A DNA stretch of 64,000 bases from Fibrobacter sp. Lineage in GTDB: Bacteria; Fibrobacterota; Fibrobacteria; Fibrobacterales; Fibrobacteraceae. Each line of letters starts with the position of its first letter. The stretch's first letter is position 1. Below the pieces are notes generated by a model that saw nothing but the letters and a program-made list of their open reading frames with translations, was not told the origin of the DNA and made no database searches. This document shows, one piece after another, positions 1 through 64,000 of this stretch. The position numbers and the translations under genes are program-made. The stretch is from positions 1 to 64,000 of the forward strand of contig JAKSIF010000007.1 of the NCBI GenBank assembly GCA_024398965.1, in the 5' to 3' direction.

Positions 1-11
1 CGAAAGTCAAC

Positions 12-34
12 AAAAAAGGGTGGCGAAGCCACCC
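12..34 (-). terminator. terminator-like hairpin at the left edge
   Basis: A perfect 7-bp inverted repeat (GGGTGGC, loop gaa, GCCACCC) is preceded on the + strand by six A, so read on the - strand it is a stem followed by six T: a factor-independent terminator for a leftward transcript. It lies just upstream of the first ATG of the surface protein gene. The + reading frame also stays open through it to base 3, so it could instead be coding. Confidence 0.5.
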
Positions 35-38
35 ACAC

Positions 39-2828
39 ATGTTGATGAAGAGCCTCAAAAATTCAGAAAATGAAGTGACTGGCGATGAAAAAGATGCTGT
101 CTTTTATGATTCTGGCGAAGGTGATGAGCGTATTATCCGTAGTAAAGCTATGAATCACAATGTCGTAATTTCAGATGATATCAAGACTGAAGTTGCTGCT
201 AGTACTAAGTATGCGTTTGCTGGGGAAACAGTTTCTTTGAATATTAGTGTTGCTGTTGATGCATCATCACTTCTTATAAATGGTGGTAGTGTTGCGTTGA
301 CTAATGCAGAAGATGGCTTATACACCTTTGTTATGCCTGATGGTGATGCTAATGTATCAGCTGGAACAATAGATACATATTCTGTCAAAATACCAGAGCA
401 AATGGAAATTGTTAGCACATCCAATCCTGCAGATGGTGACGGTAAATATATTTCGGGAACAATAGTTGAGTTTAGACTCATGTTTCCTTATACAACAACT
501 GATGTTTCTGATGGTACAAATACGTTGGTCGCAGCAAATGGTATATATAGTGTGACTGTTGGGACATCTGATATAAATGTTACAGCAACTATAGAACATA
601 ACAGTTTAATTGATTTGTCTGAAGCTCCTAATAATTTCATTGCTGTAGATGGACTTGTATTTAGCGGTTCAACCCAATATACAGTGATGGTTGCTGATAA
701 GGCTAATATTACTCTTTCTGGAGCAACAATCAATGGCGGAATTATCTGTGATGGCTCTGCCACAATTACGCTTGTCGGTACGAACAACGTGAGAGGCGCT
801 ATGAATATGGCTGGTATCCAGGTTGGTGGCGAAGGAACAACCCTAACTATTAGGGGAAATGGTTTTTTGAACGCATCGGGAGATAATCAATCTGCAGGGA
901 TTGGTTTAAGTCGTGCTTGGAATCCTGAAAGTGATGTTGTTGGTGGCGATATCGTCATCGAGGGCGGAACAATCACAGCCATCGGTGGTTCTGAGTGGGG
1001 CGCAGGCATCGGAACGGGTGTTATCAGGGGCGAATTGGACGAAGGTCGCGGAAAAAATGTACGAGTCGGCAACATCACGATCAAGGGCGGAGTGGTAAAG
1101 GTGATAGGCGGTGAGGATGCTGATGGCATTGGTACGGGTTATACATATTATGGTTCTAAGAATGAAATTGGTACTGTGACTATATACGACGATGTCGATG
1201 TGGTGGATGCATCAAGCATCAAGAACGGCGAAAGCATAATTTATATGCATGACAATACTGATGTGTCTGAAAGTAAAAATGATTATTTCACCATTATTGA
1301 TAATGGAGAACATAAAATCATATATACAGGAAATCCTGTTTCTGATATTGAGGATCAGACATATACAGGCGAAGCAATTACTCCAAAGCTAACGGTTTCA
1401 TTAGGTTCTCTTAATTTCACCGAAGGTACCGACTATGAGTATTCATATACCAACAATAAAAATGTTGGCGCCGCAACTGTAACAGTTACTTTCCGTGGTG
1501 AATATGACTGGGTAAAACCTGTAACAAAATCCTTTAATATCACGAGGGCTACGCCCACAGTTGAACCGCCGACTTCTGCTAATCCGAAGTACGCTGGTGC
1601 ATGTGTCGCGCTTGTTACCGCCGGATCTACGAACTTTGGAACGATGCTTTACAGTTTAGATGATGATGATGATTACTCGGAAAATATTCCTTGTGCGGAT
1701 AAAGGCGGCGATTATACGGTTTACTATAAGGTCGAGGAAAGCGATAACTGGTCTGCTGCCGCAGGGAGTGTTGAAATTCAGGTGCCGGTTCGTGTTGATG
1801 TGACCGTGGTTGGCGACGGTTCTGTAAATGGCTACGATCCCGACGAATTCTACCCTGTTGGTACAGTACTTACCCTTACCGCGGAGCCGGATGAGGATTA
1901 CAGGTTTACCGGTTGGGATGATGATTTTGACGCACCTGCTGAACGCGTATGGACTGTTCTAGCGGATGCCAAGGACAATGAGTTGACCGTGAACTTCCAG
2001 CAGAAAACTGTTTGTTATGGTGCGGTTTGTGTGTACAATGATGGAATTAATGAGGTTGAAGCGACTATTGACGGTGATTCCAACATCCCCTGGTCTATTC
2101 CCGAAGAGATTCGTGTGCAAAGGGTGAACCTGAACAGAAACTTTGCTCGACAGGGATATTCCACAATCGTTCTTCCCTTTGATTTCGAGGAGATTGAGGT
2201 CGATGAAGCCGAATTCTATGAACTGGACGGAGTCTCTTTCGCAAATGACAAGTGGAACGTGTCTGTCACGCCTGTATCGGAAGTTAGACCCAATACACCG
2301 TACCTGATTCATGTTATGAAGAATAATGTTTCCTTTAGTGGAGATATAGCTCTGCGACCTATTGACGATGATGAGGATTGTTCTGTAACTAAGAATGGCT
2401 GGGAACTTTGCGGCACCTATGAATACAAGGTCTGGAAAGATGGCAATCCTGAACTTGGCAGGGTCTATGGCTTTGCTGCCGAAGAACGTGACGGAGCTCG
2501 TATCGGACAGTTTGTTAGGCTTGCCTACAACGCCTCTGCAAAGCCCTTACGCGCCTACCTGCGCTATGTGGGAAGTCCCAGGCCTGCTCCCGCATTGTTC
2601 AAGGCGGCTCCAGCCGTCGCAAGTATCGATGAACTCCCTGAATCCATGGATGTGGTCATCAGGGGCGAAGAGGGAACAACCGTCATCGGAACCATCAACA
2701 CCCGCACCGGTGAGTTCCGCTCCGTAGACAATCGCTGGTTCGACCTGAACGGTCGTTACCTCGGCAACAAAAAGCCCACTATCAAGGGAACCTACTACAA
2801 TAATGGAAAGAAAGTCATTGTCAAGTAA
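39..2828 (+). CDS. secreted beta-helix/surface protein, 5'-truncated paralogue
   Basis: Unrecognised by name; clearly a paralogue of the 1195-residue protein at 5778-9365. Similarity begins near residue 14 (GDEKDAVFYD), matching about residue 262 of the paralogue, so the signal peptide and N-terminal repeats are absent here. In order it shows Gly-rich beta-helix-like repeats (about 265-365, AGIG motifs), an MBG-like beta domain (about 430-500, YTGEAITPKLTVSLG), a divergent InlB-type repeat (about 590-660, RFTGWDD), a conserved C-terminal region and a last ~30 residues (WFDLNGRYLG to KKVIVK) resembling type IX secretion sorting signals. The frame is open to the window edge, so the true start may lie outside or the copy may be a fragment. 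The exported role is inferred from the paralogue. Confidence 0.7.
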   Translation: MLMKSLKNSENEVTGDEKDAVFYDSGEGDERIIRSKAMNHNVVISDDIKTEVAASTKYAFAGETVSLNISVAVDASSLLINGGSVALTNAEDGLYTFVMPDGDANVSAGTIDTYSVKIPEQMEIVSTSNPADGDGKYISGTIVEFRLMFPYTTTDVSDGTNTLVAANGIYSVTVGTSDINVTATIEHNSLIDLSEAPNNFIAVDGLVFSGSTQYTVMVADKANITLSGATINGGIICDGSATITLVGTNNVRGAMNMAGIQVGGEGTTLTIRGNGFLNASGDNQSAGIGLSRAWNPESDVVGGDIVIEGGTITAIGGSEWGAGIGTGVIRGELDEGRGKNVRVGNITIKGGVVKVIGGEDADGIGTGYTYYGSKNEIGTVTIYDDVDVVDASSIKNGESIIYMHDNTDVSESKNDYFTIIDNGEHKIIYTGNPVSDIEDQTYTGEAITPKLTVSLGSLNFTEGTDYEYSYTNNKNVGAATVTVTFRGEYDWVKPVTKSFNITRATPTVEPPTSANPKYAGACVALVTAGSTNFGTMLYSLDDDDDYSENIPCADKGGDYTVYYKVEESDNWSAAAGSVEIQVPVRVDVTVVGDGSVNGYDPDEFYPVGTVLTLTAEPDEDYRFTGWDDDFDAPAERVWTVLADAKDNELTVNFQQKTVCYGAVCVYNDGINEVEATIDGDSNIPWSIPEEIRVQRVNLNRNFARQGYSTIVLPFDFEEIEVDEAEFYELDGVSFANDKWNVSVTPVSEVRPNTPYLIHVMKNNVSFSGDIALRPIDDDEDCSVTKNGWELCGTYEYKVWKDGNPELGRVYGFAAEERDGARIGQFVRLAYNASAKPLRAYLRYVGSPRPAPALFKAAPAVASIDELPESMDVVIRGEEGTTVIGTINTRTGEFRSVDNRWFDLNGRYLGNKKPTIKGTYYNNGKKVIVK

Positions 2829-3056
2829 GCCGAAGTGCGGCTATGTCAAGCCGGAAATGAAAATCGTCAAGCTGAAGGCCCGCACAAGCCTGCTCCAGGG
2901 TAGCGGCTCTCAGGATCCGATTGATGATTTGCCGGGATCGTTGGATGTTATAATAATCGGAAAATAGAGGAAATAATATGCAGAAGAAAGAATACAAGAC
3001 TCCGAAAATGAAGGAAATCAAGCTCAAGGCCCGTGCTAGCTTGTTGTCGGGAAGCA
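2596..3056 (+). repeat. direct repeat copy 1 (exact, ~461 bp)
   Basis: Read base by base, this segment is identical to 9133-9593 (offset 6537). It covers the last ~230 coding bases of the surface protein, the whole first small peptide gene and the first half of the second. The flanks diverge at once: one mismatch at 2595 on the left, and a 3-nt (AGC) length difference followed by substitutions on the right. Confidence 0.95.
2803..2967 (+). CDS. small Lys-rich peptide, head-conserved family, member A1
   Basis: A 54-codon frame starts inside the end of the upstream surface protein gene in another frame (ATG 2803; a TTG at 2818 would give 49 residues, closer to the sibling peptides) and stops at 2967, 10 nt before the next small gene. 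The product has a basic head (KPEMKIVKLKARTSLLQGS) and an acidic-hydrophobic tail. The head aligns with the next gene's product (PKMKEIKLKARASLLSGS). No signal peptide or known domain is seen. The head/tail arrangement resembles leader-core peptides, but no modifying enzyme is adjacent. It is identical to the copy at 9340-9504. Confidence 0.5.
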   Translation: MERKSLSSKPKCGYVKPEMKIVKLKARTSLLQGSGSQDPIDDLPGSLDVIIIGK

Positions 3057-3124
3057 GCGATGGTTACCACGGAACGGTTGGCTACAACGATCTGCCTGAT
3101 TCCGTAGAAAAAACTGAAGTATAA
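2978..3124 (+). CDS. small Lys-rich peptide, head-conserved family, member A2
   Basis: 48 residues, preceded by a purine-rich GAGGAAA site. The first ~26 residues (KMKEIKLKARASLLSGSS) are identical to the product at 9515-9667, while the tails differ (a DGYHGTVGYNDLPDSVE type against a DGYYHGGISYNGMPDSVD type). The head also matches member A1. It is probably co-transcribed with the surface protein and ends just before a strong terminator. Function unknown; candidates are a secreted or modified peptide, or a small partner of the surface protein. Confidence 0.55.
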   Translation: MQKKEYKTPKMKEIKLKARASLLSGSSDGYHGTVGYNDLPDSVEKTEV

Positions 3125-3126
3125 AA

Positions 3127-3163
3127 CGAAAGTCCTTCCGAACAAAATCGGAGGGACTTTTTT
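3127..3163 (+). terminator. terminator, repeated type, copy 1
   Basis: AAAGTCCTTCCG pairs with CGGAGGGACTTT around an A-rich loop and is followed by six T. Near-identical copies lie at 4003-4043 and 10448-10485. It ends the surface protein/small peptide unit. Confidence 0.85.
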
Positions 3164-3216
3164 GCGGATTTTCCTAAAATAATGTATATTGGTTCTTACA
3201 GAAAAAGGAGCCGGAA

Positions 3217-3396
3217 ATGTCAAATACGGATGCTTTACATCAGTTGTTTGCGCAATGTCAAAAGATAAATTTTGACGAGTCCTATGATATCATTGCCTCG
3301 GCCCATAGTCCGGAAGAGGCTGATTTTTTCCGTATGGCTACGGATTTGATCCTTAAGCAGAAACAGAAAAAAGCCGTTGAAGAGAATCGTTTTTAA
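3217..3396 (+). CDS. putative antitoxin of zeta-type module
   Basis: 59 residues starting MSNTDALHQLFAQCQ and ending in a charged KQKQKKAVEE helix. An AAAGGAG ribosome site lies 6 nt before ATG 3217. Its TAA shares one base with the ATG of the kinase-like toxin (TAATG), implying translational coupling. The antitoxin role is inferred from this position and from the same layout in the module at 4537-5327; no sequence family was recognised. Confidence 0.7.
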   Translation: MSNTDALHQLFAQCQKINFDESYDIIASAHSPEEADFFRMATDLILKQKQKKAVEENRF

Positions 3397-3941
3397 TGAA
3401 ACGCTATATTCTTTTTGCGGGGTGTAATGGCGTTGGAAAATCAACGCTCTATCAGACTAATGACATGTTTCGAGAGATGCCTCGCGTGAACATGGATGAA
3501 ATTGTCCGTGAATTTGGTTCGTGGAAAAATGAAGCAGACGCGTTCAAGGCCGGGAAAATCGCTGTTCGAAAAATAAGTGAAAACTTCTCAAACGGACTGT
3601 CGTTCAATCAAGAAACTACACTTTGCGGATCTTCTGTTTGGAAAAATATTTTGAGAGCTCGTCAACTTGGCTACAAAATTGAAATGTACTATGTCGGCGT
3701 TCAATCAGTCGAAATCGCAAAGGAGAGAATTCGTTCAAGGGTTTCAAAAGGTGGCCACGGCATTCCCGATGCTGATGTTGAACGTCGATTTGTAGAATCT
3801 GTTGAAAACTTGAGGAAGGCTATCGAACTTTGTGATGTTGTTGAGGTTTTTGATAATACGGATTCGTTCATCCGAGTTGCTAGGTATGAACGCGGTCAGT
3901 GTGTTTTGAAATCAGAGAATGTCCCGACATGGGTTCCGTGA
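3396..3941 (+). CDS. zeta toxin-family P-loop kinase
   Basis: 181 residues with a Walker A motif near the N-terminus (GCNGVGKST, residues 9-17) and the zeta-family segment KGGHGIPDADVERRF (about 120-135). Zeta toxins and related proteins phosphorylate UDP-activated sugars or other small molecules and are neutralised by a co-encoded antitoxin; that is family knowledge and the substrate here cannot be told. It follows its likely antitoxin with a 1-nt overlap, and a repeat-type terminator lies about 60 nt downstream. It differs in sequence from the second zeta-like gene on the other strand, so this is not a recent duplicate. Confidence 0.8.
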   Translation: MKRYILFAGCNGVGKSTLYQTNDMFREMPRVNMDEIVREFGSWKNEADAFKAGKIAVRKISENFSNGLSFNQETTLCGSSVWKNILRARQLGYKIEMYYVGVQSVEIAKERIRSRVSKGGHGIPDADVERRFVESVENLRKAIELCDVVEVFDNTDSFIRVARYERGQCVLKSENVPTWVP

Positions 3942-4002
3942 AGATTTTGTAAGTTGCTTCAAAAATACCAGAAATTTTTTCGTTTGCTGCAAATTTCCCT
4001 GT

Positions 4003-4043
4003 GCGAAAAGTCCTTCCGACCAAAATCGGAGGGACTTTTTCTT
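4003..4043 (+). terminator. terminator, repeated type, copy 2
   Basis: Same stem as at 3127-3163 (AAAGTCCTTCCG with CGGAGGGACTTT) with a one-base loop change, then TTTTTCTTTT. It ends the first zeta module and directly precedes the transposase remnant. Confidence 0.85.
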
Positions 4044-4068
4044 TTGTGTTCGCTCGGCATCATCACTC

Positions 4069-4527
4069 ATGCAAACAGTTGTTTATAGAACAACCTTGCC
4101 CTCGGTCCTGTTCATCTGCCCGGACGACATCTTCGGCAAGGACAAGCCCGTTTACAGGTTCCAGAACCGCGAAGAAAGCGACCCAAATATTTTAATGGGC
4201 GACCTTTGTTATAAAAACTTTTATATCTTTAAGAAGTACCGCGAAATCAAGGACAACTCCATTCGCGAATACATGCAGTACTTCGCCACGCAGGAGCACG
4301 GATCCGCAAAGATGAAGCGCATCCACGATCTCGTGGAACAGTACCGCAAGGACCCTATTGCAAAGAAGGCTTACATGACCCTGGAACAGGAACTTAACAT
4401 TCGTTACGAGAAAGGGCAGAGAGACAAGAACAAGGAACTCGCCAAGGGGTTTCGCGATGATGGAGTTCCGCTGGAAATCATTTCTAAGCGGACAGGCCTC
4501 ACTCCCGAAGAAATCAAGGCGCTGTAA
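4069..4527 (+). pseudogene. PD-(D/E)XK-family transposase/nuclease remnant (Rpn/PDDEXK_2 type)
   Basis: The frame encodes about 150 residues matching the C-terminal part of PD-(D/E)XK (Rpn-like) transposase-family proteins: VLFICPDDIFGKDKPVYRF, then ILMGDLCYKNFYIF, a charged helical stretch, and a C-terminal GLTPEEIKAL helix seen in this family. Intact members run to roughly 280-330 residues and carry the nuclease domain in the missing N-terminal half. A terminator lies immediately upstream and no ribosome site is seen, so this looks like a 5'-deleted fragment left by an old insertion. Confidence 0.7.
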
Positions 4528-4536
4528 AAAGCGGTG

Positions 4537-5127
4537 TTACAGAAGGTCCTGGACCCAATTGGGTAGCCTCTCGGCGTACTGCTTGAACAACTCCCCGTCA
4601 ACCATTCTGCAAATCAGTTTTGGCAACTGGTTTTCGACGGAATTGTCATAGATGTACGCTCTGTCAACCATGGAGATTGCGATAGCGGCATTCGCCAGGG
4701 ACTTGTAATAGCGGGTCACAATTTTAGAGATGGGAACCTCGTGTCCGCCTGTAAGAAAACGATTTGTTACACGGAGAACATTAATTGAGGGTTTCTCTGT
4801 GCAGACAAAGAAAAATCGTATAAAAAAGCCCGCCTCTTTTGCCTTGCGGACAAATTCAAGTTTTTCGTCTGATGAAAAAACGGTCTCGAACACGAAGTTT
4901 TTCTTTTCTTCGAGACACTTATAGCGAAGTTCGGTTGAATGTTGCGCAGCTTTTAATACAGCATCGTTTGAATTCCAGTTTCCGAATATTTCTTGGGCAA
5001 TGTTGTCCGGGTTAATATAGATGCTGTCTGCAGCCCATTCGTTTTCTAGCAACTGAATGGTTGTGGTTGTTTTACCAGAGCCATTCGGACCGGCGACAAT
5101 GCAAAGTGTTGGCTTCTTTTCGCTCAT
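4537..5127 (-). CDS. zeta toxin-family P-loop kinase (second module)
   Basis: 196 residues with Walker A GPNGSGKTTTT (about 13-23), the family segment FLTGGHEVPISKIVTRYY (about 123-140) and an INPDNIAQEIFG stretch typical of zeta-like kinases. Its ATG overlaps the stop of the upstream small gene by 4 nt (ATGA). A kinase acting on a nucleotide-sugar or other small molecule is expected from the family; the substrate is unknown. It ends 10 bp from the end of the transposase remnant. Confidence 0.8.
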   Translation of the reverse strand: MSEKKPTLCIVAGPNGSGKTTTTIQLLENEWAADSIYINPDNIAQEIFGNWNSNDAVLKAAQHSTELRYKCLEEKKNFVFETVFSSDEKLEFVRKAKEAGFFIRFFFVCTEKPSINVLRVTNRFLTGGHEVPISKIVTRYYKSLANAAIAISMVDRAYIYDNSVENQLPKLICRMVDGELFKQYAERLPNWVQDLL

Positions 5128-5327
5128 AGCAGACCAAGGCGCAGCTTTTTCTGGGCAATATTTGAAGATACCTCTGCACGCATACGCTCCATAGCCTCTT
5201 CCGCCTTGCGAGAAGATTCACGCGCTGCTGCACCGACTTTTTCCATAATAGCTTCCAACATTTCATCGGAAGGTTCTTCCATGGATGATAGTCTGTATTT
5301 TTTCAGTTCTTCGTCTGCCATATCCAT
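5124..5327 (-). CDS. putative antitoxin of second zeta-type module
   Basis: 67 residues from ATG 5327 (or 65 from the in-frame ATG at 5321), highly charged and mostly helical (MEKVGAAARESSRKAEEAME). It overlaps the zeta-like gene by 4 nt, the usual antitoxin-toxin coupling. No ribosome site is obvious. It shares no clear identity with the antitoxin at 3217-3396, so assignment rests on position and size. Confidence 0.65.
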   Translation of the reverse strand: MDMADEELKKYRLSSMEEPSDEMLEAIMEKVGAAARESSRKAEEAMERMRAEVSSNIAQKKLRLGLL

Positions 5328-5449
5328 AAATATATGAAAAAAGTGACAAGCAAACAAACTCGTCGGTACCGATACTTTAAAATTCCTTGTGCAAGCCGCT
5401 TACGCTATCAATAGAGTCTGTGAAAGAACTGTGAGAAACAAGTTGTGAC

Positions 5450-5478
5450 TTTACAAAAATCTTACGGGCAACTATATT
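5450..5478 (+). promoter_or_regulatory. sigma-70-type promoter for the surface protein gene
   Basis: TTTACA, a 17-nt spacer, then TATATT; the predicted start near 5485 leaves a leader of about 290 nt before the surface protein gene. The leader contains small stem-loops (GCGCATTTTTGCGC near 5696; CCGCTTTTTGCGG near 5730) and a nine-C tract, and ends with an AAGGAG ribosome site at 5762. Upstream, 5328-5449 holds only the presumed start region of the antitoxin gene. Confidence 0.55.
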
Positions 5479-5486
5479 TGTACCAA

Positions 5487-5606
5487 ATGAATATCGTCGC
5501 GTGTGATGGACTGAAGTTTGTGGCGACCGCTGAGGGAGCCTTTGCGGGCTGTGGCCTTGTGGCGCAGGTCCGTAAGTCCATTACCTCCCCCCCCCAATGT
5601 AACTAG
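5487..5606 (+). CDS. possible leader ORF with poly-C tract
   Basis: A 39-codon frame begins within a few bases of the predicted transcription start, so it would be nearly leaderless. It ends at TAG 5604-5606 just after nine consecutive C (5587-5595). Losing one C would join it to a frame running to 5757, close to the ribosome site of the surface protein gene. No homology is recognised; it may be coincidental. Confidence 0.25.
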   Translation: MNIVACDGLKFVATAEGAFAGCGLVAQVRKSITSPPQCN

Positions 5607-5777
5607 AAGTTTACCTACTGGCGGTCATTCCGGTTCTTCCCATACATTAAAAAAATCCCGTGCGAGTTGTTCGCCATGGGCTTTCTTGCGTTGTGCGCAT
5701 TTTTGCGCCCGCTGTCGCGTTTTGCCGTGTCCGCTTTTTGCGGTCGCGGCTTTTTGATTTTAAGGAGAAAATAAATC

Positions 5778-8700
5778 ATGATGCGTAATGGCATTAACTC
5801 TTATTTGACCTCGCTGGTCATGGTGCTGGCGCTGTTGTTGCCCACGGCTTTATTTGCCCAAACGGCATATCTTGACGAAAAAGGCTCTCTAAAAACACTA
5901 GAAGAATCTGCAACAGCGATTACTAGCTCTATGACAACCTGGAGTGCAGGCTGGTATGTTGTATCGGACAATGTAACAATTGATGAGCGCATCACGGTAA
6001 ATGGTGATGTGCATTTGGTATTAGCTGACGGAGCGACTCTTAATGCAAATAAAGGTATTGGCGTTAGCAGTAGTGCGACATTCAATGTCTATGCGCAGTC
6101 GGAGAATGAAGCGACGATGGGCAAACTCATCGCTACAGCAGAATCGCGATACAACGCGGGTATTGGCGGCAGCAAAGGTTCAAAAGCAGGAGAAATTACC
6201 ATTAATGGCGGAAATATCACTGCTATAGGTTATGATGGCGCAGGAATTGGATCTGGATATAAAGGAACGGTAGGAACAATCACCATTAATGATGGCGTGA
6301 TTGATGCAAAAGACAATTATTATGGATATGGATATGGCGCAGGAATTGGAGGTGGTCGTTATGGAAGCGCTAGTGTCATAGATATAAAAGGTGGTGTTAT
6401 ACAAGCCAAGGGAATAGGAATGGCGACCACTAGCTACGGTAACCCCACTTGCGGAAATATCAATATCTACGATGGTGTGAAGAAGATAATTGTTACAAGT
6501 AAGGACGATGGAAAAGGACTGGCAAGTTCAAGTGCGGTCACATTCTACAGCGGTAGTAGCGCAGTCGAAGGCGATGAAAAAGATGCTGTATTCTATGATG
6601 TAGAAAAAGGCGGTGGAAGAGAAATTCGTTCTATTGCAAAGAATCACTTGGTTACGATAGCTGATGTTGCGAAAGCTAGCGTAGGCTCTGTCGCGTATGC
6701 ATATGCAGGCGAATTGGTCACGTTGACTTTGGGCACTGCGGCCAATGAATCTTCTTTAACGGTAAGTGACGGAACAAACAACCTTGAACTGACAGGTGCT
6801 GGCGATGGCAAGTACACGTTTGTAATGCCTGAAGGTGATGTAACTGTAACTGCAGATGTTTTACAGACGTACTCCATCTCCCTGCCTACCGGTATGAAAA
6901 TCATTGGTTCGTCAATTGCTGCTGATGGTAACGGAACGTATATGACAGGGACGAAGGTTGAGTTCAAACCGAGTTTCCCATATTCTGCATCAAATGTGTC
7001 GGATGGTGTTAATACATTGACAGCAACAGATGGTGTGTATAGTGTCGTTGTGGATGGTTCGGACATTACGATTACAGCTGACGTGCAACGTGATGAAATC
7101 ATTGATTTGACTCGGGCACCAGGTGCATTCGCTGCTATCAATGGAGATGTTTTGTCGGGCTCAACTAGCTATACGGTTCATATTGCCGATGGTGCAACAA
7201 TAACCCTTTCTGGTGCGATAATTAACGGCGGCATTGTCTGCGACGGTTCTGCTACGATTATTCTTGAAAGAGAAAATACTGTGAAGGGCGCAACGAATAT
7301 GGCTGGTATCCAGGTTGGTGGTGAAGGAACAACCCTTACGATTAAGGGTAACGGTTCTTTGACGGCAACGGGTTATAGCCAATCAGCGGGTATTGGTTTA
7401 AGTCGTGCTTGGAATCTTGATTATGATGTTGTTGGTGGGGATGTTGTTATTGAAGGCGGAAATATCACCGCCCAGGGTGGTAGCTATGGCGCAGGTATTG
7501 GTACTGGTATATTGCAAGGTAGTGACAGGAAAGTAACTCTTGGTAATATCACCATCAAAGGAGGAACTGTAAAGGCTATTGACGGTAAAGCCCCGAATGG
7601 AGATAAAGTTGCTAACGGCATAGGAACAGGAGATGCTTATCCTGGCTGCACAAATGAAGTTGGCGAAATTACAATCTACGATGATATTGTTGTAGTTGAT
7701 GCGTCAAGCATTAGTAAGGATGTTACCTATATGCATGGAGAGACTGACGTGACAGACAGTAAGGAAGAGTACTTCACTGTCAATAAAAATGATGATCGCA
7801 TGGCCATTGCGCAGAAGCTCACAATTGGTGATGTAGAAGACCGAACTTATACTGGTGAAGCTTTCACACCGAAACCATCGGTATCATTAGGTTCCAGCGT
7901 CCTTACTGAAGGGCAGGATTTCGAATATTCCTATGAGAATAATGTAAATGTTGGGAATGTTGACGATAAACCCACCGTAACAGTAACCTTCAAGGGTGAT
8001 TACGAAGGTTTAGGAACCGTCTCCAAGACCTTCAATATCACAAAGGGTACTCCTGAGGTGATTTCCAACCCGACTCCCAACGAAGAGGGTTATGCAGGAA
8101 AGTGCCTTGCCCTCGTCAACCCCGGCACCACGAACTTTGGCAAACTGCTCTACAGAACACTCGAAGAAGAATCGTTCTCGGAAACCATCCCCTGTGTAGA
8201 TAAAACCGGCGACTATCTCGTGTACTACATGGTTGCGGAAGGTGAAAACTGGGAAAAATATGTTCCCCCAGAGCCAATTCTCGTTACTGTGGAACTTGCA
8301 AAGTTCAAGGTCACCTTCGTAGATGATGAGGGTGACGAAATCATCTCTGATGAATACGAGTATGGCACTCCGGTTGTTGATATTGCGAAACCGACGGGAA
8401 ATCCAAAAAAGGCTGACGATGAAATGTATGCCTACACCTTTGCTGGCTGGAGTCCTGAAATTCAGGATGTGACTGGTGCTAAGACATATCGTCCAATCTA
8501 CGGTAAAACCCGTATCGGTTTCGGCTCTGCCACTATCGCTGCGGATGGCTCTTGGGCAATTATCGACGGAAAGTCCAGTAAAAAAATTGATGCCGATCTT
8601 GATGCCGTCGAGATTACTGGAGATGTGACTCTCAATCGTGAATTTGTGGCGGAAAAGCCTTCCACCATCGTGCTGCCCTTTGGTACGCATATAGACAATG

Positions 8701-9365
8701 TTCCCGGATTCACCTTCTATTCGTTCAAGGGTGTTGTAAAGGAAAACGGCGTCTGGAAGAAGGTTGTCTTCGACGAAGTTGACAAAGAAGGTGATGGACA
8801 CATTTATGCGAATACCCCCTACATTGTTGTTGCCAAAGAAGATGTGGGCGGCCTAATTGTGGAAAACGGTGTGGTATTTGATTTAAACAGTGTACGTCCG
8901 ATGTCCAGCGAGGATGGTATTTGGCAGTTTGTGGGCACATACGATTTCAAGGTCTGGAACGAAGGTGATCGTGATATTGGCAGGTCATACGGTTTTGCTG
9001 CTGAGGAACGTGATGGTGCACGTATCGGACAGTTTGTAATGCTTGGAAGCAACGCCTACGCATATCCCATGCGCGCCTACCTGTATTATGCAGGGGGTAA
9101 CTCTGGAGAATCTCGCAGTATGGCTCCCGCACTGTTCAAGGCGGCTCCAGCCGTCGCAAGTATCGATGAACTCCCTGAATCCATGGATGTGGTCATCAGG
9201 GGCGAAGAGGGAACAACCGTCATCGGAACCATCAACACCCGCACCGGTGAGTTCCGCTCCGTAGACAATCGCTGGTTCGACCTGAACGGTCGTTACCTCG
9301 GCAACAAAAAGCCCACTATCAAGGGAACCTACTACAATAATGGAAAGAAAGTCATTGTCAAGTAA
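5778..9365 (+). CDS. large secreted beta-helix/surface protein
   Basis: 1195 residues starting with a signal peptide (SLVMVLALLLPTALFAQ) cleaved near residue 27. It carries Gly-rich repeats (GAGIGSGYKG, about 115-215 and again about 495-600) resembling Cthe_2159-type carbohydrate-binding beta-helices, an MBG-like domain (about 690-770, YTGEAFTPKPSVSLG), a Listeria-Bacteroides-type repeat (about 855-925, YTFAGWSPEI), a C-terminal region with GARIGQFVMLG, and a final sorting-like tail (WFDLNGRYLG to KKVIVK). An AAGGAG site precedes ATG 5778. The paralogue at 39-2828 carries a different (InlB-like) repeat in the equivalent place, so the family is modular. A carbohydrate or cell-surface role is inferred. 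Confidence 0.75.
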   Translation: MMRNGINSYLTSLVMVLALLLPTALFAQTAYLDEKGSLKTLEESATAITSSMTTWSAGWYVVSDNVTIDERITVNGDVHLVLADGATLNANKGIGVSSSATFNVYAQSENEATMGKLIATAESRYNAGIGGSKGSKAGEITINGGNITAIGYDGAGIGSGYKGTVGTITINDGVIDAKDNYYGYGYGAGIGGGRYGSASVIDIKGGVIQAKGIGMATTSYGNPTCGNINIYDGVKKIIVTSKDDGKGLASSSAVTFYSGSSAVEGDEKDAVFYDVEKGGGREIRSIAKNHLVTIADVAKASVGSVAYAYAGELVTLTLGTAANESSLTVSDGTNNLELTGAGDGKYTFVMPEGDVTVTADVLQTYSISLPTGMKIIGSSIAADGNGTYMTGTKVEFKPSFPYSASNVSDGVNTLTATDGVYSVVVDGSDITITADVQRDEIIDLTRAPGAFAAINGDVLSGSTSYTVHIADGATITLSGAIINGGIVCDGSATIILERENTVKGATNMAGIQVGGEGTTLTIKGNGSLTATGYSQSAGIGLSRAWNLDYDVVGGDVVIEGGNITAQGGSYGAGIGTGILQGSDRKVTLGNITIKGGTVKAIDGKAPNGDKVANGIGTGDAYPGCTNEVGEITIYDDIVVVDASSISKDVTYMHGETDVTDSKEEYFTVNKNDDRMAIAQKLTIGDVEDRTYTGEAFTPKPSVSLGSSVLTEGQDFEYSYENNVNVGNVDDKPTVTVTFKGDYEGLGTVSKTFNITKGTPEVISNPTPNEEGYAGKCLALVNPGTTNFGKLLYRTLEEESFSETIPCVDKTGDYLVYYMVAEGENWEKYVPPEPILVTVELAKFKVTFVDDEGDEIISDEYEYGTPVVDIAKPTGNPKKADDEMYAYTFAGWSPEIQDVTGAKTYRPIYGKTRIGFGSATIAADGSWAIIDGKSSKKIDADLDAVEITGDVTLNREFVAEKPSTIVLPFGTHIDNVPGFTFYSFKGVVKENGVWKKVVFDEVDKEGDGHIYANTPYIVVAKEDVGGLIVENGVVFDLNSVRPMSSEDGIWQFVGTYDFKVWNEGDRDIGRSYGFAAEERDGARIGQFVMLGSNAYAYPMRAYLYYAGGNSGESRSMAPALFKAAPAVASIDELPESMDVVIRGEEGTTVIGTINTRTGEFRSVDNRWFDLNGRYLGNKKPTIKGTYYNNGKKVIVK

Positions 9366-9593
9366 GCCGAAGTGCGGCTATGTCAAGCCGGAAATGAAAA
9401 TCGTCAAGCTGAAGGCCCGCACAAGCCTGCTCCAGGGTAGCGGCTCTCAGGATCCGATTGATGATTTGCCGGGATCGTTGGATGTTATAATAATCGGAAA
9501 ATAGAGGAAATAATATGCAGAAGAAAGAATACAAGACTCCGAAAATGAAGGAAATCAAGCTCAAGGCCCGTGCTAGCTTGTTGTCGGGAAGCA
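9133..9593 (+). repeat. direct repeat copy 2 (exact, ~461 bp)
   Basis: Identical to 2596-3056. The absence of any silent difference across coding and non-coding parts, while neighbouring coding sequence has diverged, points to recent gene conversion or duplication of this end segment only. Confidence 0.95.
9340..9504 (+). CDS. small Lys-rich peptide, member B1
   Basis: Identical at DNA and protein level to member A1 (2803-2967): 54 residues, overlapping the end of the surface protein gene in another frame, with head KPEMKIVKLKARTSLLQGS. An alternative TTG start lies at 9355. The next peptide gene begins 10 nt after its stop. Function unknown. Confidence 0.5.
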   Translation: MERKSLSSKPKCGYVKPEMKIVKLKARTSLLQGSGSQDPIDDLPGSLDVIIIGK

Positions 9594-9667
9594 GCAGCGA
9601 TGGTTATTACCATGGAGGGATTTCCTATAACGGTATGCCTGATTCCGTTGATTGTAAGAACGTTTAA
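9515..9667 (+). CDS. small Lys-rich peptide, member B2 with divergent tail
   Basis: 50 residues. The head is identical to member A2 up to ASLLSGSS; the tail gains one Ser, changes to GYYHGGISYNGMPDS and ends VDCKNV instead of VEKTEV. GAGGAAA precedes the ATG. A terminator follows 28 nt after the stop. It is the only one of the two second peptides with a Cys in its tail. Confidence 0.55.
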   Translation: MQKKEYKTPKMKEIKLKARASLLSGSSSDGYYHGGISYNGMPDSVDCKNV

Positions 9668-9695
9668 ATACTTTCCGTTATTTCGGTGAACTATA

Positions 9696-9717
9696 AAAGC
9701 CCCTGCGAAGGGGCTTT
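9696..9717 (+). terminator. terminator after surface protein operon 2
   Basis: Perfect 8-bp stem AAAGCCCC/GGGGCTTT with loop TGCGAA, followed by a short T-rich run (TTTACTCTTG). This hairpin differs from the repeated one that ends operon 1, so the exact duplication stops short of the terminator. Confidence 0.75.
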
Positions 9718-9768
9718 ACTCTTGTCTGTAGGGGCGTTTTTATTTATATTCAGGGAGGGAGGCTTTTT

Positions 9769-9996
9769 ATGCCGGTATCAGAAACCTTAAATCCAGTTCA
9801 GTTGCATCTTTTAGATATGTTCAGATTTTGCAAGTCTGATTTAGAACTCCTTGAATTAAAGGATGTTCTTGCCGCGTATTATGCCCAAAAGGTGCAGGAA
9901 GAGGCCGATCGCTTGTGGGATGATGGCACTTTGGATGCCGATGCGATTGAGCGTATCGGAAAAGAACATTGGCGAACTCCGTATAAGGCCTTGTAG
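9769..9996 (+). CDS. putative antitoxin of PIN module
   Basis: 75 residues, acidic and helical (LELLELKDVLAAYYAQKVQEE), ending EHWRTPYKAL. A GGGAGG ribosome site precedes ATG 9769. The TAG overlaps the GTG start of the PIN gene by one base. This acidic helical type often accompanies COG1569 PIN toxins; no DNA-binding fold is evident. Confidence 0.7.
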   Translation: MPVSETLNPVQLHLLDMFRFCKSDLELLELKDVLAAYYAQKVQEEADRLWDDGTLDADAIERIGKEHWRTPYKAL

Positions 9997-10409
9997 TGCG
10001 TCGGATTTGTCTTGATACGAATTGCCTCTTGATGGCTTTGCCATCGCGAAGTCCGTACCATAAAGTATGGACCGATTTTTTAGGTAATTCAATTGAATTA
10101 TGTGTATCGACAGAGATTTTGCTTGAGTACGAGGAAATCTTGTCTGAACATGCTTCCCCTCGCATGGCACATCTTGTTGTTGAAGCTTTGACAAACCGTA
10201 AAAATTTGGTGCGTGTGGAACCGAGTTGGCATTTTGAGTTGATTAAGGTTGATCCTGATGACAACAAGTTTGTGGATTGCGCGATTTGTGGACAGGCTGA
10301 ATATATCGTTTCAAATGATAGTCATTTCAAGGTTTTGAATGACATTGATTTTCCTGTGGTAGCTTTAAAAACGTTGAAAGAGTTTGTTGAAGAACTTGAA
10401 AGGGCGTAA
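9996..10409 (+). CDS. PIN-domain toxin (putative endoribonuclease)
   Basis: 137 residues from a GTG start. PIN features are visible: N-terminal ICLDTNCLL with the first acidic residue (D6), the central TEILLEYEEIL Glu, and the C-terminal DPDDNKFVDCAI plus YIVSNDSHF with the last acidic residues, a layout like the COG1569/TIGR00305 group. PIN toxins cleave RNA with divalent metal; the target is unknown. It is translationally coupled to the small gene upstream and convergent with the ATPase gene, with a shared terminator between. Confidence 0.8.
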   Translation: MRRICLDTNCLLMALPSRSPYHKVWTDFLGNSIELCVSTEILLEYEEILSEHASPRMAHLVVEALTNRKNLVRVEPSWHFELIKVDPDDNKFVDCAICGQAEYIVSNDSHFKVLNDIDFPVVALKTLKEFVEELERA

Positions 10410-10447
10410 GTCCTTTAACCTAATGATTTCTAACTTCGCTATAAAAA

Positions 10448-10485
10448 ACGAAAGTCCTTCCGAACAAAATCGGAGGGACTTTTTT
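10448..10485. terminator. terminator, repeated type, copy 3
   Basis: Same hairpin as at 3127-3163 (AAAGTCCTTCCG/CGGAGGGACTTT), lying between the convergent PIN and ATPase genes. The T run on the + strand overlaps the ATPase stop codon (10484-10486). A-rich flanking sequence could make it work in both directions. Confidence 0.85.
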
Positions 10486-11842
10486 ATAGGCACATGGCCA
10501 TGTAGGCGGGCAGGCAAATAATTCCGTCGTCCTTGATTTCGAAGTTTTTGGGGTGTATTATGTACGCCTCTCCGATTCGCTTGCGGAACTTTTCGCGGAA
10601 TCTTGTCAACGATTCGTATTTGTACCGCTTGCCCGACTTGACTTCAATGGGGAAAATCTTGAAGTTCACCTTGTTGTTGTCGGTTATGATAAAGTCGATC
10701 TCGATGTCGTTTCGGTGCTTTTCTTCGTTGTAGTGGGTGTAGAAAAATGCCTTGTGTCCGTTTGCGCGCAGCATTTGCGCTATGGCGTTCTCGTACAGCA
10801 TGCCTTCGTTCAGGTTGAGCTTTCCGTTGAGAATTTGCTTGTAAAGTTCGTTTTCGGTTATGGCGTTTTCGCTAAAGGCGTGGCTTGCCAGGAGCCCGGT
10901 GTCGCCCATGTAGCATTTTATGTAGGCCCTTTCTTCGTTAAGTGTCAGGCCTACATTAGGGTCTGTGCAGTTAAAGCATTCGTTGACGATCCTTGAATTA
11001 CCGAGCCAAAAGAAGGTGTCTGCATATTGAGCAAAGTAAGAGCCCGCCTGGATTTCGCTGAAGACGATGCGCTTTTCGTGCTGCGAAAGGAATGCGGGAA
11101 TTTGGTCGAAGATTGCAAGTACACGGGACTGGTAACGGTCCTCGATTTTCATGATGTCGTCGCGGTACAGCTTTAGAATGTCCCGCTTTTCTTCGTCGCT
11201 CCTTTGGAAGGACCGCTTTTCAAGAAACGCAGCGACGCTTTGGGGCATGCCGCCAACGAGAATGTACTCCTTGAAGATGAGCATGGCTTTTTCGTGAAGC
11301 CCTCTTTCTAGGGGAATTTTCTTTGCAAAGCAGTTCTTGATGTATTTGACCAGCATGGATTCGCCAAGTGCGTCGCAAAATTCCTCAAAGTCCATGGGGT
11401 GCATGTCCATGGCGCGTTCTTCGGAAGGTATCGTGATGTTCTTCACGTTCTGCTGTATGGAAATGAGGGATCCCGTTTCAAGGTAGTCGTAGCGCCCGTC
11501 CTTTACGAGTTTCTTTATGGATTGCCTAGCCTTTGGAAAACGCTGTACCTCATCAAAGATAATCAGGGATTCCCTGTTGAAAAGTTCTACGCCGTATTCG
11601 GTGGAGAGCACCATGAAAAATGTGTCCAAGTCCCCCAGAAGGTTGTTGAACGCGTTGATTACTGCATTGGAGACATCGTTGAAGTCGATAAGGATGTAGG
11701 ATCTGTATTCGTGCCTAGCGAACTCTTCGGCGATGGTGGATTTGCCGATACGCCTTGCGCCCTCGATGAGCAGGGCTTTTTTTCCTTGGGTGGTGTTTTT
11801 CCAGTCAAGCAGCTTGGAGTAGATTTTTCTTTTGAATGCCAT
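10484..11842 (-). CDS. AAA+ ATPase with DUF4143 domain
   Basis: 452 residues with Walker A GARRIGKST (about 28-36), Walker B LIIFDEVQRF (about 92-101), a sensor-like stretch LETGSLISI (about 120) and a C-terminal DUF4143-type nuclease-like region (FPIEVKSGKRYKYESL, about 398-413, containing the E-x-K motif of PD-(D/E)XK folds). Such proteins are common and often present in many copies, but their role is uncertain (possibly defence or mobile-element related). Its upstream region contains three ~35-bp direct repeats. Confidence 0.8.
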   Translation of the reverse strand: MAFKRKIYSKLLDWKNTTQGKKALLIEGARRIGKSTIAEEFARHEYRSYILIDFNDVSNAVINAFNNLLGDLDTFFMVLSTEYGVELFNRESLIIFDEVQRFPKARQSIKKLVKDGRYDYLETGSLISIQQNVKNITIPSEERAMDMHPMDFEEFCDALGESMLVKYIKNCFAKKIPLERGLHEKAMLIFKEYILVGGMPQSVAAFLEKRSFQRSDEEKRDILKLYRDDIMKIEDRYQSRVLAIFDQIPAFLSQHEKRIVFSEIQAGSYFAQYADTFFWLGNSRIVNECFNCTDPNVGLTLNEERAYIKCYMGDTGLLASHAFSENAITENELYKQILNGKLNLNEGMLYENAIAQMLRANGHKAFFYTHYNEEKHRNDIEIDFIITDNNKVNFKIFPIEVKSGKRYKYESLTRFREKFRKRIGEAYIIHPKNFEIKDDGIICLPAYMAMCL

Positions 11843-11862
11843 AAATACCCGTATTTTTTTTG

Positions 11863-11945
11863 AGAGTGCGCGGGTATAAATATACTAAAAATTAAAGAGA
11901 GTGCGCGGGTATAAATGATGTATTTTTGATTAGAGTGCGCGGCAG
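11863..11945 (-). repeat. three ~35-bp direct repeats upstream of ATPase gene
   Basis: AGAGTGCGCGG begins at 11863, 11898 and 11932. The first two copies continue GTATAAAT; the third continues CAGTGCTGTAAAT. The spacing of 35 and 34 bp resembles iterated protein-binding sites. They lie between the divergent ATPase and nucleotidyltransferase genes. Confidence 0.75.
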
Positions 11946-11981
11946 TGCTGTAAATTTTTTATACTTTAGGGCGAAGAATTG

Positions 11982-11998
11982 ACAAAATGTCATTTTGT
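11982..11998. promoter_or_regulatory. 17-bp palindrome at nucleotidyltransferase start
   Basis: ACAAAATG-T-CATTTTGT is a perfect palindrome. It overlaps the alternative start codon at 11987 and precedes the preferred start at 12017, a position suitable for an operator or a translation-masking hairpin. Confidence 0.45.
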
Positions 11999-12016
11999 CG
12001 CCCTGATGAGAATGCT

Positions 12017-13129
12017 ATGGATTTTTCCAGATACGATAATTTTTTCCTTCTGTTGCGTATTGCGCTTGGGTGTCCGGGGGCAAGTGTTGGCGCGTTTCCG
12101 CGGCTGTCTGCGGATGAGTGGGAACGCATTTACAACGAGGCGGACCGGCAGACTCTTCTGGGGCTTGCGTTTGACGGGGTGATGAAGTTGCCTCAGGAGC
12201 TGCGCCCTCCCATGGAACTGATGTTCCAGTGGGCCAGCGAAGCGGAATCCTTTAGTGGCCTAAACAAGATTTTGAATGAGGAAGCGGCGAGGCTCACCGA
12301 ATTTTTCAGGGGGCATGGCAGGAGTTGTGCCGTTTTGAAGGGGCAGGCCAATGCTCGCCTTTATCCGAATCCGCTTTGCAGGCAGCCGGGAGATATTGAC
12401 ATCTGGGTTTCCGGCGGGAAAAAGAGCGTCGTGGGTTTGCTGCGGGAAACTGAAATGCAGGAATCGCTGAAGGCTTCGCCGCACCACACCCACATGAAAA
12501 ATGACCGTGGAATTGATGTGGAGATGCATTTCCGTACGTCTTCGGGCAACTACAATCCGTTTACGACAAGGCGACTGCTGAAATATCTGGACAAAGAAAT
12601 CCTGAACTCGGTAGAGGTTCCCGAAGGTTTCTGCGCCCATTCCATAAAGTTTGCGTTGGCCATGCAGCTGTCGCACATCTATCGTCATTTTATTGGTGGC
12701 GGGGTTGGGTTCCGGCAGATTGTAGATTACTATGTGTTGCTTAGGCATTCCAGCGAAAGCGATCGTAGCGAACTGATGGCGAACTTGAACCGCTTTGGAC
12801 TGCGGAAAATTGCGGGGGCCCTCATGTGGCTGCTTCGTGAATCGATTGGTCTTGACGAAAGTCTGATGCTTTGCAAGCCCGACGAATTCCGCGGGCGGTG
12901 GCTCCTGCGGGAAATCCTGAAGGGCGGCAACTTTGGCCGCCATGTAGGAGGCGGTCGCCTCAAATGGCTTTACTGGTGGTTTGGCAAGCGCAAGAAATCC
13001 CTAAGTTACTGGCGCTTCGATTTGGCGGAAACCTTCTGGGCGGAAGTCAACTACTGGAAAATTTTTGTGGGGAATACTTCGACACGAATCCGGCTGCGCA
13101 AGATTTCCCTTAGGGATGTGAAGTTCTGA
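12017..13129 (+). CDS. nucleotidyltransferase-fold protein (NTP_transf_5/PF14907-like)
   Basis: 370 residues from ATG 12017 (GATGAG 6 nt upstream); an in-frame ATG at 11987 would add 10 residues. The nucleotidyltransferase signature is QPGDIDIWVSGG (about 125-136), with a second acidic position in RGIDVEMHF (about 163-171). Members occur beside capsule, lasso-peptide and other secondary-product genes, but the reaction is not established. No such cluster is adjacent here. It converges on carB with a bidirectional terminator between. Confidence 0.65.
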   Translation: MDFSRYDNFFLLLRIALGCPGASVGAFPRLSADEWERIYNEADRQTLLGLAFDGVMKLPQELRPPMELMFQWASEAESFSGLNKILNEEAARLTEFFRGHGRSCAVLKGQANARLYPNPLCRQPGDIDIWVSGGKKSVVGLLRETEMQESLKASPHHTHMKNDRGIDVEMHFRTSSGNYNPFTTRRLLKYLDKEILNSVEVPEGFCAHSIKFALAMQLSHIYRHFIGGGVGFRQIVDYYVLLRHSSESDRSELMANLNRFGLRKIAGALMWLLRESIGLDESLMLCKPDEFRGRWLLREILKGGNFGRHVGGGRLKWLYWWFGKRKKSLSYWRFDLAETFWAEVNYWKIFVGNTSTRIRLRKISLRDVKF

Positions 13130-13190
13130 TAATGCTTTCGCGTTAGGCCCCGCAGCCCGTATGGGGTCGGACGCGAAGCGGCTGAACGAC

Positions 13191-13229
13191 AAAAAGAGAG
13201 ACCAGGAATATTTCCTGGTCTCTCTTTTT
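13191..13229. terminator. bidirectional terminator
   Basis: An 18-bp perfect stem (AAAAAGAGAGACCAGGAA and its complement) around TAT, with T runs on both strands, placed between the convergent nucleotidyltransferase and carB genes. Confidence 0.9.
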
Positions 13230-13267
13230 ATAGCGCAAGAGGGCCGGCCCGTAAGGGCAACGCCCTG

Positions 13268-13292
13268 GATCCTTCGCTTCGCTCAGGATGAC
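13268..13292. repeat. REP-like dispersed element
   Basis: The 25-bp core (GATCCTTCGCTTCGCTCAGG then ATGAC) occurs identically at 29912-29936, with diverged relatives at 27337-27408 and inside topB at 38446-38489. This word is widely seen as an intergenic repeat in bacterial genomes. Here it sits 3' of carB. Confidence 0.75.
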
Positions 13293-13345
13293 ATGCAGAG
13301 GGCGTGCGGTTTCTGCCCGCATTCACGGGCGTTCCGCGATTCGCC

Positions 13346-16300
13346 TTACTTCACGATATGTCTATGATACTCCTGCAGCGAGCAGACTTCGAATCTACCG
13401 TAGTCGTGCTTGTCCATGAGGCCTTCGACGGTGGAGGTGAGGGCGGCGATGGTGGTGGTGATAGGCACGCCGCTGACCACAGCCTTGCTGCGCATCTGGA
13501 TTTCATCGACCATGGCTTCGGCGCCGGTCTCGCTGGTGTTCACGATCCACTGGACTTCCTTGTCGTGGATGAGGTCCAGCAGGTTCGGGCGGCCACGGGA
13601 AATGCGGAACACGGCGCGGGTCTTGATGCCTTCGTTGTAGAGCATGGTGGAGGTGCCGCGGGTGGCGTAGAGGCCGTAGCCCAGTTCCACCAGCTGACGG
13701 ATCAGGGGCACTGCGCGGGCCTTGTCCTCGTCCTTGAGGGAGACGAAGATGTTGCCCTGGCCCGGGATGCGGTTGCCGGAGGCCAGCTGGCTCTTGAGGT
13801 AGGCAAGGCCGCGGTCGCGATCCAGGCTCATGACTTCGCCGGTGGACTTCATTTCCGGGGAGAGGGTCACGTCAACGCCCGGGAACTTCACGAAGGGGAA
13901 CACGGCTTCCTTCACGCTCACGTACGGAACATGGACTTCTTCGGTGAAGCCGATTTCTTCGAGGGTTTCGCCCAGCATGCAGCGGCTTGCGTAGCTTGCC
14001 AGAGGCACGCCGATGGACTTGGAAACGAAGGGCACGGTGCGGGAGGCGCGGGGGTTCACTTCGATCATGTAGAGTTCGCCATCCTTGACGGCGAGCTGCA
14101 TGTTCATGAGGCCCACCACATGGAGTTCCTTTGCGAATTCCTTGGCGTAGCCGCGGACCTTTTCCTGCAGGTCCTTGCTGAGGGTCATGGGCGGGATGAC
14201 GCTTGCGGAGTCGCCGGAGTGGATGCCTGCGGGTTCCACGTGTTCCATGATGGCGCCCACCACGGTGGTCTTGCCGTCGCTGATGCAGTCCACGTCAAGT
14301 TCGGTTGCGTCTTCCAGGAAGCGGTCGATAAGGATGGGCTTGCCTTCGCCGATGGCTGCGGCTTCTTCCACAAACTTGCGGAGGTACTTTTCCTTATAGA
14401 CGATCACCATGCCGCGGCCGCCCAGCACGAAGCTGGGGCGCACGAGAACGGGGTAGCCGATCTTTTCGACAATGGCGAGAGCTTCTTCCACGTTGTGAGC
14501 GATGCCGGAAGCGGCCTGCTTGATGCCCACCTTGTCAACCAGCTGCTTGAAGAAGTCGCGGTCTTCGGCAAGGTCGATATCCTCTGGGCTTGTACCCACC
14601 ACATTGGCGCCGGCCTTCTTGAGGCGCATTGCCAAGTTAAGCGGAGTCTGGCCACCGAACTGCACGATAACGCCGTAGCAGTTTTCGCGTTCGTAGATGC
14701 CCATCACATCTTCGAGGGTCAGCGGTTCAAAGTAAAGCTTGTCGGAAGTATCGTAGTCCGTAGAAACGGTTTCCGGGTTGCTGTTCACCATGATGACTTC
14801 GTAGCCCTGCTTCTTCAGGGTGAATGCAGCGTGGCAGCAGCAGTAGTCGAATTCGATACCCTGGCCGATACGGTTCGGGCCACCGCCAAGCACCATGATG
14901 CGCTTCTTTTTGTCGCGGTTAGGAACTTCGCGGACGGGTTCGGTGTGGTCTGCATAGCAGGAGTAGTAGTACGGAGTGACGGCTTCAAATTCGCCGGCGC
15001 AGGTATCTACGGAGTAGTAGCTGGGCTTCAGGCTGATGGCGTTACGTGCGGCCATGACTTCTTCTGGAGTCTTGCCGAAGATGTAGCCGATCTGGATGTC
15101 GCTATAGCCGAATTCCTTGGCCTGGCGGAACAGGTCCTTGTCCTTGCAGAGGGCTTCGAGGGAGCCTGCTGCGCGGATTTCGTCTTCGAACTGGGCCAGT
15201 TCTTCCAAATGACGCAGGAAGTAACGGTCGATCTTTGTGATTTCGTAAAGCTTTTCAACGTCCCAACCGCGGCGGAAGGCGGCGTAGACCACGAAGATGC
15301 GTTCTGCACTGGGGCGGGCAACTTCCTTGGCCAAGGTCTCGTCGTCGTAAGCCAGGAACTGTTCGCACTTGGCGCAGGCGCCGAAGCCGCCGAAACCAGT
15401 TTCCAGGGAGCGCAGGGCCTTCTGCATGGACTGCTTGAAGTTGGAGCCGATAGCCATGGCTTCGCCCACGGACTTCATCTGGGTGCCAAGAGTGCTGTCT
15501 GCCTTGGGGAACTTTTCGAAGGTAAAGCGAGGAACCTTGGTAACGACGTAGTCCAGAGCCGGTTCGAAGCAGCTCGGAGTAGATTGGGTAATGTCGTTCT
15601 TCAGTTCGTCGAGAGTGTAACCCACAGCGAGGAGTGCTGCGATCTTTGCGATGGGGAAGCCGGTTGCCTTGGAAGCAAGTGCGGAGGAACGGCTTACGCG
15701 GGGGTTCATTTCGATAATGATGCGGCGGCCGGTCACAGGGTTGATGGACCACTGAACGTTGGATCCACCGGTTTCAACGCCGATAGCTTCCATGACCTTC
15801 AGGGAGTCGTCACGCATGGCCTGGTAGGCGCGATCGTCAAGAGACTGGATCGGGGCCACGGTAATAGAGTCGCCGGTGTGAACGCCCATGGGGTCCAGGT
15901 TTTCGATGGAGCAGACGATGACGGCATTGCCCTTCTTATCGCGCATGACTTCCATTTCGAATTCCTTCCAGCCCAGGAGGGATTCTTCGATCAAGACTTC
16001 GTTGTTGAGGGAGGCGTCGAGGCCGCGGTTCACGATGGCTTCGAATTCGTCTTCGCTATGTGCGATACCGCCACCGGTACCACCCAGGGTAAAGCCCGGG
16101 CGGATAATCAGGGGCCAGCTGCCGATGGTCTGGGCGATTGCCTTGGCTTCGCTCATGGAGTGTGCGGAACCGGAGCGGGGGAGGTCCAGGCCGATGGAGA
16201 GCATGGCGTCCTTGAAGAGCTTACGGTCTTCGGCGCGGGCGATGGATTCGGCCTTTGCACCGATGAGTTCCACGTTGTAGCGGTTGAGAATGCCCTTTTC

Positions 16301-16609
16301 GTGGAGTTCCATGGCAAGGTTCAGGGCGGTCTGACCACCCAGAGTGGGGAGCAATGCGTCCGGGCGTTCGCGGCGGATGATTTCGTGGAGAATGTCCACG
16401 TTCAGGGGCTCGATGTAGGTACGGTCGGCCATTTCCGGGTCGGTCATGATGGTTGCCGGGTTGCTGTTCACCAGCACCACTTCGTAACCTTCGCGACGCA
16501 GCACCTTACAGGCCTGCACGCCGGAGTAGTCGAATTCGCAACCCTGACCGATAACGATCGGACCAGAGCCAATGAGCATAATCTTCTTGAGGTCTGTACG
16601 CTTAGGCAT
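13346..16609 (-). CDS. carB: carbamoyl-phosphate synthase large subunit
   Basis: 1087 residues, about the normal length (~1070). It makes carbamoyl phosphate from ammonia delivered by CarA, bicarbonate and two ATP, for pyrimidine and arginine synthesis. The N-terminal half starts [20 protein letters not shown] and the second half repeats the pattern with [20 protein letters not shown] (about 560), the two ATP-grasp synthetase units. The C-terminal MGS-like regulatory domain follows ([11 protein letters not shown], about 970). carA lies upstream on the same strand, 129 bp away, with a 7-nt repeat element between. Long empty frames on the opposite strand come from codon bias. Confidence 0.97.
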
Positions 16610-16640
16610 TTTGAAATCCTCTATAAAAATCCATTAAGTG

Positions 16641-16748
16641 ATTAGTTACTAGTTGTTAGTTTTTCTTTGATTTGACGAGCCTGGTGGCTCGTTTTTTTTT
16701 ATGCGAGGCTCCAGCCTCGCCTGACTTACGACTAATGACTAACGACTT
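16641..16748. repeat. heptamer-array element between carB and carA
   Basis: Left array: ATTAGTT, ACTAGTT, GTTAGTT (16641-16661). Then come two hairpins (ACGAGCC/GGCTCGT with nine T; GCGAGGCT/AGCCTCGC). Right array: CTGACTT, ACGACTA, ATGACTA, ACGACTT (16721-16748), in roughly the complementary orientation. The right array contains the carA stop codon (16739-16741) and its last codons. Confidence 0.75.
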
Positions 16749-17860
16749 TTAAACTCCTCGATCATCTTCTTAAATTCTTCGAACAGGTAGTAGGAATCGT
16801 TGGGTCCCGGAGCGGATTCCGGATGGTACTGCACGCTGAATGCAGGAACGTCCTTGCAGCGGATGCCTTCTACGGTGTTGTCGTTCAGGTTGATGTGGGT
16901 AACTTCCACATTGGCCGGCAAGCTAGTTTCGTCGATGGCGTAGTTGTGGTTCTGGCTGGTGATTTCCACGGCGCCGGTCTTCAGGTACTTGACCGGATGG
17001 TTGCAACCGTGATGGCCGAACTTCAACTTGGAAACCTTGGCGCCCAGGGCGAGACCCAAGAGCTGGTTACCCAGGCAGATGCCCATGAGAGGATACTTGC
17101 CAAGGAGCTGCTTTACGAGAGCTGCAACCTGGGGTAGAGAGTTGGGGTCGGCAGGACCGTTGGAGAGGAACACGCCATCGGGATTCTTGGCCTGAATCTG
17201 CTCGAAGGTAGTGTTGATAGGCATGACGGTCACCTTCATGTCCTGGCTTGCAAGGTCGCGAAGGATGTTGGTCTTGATACCGAAATCCAGAGCCACCACA
17301 TTGTACTTGCCCTCGGTAGAGAATTCGTAACCGTTAGGGTCGCTGACTACAGAAGCGTAGTCCTGACCATCCAGGCCAATCCATTCCTGAGCCTTCTTGA
17401 TGGCTTCGGCTTCGCTCATTTCGGTGGCTTCCACATGGAGGTAAGCCTTCTGTGCGCCGTTGTCGCGGAGGTGCAGCGTGAGGGCGCGGGTATCGACACC
17501 TGCAATGCCCGGCTTCTTCTGGGCCTTCATGTAGGTGTCCAGTGATTCTTCGCCCACGTTTTCGGAAGCGTCGCAAAGGTCGTTGATGACGATACCGTTC
17601 AAAAAGACCTGGCGGGATTCGGACTTTTCGCTCTTGGCGGAGTAGGCGCCCACTTCAGCGGTGGTGAACACCACGAACTGACCTGCGTAGGAGGGGTCGG
17701 TAAGAATCTGCTTGTAACCAGCCATGCCCGTGTTGAACACAGCTTCGCCTACGGTGTCCTTGGCGTCGCCAAATGCGTAGCCATGAAAAACCGTGCCGTC
17801 AGCCAAGGCCAAGAATGCCTTGCGCTCGCGCTTTGCCTTCCAATTGAATTTATCGTTCAT
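16739..17860 (-). CDS. carA: carbamoyl-phosphate synthase small subunit
   Basis: 373 residues. This glutamine amidotransferase subunit releases ammonia from glutamine for CarB. The class I triad is visible: Cys262 in GICLGNQLLG, with His346 and Glu348 in YHPESAPGP. The N-terminal domain has the expected AFGDAKDTVGEAVFNTGMAG. An AAAGG site lies 8 nt before ATG 17860. The final codons (K-S-R-stop) are encoded by a heptamer repeat array that continues downstream, so the extreme C-terminus may have been altered by that element. Upstream lie ~500 bp without a clear gene. Confidence 0.97.
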   Translation of the reverse strand: MNDKFNWKAKRERKAFLALADGTVFHGYAFGDAKDTVGEAVFNTGMAGYKQILTDPSYAGQFVVFTTAEVGAYSAKSEKSESRQVFLNGIVINDLCDASENVGEESLDTYMKAQKKPGIAGVDTRALTLHLRDNGAQKAYLHVEATEMSEAEAIKKAQEWIGLDGQDYASVVSDPNGYEFSTEGKYNVVALDFGIKTNILRDLASQDMKVTVMPINTTFEQIQAKNPDGVFLSNGPADPNSLPQVAALVKQLLGKYPLMGICLGNQLLGLALGAKVSKLKFGHHGCNHPVKYLKTGAVEITSQNHNYAIDETSLPANVEVTHINLNDNTVEGIRCKDVPAFSVQYHPESAPGPNDSYYLFEEFKKMIEEFKSR

Positions 17861-17879
17861 ACGTTTTACCTTTTACTTG

Positions 17880-18119
17880 TTAATCTCTAAAACCTGGGCA
17901 AAAAAAATGGCAAAAGCGAAATGCCTTTGCCTTAAAACTCAAAAAAGAAATGAAATCAAAAATCAAATGACCAACGCCCTGACCAACAACGGGAACGGAC
18001 TGGCCGGCATCACAAACAACGCCTTGATTTCTCTGGGAAATGGTTGCCACGGCACCGGTGAGGTGCGCCTCGATGGAGTGTGCGACGTGAGTCGCTGCGC
18101 TGGCAAATCCTGTTTTCAT
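17880..18119 (-). CDS. possible small ORF upstream of carA
   Basis: A 79-codon frame from ATG 18119 ends 19 nt before carA. The start MKTGFASAATHVAHSIEAHL looks protein-like, but the end is Phe-rich and low-complexity, there is no good ribosome site and no family was recognised. It could be a regulatory leader or spurious. The rest of 17861-18363 holds a TTACA-type site and the pyrG terminator and nothing else I can identify. Confidence 0.25.
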   Translation of the reverse strand: MKTGFASAATHVAHSIEAHLTGAVATISQRNQGVVCDAGQSVPVVGQGVGHLIFDFISFLSFKAKAFRFCHFFCPGFRD

Positions 18120-18236
18120 CGAAATCAAAATTTAAAAATATTGCTGTGTTTTGGGGAGGGTGAACGTTGAAAAAAAAAGAAAATATTTTTTGTTGAAAAT
18201 CGCGTTTTTTAGGCCAAATAACGCAAAATTGAAGAT

Positions 18237-18251
18237 TTACATTTTTTGAAA
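18237..18251. promoter_or_regulatory. TTACA-N5-TGAAA site upstream of carA
   Basis: TTACA-TTTTT-TGAAA matches the palindromic motif found upstream of pyrG, glnA and gltB except in the right half-site. No sigma-54 promoter is seen between it and carA, so any role is uncertain. Confidence 0.3.
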
Positions 18252-18254
18252 ACA

Positions 18255-18294
18255 GGGCCCGTCCAATCCGATTTTGAAGGGTTGTGACGGACCC
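18255..18294 (-). terminator. pyrG terminator
   Basis: GGGCCCGTC pairs with GACGGACCC (one G-T position). On the - strand it follows the pyrG stop by ~70 nt and is followed by TGTTTT; on the + strand it is followed by GTTTTT. Confidence 0.7.
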
Positions 18295-18363
18295 GTTTTT
18301 GTAACTAATTGAGAATCATTAAGTTACGTATATTCCGTTGATTTTCCTCGAATAATCTTGCGA

Positions 18364-20034
18364 TTACACTCGTTCGTCGGCAGCCTTCAGCAAACCGAGG
18401 AAGAGCGGTGCGGGGTGAATCAAGGAGGACTTCAGTTCCGGATGGCATTGGCAGGCCATGAAGTAGGGATGGTCCGTCAGTTCCATGATCTGCATGATGT
18501 CTTCGCCGGATGCCTTGCCGGAGAAGATAAGCTTTTGGGCAATCTTTCCGGAGGGGTCACCAGCTTCGATCTGGGAGACGAATTCCGGATTCACTTCGTA
18601 GCGGTGGCGGAAACGTTCGCGGGCTACAGCGGAGCCGTAAACTTCCTGGGCCTTGGAACCTTCCTTGATCAAAATGTCGTGACCGCCCAAGCGCATGGTG
18701 GCGCCCATGTCCTTGATGTGTTCCTGGCCAGGCAGGTATGCGATGACCGGCTTTTCCACATGGTAGGTGGCGCTTTCCATTTCTACGGTGCCTGCACCCT
18801 TCATGCCGCAGACGTTGCGAGCGAATTCCACCACGGAAAGCTGCATGCCGTAGCAAATTCCGAGGAACGGAATCTTGTTTTCGCGGACATACTGGATGAC
18901 CATGATCTTTCCTTCGATACCGCGGCTACCGAAACCACCCGGAACGATGACGGCGTCAACGCCCTTCAATGCAGTTTCAACAGAAACAGAACCGTTCTCG
19001 ATCTTTTCGGTGTCTACCCAGCGGATGTCTGCGCGAAGGTCCAAATGGGCGGAGGAATGACGGATGGCTTCCACCACAGATGCGTAGGAATCTTCCAGGG
19101 CCATGTACTTGCCACAAATAGCGACGGTCAAAGTCTTGCGGGGGTTCACGGTGTTACGCTTCAAGGATTCCACCAGCTTGCTCCACTGTTCAAGCTTGGG
19201 AGGTGCGTAAATGTTCAAGCGCTTGGCGAGAATTTCGGGAATGCCTTCGGCGTCGTAAACCAGCGGGCATTCGTAAACGTGCTTCACGTCCACACCGGAA
19301 ATCACGTGGTCTGCAGGCAGGTTGCAGAACAGGCCAATCTTTTCCTTCAGGTGGGGCTTGATGTATTCTTCGCAGCGGCCGATAACAATTTCGGGATAGA
19401 TGCCCAGGCGGTTCAAGTCGTGCACAGACATCTGGGTGGGCTTGGACTTCTGTTCGTTAACGCCCGACGGAATGGGAACGTAGGTGAGGTGTACGAACAT
19501 GGCGTTGGTGCGGCCCACGTCGTGAGAAAGCTGACGGGCAGCTTCGATGTAGAACTGGTTTTCCAAGTCGCCTACGGTACCGCCGATTTCAATTAGAAGA
19601 ACGTCTGCCTTTTCCTGGTCGGCGATGCGGTAGAACTGTTCCTTGATCAGGTCGGTAACGTGGGGAATGAACTGGACGGTGTGTCCCAGGTAGTCGCCGC
19701 GACGTTCCTTCTCGAGAATCATCTTGAAGATGCGGCCCATGGTAAGGCTCCAGTCCTTCTTGGCGGTCACGTTCAAGAAACGTTCGTAGTGACCGAAATC
19801 CATGTCGCATTCGCCACCGTCGTCCAGCACGAAAACTTCGCCGTGTTCGGTGGGATTCATGGTGCCCGGGTCTGTGTTCAGGTAACCGTCGCACTTGACG
19901 GGAACCACCTTCATTCTAGCAGAAAGCAGCGCCCCGATGGACGCTGCCGCTACCCCTTTGCCGAGACCGGAGATGACACCCCCGGTAACAATAATGAATT
20001 TCGTCTTGCCGTTATACTGGTACTGTAATGCCAT
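18364..20034 (-). CDS. pyrG: CTP synthase
   Basis: 556 residues, normal length. It converts UTP to CTP using glutamine and ATP. The synthetase domain starts KFIIVTGGVISGLGKGVAAA (residues 12-31) with the DPGTMNP and DGGECDMDFGHYERF segments. The C-terminal glutamine amidotransferase domain has GICYGMQLSVVEFARNV (nucleophile Cys) and the QCHPELKSS triad residues. It is a single gene ending in its own terminator. Its upstream region has a sigma-54 promoter overlapped by a sigma-70 -10 box, plus several palindromes shared with the glnA-gltB region, suggesting nitrogen-responsive expression. Confidence 0.97.
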   Translation of the reverse strand: MALQYQYNGKTKFIIVTGGVISGLGKGVAAASIGALLSARMKVVPVKCDGYLNTDPGTMNPTEHGEVFVLDDGGECDMDFGHYERFLNVTAKKDWSLTMGRIFKMILEKERRGDYLGHTVQFIPHVTDLIKEQFYRIADQEKADVLLIEIGGTVGDLENQFYIEAARQLSHDVGRTNAMFVHLTYVPIPSGVNEQKSKPTQMSVHDLNRLGIYPEIVIGRCEEYIKPHLKEKIGLFCNLPADHVISGVDVKHVYECPLVYDAEGIPEILAKRLNIYAPPKLEQWSKLVESLKRNTVNPRKTLTVAICGKYMALEDSYASVVEAIRHSSAHLDLRADIRWVDTEKIENGSVSVETALKGVDAVIVPGGFGSRGIEGKIMVIQYVRENKIPFLGICYGMQLSVVEFARNVCGMKGAGTVEMESATYHVEKPVIAYLPGQEHIKDMGATMRLGGHDILIKEGSKAQEVYGSAVARERFRHRYEVNPEFVSQIEAGDPSGKIAQKLIFSGKASGEDIMQIMELTDHPYFMACQCHPELKSSLIHPAPLFLGLLKAADERV

Positions 20035-20075
20035 AATAATTCAGGTCTTTCGACCTCTCCCTGTGTCTTCTTAGT

Positions 20076-20090
20076 TTACACTTTTTGTAA
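20076..20090. promoter_or_regulatory. TTACA-N5-TGTAA palindrome near pyrG transcription start
   Basis: TTACA-CTTTT-TGTAA, a perfect match to the palindromic motif seen elsewhere in this block. It lies just downstream of the predicted pyrG start site, where a bound protein would be expected to repress. Confidence 0.5.
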
Positions 20091-20101
20091 TCACAACGGC
20101 T

Positions 20102-20124
20102 ATTATACGCAATAAATGTGCCAA
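20102..20124 (-). promoter_or_regulatory. sigma-54 promoter of pyrG with overlapping sigma-70 -10
   Basis: On the - strand TTGGCAC-ATTTA-TTGCG matches the -24/-12 consensus TGGCAC-N5-TTGCA. It is immediately followed by TATAAT (20102-20107), a perfect sigma-70 -10 with no strong -35. The predicted leader is about 60 nt. Confidence 0.75.
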
Positions 20125-20152
20125 TGAAACGATTTGGCTTTTTTGGGTGAAA

Positions 20153-20222
20153 TTGCAAAAATTGTAAAAATCTTGATTTACAAAAAATGAAAAACAGGAA
20201 TTTTGTTTTACGTATTTTGTAA
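20153..20222. promoter_or_regulatory. three spaced palindromes upstream of pyrG
   Basis: TTGCA-AAAAT-TGTAA (20153-20167), TTACA-AAAAA-TGAAA (20178-20192) and TTACG-TATTT-TGTAA (20208-20222). Centres are 25 and 30 bp apart and lie about 40-95 bp upstream of the -24 element: the usual place for enhancer sites of a sigma-54 activator. Confidence 0.5.
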
Positions 20223-20283
20223 TATACTATCGCGACTCTCGGCTTATGGTTGTTTTATGAGTTTTTTTTGAGAAGTGATAAAG

Positions 20284-20315
20284 AAAACCCCCAGTCCTTG
20301 CGGACTGAGGATTTT
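20284..20315 (-). terminator. glnA terminator
   Basis: On the - strand AAAATCCTCAGTCC, loop GCAA, GGACTGGGGGTTTT forms a long stem ending in T, ~25 nt after the glnA stop. Confidence 0.8.
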
Positions 20316-20341
20316 CATTATGAGGTTCAAAGTGTGCGCGA

Positions 20342-22462
20342 TTAGTAGATGAACAACATCTCACGATACTTGGGCAGAGGCCACTGTTCGTCGCTGACGA
20401 TGCCTTCCAGCTTGTCCACGACCTTGCGGAGGGAGACCATAGCTTCCAGCTTCAGCTGATGCTTGCCAGCGATAGCCTTTTCCATGACTGCGATTTCTTC
20501 GACGAGGGCCTTGTAGCCTTCACCAAGTTCCTTGGCGTAACCGTCGACGGAAACCAGACCCTGGTTCACTGCCATTTCGTTGACCTTGAGGGCTTCGGAG
20601 TAAGCCTTTACGACCTGCGGGAGGACGATGCTCTTGGCCATGTCGTAAGCGACCTTGGCTTCGATGTCAACACGCTTGTGGTAGTCTTCCAGGTTGACTT
20701 CGTAACGGGATTCCAGTTCCACCTTGTTGAACACGCCGTACTTCTTGAAGAGAGCAACGTTTTCCTTCTTGGTGAGAGCGGAAAGTGCTTCCATGGTGGT
20801 ACGGATGTTGGGGAGGCCGCGCTTTTCAGCTTCGGCAACCCATTCGTCGGTGTAGCCGTTACCGTTGAAGATAACGCGCTTGTGTTCCTTGATGATGGAC
20901 TGCAGGAGCTTCTGGAGTTCCTTGTGGAAGTTAGCCTTGGAAACCTTTTCCATCTTGTCGGCGATGATGTCGAAGGCTTCGGCAACGATGGTGTTCAGGA
21001 TAACGTTGGGTTCAGAGCAGGACTGGCTGGAACCCGGTGCGCGGAATTCGAACTTGTTGCCTGTGAATGCGAACGGAGAAGTACGGTTACGGTCGGTAGC
21101 GTCGCGGGGGAGCGGCGGCAGGATGTCGGAACCGAGCTTCATGGCACCGCCCTGCTTGCTGGACTTGGGTTCGCCCTTTTCCAGCTGTTCGACGACGTCA
21201 GCAAGCTGGTCGCCGAGGTACATGGAGATGATTGCCGGAGGAGCTTCGTTAGCACCGAGACGATGGTCGTTGCCAGCGCCAGAAACGGACATTCTCAGCA
21301 AGTCGGCGTGGGTGTCAACTGCATAGACAACAGCGCAGAGGGTGGTGAGGAAGATTGCGTTCTGGTGAGGATCCTTACCCGGGTTCAAGAGGTTGGTCTT
21401 ACCGTAGTTCACGGACCAGTTGTTGTGCTTACCGGAACCGTTGATGCCTGCAAACGGCTTTTCGTGGAGGAGGCAAACAAGGCCGTTGCGGTCAGCGACG
21501 TTACGGAGGACTTCCATAATCTGCATGTTGTGGTCGCAAGCCAGGTTCACTTCTTCGAACATAGGAGCAAGTTCGAACTGAGCGGGAGCCACTTCGTTAT
21601 GACGGGTCTTTGCCGGAATGCCCAGCTTCCACAGTTCGTCTTCAACTTCGTTCATGAAGTTCAAAATGCGAGCCGGGATAGAACCGAAGTAGTGGTCTTC
21701 CATCTGCTGGTGCTTAGCGGAAGCGGCACCGAAGAGGGTGCGGCCAGCCTGGTAAAGGTCCGGACGCTGCAGGTAGAACTTCTTGTCGACCAGGAAGTAT
21801 TCCTGTTCTGCACCGAGAGTTACGGTGACCTTCTGCTTTTCAACGCCGAAGAGACCCATGAGACGGTCGGCAGACTTCTGGAGAGCCTGGATGGAACGGA
21901 GAAGCGGAGTCTTCTTGTCGAGAGCTTCGCCAGTGTAAGAGCAGAATGCGGTAGGAATGCAAAGAGTTGCACCGTTACCGTGACGCTTGATGAAAGCGGG
22001 AGAGGTCGGGTCCCAAGCGGTGTAGCCACGAGCTTCGAAAGTGGAACGGATACCGCCAGAGGGGAAGGAAGATGCGTCCGGTTCGCCAACGATCAGGTTC
22101 TTGCCGGAGAATGCCATGATGGCCTTGTCGCCTTCCGGTTCAAGGAAGGAGTCGTGCTTTTCTGCGGTAGAGCCGGTGAGGGGCTGGAACCAGTGAGTAA
22201 AGTGAGTTGCGCCGCGGTCCATTGCCCACTTCTTCATGGCGTGAGCGACTTCGCCTGCGATGCTCGGGTCAAGTGCAACACCGTTTTCGATGGTGGCAAA
22301 AAGCTTCTTGCACACGTCCTTGGGGAGGTATGCCTTCATGGCTTCGGAGTTGAATACGTCCTCGCCGTAAAAGTCAACGTTTGCCGGGCTTGCAGCCATG
22401 ATGCCTGCTGCCGGTGCTTCTGCGATTTCAGTGATCGCACTCATTCTATACTGGTTGCTCAT
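20342..22462 (-). CDS. glnN: glutamine synthetase type III
   Basis: 706 residues, the length of GSIII (~700-730) rather than GSI (~470). It forms glutamine from glutamate, ammonia and ATP. GSIII-type segments are [20 protein letters not shown] (about 131-150), [15 protein letters not shown] with metal ligands, [20 protein letters not shown] and [16 protein letters not shown]. An AGGAG site sits 8 nt before ATG 22462. It is divergent from gltB; a sigma-54 promoter lies ~30 nt upstream and shared palindromes lie between the two genes. A single-gene unit with its own terminator. Confidence 0.95.
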
Positions 22463-22502
22463 AATGAACTCCTATTGGATTTTTTGTTTTCGGCGACCAT
22501 AT

Positions 22503-22519
22503 CGCAAAAGCCGTGCCAA
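22503..22519 (-). promoter_or_regulatory. sigma-54 promoter of the glutamine synthetase gene
   Basis: On the - strand TTGGCAC-GGCTT-TTGCG fits the -24/-12 consensus. The predicted transcription start near 22493 gives a ~30-nt leader containing the AGGAG ribosome site. Confidence 0.8.
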
Positions 22520-22605
22520 CTTTTCGCGGATGGTATTGTTTTTCGTTTTGTGCAAAGAATTGGGGCTTGACGAGAAAAAAAGAGAAATCGAGAATTGATT
22601 TTGAA

Positions 22606-22650
22606 TTACAAAAACTGTAAAAGTAGTGATTGCGTTTTCAGATTTTGTAA
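22606..22650. promoter_or_regulatory. two palindromes between glnN and gltB
   Basis: TTACA-AAAAC-TGTAA (22606-22620, perfect) and TTTCA-GATTT-TGTAA (22636-22650), 30 bp centre to centre. A weaker third copy, TTACG-GATTT-TGTAT, lies at 22739-22753. They lie ~95-130 bp from the glnN -24 element and ~140-170 bp from the gltB one, so one set could serve both promoters. Confidence 0.55.
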
Positions 22651-22778
22651 AAGAAATGAACTTATAAAGGTGGATTTGGCGCCTGAAAAGGGCTTTTCCC
22701 TGGGTTGCTTTTGATGTAATGTCCTTTTTTGGGCTGTTTTACGGATTTTGTATAGCGAAAAATGTAAATCCGTTCTTT

Positions 22779-22795
22779 TTGGCACGAATTTTGCA
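22779..22795 (+). promoter_or_regulatory. sigma-54 promoter of gltB
   Basis: TTGGCAC-GAATT-TTGCA matches the sigma-54 consensus exactly. The predicted start near 22807 leaves a ~28-nt leader with an AAGGA ribosome site before ATG 22835. Confidence 0.85.
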
Positions 22796-22834
22796 AATAA
22801 GGGGCGTAAAAATAAAACACAAGGAATAAATAAA

Positions 22835-25800
22835 ATGAAAGCTCAAGCTCTTTATAATCCGGCGAACGAACATGACGCCTGCGGCGTGGGTCTCGTTGCC
22901 AACATTAATAATATTGCATCGCACCAGATTGTGCTTCAGGGCATTACTGTTCTGAAGCGTCTCATGCATCGTGGTGCGGCTGGTGGCGACCCGGAAACGG
23001 GTGATGGCGCTGGCCTTTTGCTTTCTATGCCCCATAAGTTCTTCCGTAAGATCTACAGCGACCTTCCGGAACGCTATGGCGTGGCCATGGTTTTTGTGGA
23101 CAACTCCGTTGCTGCTGAATCCTATGACGCAAAGATCAAGGAACTTGCCGCAGCCGAAGGTTGCCCCGTGATTCACGTTCGCGAAGTTCCGGTGGACCCC
23201 TCCGCAATTGGCCGCACCGCCCGCGAAACTCTCCCGCACATCCGTCAGTATTTCTTCGACGGCTCTGCCATTGCAACTTCCGCCCAGGATAAGGATGGGG
23301 AAGGTTACAATCCCTTTGAATTGAAGCTTTATGTGCTGCGCCGCCAGATTGAAAAGGCCTGCGAAAGCGTCTATGTTTGCTCCTGCTCCAGCAGAACCAT
23401 TGTCTATAAGGGTCTTCTTCTTGCTATTCAGATCGAAGCCTTCTACAAGGACCTGAACGACAGCGATTTCGAAAGCCCCATTGCCCTCGTTCACCAGCGC
23501 TATTCTACCAATACTTTCCCCACCTGGCCTTTGGCTCATCCGTTCCGCTACCTGGCTCACAATGGTGAAATCAATACCCTTCGCGGTAACTTGAACAGCC
23601 TGAAGGCTCGTGAACCTCACCTGAAGAGCGAACGTTTCGGCGAAGATCTCCAGAAGCTTCTGCCCTTGATTTCTGCAGGCCAGAGCGACTCCGCTAGCCT
23701 CGACAACATGTTCGAACTTCTGGTTGCTGCAGGCCGTAGCCTCCCTCACGCCATCCTCATGATGATGCCGCAGGCTTGGGGTGCAAAGCACTATATGGGC
23801 CGCGACGTCCGTGGCTTCTTCGAATATGAATCCATGCTTATGGAACCGTGGGATGGCCCCGCTGCCGTGGCTTTCTCCGACGGTATCAATGCCGGTGCAA
23901 TCCTTGACCGTAACGGTCTTCGTCCGGCACGTTACACCCTTTGCAAGGATGGCCTCTTCGTCATGGCTTCCGAAACGGGTGTCCTGGACATCAACGACGC
24001 CGACGTAGAAGAAAAGGGTCGTCTCAAACCCGGTGAAATCATTTACCTGGATATCGAAAACCATCGTATCCTGAAGAATGCCGAAATGAAGGCCTTCGTT
24101 GCTCGTAGCAAGCCCTACCGTCGTTGGGTTGCCGAAAACAAGATGAGCGTCCGCGGCCTCTTCAGCGAAATCAACCCGTCTGACGTACCTGATGACTTGC
24201 TAATCCAGCAGAAGCGTTTCGGCTACTCTGCTGAAGATTTGAGCGTTATTCTCCAGCCCATGGCCAAGAACGGTCAGGAACCCATCGGTTCCATGGGTAA
24301 CGACGCCGCTCTCGCTGTTCTTTCCGACAAGCCCCAGCCGCTGTTCAACTACTTCAAGCAGCTGTTTGCACAGGTGACCAATCCGCCTATCGACCCGATC
24401 CGTGAAGAACTGGTTATGTCCCTTACCACCTACATTGGTAACCACGGCAACATCCTGGAAGAAACTCCGGAACAGGCTCACCTCATTAAGATTCCCCGCC
24501 CCATTGTTACCGAAGACGAAATCAAGCACTTCGAAAACATCGGCGATAAGAGCTTCAAGGCCAAGGTGCTCAAGATGCAGTTCCCCATGGGTGGTAACGG
24601 CGAAGTTCTTGAAGCTGCCTTGCAGAACCTGGCTGGCGACGCTGTACGCGCCGTTCAGGAAGGCTTCAACATTATCGTTCTTTCCGATAAGGATGTGGAC
24701 TGGGGCTATGTTCCCATGCCGTCTCTGTTGGCTACTGCAGCCGTCAACCGTACCTTGGTTGAAGCTGGCGTCCGTCCGGAAATCGGCTTGATCGTTCAGT
24801 CCGGTGAAGTTCGCGAAGTCATGCATTTCGCTTTGCTCCTGGGCTACGGTGCAACCGTTATCAACCCGTATCTGGCCTTCCAGAGCATTACCAACATGTG
24901 CCACACCGGCGAACTGGATGTGGGTCCTGTTACCGCAGCAGCTAACTACGTGAAGGCAGTGGACAAGGGCCTCCTGAAGATCATGTCCAAGATGGGTATC
25001 TCTACCCTCCGTAGCTACCGCAGTGCCCAGATCTTTGAAGCTGTTGGCTTGAACCACGAAATTATTGAAAAGTTCCTGCCGGGTACTGCAAGCCGCATCG
25101 AAGGTATCGGCCTTGCTGAAATCGCCCAGGAAGTGGAACAGCGCAACAACATTTCCCTGAAGGATGCAAGCCCCATTCTTAAGGAAGGTGGCCAGTACAA
25201 GTTCCGTAAGGATGGCGAAATGCACTTGTGGACTCCGCAGTCCCTGGGCGCCTTCCGTCAGGCAGTACAGTTGGGCGACTACGCAAAGTTCAAGACCTAC
25301 TCCAAGCTCATCGACGATCAGTCCCAGCGCTTGGCAACGCTTCGCGGTCTCTTCAAGTTCAAGGAAACCACTCCCATCGATATTTCCGAAGTGGAATCCC
25401 GCGAATCCATCATCAAGCACTTTGTTGCTGGTGCAATGAGCCTTGGTTCCTTGAGCCCGGAAGCTCATGAAGCTATCGCTATTGCCATGAACCGTAACGG
25501 TGCCATGAGCAACTGCGGTGAAGGTGGTGAAGATCCGGATCGTGATACTCCGGCAGCAAACGGCGACGTTCGTAGCAGCGCCATCCGTCAGATTGCTTCT
25601 GGCCGTTTCGGTGTGACCATCGACTACCTGCGCAAGGCAAAGGATTTGCAGATCAAGATGGCTCAGGGTGCAAAGCCCGGTGAAGGTGGCCAGCTGCCTG
25701 CCCACAAGGTGAACGAATTTGTGGCTCGCATCCGTCATTCTATCCCGAATGTGTCCCTCATTTCTCCTCCGCCGCACCATGACATTTACTCCATCGAAGA

Positions 25801-27301
25801 TCTGGCTCAGTTGATCTACGACCTTCGTAACTCCAACCCCAAGGCCCGTGTTTCCGTGAAGTTGGTTTCCGAAGTGGGTGTGGGTACGGTTGCTGCAGGT
25901 GTGGCTAAGGCTCACGCAGACGTGGTCCTCATTTCTGGCCACGACGGTGGTACCGGTGCATCTCCGCTTACCTCCATCAAGCATGCCGGTCTTCCTTGGG
26001 AATTGGGCATTGCCGAAGCTGAACAGACTCTCGTCTTGAACGACCTCCGTGGCCGCGTGAAGCTCCAGGTGGATGGCCAGTTGAAGACTGGTCGAGACGT
26101 TGTGATCGCAGCCCTCCTTGGTGCAGAAGAATTCGGTTTTGCAACCAACCTGCTGGCAAGCCTTGGCTGTATCATGGACCGTAAGTGCCATACCAACCAG
26201 TGCCCCATGGGCCTCGCAACTCAGGATCCGGAACTTCGCAAGCACTTCAAGGGCAAGCCGGAATACGTTGAAAACTTCCTGTACTTCATCGCTGACGAAA
26301 TCCGCGAAATCCTCGCAAGCCTTGGTCTCAAGAGCCTTGACGAAGCCTGCGGCCGTAGCGACCTCCTTGACATGAATTCTGCAATCGAATTCTACAAGGC
26401 CAAGAAACTGGACTTCAGCAAGATCTTCGCCTCTGTTGACGCCGGTAACGGTAAGGAACAGATCAAGAAGCACGACCCGAACTATGTTCCTGAAGAACTG
26501 GTGAACTTCGACCGTCGCGAACTCCTGCCTTTCGTACAGGATACCCTGAAGACTGGCAAGCCGGTAGAAATTTCCGCCATGATCCACAACGTGGATCGTA
26601 CCGTGGGTACCGAACTTTCTGGCGAAGTGGATGAACACTTTGGTGCAAAGGGCCTGCCGGAAGATACTATCAAGGTTCACCTGCAGGGTGTGGCCGGCCA
26701 GAGCTTTGGCGCCTTCCTTGCACCGGGTATCACTCTTGATATCGAAGGTGAAGTCAACGACTTCATGGGCAAGGGTTTGAGCGGTGGTAAGATTATCGTT
26801 CGTCCGTCCAAGAACGCATCCTTCAAGGCTGAAGACAACGTCATCGCCGGTAACGTTATCGGTTACGGTGGTACCAGCGGTAAGGTGTTCATCAACGGTC
26901 TCGCTGGCGAACGCTTTGGTATCCGTAACTCTGGTATGCTGCTTGTTACCGAAGGTGTGGGCGACCATGGTTGCGAATACATGACTGGTGGCCGCGTGGT
27001 TGTTCTCGGTCGCGTAGGCGTGAACTTCGCTGCAGGTATGACTGGTGGCTTTGCTTACATCTACGATGAAACCGGTCACTTCGACTTGAGCTGCAATGTG
27101 GATTCCGTTGACCTGGAAAGCGTTCTCCCGGGTACCGAAAGCGAAACTGAATTGCTTGACATCATCAAGCAGCATGTGGAAGCTACCGGTTCCGAAAAGG
27201 GGCGCCGCATTCTCGAAGACTGGAACAATTCTCGTCCGAAGTTCGTGAAGGTCTTCCCGGTGGAATACCGCAACGCTCTCGCAAAGCAGGCTGCTAAGTA
27301 A
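22835..27301 (+). CDS. gltB: glutamate synthase large subunit
   Basis: 1488 residues. It transfers the glutamine amide to 2-oxoglutarate, making two glutamates, and pairs with glutamine synthetase in ammonia assimilation. The class II amidotransferase nucleophile is Cys16 (EHDACGVG) after a short propeptide. The central FMN/2-oxoglutarate region has KPGEGGQLPAHKV and SGHDGGTGASPL; the 3Fe-4S cysteines appear in CIMDRKCHTNQCPMG. The C-terminal beta-helix has GGTSGKVFINGLAGERFG. ATG 22835 is chosen over the upstream in-frame start at 22748 because of the AAGGA site, the sigma-54 promoter position and the family start MKAQALYNPANEHDACG. Confidence 0.96.
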   Translation: MKAQALYNPANEHDACGVGLVANINNIASHQIVLQGITVLKRLMHRGAAGGDPETGDGAGLLLSMPHKFFRKIYSDLPERYGVAMVFVDNSVAAESYDAKIKELAAAEGCPVIHVREVPVDPSAIGRTARETLPHIRQYFFDGSAIATSAQDKDGEGYNPFELKLYVLRRQIEKACESVYVCSCSSRTIVYKGLLLAIQIEAFYKDLNDSDFESPIALVHQRYSTNTFPTWPLAHPFRYLAHNGEINTLRGNLNSLKAREPHLKSERFGEDLQKLLPLISAGQSDSASLDNMFELLVAAGRSLPHAILMMMPQAWGAKHYMGRDVRGFFEYESMLMEPWDGPAAVAFSDGINAGAILDRNGLRPARYTLCKDGLFVMASETGVLDINDADVEEKGRLKPGEIIYLDIENHRILKNAEMKAFVARSKPYRRWVAENKMSVRGLFSEINPSDVPDDLLIQQKRFGYSAEDLSVILQPMAKNGQEPIGSMGNDAALAVLSDKPQPLFNYFKQLFAQVTNPPIDPIREELVMSLTTYIGNHGNILEETPEQAHLIKIPRPIVTEDEIKHFENIGDKSFKAKVLKMQFPMGGNGEVLEAALQNLAGDAVRAVQEGFNIIVLSDKDVDWGYVPMPSLLATAAVNRTLVEAGVRPEIGLIVQSGEVREVMHFALLLGYGATVINPYLAFQSITNMCHTGELDVGPVTAAANYVKAVDKGLLKIMSKMGISTLRSYRSAQIFEAVGLNHEIIEKFLPGTASRIEGIGLAEIAQEVEQRNNISLKDASPILKEGGQYKFRKDGEMHLWTPQSLGAFRQAVQLGDYAKFKTYSKLIDDQSQRLATLRGLFKFKETTPIDISEVESRESIIKHFVAGAMSLGSLSPEAHEAIAIAMNRNGAMSNCGEGGEDPDRDTPAANGDVRSSAIRQIASGRFGVTIDYLRKAKDLQIKMAQGAKPGEGGQLPAHKVNEFVARIRHSIPNVSLISPPPHHDIYSIEDLAQLIYDLRNSNPKARVSVKLVSEVGVGTVAAGVAKAHADVVLISGHDGGTGASPLTSIKHAGLPWELGIAEAEQTLVLNDLRGRVKLQVDGQLKTGRDVVIAALLGAEEFGFATNLLASLGCIMDRKCHTNQCPMGLATQDPELRKHFKGKPEYVENFLYFIADEIREILASLGLKSLDEACGRSDLLDMNSAIEFYKAKKLDFSKIFASVDAGNGKEQIKKHDPNYVPEELVNFDRRELLPFVQDTLKTGKPVEISAMIHNVDRTVGTELSGEVDEHFGAKGLPEDTIKVHLQGVAGQSFGAFLAPGITLDIEGEVNDFMGKGLSGGKIIVRPSKNASFKAEDNVIAGNVIGYGGTSGKVFINGLAGERFGIRNSGMLLVTEGVGDHGCEYMTGGRVVVLGRVGVNFAAGMTGGFAYIYDETGHFDLSCNVDSVDLESVLPGTESETELLDIIKQHVEATGSEKGRRILEDWNNSRPKFVKVFPVEYRNALAKQAAK

Positions 27302-27336
27302 GTTCAACTTTACGATGATTGCGAAACCTATTCGCG

Positions 27337-27408
27337 TGTCATCCTGAATGGAAGCCCAAAGGGCTGGAATGAAGGATCTAGATTCTTCACTTCGTTCAGA
27401 ATGACACT
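27337..27408. repeat. REP-like inverted element between gltB and gltD
   Basis: GTCATCCTGAATG at the left mirrors CGTTCAGAATGAC at the right, with an internal AGCCCaaaGGGCT hairpin and the GATTCTTCACTTCG word. It is related to the elements at 13268 and 29912. It may act as a partial terminator or RNA-stability element between gltB and gltD. Confidence 0.65.
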
Positions 27409-27464
27409 CAAGATGGGTTTCGCTGTTGTCGCTTCTTTTTAACGCACTTTAAAAGGATTAAATT

Positions 27465-28817
27465 ATGGCTTTAGTACAAAGAATTCAGGACGTGTACCGC
27501 CCCGTAGAAGAACGCGTTAAGGACTTGAAGGAAGTTGAACGCCTCTTCACGGAAGAAGAAATCAAGGCTCAGGCTGGCCGCTGCGCAGACTGTGGCATTC
27601 CCTTCTGCCATGGAGCAGGCTGCCCTCTGGGTAACCTCATTCCCGAATTTAACACTGCAGTTGCTGCAGGTGATCTTCGCAAGGGTTACGATATCATTAG
27701 CAAGACCGCCTTCTTCCCGGAATTTACCGGCCGGGTTTGCCCCGCCCTTTGCGAAGCAAGCTGCACCCGCCAGCTGAACGATGACGCCGTCATGGTTCGC
27801 CAGGTGGAAAAGTACATGATCGAAACCGCCTTCAAGGAAGGCTGGGTGGAACAACCTGCCGCTGCCCCCAACGGCAAGACCGTTGCCGTGATCGGTGGTG
27901 GTCCTGCAGGCCTCTTTGCTGCAGAAGCTTTGCGCCGCAAGGGTTACGCTGTAACCGTTTACGAAAAGAAGCCCAAGGTGGGCGGCCTTCTCCGTTACGG
28001 CATTCCCAACTGGAAGCTGGAAAAGGAAATCATTGACCGTCGCGTGGCACTTCTTGAAGCCGCCGGCATCAAGTTTGTCTGCAATTGCGAAATCGGCAAG
28101 GATATTTCTGCCGAATACATCCGTAAGAATTTTGACTACCTGTTCCTGGCCATCGGTACTCCCAACGCTCGCGACTTGAACATTCCTGGCCGCGATGCCG
28201 AAGGTATTTACCTCGCTTTGGATTTCTTGCACGGTTCCGACCCGCAAAATCCTGAAAAGTACAGCGCCAAGGGCAAGAAGGTCCTGATTATTGGCGGTGG
28301 CGACACCGGTAACGACTGCGTGGGTAAATCTCTCCGTGAAGGCTGCAAGAGCGTGCTCCAGGTGGAATTTATGCCCAAGCCTCCTGAAGAACGTTCCCCG
28401 TCCACTCCGTGGCCCGATTGGCCGTACATGCTGCGCACCAGCTACGCCCATCACGAAGGTGGCGAACGCCGCTGGAATGTGTCCTCCAAGCAGTTCATTG
28501 TGAAGGATGGCAAGGTTGCTGGCGTTGAAGCCGTGAAGGTGGAATGGGAAATGGCCCCCAACGGCCGCCCCATCAAGCCCAACGAAGTTCCCAATTCTAC
28601 AGAAATCATCGACGCTGACTTGGTGGTTTTGGCAATGGGCTTCACTGGCGTTCCTGCCGACGGCATCGTGAAGGATCTGGGCCTCGAGCTGACTCCGCGT
28701 ACCGCAATCATTCAGGATCCGTCCCGCAATATCTACGCTGTAGGTGACTGCGCTAACGGCGCTTCCCTGGTGGTTCGCGCCATGGCCGACGCAAAGGCAA
28801 AGGTGGCTAAGCTTTAG
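27465..28817 (+). CDS. gltD: glutamate synthase small subunit
   Basis: 450 residues. It supplies electrons from NAD(P)H to GltB. N-terminal Fe-S cysteines are seen in CADCGIPFCHGAGCPLGNL (about 39-57) and RVCPALCEASC. The FAD-binding motif is VIGGGPAGLFAAEAL (about 142-156) and the NAD(P) motif is IIGGGDTGNDC (about 275-285). The C-terminal second FAD segment is IYAVGDCANGASLVVRAM. It follows gltB by 163 bp containing a REP-like element and is probably transcribed with it. A GGATTAAAT start region precedes the ATG. Confidence 0.96.
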   Translation: MALVQRIQDVYRPVEERVKDLKEVERLFTEEEIKAQAGRCADCGIPFCHGAGCPLGNLIPEFNTAVAAGDLRKGYDIISKTAFFPEFTGRVCPALCEASCTRQLNDDAVMVRQVEKYMIETAFKEGWVEQPAAAPNGKTVAVIGGGPAGLFAAEALRRKGYAVTVYEKKPKVGGLLRYGIPNWKLEKEIIDRRVALLEAAGIKFVCNCEIGKDISAEYIRKNFDYLFLAIGTPNARDLNIPGRDAEGIYLALDFLHGSDPQNPEKYSAKGKKVLIIGGGDTGNDCVGKSLREGCKSVLQVEFMPKPPEERSPSTPWPDWPYMLRTSYAHHEGGERRWNVSSKQFIVKDGKVAGVEAVKVEWEMAPNGRPIKPNEVPNSTEIIDADLVVLAMGFTGVPADGIVKDLGLELTPRTAIIQDPSRNIYAVGDCANGASLVVRAMADAKAKVAKL

Positions 28818-28820
28818 CCA

Positions 28821-28873
28821 ATTATGAATTACGAATTATGAGTTATTCGTAATTAGTAACTCATAATTCAATT
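28821..28873. repeat. heptamer-array element after gltD
   Basis: ATTATGA, ATTACGA, ATTATGA, GTTATT, then the inverted series CGTAATT, AGTAACT, CATAATT. It begins 4 nt after the gltD stop. A hairpin GCATCAAA/TTTGATGC follows at 28874-28905. Confidence 0.7.
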
Positions 28874-28931
28874 GCATCAAAGGCGACGTTGTCGCATTTG
28901 ATGCGCCAAGACTTCCTTGTGTGAAAACACG

Positions 28932-28961
28932 GATCGCCGACGGGTAAAACCGCCGGCGATC
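28932..28961. terminator. terminator between gltD and DJ-1 family gene
   Basis: GATCGCCG-a-CGG pairs with CCG-c-CGGCGATC around GTAAAA, followed by TTAATTTTA. It lies between convergent genes. Confidence 0.75.
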
Positions 28962-29036
28962 TTAATTTTATTGGCTAGAAAAGCAGATTTGCTTTTTGAT
29001 TTCGCGGGAATTTTAGCGAAAATTTTAGTGAGGATT

Positions 29037-29582
29037 TTAGCGGGCGACGACTTGATTGCGAATCTTTTCAGAGTTGGCGCGGTCGGTTGCCTGAGCCAGG
29101 CATTCGAAGGCGAATTCTTCGGCGGTGCCTGCGCCGCGGCTGGTGATGACGTTGCCGTCTACCACAACGCGGTCGGTAAGGAACTGCTTGCAGTCCAGTT
29201 CCACTTCGCAGCCTGGGAAACAGGTGCAGGTTCTGTTCTTGAGGAGGCCTGCTTGGGAAAGCACCAGGGGCGCGGCGCAAATGGCAAATATCCATTTGCC
29301 AGCGGCGTCAAAGCTCTTGAGAACTTCCGCCACTGCGGAAGATGACTTCAGGTTCTTGACGCCGGGACCGCCGCCGGGGAGGCAGACTGCGTCGTAGTCG
29401 GCGAGGTTTACATCCTTCAAAAGAACGTTTGCCTTGATAGCAAGACCGTGAGCGCCTACAACATCCAGGCTGTCGCTGATAGAAGCCAAGGCTACATTCA
29501 GGCCGCCGCGCTGCCAGTAGTCAAAGGGGGTGACGAATTCGGTTTCTTCAAAACCATTTGCCATCAAGAAAAGAACGTTCAT
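29037..29582 (-). CDS. DJ-1/PfpI family protein
   Basis: 181 residues, full length for the DJ-1 family. The conserved Glu lies in MANGFEETEF (about 8-17), the nucleophile-elbow Cys in AICAAPLVLSQAGLL (about 103), and the GGGPGVKNL loop precedes it. Family members are glyoxalases/deglycases or stress proteins, and some are labelled thiazole-synthesis proteins; the exact activity cannot be told. The 387-bp upstream region holds three 36-bp palindromes and no other gene. Confidence 0.85.
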   Translation of the reverse strand: MNVLFLMANGFEETEFVTPFDYWQRGGLNVALASISDSLDVVGAHGLAIKANVLLKDVNLADYDAVCLPGGGPGVKNLKSSSAVAEVLKSFDAAGKWIFAICAAPLVLSQAGLLKNRTCTCFPGCEVELDCKQFLTDRVVVDGNVITSRGAGTAEEFAFECLAQATDRANSEKIRNQVVAR

Positions 29583-29681
29583 TAGGTACCTCTGTTTTTG
29601 CTGCTAAAATAACAAATGCTGGACAGAAATCGAGTAGTCTTTGAAATTTGAACGTTTGAAAGGGTCGTTTTCGCGAAAATG

Positions 29682-29896
29682 TGTCACCAAATCCAAGAAA
29701 ATGTGTGTTTAGTGACAGAAATTTCAAACAAAGTAATTAAAAATGGCGGGTTGTTTGTTAGTTGTAATAAAAAAAGACTCTTTGTTTGTCACTAATTAGG
29801 TCTTTTTGATGATTTGGTGATAAAACTTTTAAAGCTGCTTTGCAGACAAAGTAAAAATCGTGTCACTAAACTTAGAGAAATTCACGTTTAGTGACA
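29682..29896. repeat. three 36-bp palindromes of identical geometry
   Basis: Each is two 10-nt arms separated by 16 nt. 29682-29717: TGTCACCAAA and TTTAGTGACA. 29787-29822: TGTCACTAAT and TTTGGTGATA. 29861-29896: TGTCACTAAA and TTTAGTGACA (perfect). Centres are 105 and 74 bp apart, close to 10 and 7 helical turns. Inner sequences are not conserved. They occupy the gap between sufB (3' end) and the DJ-1 gene (5' end). Confidence 0.8.
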
Positions 29897-29911
29897 AAAA
29901 ACATGGAAATA

Positions 29912-29936
29912 GATCCTTCGCTTCGCTCAGGATGAC
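29912..29936. repeat. REP-like dispersed element, second copy
   Basis: Identical 25-bp core to 13268-13292, followed by a partial second copy (CGCTCAGGATGACACG, 29946-29961), just 3' of sufB. Confidence 0.75.
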
Positions 29937-29969
29937 GCGTGGGGGCGCTCAGGATGACACGCGGGTGAT

Positions 29970-31385
29970 TTACCCTACGGAGTGTTCCAACTTCAAAGTC
30001 AACAGCTGGCGGGCTTCGGTAGCGAATTCGCCAGGCAGTTCCTTGAACACGTCCTTGCAGAAGCCGCCCACCATAGCCTGGATGGCGTCTTCGCGCTTGA
30101 TGCCGCGGCTCTCGAAATAGAACAGCTGGTCTTCGCTGATGCGGCTGGTGGTTGCTTCGTGTTCGGTCTGTGCAGTACCGTTAGCGACAGTAATGTAGGG
30201 GAAGGTGTGGGCGGCGCTCTTGTCGCCAACAAGCATGCTATCGCACTGGGTGTAGTTGCGAGCCCCTGTGGCAGACTTGCGGATAGAAACTTCGCCGCGG
30301 TAGGCATTGCTGGAATTGTCGGCGCTGATACCTTTCGAGATGATTGTGCTCTTGGTGTTCTTACCGATGTGGATCATCTTGGTACCGGTATCGGCCTGCA
30401 TGTGGCCGTTGGTCAATGCCACACTGTAGAATTCACCGACGGAGTTGTCGCCTACCAGCACGCAGCTGGGGTACTTCCAGGTGATGGCGGAACCGGTTTC
30501 TACCTGGGTCCAGCTGATGCGGCTGTTCTTGCCGGCGCACTTGCCGCGCTTGGTCACAAAGTTGTAGACGCCACCTGCGCCAGTCTCGCGGTCGCCGGCG
30601 TACCAGTTCTGCACGGTGCTGTACTTGATCTTGGCGTTTTCGTTGGCCACCAGTTCCACGATGGCGGAGTGCAGCTGCTTGCTGCTGAATTCCGGAGCGG
30701 TGCAGCCTTCCAGGTAGCTGACTTCAGCGCCGTCGTCGGCGATAATCAGGGTGCGTTCAAACTGGCCAGCTTCCTTGTTGTTGATGCGGAAGTAGGTGGA
30801 CAGGTCCATGGGACACTTGACTCCAGCGGGAATGTAGACGAAGCTACCGTCACCAAAGACGGCGCTGTTCAAGGCTGCAAAGTAGTTGTCGCCTGCGGGA
30901 ACCACGCTGCCCAGGTACTGTTCGATCAGTTCCGGATATTCCTTGATGGCGTCGGAAATGCTGCAGAAGATGATGCCCATTTCCATGAGCTTCTTCTTGT
31001 GGCTGGTATAAATACTGACGGAGTCGAATACGGCGTCCACGGCAACGTTTGCCAGACGCTTCTGTTCGTCCAGAGGAATGCCCAGCTTTTCGAAGGTGGC
31101 CAGAAGTTCCGGGTCCACGTCTTCGATTTTTTCGTGAGACTTCTTGTTCTTGGGGGCGGAATAGTAGACGATGTCCTGCAGGTCCACAGGGGCAAAGTTC
31201 AGTTCGCCCCACTTGGGCTGCTCCATGGTCAAGAGCTTTTCGTAGGCCTTCAGGCGAAAATCCAGCATGAACTGAGGTTCGCCGCGGAGAGCGCTGGCTC
31301 GACGGATGACGTCTTCGTTAAGGCCCTTTTCGAAAGAGTCGTTCTCGATATCCGTAACAAAACCGTACTTGTAGTTTTCGCTCAT
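29970..31385 (-). CDS. sufB: Fe-S cluster assembly protein SufB
   Basis: 471 residues from ATG 31385 (the upstream TTG at 31397 has no better support). SufB forms the SufBCD scaffold on which Fe-S clusters are built. Typical segments are [53 protein letters not shown] and [18 protein letters not shown] near the C-terminus. Normal neighbours sufC, sufD and sufS are absent on both sides, so it stands alone here; the rest of the system must be elsewhere. It is divergent from the NSS transporter gene. Confidence 0.95.
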
Positions 31386-31469
31386 TATATCCGCCAAATT
31401 GCAATTTTACGGGCTAAATATAGAAATTTTATTATCTTTCAAACATCATATTAAGAGGATGACATTATT

Positions 31470-32876
31470 ATGAGTCAACGCGAAAGTTTTGGTTCCCGCC
31501 TTGGTTTTATCCTGATTGCCGCAGGTTGTGCAATCGGTATCGGTAACGTTTGGCGTTTCCCCTTTATCACCGGTCAGTACGGCGGTGCCGCCTTTGTTTT
31601 AATCTACCTGTTCTTCCTGGTGATTCTCGGTTTGCCGGCACTCATTGCTGAATTTTCTAACGGTCGCGCCAGTAAGCGTGGCGTAGCCCGCTCTTTCGAT
31701 GAACTTGAACCTGCAGGAACCAAGTGGCACTATGCCAAGTTCCCCATGATTGCCGGTAACTACCTGCTCATGATGTTCTATACCACAGTGGCTGGCTGGA
31801 TGATGTACTACTTCTTCCGCATGACCTTCGTTGGTGACCTTCAGGGAAAGTCTCCCGCCGAAGTGGGCGAGGCCTTCGGTACTATGCTGGGCGATGCCGG
31901 CATTCAGTCCGGATGGATGATTGTTGCTACCCTCCTTGGCCTTGGCATTGTTTCTCTCGGCTTGCAGAAGGGCGTGGAACGCATTACCAAGTGGATGATG
32001 TCCCTGCTGTTTGTAATTATGATAGCTCTTGCCGTTCGTGCTGTGACTCTCCCTGGTGCAGAAGAAGGTCTCAAGTTCTACTTGCTGCCGGACTTTAACC
32101 GCCTTATGGAAAAGGGAATCAATGAAGTTGTGTTTGCCGCCATGGGCCAGGCTTTCTTTACCTTGAGCATCGGTATCGGCTCTATGTCCATTCTCGGTAG
32201 CTACATCAACAAGAAACACACCTTGGCTAAGGAAGCGGTGAATATCTGCGCCCTGGATACCTTGGTTGCCTTGCTTGCCGGCCTTATCATTATTCCTAGC
32301 TGCTTTGCCTTTAACGTAGAACCGGGTGCAGGTCCGGGCCTCGTGTTCGTGACCCTTCCCAACATCTTTGCTCAGATGCCTGCAGGCCGTTTCTTCGGTT
32401 CAGCCTTCTTCCTGTTCATGAGTTTTGCTGCACTCTCCACCTTGGTGGCTGTGTTTGAAAACATCATTTCCTTCTGGATGGACTTGAAGGGCTACAAGCG
32501 TAAGAAGGTGGTTGCGGTCAATATCTTCGCAATCATCATTCTGTCCTTGCCTTGCGCACTTGGCTTTAATGCCTGGTCTAGTTTCGAACCTTTTGGCCCG
32601 GGCAGCTGCGTTCTTGACTTGGAAGACTTCCTGGTTTCCAACACCTTGCTCCCGCTGGGTTCCCTGTTCTTCGTTGTATTCTGTAACTCCCGCTATGGCT
32701 GGGGACAGGACAAGTTCTACGAAGAAGTCAATACCGGTAAGGGATTCAAGTTCCCCGCAAACAAGTTTGTCCGCTTCTACATCAAGTGGGTTCTGCCCAT
32801 TATCGTACTGGTCATCTTTGCCCAGGGTTATCTGCAGAAGTTTGCCCCGGAACTTTCCGCAAAGATCTTCGGTTAG
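31470..32876 (+). CDS. sodium-dependent NSS-family transporter
   Basis: 468 residues with about 11-12 membrane segments. The NSS (SNF) signature is near the N-terminus (GCAIGIGNVWRFPFITGQYG, residues 19-38), forming the Na+/substrate site, and EFSNGRASKRG follows helix 2. NSS proteins co-transport amino acids or other amines with Na+; the substrate is not readable. An AAGAGGA site precedes ATG 31470. A 55-residue membrane peptide gene follows 90 bp downstream. Confidence 0.92.
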   Translation: MSQRESFGSRLGFILIAAGCAIGIGNVWRFPFITGQYGGAAFVLIYLFFLVILGLPALIAEFSNGRASKRGVARSFDELEPAGTKWHYAKFPMIAGNYLLMMFYTTVAGWMMYYFFRMTFVGDLQGKSPAEVGEAFGTMLGDAGIQSGWMIVATLLGLGIVSLGLQKGVERITKWMMSLLFVIMIALAVRAVTLPGAEEGLKFYLLPDFNRLMEKGINEVVFAAMGQAFFTLSIGIGSMSILGSYINKKHTLAKEAVNICALDTLVALLAGLIIIPSCFAFNVEPGAGPGLVFVTLPNIFAQMPAGRFFGSAFFLFMSFAALSTLVAVFENIISFWMDLKGYKRKKVVAVNIFAIIILSLPCALGFNAWSSFEPFGPGSCVLDLEDFLVSNTLLPLGSLFFVVFCNSRYGWGQDKFYEEVNTGKGFKFPANKFVRFYIKWVLPIIVLVIFAQGYLQKFAPELSAKIFG

Positions 32877-32966
32877 TTTTGTTGAAACTTTTGTTTTGTT
32901 GATGTCAAAAATTGACGTTATGTTGGTTCTATATTTACTGTTGAAAAAGAAAAAGGAATCAACATC

Positions 32967-33134
32967 ATGCACAATATCTTAAATCTCTCCACCAATAAGA
33001 CCCTCTTCGCCGTTCTCATGGCTCTTACTCCCGCAATTTTCGCAGCTATGCTCCTGGGGTCAGAAAGTGTTGCCGCCGCTGCCGCAGTATCTGTAGCCTA
33101 CGCCAGCGTTGTCATTGGAGAACGCATGGAATAA
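32967..33134 (+). CDS. small membrane protein, unknown
   Basis: 55 residues from ATG 32967 with AAAGGA upstream. Two hydrophobic stretches (TLFAVLMALTPAIFAAMLLG and an Ala/Val-rich segment) leave short polar ends. Some NSS transporters (MetP) have a ~60-residue hydrophobic partner (MetS), and this gene's place after an NSS gene is suggestive, but no sequence match is claimed. A long hairpin terminator follows. Confidence 0.65.
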   Translation: MHNILNLSTNKTLFAVLMALTPAIFAAMLLGSESVAAAAAVSVAYASVVIGERME

Positions 33135-33161
33135 CTTTGTTCGTGTCACAATTACTCTTGG

Positions 33162-33222
33162 AATCCACTGTTTTAGCAAGGATGGGCGAAACCATAGCTT
33201 TGCTGCGGTGGATTTTTTTTTG
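33162..33222 (+). terminator. terminator after small membrane gene
   Basis: AATCCAC (33162) pairs with GTGGATT (33208), enclosing an inner AGCAA/TTGCT-type stem, and is followed by eight T. Confidence 0.7.
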
Positions 33223-33296
33223 TTTTCACAAAGACGGCTTAGAATAATGTTACATTTTGTAAGGATGTTATAAGATCTGCTTATTCAGGATATTAT

Positions 33297-34751
33297 ATGT
33301 TGTTTATGAAAAAAGTTGCTCTGTTGACTTGCTTGCTTCTGCTTGCGTGTAACGATGAAGCACCCAAGGAAAACAAGGTCCTTGGCAATGAAGTTGCGAA
33401 GGATCAGGATTTGAATGCCTTGAACTCTGAAAAGGCCTTGTTTGTGGCAAAAGCTCGCAGAGTTGTTGGCGATGTAGACTACTCTAAGTCTGAAAATGAC
33501 TGGAAAAAAATGCACCAGGGTAATACGGTTGTTGAGGGAAATAAGATCCGCACCGCAGTAGAGTCTGACGTCCAGTTGGCGGCTAACGATGGTACTCTTT
33601 TCCAGATTATGGAAAATTCTAATGTTACTGTTTCTGCCGCCCTTTTGCCCAATTCTAGACAATCTGTGGATTTTGCCATTGAAAAGGGTGCCATTCGATT
33701 CGATGTCCAAAAGCAGAAATCAAACGACTTTGTGTTTAGAACAGGAACAGCTACTGCAGCAATTCGTGGTACGGCGGGATTTGTTGGAAACATCAATGGC
33801 AAGATGGTTGCTTCCCTTAATGAGGGCCGCGTGAACGTTACCAACGAGAAGGGCGACTCAACATCTATTGAACAAAACCAAACGTTGATCGTCAACGAAT
33901 CTGGTTCCGTTAAGACTATGAACCTCGCTTCCTCTGGAACGAAGGCCTTGCTTGCCTTGGTGGATTCCGTGGCATCTGCTTCGGATACGACCGATCTTGA
34001 ACAATCCCTTCAGAACTTCGATAATGACTATGCTGCTCAGAAGGCCGCCTTTGAAAAGAAATTGAAATTCAAGGCAGAGGGCGTTGCAAGGCAGATTAAG
34101 GATTCCTCTGTAACCTTGCAGGCAATTGCAACTCCCGGTGTAATCGTTGAAGTCCTTGGCGAAGTCGATACCGTTGGTGCCGACAGCGTTTATCAGCGTA
34201 CCTTTACATGGGGCGCCGATTCCTATGGCACAAAGCGTTTCCTGGCCGTTTGTAGTGATGGCCTTGTAGAAATTCCTTGCTATATGTGGGTGACGGAATA
34301 CGTTGAAGAAAACGCAGAAACGGAAGATTCCGATGGCCTTGAAATGGGGGTCAAGATCAATGGCCCGAGTGTTGAAAAAATTCACTTGGAAATGCCCTTG
34401 AAACAATACCAGGGCAAGTTGAAGTTTGCGCTCCAGGGTTTTTCCGCGGAAGAACGGTCTAAGGTCAAAAATGTAGTTATCAGCAGAGGTGGTTCCGAGA
34501 TCGAAACAATTGACCCGAAGGGTCTTGGAAAATGGTCCTTTGAACGTAAGATTCAGATTGGCTTGAACAAGATTGCAAATTTTGAAGTCTCTGTCAATAT
34601 GGATGATGGCCGTAGCTTTACCGCACAGAAGACTTACGAGGTGTACTGCTCGCAGAGCAATCATCCCGGTGGAAAGGCTCGTAACAACTTGGTTCCGTTG
34701 AACAAGGAATACGAACAGTTGAGGGCCAAGGGCTTGTTGAGGAATGAATAG
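33297..34751 (+). CDS. FecR-domain lipoprotein (paralogue 1)
   Basis: 484 residues. A lipoprotein signal (LLTCLLLLAC, lipid Cys at residue 20) is followed by a FecR-type beta domain (about 50-200) with VVEGNKIRTAVESDVQL, VDFAIEKGAIRFDVQ and RTGTATAAIRGTAGFVGNI. The C-terminal half has beta-rich segments and TKRFLAVCSDGLVEIPCYMW. An AGGA site lies 6 nt before ATG 33297. It shares this architecture with 49887-51452. FecR domains here probably act as envelope structural modules rather than sigma regulators, since no sigma factor is adjacent. First gene of a three-gene unit. Confidence 0.8.
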   Translation: MLFMKKVALLTCLLLLACNDEAPKENKVLGNEVAKDQDLNALNSEKALFVAKARRVVGDVDYSKSENDWKKMHQGNTVVEGNKIRTAVESDVQLAANDGTLFQIMENSNVTVSAALLPNSRQSVDFAIEKGAIRFDVQKQKSNDFVFRTGTATAAIRGTAGFVGNINGKMVASLNEGRVNVTNEKGDSTSIEQNQTLIVNESGSVKTMNLASSGTKALLALVDSVASASDTTDLEQSLQNFDNDYAAQKAAFEKKLKFKAEGVARQIKDSSVTLQAIATPGVIVEVLGEVDTVGADSVYQRTFTWGADSYGTKRFLAVCSDGLVEIPCYMWVTEYVEENAETEDSDGLEMGVKINGPSVEKIHLEMPLKQYQGKLKFALQGFSAEERSKVKNVVISRGGSEIETIDPKGLGKWSFERKIQIGLNKIANFEVSVNMDDGRSFTAQKTYEVYCSQSNHPGGKARNNLVPLNKEYEQLRAKGLLRNE

Positions 34752-34764
34752 AGGGGAAAACTGT

Positions 34765-35778
34765 ATGAATCGCTTTAAACTTTTGTGCTCTGTCGCTTCT
34801 TGCGGTGGATTGCTTTTCTTGGCTGGATGCGCTTCCGCACCTGCTCCTGCACAAAACGACTCTGTTCGTGAAAATGCAAGTGAATCCTATGCCAAGGTGG
34901 ATGGTGCCCCCGCAGGTCAGCCTGTCGAAAGTGCATCGGCAGAAAAAAATACCGTGAATAACGATGCCGTACAGAAAACGGAAATCTCTATGTCGACAGC
35001 GTCTGTAGAAGTATCTGACGTGGTGTTCAAGGTTAAACCCACAGTGATGGTGCTTCCTGCCATGGGCGCGTCGGGTGCAACCAGTATTGAGGTTATTCGC
35101 AAGAACCCTCTGGCAAAGACTGCAATGGAAGTCATCAATGCCTATATGACCGAGTGCGGATACAAGGTGATAAGTCTGGAAAACCAGGCCCAGTTGGATG
35201 AAGTCGTCCAGCTTCAGGGTGATATTGCCGGAAACGATGCCGACTTGGCCTATGTGGCAGGTCTTGCCGTTGGCGCCGATATCAATGTGACCTTTGCGGG
35301 AAGCATTCAGGATGATAATCTTGTGATTGACCTGAGTGCAAGCGATGCCTCCACCGCAAATCTTCTGGCAAGTGAATCTAGCCGCCAGAAGGATGGTGGT
35401 GACGGAATGCGTGTACTTGTTCAGAAGGCAACCCAGAGAGCGATTGTTCCTCTAGAAAAGAAGGTGCGTAGCCAGTTGGCTGCAGAACTGGAAAAGGGGA
35501 CTCAGTATAAGGTCGTTTGCCGTTTGACCGGTGAATTTACCGATGAACAGACCGAGGAAATTTCAAACCTGGTGACAATGCAGATTCGAAAGAAATTCAA
35601 TAAGATGCAGGTCAGTTCCATGACTCGCAACACCATTGACCTGGTTGTATACGCCGATCCTGACAAGTATGACGATTCCCAGATGGTCTATTCGGAATTC
35701 TACGAGGCTCTAAGCGGATTGGCAAAGGTGCGTCGCCAGAATATTACAAAGAAACTGATTATTCTTGAAATCCAGTAA
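34765..35778 (+). CDS. predicted outer-membrane lipoprotein, unknown
   Basis: 337 residues from ATG 34765, with a GAGGGG site 8 nt upstream. The lipobox is LLFLAGC, followed by a low-complexity Ala/Ser/Glu linker. The folded part (about 90-337) begins KPTVMVLPAMGASG and contains AYVAGLAVGADINVTFAGSI, resembling CsgG/DUF6175-like envelope proteins that sense or assemble at the outer membrane; this resemblance is tentative. It ends 8 nt before the next gene and follows the FecR gene by 13 nt. Confidence 0.7.
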   Translation: MNRFKLLCSVASCGGLLFLAGCASAPAPAQNDSVRENASESYAKVDGAPAGQPVESASAEKNTVNNDAVQKTEISMSTASVEVSDVVFKVKPTVMVLPAMGASGATSIEVIRKNPLAKTAMEVINAYMTECGYKVISLENQAQLDEVVQLQGDIAGNDADLAYVAGLAVGADINVTFAGSIQDDNLVIDLSASDASTANLLASESSRQKDGGDGMRVLVQKATQRAIVPLEKKVRSQLAAELEKGTQYKVVCRLTGEFTDEQTEEISNLVTMQIRKKFNKMQVSSMTRNTIDLVVYADPDKYDDSQMVYSEFYEALSGLAKVRRQNITKKLIILEIQ

Positions 35779-35786
35779 GGTTGATA

Positions 35787-36977
35787 ATGAAAAAGACTAT
35801 TCTTAAAGCCCTGCTGGCAATGACCTTGTTGTGTGGCCTGGCAAATGCCGCCAACCTGGTAACGTATACCGCAGGTTCCTCGATTTCCCAAAAGGATGCA
35901 GACCAAAAGGCCTTGGAAGGTGTCGCTAAGCAGATTAGTACCAAGGTAAAATCGGAACTGGTTACGAAACGTACCGAGAATGCTGCGGGTGATGTAAAGG
36001 AAGTTTCCAAGAGTTTCAAAGGGTCGTACACCAATGTGATTCTCAAGGGAGCAAAGATTGTTCCTGGTGCCAAGAAAAATGGAATGTTTCAGTCTACCGT
36101 AACGGTGGATCTGGATCAGCTTGCGTCCATGATCCTGCTGAACCTGGAATCCATTCGACAGCAGATGAATTCCAAGGATTCTGTAATTCGTCTTGACATG
36201 TCTGACCGTGATTATTACAAGGCTGCAAGTGGCATGGCTGCTTTGGAAAGGCTGGGCTCTCAGTACAATGACGAACTGGAAAATCTTTCTTGCGTGCAGG
36301 CTGTACCCAAGAATCTTCGACTGGAATCGACATTGGCTGAGCTGACTGAATTCTTGAAGTCTTCCTTGGCAACCATTAAAATCGATGTGAAAATGACAGA
36401 GGAAAGTCTTCTTGTGACGGTTACAGATTTTGCCGGTCCCGTAGAAAATTTCCCGATGATTCTTAGCCAGGACCGAAAGGATCTTGTTTCGGAAAAAACG
36501 GATGCGTCCGGTGTTGCCAAGTTCTCCATGAAGGATGTTCGTAAGCATAAGGCCGCTGGTGAAGTCGTCGTTTTGCCGGATATGAATTTCAGCTTTGTGA
36601 ATTCTTCGGCATTGGTCAAGAAGTCAGTCAGTTACGAATCCAAGAAACTGGGCTGTGCCTACAGAATGGTTTGCATTGGAGCCATGGAAGAATGTGGCTC
36701 TGTGGAAATGTTCCTGAACGATGTTGGCTTTACTATTGAAAATCAGCCGGAAAATCCCACGTTGGATGTAGCGCTTTCCTTTAATGACAAGCCGAATCTA
36801 AATAAGACTTTGGTTACATCCGAAGTGACTGCCCGTTTTAGGATAGGAAAGACAGAAACTTTCGAAAGGGCGCTTGGTGTTGGCCGTAGTGCCGAAGATG
36901 CCCATGTGAAGAGTATTGCAAAGTTGCCTGCATCCAAGGTAAGACAGAAACTGATGGATGCTGCCTGCAAGCAGTAA
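35787..36977 (+). CDS. exported protein with LPP20-like N-terminal region
   Basis: 396 residues from ATG 35787 (TAAGG upstream, 8 nt after the previous stop). The signal peptide ends near LLCGLANAA. The next ~110 residues (SISQKDADQKALEGVAKQIS) resemble LPP20 domains, which start with a repeated Ala/Lys helix. The remainder is unrecognised, with one disulphide-capable cluster (CAYRMVCIGAMEECGS). It ends exactly where topB ends on the opposite strand, with no intergenic base. Confidence 0.7.
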   Translation: MKKTILKALLAMTLLCGLANAANLVTYTAGSSISQKDADQKALEGVAKQISTKVKSELVTKRTENAAGDVKEVSKSFKGSYTNVILKGAKIVPGAKKNGMFQSTVTVDLDQLASMILLNLESIRQQMNSKDSVIRLDMSDRDYYKAASGMAALERLGSQYNDELENLSCVQAVPKNLRLESTLAELTEFLKSSLATIKIDVKMTEESLLVTVTDFAGPVENFPMILSQDRKDLVSEKTDASGVAKFSMKDVRKHKAAGEVVVLPDMNFSFVNSSALVKKSVSYESKKLGCAYRMVCIGAMEECGSVEMFLNDVGFTIENQPENPTLDVALSFNDKPNLNKTLVTSEVTARFRIGKTETFERALGVGRSAEDAHVKSIAKLPASKVRQKLMDAACKQ

Positions 36978-39791
36978 CTATTTCTTCTGGGAAATAACTT
37001 CCACAGTCAGCTTGTTGAAGGCGAGCATTCCGCCTTCGCGAATTTCAAGGGCGGCACGGAATACCGTGTCGTTCTTTTTAAATGGCTCCAGGACGCGGGT
37101 GTATTTCTTCTTTAGAAGTTCTTCCACTTCCTCGTCCTTGAGTTCCCGCTGGTAGAATACCTTGGGTACGCCGTATCCGCAACGGCTGTTCATGCAGATG
37201 TATGCCGAGGCTGTATTTCCGTTGGAGTCCTTTCCGGTGCGGAGGCGCATCTGGTCGCCGCAAATGGGGCAGGGTAAATCCCGGTGCATGAACTCGAAGT
37301 TTGTTTTCCCGTCGGGCCCGAACTTCAGGCTTGCCGCAAAAGTTTCTCCCTTCTTGCTCTTGAAATCGCTGATGACTGGCGTCTTGCCTGCGGTAAAGAG
37401 TGCGTCGATTTCGCTTGGCGTCAGGGTGTGGCCTGCAACGTTCTTGAATAGGGTGAACTTGCATTCTACTTCGTCCCCGGCCTTGCCTGTGCAGAAGAGG
37501 GTGTTCTTGTTCTCTTCCAGCGGGTTTCCGCAGAGAGGGCACTTGTAGTCGGTAACAGCCCCGTGGAACTTGCCGTCGTTGGTGAATTCGAATCCGATGT
37601 TTCCATCGTCGGCAAGAGTCAGGCTGGCGCTGAATGTGGAACCCTTCTTGCTGATAAATCCACTAAGAACGTCCGACTTACCTGTAGAAAGCAGCTTGGT
37701 CATTTCGGCATGGCTCAGGGTGCGGCCTGCAATGGTATGGCCGGCCTTGAATCCGCATTCGGCGTTCTTGCACACATATCCCCAGGGGGTGATTTCCATA
37801 GGGTTGCTGCACTTGGGGCAGGAAATGGCGTCGGTCACCGTTTCTCGCTCGAACTGGCTGCCGTATTTTTCGTGCAGGTGGGCGAAAAGTTCCCGCACAT
37901 AGTCCATGATGCCGTCGCGGAAATCCTTCGGGTCCAGGTTTCCTTTTTCTACCTGGGAAAGCTTGTATTCCCATTCGCCCGTCATTTCCGGAGATTTTAC
38001 CTTGTCATCCATCAGGGCAATGACTTCACGGCCTCGGGCGGTACTGACCAGGTTGTTCTTCTGGGCTTCGATAAAACCGCGCTTCTTTAGTGTCTCGATA
38101 ATGCCTGCCTGAGTGGCGGGGGTGCCTAGGCCGCGGTCCTTCATGGCTTCGGCCAGTTCTTCGTTCTCGATTTGCTTGCCTGCGGTTTTCATGGCGGCAA
38201 GGAGGGTGGCCTCGGTGTAATACTTGGGCTTGGACTTCTTTTTCTTTTGCAGTTCAATGCTATCGAAGGGAGCCTTGTCGCCCTGCTTCCAGTCGGGGAA
38301 GGATTCTACGATATTGGTTATGTCGTCGGAATTGCCTTCGTCATCCTTCTTGGCATCGGATTTCTTTTTCTTTTCTTCTTTGGCCAAAGCGCGGAAACCT
38401 AGGTCCTCGTTCTGCTTTAATTTTAGACGGAAAACTTCCGTATCTGGATTCTTCGACTGCGAACCTGACGGTTCTCCGCTCAGAATGACGCTGTCCGCAG
38501 GACTTTTCAAAGTTACTTCCATCTCGTTCCAAACGTAGGGCTTCAGCCATGCCTGTACAAAGCGTTCTTTGGCCAGGTTGTAGATGTTCTCTTCCATTTC
38601 AGGGAGACCATTGGGCTGTTCGCCGGTAGGAATAATGGCGAAGTGGTCTGTCACCTTACTGCTGTTGATGAAAACGAAGTTCTCGCTTTCGGGGCGCATG
38701 ATCTTTTGCTGCTCCGGCTTGGCCAGGCGCATGGCCAGTTGATAGGCTTCCTGCTTCATGGTGTCGGGCAGGTAGGCGGAATCCGTACGGGGGTAGGTGA
38801 GGAGCTTCTTTTCGTAAAGGTTCTGGGCGCAGTCCAAAACCTGCTGGGCGCTGTATTTGAAACGCTTGTTGCCTTCCTTTTGCAGTTCCGTTAGGTCAAA
38901 GGGCTTTTGGGGGAACTGCTTTTTCTGTTGGACATCCACGTTGGCAATTACAGCCTCTGCAGGAGCCTTGCATTTGTCAACTACGGCCTGGGCGGGTTCT
39001 TCTTTTTCAAATACCGCTACTTTTAAAGCGATTTCCTTCGACTCCGTGTTTTCCTTGCCCGAATCCTTTGCGTCTCGGTCGGGGCGCAAAAGCTGTGCCT
39101 GGAATCCTTTCCAGGTTCCCACCACGCTGTAGTAGTACAGTTCCTTGAACTGCTCCACCATGGCGTCGCGCTCCACGATGAGGTTTAGGGTAGGAGTCTG
39201 AACGCGGCCTACGGAAATCATCTTGCCGCGGCCAGCCGTAAGGGTGTAGGCTCGTGTTGCGTTAAGGCCTACCATCCAGTCGGCACGCTGACGAAGTCGG
39301 GCAGCGTAACTTAAATTCAGACGTTCCGTGGCTTCTTCCAGATTTTTCCAGGCCTTGTCCAAATCCTTTGCCACGTAGCTGTTCACCCACAGGCGCTTTA
39401 CCTGTTTCTTCTTGAAATCCGGAGTGTAGTCCAGGATCAAGTCGAAAATCAGGTTACCTTCGCGGCCAGCATCGGCTCCGTTTACAAGAACGTCCGCCTT
39501 GCTCATCATGTCTCGCACCACAGCCAGCTGCTTTCGGGTGCTTTCGATTTCCATCAGGCGGAATTTTTCTGGCAGCAGCGGGAGGTTGCTTAAACGCCAA
39601 CCGCCCTCAAAACCGGGATAGGCATCCAGCGGAGCCAAAGTAATCAAGTGACCCACGCACCAGGTAATGCAATGGTTCTGGCCAATAAGGCATCCATCGC
39701 CCTGGGTGAACTTTTCACCTTCCAAGCGTTCCAGCATCGGTCTGTAATGCTGGTTTGCAACAGAAGGTTTTTCGGCCACTAAAAGAATCAT
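36978..39791 (-). CDS. topB: DNA topoisomerase III (type IA) with zinc-ribbon tail
   Basis: 937 residues. The type IA fold starts MILLVAEKPSVA with Toprim acidic residues (GADAGREGNLIFD, about 104-116). The catalytic Tyr is in LLTYPRTDSAYLP (about 330-342). The C-terminal ~300 residues hold zinc-ribbon units (CPKCSNPMEITPWGYVC, CPLCGNPLEENKNTLFC, CPICGDQMRLRTG) alternating with a repeated SKKGxTF unit. It relaxes negatively supercoiled DNA and decatenates replication intermediates. A REP-like element is translated in frame near residues 435-450. It may be the last gene of the partner-switching operon (18-bp gap). Confidence 0.93.
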   Translation of the reverse strand: MILLVAEKPSVANQHYRPMLERLEGEKFTQGDGCLIGQNHCITWCVGHLITLAPLDAYPGFEGGWRLSNLPLLPEKFRLMEIESTRKQLAVVRDMMSKADVLVNGADAGREGNLIFDLILDYTPDFKKKQVKRLWVNSYVAKDLDKAWKNLEEATERLNLSYAARLRQRADWMVGLNATRAYTLTAGRGKMISVGRVQTPTLNLIVERDAMVEQFKELYYYSVVGTWKGFQAQLLRPDRDAKDSGKENTESKEIALKVAVFEKEEPAQAVVDKCKAPAEAVIANVDVQQKKQFPQKPFDLTELQKEGNKRFKYSAQQVLDCAQNLYEKKLLTYPRTDSAYLPDTMKQEAYQLAMRLAKPEQQKIMRPESENFVFINSSKVTDHFAIIPTGEQPNGLPEMEENIYNLAKERFVQAWLKPYVWNEMEVTLKSPADSVILSGEPSGSQSKNPDTEVFRLKLKQNEDLGFRALAKEEKKKKSDAKKDDEGNSDDITNIVESFPDWKQGDKAPFDSIELQKKKKSKPKYYTEATLLAAMKTAGKQIENEELAEAMKDRGLGTPATQAGIIETLKKRGFIEAQKNNLVSTARGREVIALMDDKVKSPEMTGEWEYKLSQVEKGNLDPKDFRDGIMDYVRELFAHLHEKYGSQFERETVTDAISCPKCSNPMEITPWGYVCKNAECGFKAGHTIAGRTLSHAEMTKLLSTGKSDVLSGFISKKGSTFSASLTLADDGNIGFEFTNDGKFHGAVTDYKCPLCGNPLEENKNTLFCTGKAGDEVECKFTLFKNVAGHTLTPSEIDALFTAGKTPVISDFKSKKGETFAASLKFGPDGKTNFEFMHRDLPCPICGDQMRLRTGKDSNGNTASAYICMNSRCGYGVPKVFYQRELKDEEVEELLKKKYTRVLEPFKKNDTVFRAALEIREGGMLAFNKLTVEVISQKK
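38446..38489 (-). repeat. REP-like element inside topB
   Basis: On the - strand GTCATTCTGAGCGGAGAACC and, 6 nt on, CAGTCGAAGAATCC are the two ends of the common dispersed word family seen in intergenic copies. It encodes about 15 residues (SVILSGEPSGSQSKN) in a low-conservation stretch. Confidence 0.6.
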
Positions 39792-39809
39792 AAATCGAAA
39801 GATAAAAAA

Positions 39810-40313
39810 TTAGGCCAAGTCCTTGAACAGATTCAGCATGGCCTTGGCCGCGTCGGACTTTAAGAAATCCTGTTCCAAGTCGGCGAATTTCTCGTTCCAG
39901 AACTTGGTTCTTTCACTAATGATTTTGGAACCAATCCTGTATGCCCACAGGTCACAATCTTCGTCAACCACCTCGTAGTCGGAACCGCCATTAAAGACGT
40001 TGGCAACACCGTAGGCTTCGTGGTCCTTGCAAAGTAGGACTGTGCATCCGAAAATGACGGACAGGTTTAGGCAGGCCTGTTCCAGTTGAGCGCAGTCGAT
40101 GTCAGTGCTTTTCATGGAGAACATGACCATGACCTTTTGGGGTTCTCCCTGGTCGTCCAAATCGCAGGGCGTGAAATTTATCTTGAGTCCAAGTTCGCCA
40201 AAATCCTGTTCCACCCAGGATATCTTTGATGCGAAACTTTGAAAAACGTCCGGATTTGCCACTTGGTTAAGTTCCGGAAAAATTCGCCCGCTGATGGTAA
40301 ATTCGTGTTCCAT
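39810..40313 (-). CDS. conserved-looking protein of unknown function
   Basis: 167 residues, soluble, acidic, with no recognised domain. It contains several Cys and an FGCTVLLCKDHEAYGVANVF core. It lies 41 bp after the kinase gene and 18 bp before topB on the same strand, so probably belongs to the signalling operon. The start MEHEFTISGRIFPEL suggests a beta strand opening. Confidence 0.6.
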   Translation of the reverse strand: MEHEFTISGRIFPELNQVANPDVFQSFASKISWVEQDFGELGLKINFTPCDLDDQGEPQKVMVMFSMKSTDIDCAQLEQACLNLSVIFGCTVLLCKDHEAYGVANVFNGGSDYEVVDEDCDLWAYRIGSKIISERTKFWNEKFADLEQDFLKSDAAKAMLNLFKDLA

Positions 40314-40354
40314 GTTTTTTAATATAGAAAAGCCCCCAGTGGGAAGGGGCGGCC

Positions 40355-40753
40355 TTAGGCTATGGAAATCTTGATGATCACTTCGTTTTTATTGCCCTGC
40401 CTTTCGTAGGCTGTGGAGCTTGCCATCTTCTTTACCATGAAAATGCCTAGGCCTCCGGCTTCACGGTCTTCCAAGGCGGCTGTAACATCGGGTTCCTGGA
40501 CTTCTGTAAAGGGGTCAAATGGCTTTCCGTCGTCAATAAAGGTCAGCGATATTTCTGTATCGCTGATTTCGCATTCGATTTCCAAATTGGAGGCGTCGCT
40601 GTAGAAAACCACGTTGCTGACGATTTCGTCGGAGCAAACTGCCAGCTTGGAGGAAATCTTCATGCTGATTCCCTGGGACTTGCTCCAGATGGTAATGAAA
40701 TCCTGGACTTCAGTCAGGCAATCCTTGGAAACGTTGAAGGATCTTGATTTCAC
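40355..40753 (-). CDS. RsbW-like anti-sigma/switch protein kinase
   Basis: 132 residues of the GHKL ATPase fold: N box CSDEIVSNVVFYS (about 42-54), G1 box FIDDGKPFDPF (about 73-83) and G2 box AGGLGIFMVKKM (about 99-110). In partner-switching systems such kinases phosphorylate a STAS antagonist and bind a sigma factor or another partner. It follows the PP2C phosphatase gene by 1 nt, with the STAS gene further upstream. No sigma factor is visible in the window. Confidence 0.85.
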   Translation of the reverse strand: MKSRSFNVSKDCLTEVQDFITIWSKSQGISMKISSKLAVCSDEIVSNVVFYSDASNLEIECEISDTEISLTFIDDGKPFDPFTEVQEPDVTAALEDREAGGLGIFMVKKMASSTAYERQGNKNEVIIKISIA

Positions 40754-40754
40754 G

Positions 40755-42479
40755 TCATTTCTCCTTCAAGCTGAATGCCAGCATGGAAATATCGTCAAAT
40801 TGCGGGGCGCCTTCTGCATGGCCTTGAACCGCCTTGAGCATGGAATTGCAGAGGCCAAGCATGGATTCGTTCCTGTGCTTGTTCAAGGCCGCAATCATCT
40901 GGTCGTTGCCGAAGGGTTCCTTGTTACTGTTCATGGCTTCAGGAATGCCGTCGGTGTAGACGAAGATGGTGTCGCCGCGTTCCAGCTTTACGTCAAAGTT
41001 CTCGTACTTCATGCCTTCCATTCCGCCGAGAACAAAACAGCTCTTGATTTTCTTTAGGGAGAAAAGCTCACCCTTCCGCATGACAGCGGGAGGCTCGTGG
41101 CCGGCATTGCTGAACTGGAAATCGCCTGTATCCAGGTCAAGAATGCCGCAGAAACAGCTGACGAACATGTCTAGGGGATTGCTGGCACAAAGCTCGTCGT
41201 TGGTGCGGGCCATGGCTTCTGCCGGAGAATAACCGCGCATCAGGTTATGCCGCAGGATAATCTTGGAAAGCATCATGAACAGGGCGGCGGGAACGCCCTT
41301 GCCAGAAACGTCTGCAATTACAAGGGCTATGTGGCTTGCGTCCAACATGAAAAAGTCGTAGAAGTCGCCGCCCACTTCCTTTGCCGGGATCATGACTGCG
41401 TGCAAGTCCAGGTTCTTGAAATTTTCCAGCTTAGGTAGGGTTGATTCCTGGATGGTGGTGGCGATGGCAAGCTCTGTATGGCTCTTCTGCTGTTCGCGTT
41501 GGGTCTCAGTCAGGTTCTTTACGTAAGAATCCAGTTCCTTGGACAGATTCCTGAAGGAATTGGCAAGGTCTCCCACTTCGGATGTAAAGTAGATGTACTT
41601 GCCGCACTTGTCGACGATGGAAGAAATCTTAGCCTCGATATCGCTGTCGTCGCCAATGACCTTTCCGATGGAACTCATCTTTTCCAGTGGCTTCGTGACA
41701 GTAAGCTCGATGTACAAAAGGAATGCCAGGGAGGTCCATACGGCGAGATTCATGGAAATAGCTGCGCCATAATACACAAGGTTCCAAAGATACAGAGGGT
41801 CTACCTTGAATCTGAAGGTGAACAGGTCGTAGCAAATCCAGGCCACGGCAACGCTAACTGCGATACTTGCCAGCAGGAAAAAGAGAAGGAACTTTTCGTT
41901 GAGGGAGAAGGAGAAAATATTCTCGATACCGCTGAATTTTTTCTTTAGGCAAAGCTGATGCTTCAGCGAACAGAGCATCATAACTGGGATGACTGTTGCT
42001 AGGGAAGTGTTCAGCTGATTGAAGAAGTAGTTGGTCCAGAGGGCTGGGGAAATATGGTCTACATTGAAAAAAATCAGCAGGAACGATGCCGTCGCATTGA
42101 ATCCTGAAGAAACAATGATGACAAAAAGAAGCTGGACAACCTTGAATACAGTGTTGAGCTTGTACTTGTTTTCGTCCTTCCGTCGCAAAAAATTCCAGGC
42201 CAAGGCAGGCAGGAGTCCGTAAACAATCTGAAGGAAAAATCCCGGAATGTATATGGTCGGCGCGTATTTTAAAGTAATGTCTGCTGCCAGGTTTGCAACA
42301 GCGCAGCCGATAGCTCCTGGAAGGCCGAACATCAAGGTGAAAAGGAAGGGGAGTGAAGCGGTAAAGCTTACTTCAGTGAATTCCGATATCTTGAGGAAAA
42401 CTCGGCAAGGCACACCGATGGCATAAAAGACCAGCCCGCAGACTAGAACGATAAGTATGCTAAGTAGTGCCTTTTTCAT
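40755..42479 (-). CDS. membrane PP2C (SpoIIE/RsbU-type) phosphatase
   Basis: 574 residues. The N-terminal ~180 residues hold about five or six membrane segments, then a second membrane segment pair (about 195-255) and a linker (about 260-340, HAMP-like or coiled). The C-terminal SpoIIE phosphatase domain (about 345-574) has KEVGGDFYDFF, VIADVSGKGVPAALFMM and DTIFVYTDGIPEAMNS with metal-binding Asp residues. It should dephosphorylate a STAS antagonist in response to an envelope signal. The likely substrate gene lies 12 bp upstream, and the opposing kinase 1 bp downstream. Confidence 0.88.
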   Translation of the reverse strand: MKKALLSILIVLVCGLVFYAIGVPCRVFLKISEFTEVSFTASLPFLFTLMFGLPGAIGCAVANLAADITLKYAPTIYIPGFFLQIVYGLLPALAWNFLRRKDENKYKLNTVFKVVQLLFVIIVSSGFNATASFLLIFFNVDHISPALWTNYFFNQLNTSLATVIPVMMLCSLKHQLCLKKKFSGIENIFSFSLNEKFLLFFLLASIAVSVAVAWICYDLFTFRFKVDPLYLWNLVYYGAAISMNLAVWTSLAFLLYIELTVTKPLEKMSSIGKVIGDDSDIEAKISSIVDKCGKYIYFTSEVGDLANSFRNLSKELDSYVKNLTETQREQQKSHTELAIATTIQESTLPKLENFKNLDLHAVMIPAKEVGGDFYDFFMLDASHIALVIADVSGKGVPAALFMMLSKIILRHNLMRGYSPAEAMARTNDELCASNPLDMFVSCFCGILDLDTGDFQFSNAGHEPPAVMRKGELFSLKKIKSCFVLGGMEGMKYENFDVKLERGDTIFVYTDGIPEAMNSNKEPFGNDQMIAALNKHRNESMLGLCNSMLKAVQGHAEGAPQFDDISMLAFSLKEK

Positions 42480-42491
42480 CAGGTTGCCTTA

Positions 42492-42788
42492 CTAGACGAT
42501 GGTCAGGATGTTGTTGAATCCGGTCAATTCAAAGACTTCCTTGACGGCTTCATTTACATTGCAGATAACCATCTGGCCTTTGGAAAGCATCTTCTTTTGT
42601 GCCTTGAGAAGAACTCGAAGACCGGAACTGGAAATGTATTCCACTTTTGAAAAATCAATTTCAAGGTTCTTTGTTGCAGAAACTGCTTCTTCCACTGCGG
42701 CTTCGAAGGTGGGGGCGTTTGCGGTGTCAATCATTCCTTCGGGGAGCAGGGTGTATTTTTCTTCGCCAGGTCTTTTGGTAATGTTCAT
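42492..42788 (-). CDS. STAS-domain antagonist (RsbV/SpoIIAA-like)
   Basis: 98 residues spanning one STAS domain. The phosphorylatable Ser is in VEYISSSGLRVLLKAQ (about 49-64). First gene of an operon STAS, phosphatase, kinase, unknown, topB. Its phosphorylation state would be set by the two downstream enzymes. Confidence 0.88.
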   Translation of the reverse strand: MNITKRPGEEKYTLLPEGMIDTANAPTFEAAVEEAVSATKNLEIDFSKVEYISSSGLRVLLKAQKKMLSKGQMVICNVNEAVKEVFELTGFNNILTIV

Positions 42789-42935
42789 ATTTCCTTCGGT
42801 GGATTTTTCGTAATAATTGCCAATTACGTATTCATTACAAATATATTAAAAGCATGGTTGTTTCTTGAAATGGTTAGATAGGAAACTAGGGATATTTTTT
42901 TATAATTGAGTCTCGAAAAATATTCTTCTTGACTT

Positions 42936-44708
42936 ATGCAAATTACCAATGGTTATATCGTAAACAAGGCCTTCGGCACGTTTCTTCTGGCTTCTATTCT
43001 TACAGGACTTGCCAAGCAGTTGCGTGTCATTGCCGATAGCGTGATTGTCAGCAACTTTGTGGATCCCAACGCGCTTTCTGCAATCAACCTGTACTATCCA
43101 TTGGATACCCTGTTTATTGCGATTATTCTGGCCATTGCCTTTGGCTCAAGCATTCGTGCAGCCGTGGAACTTGGAAAACAGAATATCCGGATGGTCTCGG
43201 AATATTTTTCTGCGGCCCTTCTGGTGGCGTTGCCATTTATGGCCCTTCTGGTTGGCCTCTGCTACCTGTTCTTCCCTCAGCTGATAAATCTGCTTGCAGA
43301 TGCCAGCGAACCTTTGCTGTGTCAGCTTACAGGGGATTATGCCTTTGTAATGCTGCTGAATTTTGTGCCCTTTACTTTCATCTATCTGTTGCAGGTCTTT
43401 GTCAGTGTCGATGGTCGTCCCGGTCTTGTGACCGTATCCATTGCGGTAAGCCTGATTCTCAATGTGCTGCTGGACCTGTTGCTTACCTGTGTTTTCCCCC
43501 TGGGAATTGCAGGGGCTGCCTGGGGTACGGTTCTTAGCAATTTGGCCAGCCTAACTGTGCTTCTGCCTTACGTTTTGAAAGGTAAAAGTTCCTTCAAGTT
43601 TGTTATACCCAAGAAACCTTTTTCCTTGGTTGGAAATGCCTTGAAGCAGGGGCTTCCCGTTGGCACAGGAGATATTCTGTTGGCGGTTCTGGTATTCGTC
43701 CTGAACCAGATGGTACTAGACTATCAGGGACCCAGCGGCGCCTACCTCTTTGCCATCATGATGCAACTGGTATTCTTTGGTGGCAACCTGTTGGAAGGTG
43801 TAAACGACCTGAACAATTCCATTGGCGGAGTGCTTCTTGGAGAACGAGACTATTCCGGGTTGAGAATTCTTATTCACCGTAGCTGCACCGTGGTGCTGGT
43901 CTTTGGCGTTGCCCTAACGGCCCTTACCATGCTGTGGCCTGAAGGAGTGGTAAAGTTGTTTGGCGATGCAGAAAGTGTCGCTGCGGCGGGTTACGCATCC
44001 GACTTAAGGATCATTGGCTTGTTCATTGTTCCTTACCTGCTTTTCATCTTCAATACCGATGTCCATATCCTTGTGAAGAAGGAACTTCTTTCCTCTATTT
44101 TCCTGGTCCTACAGTTTGTGCTGATGATTTCTGTGCCTTGGCTTTTCGTAAAGTGGGCTGGGGATTATTTCTGGTGGAGTTTCCCGGTCTTGACTGCAGT
44201 ACTTTTATTGCTCCAATTGACTGTGGCTTTTACCCTTCACTTTAGAACCCGTTCCCTTTCCACAGTGTGCTTGCTCCCGTTGCTTCCCGACGAAGTGGGC
44301 GTGAATTTCTCTATGAAGTATACCGAGGAATCTGTTCAGGAAAATCTTGGTAAGATGAGAAAGTTCCTGGGAATCTGTGAGTTGAAATCCAGCGAAGAGA
44401 ATCGTATCATGCTGTGCTGTGAGGAACTTGCCTACAACATCTTCAAGTATAGCGCCGACAAGGATGAAAATCATTTCTTTGATATTCGCATAACAGATCT
44501 TGAGAAAACCATTGAAGTGCGAATCAAGGATGCGGGTCGCCCCTTTGATCCAATCAGCTATGCTGAAAAGAGGGCGGAGCTGTCTGTTACCGAAGGGGAA
44601 AACGTTCAATTGGGCTTGCAGCTGGTCAACAAACTCTGCAATCATAAGAGCTACAAGTACATGTTTGGCTTGAATGTGACTGTACTTTCCTTCGACGTAC
44701 GAAAATAA
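42936..44708 (+). CDS. MATE-like transporter fused to RsbW-like kinase domain
   Basis: 590 residues. Residues ~1-440 form 12 membrane segments of the MATE/MOP type (KAFGTFLLASILTGLAKQLR start; LSAINLYYPLDTLFIAIILA; LKQGLPVGTGDILLAVLVF). Residues ~450-590 are a GHKL ATPase: N box CCEELAYNIFKYS, G1 box IKDAGRPFDPIS and G2-like VQLGLQLVNKL. So one chain joins an efflux-type carrier with a kinase/anti-sigma-like domain. It is divergent from the partner-switching operon, whose STAS protein could be its partner. No ribosome site is evident before ATG 42936. Confidence 0.85.
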   Translation: MQITNGYIVNKAFGTFLLASILTGLAKQLRVIADSVIVSNFVDPNALSAINLYYPLDTLFIAIILAIAFGSSIRAAVELGKQNIRMVSEYFSAALLVALPFMALLVGLCYLFFPQLINLLADASEPLLCQLTGDYAFVMLLNFVPFTFIYLLQVFVSVDGRPGLVTVSIAVSLILNVLLDLLLTCVFPLGIAGAAWGTVLSNLASLTVLLPYVLKGKSSFKFVIPKKPFSLVGNALKQGLPVGTGDILLAVLVFVLNQMVLDYQGPSGAYLFAIMMQLVFFGGNLLEGVNDLNNSIGGVLLGERDYSGLRILIHRSCTVVLVFGVALTALTMLWPEGVVKLFGDAESVAAAGYASDLRIIGLFIVPYLLFIFNTDVHILVKKELLSSIFLVLQFVLMISVPWLFVKWAGDYFWWSFPVLTAVLLLLQLTVAFTLHFRTRSLSTVCLLPLLPDEVGVNFSMKYTEESVQENLGKMRKFLGICELKSSEENRIMLCCEELAYNIFKYSADKDENHFFDIRITDLEKTIEVRIKDAGRPFDPISYAEKRAELSVTEGENVQLGLQLVNKLCNHKSYKYMFGLNVTVLSFDVRK

Positions 44709-44726
44709 AGGCATTTGAAGAACCTC

Positions 44727-44755
44727 TTGCCATTATCGACAAAACTTTATATATT
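44727..44755 (+). promoter_or_regulatory. sigma-70-type promoter of leu leader
   Basis: TTGCCA, a 17-nt spacer, then TATATT. The predicted start is at or next to the ATG of the leader peptide (44763), so that peptide would be translated without a 5' leader. Confidence 0.65.
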
Positions 44756-44762
44756 CCAAGGC

Positions 44763-44831
44763 ATGAAAAAGATTCTAGACCTACGACTTCTACTTTGCAT
44801 CGCTCTTTGTGATACCGAGGCGAGGTTCTAG
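44763..44831 (+). CDS. leucine-rich leader peptide of leuA
   Basis: 22 codons, MKKILDLRLLLCIALCDTEARF, with six Leu, three of them the CTA codon avoided in neighbouring genes. The frame ends ahead of two mutually plausible stem-loops and a terminator, the classical arrangement of leucine/branched-chain attenuation: ribosome stalling at Leu codons would change RNA folding and allow leuA transcription. Confidence 0.8.
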   Translation: MKKILDLRLLLCIALCDTEARF

Positions 44832-44840
44832 GTTGTTGAA

Positions 44841-44918
44841 TCAATAAACGCTTTCAAGAATTTTTATTGAATTTGAACACGAAAAAGCCCGCTTCCATAA
44901 CGATGCGGGTTCTTTTTT
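44841..44918 (+). promoter_or_regulatory. leuA attenuator
   Basis: A first stem TCAATAAA/TTTATTGA (44841-44870) is followed by a terminator stem AGCCCGC/GCGGGTT with seven T (44886-44918), 72 nt before leuA. The leader peptide lies just upstream. Confidence 0.75.
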
Positions 44919-44989
44919 TATGGTCATTTTTTTATCTTTGATGCGTAAAATTAAGGCTTGCGGCGTGTGGATGCCGGCAGGAGATAAAA

Positions 44990-46561
44990 ATGAACTGTAT
45001 GATGGATTGTGCCGACCAGGCAAGAAAACCGTTCTTTTATGACGTCACTCTGCGTGACGGTAACCAGGCTTTGCCCAAGCCCTGGAACAATGCCCAGAAG
45101 AAGGATGTTTACCTCCAGTTGTTGAAGCTGGGTGTGCAGGGTGCCGAAGTGGGTTTCCCTGCGTCTTCTGAAATGGATTTTGAATCTGTAAAGGAACTGG
45201 CTCAACTTACTGCCGAAATGGCTGCCGCTGGCGACGAAACTGCCCAGAAGATTGTGGTTTCCGGTTTGGCCCGTTGCGTTCCCAGCGACATTCAGCGTTG
45301 CTGGGAAGCCGTCCAGTATGCTCCGCACCCCCGTATCCATACCTTCCTGGCTACTAGCCCCCTCTCCATGGAACATGTGCTCCACATGACTCCGGAACAG
45401 GTGAAGGCTCGCGCCGTAGATTGCGTAAAGCTTGCCAAGTCCCTGGTGGGCGACAAGGGTGACGTTGAATTCAGCTGCGAACATTTTGGCGACTGCCTGG
45501 AGAACATGGACTTCGTCATTGAAGTTTTGAAGGCCGTGGTGGAAGCCGGTGCAACTACCTTGAACCTGCCCAACACCGTGGAACGTTACCGCCCCATGCT
45601 GTACATCAGCCAGATCAAGCAGGTGTACGATGCCATGCCCAAGAATGTGACCATCTCTGTTCACTGCCATAATGACCTGGGTATGGCCACCGCCGCTACC
45701 GTCGAAAGCTTCTTCGTGGGTGCAACCCAGCTGGAAGTTGCCTTGAACGGCCTTGGCGAACGTTGCGGCAATACCAACTTCTATGAAGTGGCCCTGGGCC
45801 TGCACAACTCCGGCGTGGACACTGGCCTGCACCTGGACAAGATTTACGAAACTGCCATCTTGATTTCCCAGTGGTCCGGCGTTAGCATTTATACCCGCGC
45901 CCCGCTCATTGGTGCCGAAGCGATCGTTCACCGTAGCGGTATCCATCAGGATGGCGCTTCCAAGACCAAGGACATGAAGAAGGGAGCATACCGCCCCATC
46001 GACTACTCCATCATTGGCCGTAACCAGAACGATTCCCTCAGCTTTACCAGCCAGAGTGGTCGTACCGCCGTGTACGAAATCATCACCAAGTTCGGCTACA
46101 AGCTGAGCCTGGCCGAAGCCGCCGAATTGCAGCCCATCCTCAAGAGCTACAGCGAAAAGGAAGGCGAAATGAGCGCCGAACGCGTTCTGGACGTGTTCCG
46201 CGAACAGCGCGTGAATGTGAACGGCCGCCTGATTTTCAACAACGTCGAAGTGATTCCCGACGAAGGCCGCTTTATCTTCCACTTCAAGAAGGACGGCGAA
46301 GCCCTGGTCAAGTCCGTGACCGCCGAAGGTCCTATTGAAGCTGGCCTCATCCTCATGCGCGAAATCGGCATGCCGGTGGAACTGGTGAAGTATCGCCAGG
46401 TTGTGGTTCCCGAAAAGGATAAGCTGTGGGCCGGTCGCGGTCTCAGCCGTATCGTGCTGAAGGCTAACGGCAAGGAAGTGGAAGGCCGCGGTGTTTCTAG
46501 CGATACCCTCAAGGCCAACATGCGCGCCCTCTTTGGCGGCGTGAACTTGCTGTATAAATAG
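44990..46561 (+). CDS. leuA: 2-isopropylmalate synthase (LeuA-family)
   Basis: 523 residues. It condenses acetyl-CoA with 2-oxoisovalerate in the first step of leucine synthesis. The HMGL-like TIM barrel starts FFYDVTLRDGNQALPKPWNN (residues 15-34), with the metal-binding HCHNDLGMATAA (about 222-233), LNGLGERCGN and HRSGIHQDG. The C-terminal region (about 390-523) carries the LeuA-type allosteric domain. AGGAG precedes ATG 44990. Control by the upstream Leu-rich leader supports LeuA over the related citramalate and homocitrate synthases. Confidence 0.92.
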   Translation: MNCMMDCADQARKPFFYDVTLRDGNQALPKPWNNAQKKDVYLQLLKLGVQGAEVGFPASSEMDFESVKELAQLTAEMAAAGDETAQKIVVSGLARCVPSDIQRCWEAVQYAPHPRIHTFLATSPLSMEHVLHMTPEQVKARAVDCVKLAKSLVGDKGDVEFSCEHFGDCLENMDFVIEVLKAVVEAGATTLNLPNTVERYRPMLYISQIKQVYDAMPKNVTISVHCHNDLGMATAATVESFFVGATQLEVALNGLGERCGNTNFYEVALGLHNSGVDTGLHLDKIYETAILISQWSGVSIYTRAPLIGAEAIVHRSGIHQDGASKTKDMKKGAYRPIDYSIIGRNQNDSLSFTSQSGRTAVYEIITKFGYKLSLAEAAELQPILKSYSEKEGEMSAERVLDVFREQRVNVNGRLIFNNVEVIPDEGRFIFHFKKDGEALVKSVTAEGPIEAGLILMREIGMPVELVKYRQVVVPEKDKLWAGRGLSRIVLKANGKEVEGRGVSSDTLKANMRALFGGVNLLYK

Positions 46562-46606
46562 GATAAAGGTTAAAGGATAAAGAAATTTCTTTCCGCTTTA
46601 CGCTAA
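46560..46606. repeat. heptamer-array element after leuA
   Basis: AGGATAA, AGGTTAA, AGGATAA (46560-46580), then GAAATTTC, then CTTTCCG, CTTTACG, CTAA (46589-46606). Its reverse complement has the same order of arrays as the element at 58840-58972. It begins at the last base of the leuA stop codon. Confidence 0.75.
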
Positions 46607-46610
46607 TATT

Positions 46611-46985
46611 ATGGAACTAACCAGCAGACTAACTCGTCCTTTCAAGAGGCACAAGGAATCGTTGATCGGTAAGGTCAATGGTTTTGTTGACCCTATAAAA
46701 AAGTCGTTAGCTGATCTGCGTGGTAAGATGCCTAGTCCTAAGGGTTTCGCCGGTTCCGAGGATCTAGCCTCAGAGGAATCCGCCGAGAATGGAAAGATTG
46801 CTCCAAAGGCGGAAAATCCCATAAAGCTTGGGCTGTTGACTCGTCTCAAGAACTTCAAGAATTCCTTGAAGGAAATGAGCGATTTCCAGAAGTTGATTCT
46901 GTTGACCATTGCCATTTGCTTGCCTGCCGGAATTCTGATCTCCACTATTCTTGTGGGTGTCATCAAGAAGCATAAGAAGATGTAA
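46611..46985 (+). CDS. small membrane-anchored protein, unknown
   Basis: 124 residues: a basic N-terminal ~60 residues, a charged middle and one C-terminal membrane helix (LILLTIAICLPAGILISTIL, about 95-114) followed by a Lys-rich end. This is a tail-anchored layout. No family recognised and no clear ribosome site. The gene ends 29 nt before the preferred aminotransferase start. Confidence 0.55.
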   Translation: MELTSRLTRPFKRHKESLIGKVNGFVDPIKKSLADLRGKMPSPKGFAGSEDLASEESAENGKIAPKAENPIKLGLLTRLKNFKNSLKEMSDFQKLILLTIAICLPAGILISTILVGVIKKHKKM

Positions 46986-46993
46986 TCTTGCTC

Positions 46994-47028
46994 CATTACG
47001 AGGAACGCAGTCACGTGGCAATCCAGGG
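46994..47028. repeat. REP-like word at aminotransferase start
   Basis: CATTACGAGGAACGCAGTCA followed by CGTGGCAATCCAGGG resembles the widespread CATTGCGAGGAGCGAAGCGA-type dispersed word. It contains both the likely ribosome site (GAGGAA) and the likely GTG start of the next gene. Confidence 0.5.
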
Positions 47029-48406
47029 CATAAAGCTGTCTAAGAGACTTCCGAAGGACTTGACCCCAAGTCCTTTTTTTGAGGAACTGGAAAAGGCGAA
47101 AGCTGAGGTTGCCGCAGAATGCGTAAGCGGGAACGTCGCACCTCTTATCGACATGACCGTCAGTTCGCCTGTTCGTGTAGGGTTGCCTGTGGAGTTGGAC
47201 TCCGCGGTAGAAGAAGCCCGCAAACAGTTTGGCCATTGGTCGCCGGACGCCTCCGGCTGGCGTGAAGCCCGCGAGGCTGTAGCTGCCTACTACAAGGAAC
47301 GTGGGGGAGTGTTTACTCCCAACCAGGTCGTCGTTACGGCCAGTACCAGCGAAGCCTATTCCGTATTGTTCAAGACATTTTGCGATCCCGGTGACGTCAT
47401 CTTGACGCCTATGCCAGGCTATCCGCTGCTGGATACGCTGGCTCAGCTGGAACATCTGGAATGCGCACCCTATTTCTTGAAACTGATCCGCGAGAAACCG
47501 CAACGAACGCTCTCGCAGTTGAAGGCTCAGGTTGAGTCTCGGGGATCGAAGGCTGCGCAGGTTTCTGTTTCGCAGGTTTCTGCTGCGCAGTTCCGCTTTG
47601 TGCTGGATACAGACAGTCTGCTTGCCGCTCCTGAAAAAGCCCGCATCCTGCTGCTAGTTTCGCCCCACAATCCCACAGGCCATATGGTCTCTCTTCAGGA
47701 ATGGAACGAGGTGGTTCGCTTCTGCGAAGAAAACAACCTCGTGCTGGTGGTAGACGAAGTCTTTGGCGACTACGGCTTCAGTGACGAAGTCAAGCGCAGT
47801 TGGCAGTATTTGAGGCGCGAGGCCCGAGGCCCAAGGCCCGAGGCAAGCGGTACCTACGGTGCCGTTTCGGATTACTTCGACTGTGGCGGAAACGATCTGG
47901 TCTTTGCGCCCGTCGATGGCCCCAAGTGCCCTATCTTCTGGCTCAACGGATTAAGCAAGGCCGTAGGCGCTCCTCAGTTGAAGTTCGGCTGGATGGCCTT
48001 CTATGCTCCTCGCGAAAGATTCGAGGAAATTCGAGCAGCTCTTGAATTTGTAGAGGACGCTTACCTCAGCGCCAGTTCCTGTGCCCAGGCATTGGCAGCT
48101 CCGCTCCTGGCACAGTCAGCGCAGTACGAAAGCCAAGTTCGTGAACGCTTACTTGCCAACTGGGAAACCTTGCGCTCAGCATTCCCCGGCAAGTACTGCC
48201 CCAAGGTACTTGGAGGTTGGTACGCAGTCCTTCATCTTGGCGAAGACGACGAGGAACTGACTCTTCGTCTGCTTCGCGAAAAACATGTCCTGGTGCAGCC
48301 AGGTTTCTTCTTTGACTTTGACGAAGACGGCTGGGTTGTCATTAGCTTGTTGCAGGAGCCGCCGCTCTTTGCCGAAGCGGTGCAAAGAATGATTTCCATG
48401 GAATAA
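47015..48406 (+). CDS. pyridoxal-phosphate aminotransferase (class I/II)
   Basis: 463 residues from GTG 47015 (GAGGAA upstream; an in-frame TTG at 46988 would add 9). The fold type I pattern is visible: TASTSEAYSVLFKTFCDPGD (cofactor-binding loop), LLVSPHNPTGHMVSLQEW (Asn contacting the substrate/PLP), VVDEVFGDYGF (PLP Asp) and FWLNGLSKAVGAPQLKFGWM with the Schiff-base Lys. The amino-acid substrate is unclear. Two low-complexity inserts are present: VSVSQVSAAQ, and EARGPRPEASG encoded by five 7-nt units. Confidence 0.85.
   Translation: MAIQGIKLSKRLPKDLTPSPFFEELEKAKAEVAAECVSGNVAPLIDMTVSSPVRVGLPVELDSAVEEARKQFGHWSPDASGWREAREAVAAYYKERGGVFTPNQVVVTASTSEAYSVLFKTFCDPGDVILTPMPGYPLLDTLAQLEHLECAPYFLKLIREKPQRTLSQLKAQVESRGSKAAQVSVSQVSAAQFRFVLDTDSLLAAPEKARILLLVSPHNPTGHMVSLQEWNEVVRFCEENNLVLVVDEVFGDYGFSDEVKRSWQYLRREARGPRPEASGTYGAVSDYFDCGGNDLVFAPVDGPKCPIFWLNGLSKAVGAPQLKFGWMAFYAPRERFEEIRAALEFVEDAYLSASSCAQALAAPLLAQSAQYESQVRERLLANWETLRSAFPGKYCPKVLGGWYAVLHLGEDDEELTLRLLREKHVLVQPGFFFDFDEDGWVVISLLQEPPLFAEAVQRMISME
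47812..47846 (+). repeat. heptamer array inside aminotransferase gene
   Basis: Five units, GAGGCGC, GAGGCCC, GAGGCCC, AAGGCCC and GAGGCAA, in the same style as the intergenic arrays but within a reading frame, between the PLP Asp motif and the Lys motif. Confidence 0.75.
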
Positions 48407-48427
48407 AATTTATAGAGGGGTTGGATA

Positions 48428-48721
48428 ATGAAAAAATCAATTACAGTTATTTCGCTACTTTGCAGTATCAGTTTCGCTGACGTAATTGTCAATACCACTG
48501 GTTCTGAAGAAATGATGTCTCAGGATAATCCAATTGCAGAGAAATGCAATGTGGATGATACCTTTGTCGAATATGTTGAAGAATTTCTTCAGAAGAACGA
48601 AAAAATTCCTGTAGAGAGCCTTTGTCTTGACGCCAGCACATCTACAAAAGAGGAACGTCAGTGCAAGACCAACGTTCCTAAACAAATTAAATGTGTCGAA
48701 AAGGCCTTGGCCAAGAAATAG
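48428..48721 (+). CDS. small exported protein, unknown
   Basis: 97 residues with a short signal peptide (MKKSITVISLLCSISFAD). The mature part is acidic with three Cys (EKCNVDD, ESLCLDA, RQCKTNV) plus a fourth (IKCVEK), suggesting disulphides. A GAGGGG-type site lies upstream. It ends one base before the mqnE stop on the opposite strand. No family recognised. Confidence 0.6.
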   Translation: MKKSITVISLLCSISFADVIVNTTGSEEMMSQDNPIAEKCNVDDTFVEYVEEFLQKNEKIPVESLCLDASTSTKEERQCKTNVPKQIKCVEKALAKK

Positions 48722-48722
48722 T

Positions 48723-49760
48723 CTAGCCGTAGACTTCGTACTTGGCGTCTCTTTCCACCGGTTCTAAACCTTCGTTCAAGATCAGCTCCTTCATTCGTGC
48801 AGGACTCATACCAACGGGCACCTTGGCTCCGGCGGCGTGGGTGATCTTTTCTTCGATGATGGTCCCGTCCAAATCGCTGGCACCGGAATGCAGTGCCTTC
48901 ATGGCAGTCTCGATTCCCATCTGGATCCAGTAGGCCTTGATGTGGGGAAAGTTGTTCAAAAATAAACGGGCAACCGCAACCGTACGCAAAATATCTTCTT
49001 GCGATGTCATGTTGGGAACGATGCTGTGGAGTGCGTTGTGTTCCGGATGGTAGACCAGCGGGATGAACGCGAAGAATCCTGGAGCTTCGTCTTGCAGGTC
49101 GCGAAGCATTCGCATATGGGCAATTCTGTGTTCCGGCTTTTCGATATGGCCGAACAGCATGGTGGCGTTGGTGGGAATTCCAATCTTGTGGGCTGCACGG
49201 TGGACGTCCAGCCATTCCTCGCCGGTTTCCTTGCCCGGACAAATCTGGTCTCGAACGCTCTGTACCAGAATTTCAGCGCCGCCACCAGGAAGGGCGTCCA
49301 GGCCAGCCCCCTTCAGGGTTTCCATGATCTGGAGCGGCGTTTGGCCGGAAAGCTTGGCAAAGTGTGCAATTTCTACAGCGGTAAAAGCCTTCAGGTTTAC
49401 CTTTGGAAATTCCTGGCGGAGCTTGCGAAGCATCTCGATGTAGTAGTCAAAGGGATGGTCCGGGTGAAGTCCACCTACGATGTGCAGTTCCCTGGCGCCT
49501 CCGTCGATGGCAAATGCGGCCTTGTCGCGGATGGTGGGGTAGTCCCAGTCGTAGGCTGTGGGTGAATCCTTCTTGATCTTGCTGAAGGCACAGAATTTAC
49601 AATGCAGCACACAGACGTTTGTGTAGTTGATTTGGCGATTATTTACCCAAAAAACGGATTTTCCGTGTCGACGTTCTTTCTCTGCGTTAGCCATGGCACA
49701 AAGTTCGTTCAATGGCGCATTCAGGAACAAATCTAGGGCTTCTTTTTCTGTCAATCGCAT
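48723..49760 (-). CDS. mqnE: aminofutalosine synthase
   Basis: 345 residues. This radical SAM enzyme forms aminofutalosine in the futalosine route to menaquinone. The cluster-binding motif is TNVCVLHCKFCAF (Cys-x3-Cys-x2-Cys, about 47-59). MqnE-type segments are ELHIVGGLHPDHPFDYYIEM, LKAFTAVEIAHFAKLSG and LPGGGAEIL, which separate it from MqnC. It stands alone; other mqn genes are not in the window. It ends one base from the convergent small exported gene. Confidence 0.9.
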   Translation of the reverse strand: MRLTEKEALDLFLNAPLNELCAMANAEKERRHGKSVFWVNNRQINYTNVCVLHCKFCAFSKIKKDSPTAYDWDYPTIRDKAAFAIDGGARELHIVGGLHPDHPFDYYIEMLRKLRQEFPKVNLKAFTAVEIAHFAKLSGQTPLQIMETLKGAGLDALPGGGAEILVQSVRDQICPGKETGEEWLDVHRAAHKIGIPTNATMLFGHIEKPEHRIAHMRMLRDLQDEAPGFFAFIPLVYHPEHNALHSIVPNMTSQEDILRTVAVARLFLNNFPHIKAYWIQMGIETAMKALHSGASDLDGTIIEEKITHAAGAKVPVGMSPARMKELILNEGLEPVERDAKYEVYG

Positions 49761-49829
49761 GGTAAAATCGTGTAAAATAAAGGATTCAAATGATTGTTTT
49801 GATTTACAACGATATAATTTAGATAATGC

Positions 49830-49857
49830 TTGACGGAAAGGGTGTAATTTGTAGATT
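49830..49857 (+). promoter_or_regulatory. promoter of FecR lipoprotein gene 2
   Basis: TTGACG, a 16-nt spacer, TAGATT; predicted start near 49864, with a GGAG ribosome site at 49877. Confidence 0.45.
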
Positions 49858-49886
49858 TAAGTCAAGAATTTCTCAATGGAGCGAAC

Positions 49887-51452
49887 ATGAAGTTTCAGTA
49901 TTTGGCATTGTCGTTTGCGCTGCTTTCCTTGGTAGCCTGCAAGGACGATTCTGCAAAGGTGCAGGGCAAGCTTGCTGAAAAGCCCGTCTCTGGGACTACT
50001 GCTGAAAGAGTTTCCGTTGCAAAGAACTCCAAGCCTGTTAGTGTGGATACTTCGGCCGAAAGTTTGGCTATTCCTTCGGAAGAGGATCCTAGCCTGATTC
50101 GTGCTAAGGTCAGCAAGGTAGTGGGTGAAGGCGAAATTACCCGCGGATACGAATACGACTGGAAGCCGATTCGTCAAGGTCAGAAGGTTGTTGAAAACGA
50201 CCACGTTCGCACGTCCGTTGAATCCGAAGTGACTATTACAGCTTTCGATGGCACCGTACTTTCCATTTTCGAAAATACCTCCGTCATCATTACGGCCGAA
50301 CTCCTCGGTACATCCAACAAGATTTTCCGCATCAATATCGACAAGGGTAACATCCTTTTTGATGTTCAGAAACAGAAGAAAGATCAGTTTATCTTCAAGA
50401 CCGGCAGTGCTACTGCATCCATCCGTGGTACCGCAGGATTTGTTGGTAATGTGAATGGCCAGATGGTCGCCTCCCTTAAGGAGGGTGAGGTTGAAGTTAC
50501 TGGCGCCGATGGCAAGTCTGTGAACATTGTCCAGAACCAGACCATCCTGGTAGACGAAAAGGGCGGCAGCAAGAAACTGAACCTGGCCTCCTCCGGAACC
50601 AAGGCTTTGACTGCGGCTCTAAGTTCTATCGCTGCAAAGCCTGACGCAGCCAAGGATCTTGAACGAGCACTTTCGACTTTCGATAACGACTACTCGGTCC
50701 GTAAGCAAAAGTTTGAGAAGAACCTCAAGTTCCAGACCAAGGAACTGGAAAAGACTATCTATGAACCAGCAGTTACCTTGAGTGCCCAGACCAATCCTGG
50801 TGTGATTGTTACCGTTCTTGGCGAAACCGATACTGTGGGAACCGATGGAATTTACAATCGCACTTTCAGCTGGGACGCCAAGTCTGATGGAACAAAGCGT
50901 TTCTTGGCAATTTGTAGCGATGGCATGGTGGAAGTTCCTTGCCATATCTGGTCTACCAATTATGTAGATACCACAGCTGTCGTTGATACTGCTTCAACCG
51001 ATTCCTCTGCTGCAGTCGAAGAGCCTAAGCAGGAAGTGGTAAAACCTCATGTAAAGATCGATGGCCCTCGAGTCGAGAAAATCCATCTTCCGCCTCCCTC
51101 TGTGAATTATTTCGGAAACTTCAAGTTCCGTCTTAAGGGAATCGAAGCCGCAGACCTCAAGAATGTTGCGTCTATTGAACTTCACCGCAGCGGATATGTT
51201 CTTGAAAAAATCCCTGTCGAAAACCTCGTCAATATGTCCTTTGAACGCCAGATTCAGCTGGAACGCAATAAGATCGTTTATCTCGACGTGGTTGTCACCA
51301 TGAAAAATGGCGACGTTGTCCGAGCACGAAAGACCTATGAGGTATTCTGTTATACAGACAATCATGATGAATACGTCAAGGTTGATCCAGTCCTGACTGA
51401 AGAACAGGAATACGAAAAGGTCAAGAGCGAAGCCATTCTCGAAGAGGAATAA
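49887..51452 (+). CDS. FecR-domain lipoprotein (paralogue 2)
   Basis: 521 residues. Lipoprotein signal with lipobox SLVAC (Cys at residue 19), then a FecR-type domain (about 70-230: VVENDHVRTSVESEVTI, IFKTGSATASIRGTAGFVGN). The C-terminal half is shared with paralogue 1 (TKRFLAICSDGMVEVPC, VEKIHLPPP). Both paralogues carry the conserved LASSGTKAL linker. It has its own promoter and a strong terminator, and an LPP20-family lipoprotein gene lies convergently downstream, echoing the FecR plus LPP20-like pairing at 33-37 kb. Confidence 0.8.
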   Translation: MKFQYLALSFALLSLVACKDDSAKVQGKLAEKPVSGTTAERVSVAKNSKPVSVDTSAESLAIPSEEDPSLIRAKVSKVVGEGEITRGYEYDWKPIRQGQKVVENDHVRTSVESEVTITAFDGTVLSIFENTSVIITAELLGTSNKIFRINIDKGNILFDVQKQKKDQFIFKTGSATASIRGTAGFVGNVNGQMVASLKEGEVEVTGADGKSVNIVQNQTILVDEKGGSKKLNLASSGTKALTAALSSIAAKPDAAKDLERALSTFDNDYSVRKQKFEKNLKFQTKELEKTIYEPAVTLSAQTNPGVIVTVLGETDTVGTDGIYNRTFSWDAKSDGTKRFLAICSDGMVEVPCHIWSTNYVDTTAVVDTASTDSSAAVEEPKQEVVKPHVKIDGPRVEKIHLPPPSVNYFGNFKFRLKGIEAADLKNVASIELHRSGYVLEKIPVENLVNMSFERQIQLERNKIVYLDVVVTMKNGDVVRARKTYEVFCYTDNHDEYVKVDPVLTEEQEYEKVKSEAILEEE

Positions 51453-51494
51453 CGTTTCCTTTGTAGGTGCAGTACCTCGGGTAGATTTGAGAAT

Positions 51495-51533
51495 AAAAAA
51501 GAGTCCGTCAGTTAACCTGACGGACTTCTTTTT
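51495..51533. terminator. bidirectional terminator
   Basis: GAGTCCGTCAG pairs with CTGACGGACTTC around TTAAC, flanked by six A on the left and five T on the right. It lies between the convergent FecR and LPP20 genes. Confidence 0.9.
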
Positions 51534-51553
51534 GTTAAAGCGGGAAAAGACTG

Positions 51554-60029: not shown

Positions 60030-60866
60030 TTAGCCCTTTGGTGATTGTGTGAGTTTTAAAAGCTTACGTTCCTTACGGATGCCCTTTAGAACCATCAGGA
60101 TCATGATGAACAAGGTCAGTCCAAAGATGATGGAAGACAAGGCGTGAATCTGGGGGGAGACTCCTCGCTTGAGAGAACCGTAGATATACAGCGGTAGGGT
60201 CTGAGATTCGGGACCGCTGGTAAAGAAGCTCAGGATGAAGTCGTCCAGGGACAGCGTAAATGCGAGGAGCGCGCCGGAGACGATGGCTGTAGAAAGCTGA
60301 GGCAGGATGACGCGGAACCAGGCTCCGGCGGTACTTGCGTAGAGGTCGCGGGCGGCCTCGATCTGGTCTTTGCCGATGCTTACCAGGCGGCTCTGCACCA
60401 CGAGAACCACAAAGCTGATTTCCAAGGTCACATGGGCGATGGTCATTGTCAGCATGCCCGGGTCGAAGATGCTTGTCCAACTGCGGAAAAGGGCGAATAC
60501 GGAAACTAGGGCGATGGCCATCAAAATATCGGGCGTCACCACAGGAACGTTGATGCTCATGTCGTAGAAGTAACCCATCTTCTTGCCCCAGGGCGTACGA
60601 TGGATGCCGATAGCGAGGAGGGTTCCAAGAACGGTTGCAATCAAGGTGCTGACTACAGCGAGAATCAAGGTGTTGACCGTGGTTGTTTGCACCATGGCGT
60701 TACTTGCAAGTCCTGTGTACCAGTCCAGGGTAAAACCGCCCCAGCTTTGGCCGTGCTTGCTGGCGTTAAAGCTTTGTTCTACCACAATGAACATGGGCAG
60801 GTACAGAAGTACAAAGCCGATGATGGCAAGGACTGTTGCGAAAATGGGAAGTTTGCGCTTAGACAA
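60030..60866 (-). CDS. potC: spermidine/putrescine ABC transporter permease
   Basis: 278 residues with six membrane segments. The permease EAA-type loop for ATPase contact appears in EAARDLYASTAGAWFRVILP (about 171-190). Its start overlaps the potB end by 8 nt. It works as one half of the membrane pore with PotB. Confidence 0.92.
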   Translation of the reverse strand: MSKRKLPIFATVLAIIGFVLLYLPMFIVVEQSFNASKHGQSWGGFTLDWYTGLASNAMVQTTTVNTLILAVVSTLIATVLGTLLAIGIHRTPWGKKMGYFYDMSINVPVVTPDILMAIALVSVFALFRSWTSIFDPGMLTMTIAHVTLEISFVVLVVQSRLVSIGKDQIEAARDLYASTAGAWFRVILPQLSTAIVSGALLAFTLSLDDFILSFFTSGPESQTLPLYIYGSLKRGVSPQIHALSSIIFGLTLFIMILMVLKGIRKERKLLKLTQSPKG

Positions 60867-61758
60867 AGTTCTTTCCTCCCACTCGCTGGAAAATAATCAG
60901 GCTTACCACGCTGCAGATGATGAGCACGGTTCCCAGCATAGCACCGAAGGGCCAGTCCATGGCGGAGCCGAACTGCTGCTGGATCAAGTTGCCGATAAGC
61001 ATGTACTTGCCGCCGCCAAGCAGGTCGCTGATGACGTACATGCCAAGGCTAGGTACCAAGGTCAGGATGACGCTAGCAATAATTCCTGGCATCATCTGGG
61101 AAAGCACTCCGTGATAGAAGGTGCGGATGGGGCCTGCGTACAGGTCGCGGCTTGCTTCTACGATACCCCAGTCCAAACGTTCGACGCTGGTGTAGAGGGG
61201 GAGTACCGCAAAAGGAAGCATGGAACTGACCATGCCGATGTAGACAGCAAAGCTACCGGGATATAAGGAATCTCCGGCTCCAATGAGGCCGAAAAACCTG
61301 GCGATGTCAGCAGGGAACATGTCTGGCCCAAGCAAGGTCATCCAGGCGGATGTACGGATTACCAGATTGGTGCAGCTGGGGACCATGATGAGGGCGAACA
61401 GGAATGCCCGCATGGACTTGCCGTGATTGGCAATCCAGAATGCCATGGGAAGACCGAAGGCTACACAGAGAACCGTAGTGATGACCGCAATCTTGAGGCT
61501 GCGCCAAAGAATGAGCAAGTTGTCGGGAGACCAGCCGAAGGAACTGAAACCAATTAAGCGTTTGACATTCTCGATGGAAAAGTCCCAGTTGATGCTTCCG
61601 TAGGAGCCTCGCTGGGCAAAAGCAAGAACCATGAGGAAAATGGTCGGTAGTAGCAGGAAAACTAGGAGCCACAGCATGCCAGGACCTGTGAGCAGGACGC
61701 CGAATTTGCGCATGCGGGCGCGGGTGGTGAGCTTACCTTCAAAAACCTCGGTTGTCAT
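60859..61758 (-). CDS. potB: spermidine/putrescine ABC transporter permease
   Basis: 299 residues with six membrane segments and the contact loop VEASRDLYAGPIRTFYHGVL (about 195-214). An N-terminal ~35-residue basic extension precedes the first helix. It overlaps potC by 8 nt. A tRNA-Thr gene with its own terminator lies between it and potA, so potBCD is probably transcribed from a separate promoter. Confidence 0.92.
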   Translation of the reverse strand: MTTEVFEGKLTTRARMRKFGVLLTGPGMLWLLVFLLLPTIFLMVLAFAQRGSYGSINWDFSIENVKRLIGFSSFGWSPDNLLILWRSLKIAVITTVLCVAFGLPMAFWIANHGKSMRAFLFALIMVPSCTNLVIRTSAWMTLLGPDMFPADIARFFGLIGAGDSLYPGSFAVYIGMVSSMLPFAVLPLYTSVERLDWGIVEASRDLYAGPIRTFYHGVLSQMMPGIIASVILTLVPSLGMYVISDLLGGGKYMLIGNLIQQQFGSAMDWPFGAMLGTVLIICSVVSLIIFQRVGGKNFV

Positions 61759-61811
61759 GCAAAAAATTTAGAAAGATTCTTGCTTGTAGCTGGAGGTGGG
61801 GTTGCTTACAA

Positions 61812-61841
61812 AAACAAAAAATCCCTGCTTTTAGCAGGGAC
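61812..61841 (-). terminator. terminator of tRNA-Thr
   Basis: TCCCTGC/GCAGGGA stem (61822-61840); on the - strand it is followed by TTTTTTGTTTTT. Confidence 0.85.
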
Positions 61842-61850
61842 TTTTCGTAG

Positions 61851-61922
<72 letters not shown>

Positions 61923-61986
61923 TTTTCTTAGGTGCGCCCAAAGATAGTTTAAGTTTAATCCTTTTGCAAGGGATTTTGTAAAAAGA

Positions 61987-63084
61987 TTAATCGTCAAGAA
62001 CCTGCAGGTACTGCGGTTCCATATAAAGCTTGACCTGGTCGCCCGGGTTGTAAATTTCGTCGGGGTCGGTCATCACACGAAGCTTGAGGCTTTCTGCATT
62101 GCCTACGCCGGGAAGTTCTGCAATCAGCTCCCAGTAGTCGCCACGGAAAATACGTTCCAGAATGCGGGCGTCAAAGACGTTGTTCTCGAAGGATTCGCCG
62201 GCGGTGCAAACGTGGATGTCTTCCATACGGATGGCGATGCCGCCGCAGGATTTGCCTACATTGTCGCCTTCGGATGATACTGCCCATTGAGGGTCTTTTT
62301 CCAGAACCAGTTCGCCAAAGGCTACCTTTGCTAGTTTGTCTGCAACGCGCTCGCTTTCGAGGATGTTGCATTCGCCCATGAAGGTTGCCACAAAGCGGTT
62401 TACCGGATGTTCGTAAACATCTTCGGGAGTGCCGTCCTGAACGATGGCGCCCTTGTACATCACCAGCACGCGGTCGCTAACGGCGATGGCTTCGTCCTGG
62501 TCGTGGGTCACCATGATGAAGGTGGTGTCCGTCTTCTTCTGGACTTCCTTCAGTTCCACCTGGAGCTTCTTGCGGAGGTTTGCATCCAATGCGGAAAGGG
62601 GTTCGTCCAGCAACAGAATGTCGGGCTCGTTCACCAGGGCGCGGGCGAGAGCCACACGCTGCTTCTGACCGCCGCTCAAGGTTGCGGGCATTTCGTTCTT
62701 CAGGTCGGTGATGTTCACCATTTCCATCATGGCGTTTACACGCTTCTCGATTTCGTCTTTGGGAACCTTGTGGCTCTTGAGACCGAAGGCGATGTTGTTG
62801 AAAACGTTTAGATGGGGGAACAGGGCGTAACTCTGGAACACCGTATTGATGGGACGGTGCGCCGGAGACTTGTTGGAGATGACTTCGCCACTGAGAATCA
62901 CTTCGCCTGCGTCGGCCTTTTCGAAGCCTGCGATAATGCGAAGAAGCGTGGTCTTTCCGCAGCCGGAAGGACCAAGCAAGGTAACGAACTGACCGTCCTT
63001 GATGAATACGTCAATTCCCTTGAGCACGGCCTTTTCGCCGAAGCTCTTGGAAACATTCTTAACCTGAAGATCGAAAGATTTCAT
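61987..63084 (-). CDS. potA: spermidine/putrescine ABC transporter ATPase
   Basis: 365 residues. Walker A GPSGCGKTTLL (about 38-48), Q loop TVFQSYALFPHL, ABC signature LSGGQKQRVALARAL (about 137-151) and Walker B ILLLDEPLSAL, then the H loop VTHDQDEA. The C-terminal TOBE domain (about 240-365) is regulatory. A heptamer array begins 2 nt upstream of its start codon, leaving no conventional ribosome site. Confidence 0.93.
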   Translation of the reverse strand: MKSFDLQVKNVSKSFGEKAVLKGIDVFIKDGQFVTLLGPSGCGKTTLLRIIAGFEKADAGEVILSGEVISNKSPAHRPINTVFQSYALFPHLNVFNNIAFGLKSHKVPKDEIEKRVNAMMEMVNITDLKNEMPATLSGGQKQRVALARALVNEPDILLLDEPLSALDANLRKKLQVELKEVQKKTDTTFIMVTHDQDEAIAVSDRVLVMYKGAIVQDGTPEDVYEHPVNRFVATFMGECNILESERVADKLAKVAFGELVLEKDPQWAVSSEGDNVGKSCGGIAIRMEDIHVCTAGESFENNVFDARILERIFRGDYWELIAELPGVGNAESLKLRVMTDPDEIYNPGDQVKLYMEPQYLQVLDD

Positions 63085-63085
63085 A

Positions 63086-63185
63086 TTTGAGTTGTGAGTT
63101 TTGAGTTATGAGCTATGAGTCTTAAAAAGCGCGGCTACGCCGCCAAACAAAAACTCAAAGCTCAAGTCTCATTGCTCACTGCTAG
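63086..63185. repeat. heptamer-array element between aminotransferase and potA
   Basis: Left array: TTTGAGT, TGTGAGT, TTTGAGT, TATGAGC, TATGAGT (63086-63120). Centre: hairpin GCGGC-tac-GCCGC. Right array: AAACTCA, AAGCTCA, AGTCTCA, TTGCTCA, CTGCTAG (63151-63185), complementary in style to the left array. The last unit contains the aminotransferase stop codon (63182-63184). Confidence 0.85.
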
Positions 63186-64000
63186 CTATGCAAGTACTCG
63201 ATGATGGCGTCGTGGATGGTGGTGAACACGCTGCGCAGTTCCTTTTCATCTTCTTCAAGGAGGGTCACGCGGAAGCCCTTGAGGTCGGTGCTGAAACTGG
63301 TGCTCGGCACCACGCAGATTCCCTTGGCGCCCAACAGGTAGTACACGAAGCGGTAGTCCAGGTTGTCGGTCTTGGAGCACCATTCTTCAACCTTGGCCTT
63401 GATCAGCGGATTGTCAATCTTCATGGTCTGGTGGTTGTTCAGAACACCTTCACGGAAGATGATGGTGTTGTAGAATGCACCGTAGGTGGGGTTGAAGTAA
63501 AGTTCGGGAATGTCGCTCAAGATTTCGTTGATGATAGCGGAGCGGCGGCCGATCTTTTCGTTCAAAGCCTGGCGGTGTTCCATGAAGCGAGGATCGCCCA
63601 GTACGCGAGGAATGGTCATCTGGGGAAGCGTTGTGGAGCAAACTTCCACCATCTTGGCGTTGTCCAAAGCGCGGCAGAAGGCGTCGAACTGTTCGTCCTT
63701 GTCGCGGTTGTAGTATTCAACCCATCCGCAACGAGCACCCGGCCACGGGTATTCCTTGGAAATGCCCTTCATGGCAATAGCCGGAACGTCGCCGATGTAT
63801 TCGGCCAGGGCGTAGGCGTGAGCTCCATTGTAGGTAATCTTGTTGTAGATTTCGTCGCAGATGATGAAGAGGTTGTAACGCTTGGCGATATCAACGATCT
63901 TCTTCAAGATTTCCAGGGGGTACACCATGCCGGTGGGATTATCCGGGTTGAGAACCAGGATGCCTGCGATGCTGGGGTTGTACTTCACCTTATTTTCCAG
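63182..64000 (-). CDS. pyridoxal-phosphate aminotransferase, partial at right edge
   Basis: The C-terminal ~272 residues of an aspartate-aminotransferase-fold enzyme; the N-terminus lies beyond the window. Visible are LVLNPDNPTGMVYPLEIL (substrate/PLP Asn), FIICDEIYNKITYNG (PLP Asp and Tyr), AMKGISKEYPWPGARCGW (Schiff-base Lys in the SKEY context) and the C-terminal FRVTLLEEDEKEL Arg. The SKEYPWPGARCGW form is typical of alanine/aspartate-type aminotransferases, but the substrate is not certain. The stop codon lies in a heptamer array. Confidence 0.88.
   Translation of the reverse strand: MENKVKYNPSIAGILVLNPDNPTGMVYPLEILKKIVDIAKRYNLFIICDEIYNKITYNGAHAYALAEYIGDVPAIAMKGISKEYPWPGARCGWVEYYNRDKDEQFDAFCRALDNAKMVEVCSTTLPQMTIPRVLGDPRFMEHRQALNEKIGRRSAIINEILSDIPELYFNPTYGAFYNTIIFREGVLNNHQTMKIDNPLIKAKVEEWCSKTDNLDYRFVYYLLGAKGICVVPSTSFSTDLKGFRVTLLEEDEKELRSVFTTIHDAIIEYLHS

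Follow-up and report, generated by a model that had tools for sequence, protein, structure and literature searches.

We propose that small open reading frames (ORFs) behind certain large exported proteins of Fibrobacter encode the precursors of a RiPP similar to the linear polyphosphorylated peptides (LPPs), and that one enzyme set processes them in trans. We put the probability of this reading at about 0.82. The ORFs are read in this way because the enzyme set matches that of the LPPs, which Popov et al. (2026) described from Bacillota (PMC13381572). A sequence-only reading of the window, which is the whole 64,000-nucleotide stretch of Fibrobacter DNA analyzed here, had suggested leader/core precursors but recognized no described family. 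The precursor idea is well supported by a YxxP leader together with an RRE, a kinase, a protease, an exporter, and an NTP_transf_5 protein in a conserved operon, and the LPPs now provide a described family.

All four small ORFs predicted in the window are present at the positions first given for them (Table 1). The first peptides of the two pairs are identical. The ATG start of the first ORF (2803) falls inside the 3' part of the surface gene; translation may instead begin at a TTG (2818). Each copy of the exact duplication takes in the 3' end of the surface gene, all of the first peptide, and the second peptide's leader. Its 3' edge falls at the leader/core border of this second peptide, immediately past the invariant Ser. 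Past this edge the second-peptide cores diverge, and they differ by two codons net, in frame. The second members had been described as sharing a head and diverging beyond the duplication, which is correct, but the indel is two codons net rather than 3 nt. Pfam and NCBIfam scans of the window peptides gave no meaningful match.

Table 1. Positions of the peptide genes and associated features in the window
Feature	Position	Strand	Remarks
Exact 463-bp duplication, copy 1	2596..3058	+	
Large exported surface protein 1 (N-terminus outside window)	3..2828	+	beta-helix repeats, tail domain 2625-2825
Imitated segment IDELPESMDVVIRGE, first copy	2625..2669	+	predicted first beta-strand of tail domain
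Putative precursor peptide, first of pair 1	2803..2967	+	YxxP leader, mimic core 2920-2964
Invariant Ser of first peptide, pair 1	2902-2904	+	
Putative precursor peptide, second of pair 1	2978..3124	+	AGAGG ribosome site upstream
Invariant Ser of second peptide, pair 1	3053-3055	+	
Large exported surface protein 2	5778..9365	+	signal peptide, beta-helix repeats, tail domain 9162-9362
Exact 463-bp duplication, copy 2	9133..9595	+	
Imitated segment IDELPESMDVVIRGE, second copy	9162..9206	+	
Putative precursor peptide, first of pair 2	9340..9504	+	mimic core 9457-9501
Putative precursor peptide, second of pair 2	9515..9667	+	invariant Ser at 9590-9592
NTP_transf_5 (PF14907)	11987..13129	+	nucleotidyltransferase-like, LppN/PsmN-like; E 4.2e-40

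Ten copies of the peptide occur in the window's own genome, on contigs C2, C5, C7, C76, and C84, and 75 of 80 Fibrobacter genomes have peptide matches. Contigs related to the window loci came mostly from Fibrobacter MAGs. A search with the head motif had been suggested as a check on the initial reading, and homologues with a conserved head were found genus-wide. The family sample held 158 distinct peptides. With the Tyr taken as position 1, all 158 have Y1 and P4, in a collection that demanded P and Y/F/H at these two positions. M6 (79%), L17 (94%), and L18 (86%) are also conserved, and position 21 is Ser in 146 of the 158 peptides (92%), in an LLxxS context at a Y-to-Ser distance of 20. The leader is slightly basic, and the core is variable and acidic (mean net charge, -3.4). 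The shared basic head noticed at the outset, first given as KLKARxSLL-x-GS, is better written YxxPxM...LLxxS. One peptide, on contig C76 (L055:1737-1916), has no tail protein in front and is possibly the remnant of a recombined locus. A near-identical Fibrobacter surface gene and peptide were also found on a contig labelled as a Paludibacteraceae MAG (L011), which is probably misbinned. Bacteroidales genomes also contain many small YxxP proteins, so the peptide system may extend beyond Fibrobacter.

The peptides had been thought to lack an adjacent modification enzyme, but the window contains a PF14907 gene (Table 1); the first pair (2803-3124) has none within 5 kb. There are four PF14907 genes in the genome, each at a peptide locus. 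Among the 150 peptides listed across the genus, 48 were no more than 5 kb from a PF14907 gene, where 0.8 were expected. All 48 were on the same strand as that gene, which was downstream in 45 cases. An AAA_14/DUF4143 ATPase gene lies on the opposite strand between the peptides and NTP_transf_5 in the window (10484-11842), and one is similarly placed on contig C84 (L054:2821-4146).

Only one PqqD in the genome scored above the family cut-off (Pfam PqqD E 1.4e-13), and it is on contig C5, clustered with a peptide. The order there is NTP_transf_5, a surface protein of the same tail class, the peptide, an HprK-like kinase, an S26-like protease, PqqD, and an ABC exporter, and the setting is a polysaccharide gene region. 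The kinase match (Hpr_kinase_C E 1.8e-4) is under the curated cut-off, and its P-loop GKSGTGKST is kept in 19 loci. The protease match is weak and also under its cut-off (Peptidase_S26 E 0.004); residues S29, H77, and D92 are kept in 21 loci. The combination of PqqD and exporter with kinase and protease was seen again in 20 further Fibrobacter genomes, with the kinase in 18 of the 20 stretches, and the recurring operon is often preceded by NTP_transf_5, a peptide, and a surface protein. PqqD was found in 72 of 80 genomes. Three of 40 good genomes lacked PqqD, and these were also the three that lacked PF14907; peptides were absent from two of them and the third had one weak match. Structure matches of the RRE to TAL repeats were rejected as summed short repeats, and searches of solved structures returned nothing informative for the other enzymes or the tail module. 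Other Fibrobacterota (G153 and G110; L148:2025-3310 and L152:5519-7888) have HprK-like, S26-like, and NTP_transf_5 genes close together. No recognizable YxxP peptide was found in these clusters, which are perhaps more distant LPP-like systems.

By gene set and precursor features, the Fibrobacter system can be likened to an LPP-type variant. Both have a YxxP leader and a variable C-terminus in the precursor. Both also have a discrete RRE, an HprK-like kinase, an NTP transferase, and an MsbA-like exporter, with no cyclase and in a polysaccharide locus. The nearly invariant Ser of the Fibrobacter peptides may be the counterpart of the conserved LPP Ser, and the S26-like protease with Ser/His/Asp that of the archaeal-type signal peptidase I (SpI)-like leader peptidase. 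The differences are that the motif is LLxxS in Fibrobacter but FETxxS in Bacillota, where the Y-to-Ser distance is 18 rather than 20, and that the one to three precursor ORFs of Bacillota are inside the cluster, whereas those of Fibrobacter are scattered behind surface proteins. Furthermore, no tail-domain partner or core mimicry has been reported for Bacillota LPPs, which their authors state to be restricted to Bacillota and of unknown role (PMC13381572). LPP cores are polyphosphorylated by the kinase on their Ser 3, and the protease cuts two residues before that Ser (PMC13381572).

By analogy with the characterized LPP and pseudomycoidin enzymes, the single clear PqqD-like RRE on contig C5 would bind the YxxPxM leader, and the HprK-like kinase would phosphorylate the invariant Ser of LLxxS, which is probably phosphorylated. 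NTP_transf_5 might then put a further group on the phosphate. In the lasso peptide pseudomycoidin, the related PsmN is linked to a hexose on phosphorylated Ser (as reviewed in PMC9266682). The LppN-type step is uncertain because deletion of LppN in Bacillota caused no visible change (PMC13381572). The signal-peptidase-like protease would cut the leader off near LL; cleavage had first been suggested after GS, but by analogy with LPPs it would fall two to three residues earlier, after LL. The ABC exporter would send the acidic core out. About ten precursors, encoded at several loci behind dedicated surface proteins, would be served in trans by these enzymes. We would guess that the product acts at the cell surface together with the upstream protein.

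A profile of the special tail of these surface proteins picked out five proteins in the genome, each with one or more peptides directly behind it. Nine of the ten peptides in the genome, and 143 of 158 in the genus sample, sit behind such proteins. The genome also has 69 matches to TIGR04183, the ordinary T9SS tail, with none at the five special-tail loci and no peptide behind any of the 69. Because 5/5 tail proteins carry peptides and 0/69 T9SS-tail matches do, the peptides go with one special tail class. They do not follow sorting-signal proteins in general, as had been supposed. The tails do resemble T9SS cargo C-terminal domains in being C-terminal and beta-rich and in having a similar look (GR...KP..KG.YY.NGKKVIVK), but all five are missed by TIGR04183. 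T9SS type A cargo has an Ig-like beta-sandwich as its C-terminal domain; an AlphaFold model of the 71-residue tail was all-beta (pLDDT 75) with no clear PDB match, and for the 281-residue C-terminal module the model was poor, at pLDDT 40. Around 5586-5597, some 180 nt before the surface gene that starts at 5778, is a tract of about ten C residues that is possibly phase-variable, and a similar stretch precedes the C2 surface gene.

Some cores resemble the tail of the protein in front of them. In the window, the core IDDLPGSLDVIIIGK resembles the tail segment IDELPESMDVVIRGE of the upstream protein, and another such likeness is SESMEVEFIER versus SNSMEVDFVER. The imitated segment is the predicted first beta-strand of the tail (71-residue model; pLDDT of the block about 83 to 86), and it ends about 45 to 62 residues before the C-terminus of the upstream protein. 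When cores were tested against shuffled versions, p<0.01 was reached by 12 of 36 peptides that come first in a pair, but by only 3 of 33 second peptides and 2 of 74 single peptides. For first peptides, own pairings scored better than other pairings, with a permutation p of 5e-5, which is the floor of the test. Second peptides had a weak excess (p=0.015), and the 74 single peptides had none (p=0.33).

These findings bear on the possibility that the peptides are dedicated partners of the upstream protein, such as docking strands, plugs, or chaperone-like factors, and that the RiPP enzymes only tag them. The one-to-one linkage with the tail class and the closer likeness of first-in-pair cores to their own upstream protein than to others favor it, as do the strand prediction at the imitated segment and the use of different codons for most of the shared residues (DNA identity in the core/tail stretches is 47 to 67%). 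However, single peptides show no excess and second peptides only a weak one. Old duplication and joint descent could also explain part of the core/tail likeness. We consider the partner explanation possible but on balance unlikely as an alternative, and it is compatible and overlapping with the precursor reading. A small-partner role had been suggested before, and it is supported in part, since the peptides go with a single class of tail that is imitated by some of the cores. Our favored guess on the role, held just as tentatively, is that a phosphorylated or glycosylated core has evolved to imitate the tail beta-strand and would dock on, cap, or anchor its own surface protein. As a further guess, the first-in-pair core might occupy or compete for the site of the tail's first beta-strand. 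If this were true, the RiPP would serve one particular protein as its partner rather than act as a free natural product.

Somewhat less probable still is that the RiPP is secreted as a signal or an antimicrobial and that its genes merely hitch-hike beside those of surface proteins at recombination hotspots. The loci are recombinogenic, as the 463-bp duplication indicates, the cores are variable, and toxin-antitoxin-like modules are present. Directly behind the peptide pairs (3396-3941, 4537-5127, and 9996-10409) come P-loop genes that are Zeta-toxin-like and one for a PIN-domain toxin, with small ORFs upstream, which suggests that the peptide loci are insertion hotspots. Against hitch-hiking, the linkage to one tail class is genus-wide and does not extend to the 69 ordinary T9SS-tail matches, and core and tail are similar.

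Far less likely is that the products are ordinary lasso peptides that have gained an accessory kinase and NTP_transf_5, as in paeninodin and pseudomycoidin. Those systems (PsmK/PadeK and PsmN) share the RRE-bound Y/WxxP leader, the HprK-like kinase acting on Ser, and the NTP_transf-type enzyme, and the best NCBIfam models for the discrete PqqD are lasso PqqDs, though under cut-off. However, they have a cyclase and a B2 protease, and their modified Ser is C-terminal. A search of the Fibrobacter genome for the B2 transglutaminase-like protease (PF13471) gave no match. There was also no full-length lasso cyclase (Asn synthase-like) in the genome and none in the operon, only three short, weak PF00733 matches. 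The absence of the B2 protease and a full-length cyclase led us to reject lasso biosynthesis, and the cores have no conserved Asp/Glu at position 7 to 9.

The small ORFs are protein-coding genes under selection. Pairwise dN/dS was 0.13 for the leader, 0.23 for the cores of first peptides, and 0.39 for those of second peptides. This is a coding pattern, and the synonymous/non-synonymous comparison had been named beforehand as a check. An SD-like motif precedes 71% of peptide starts, compared with 17% of random sites. The earlier view that these are real genes is thus borne out by purifying selection, by the copies within the genome, and by matches across the genus. The ORFs are short, and the C76 orphan is perhaps a remnant, but chance ORFs in non-coding or decaying sequence are refuted by the genus-wide conservation, together with purifying selection and the SD excess.

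Our literature search, with subscription journals outside its coverage, found no earlier report of such a system in Fibrobacter. Three features are new. The precursors are scattered, with ten per genome for one enzyme set. They stand behind all five special-tail proteins and behind none of the ordinary T9SS-tail matches. The predicted tail strand of the upstream protein is imitated, in many of the tandem pairs, by one of the two cores, mostly that of the first peptide. A matching system in most genomes of Fibrobacter, a major cellulose-degrading gut genus, would widen the LPP class to another phylum. Furthermore, with the peptides tied to a defined class of partners, the role of the peptides and of the NTP_transf_5 enzymes becomes testable.
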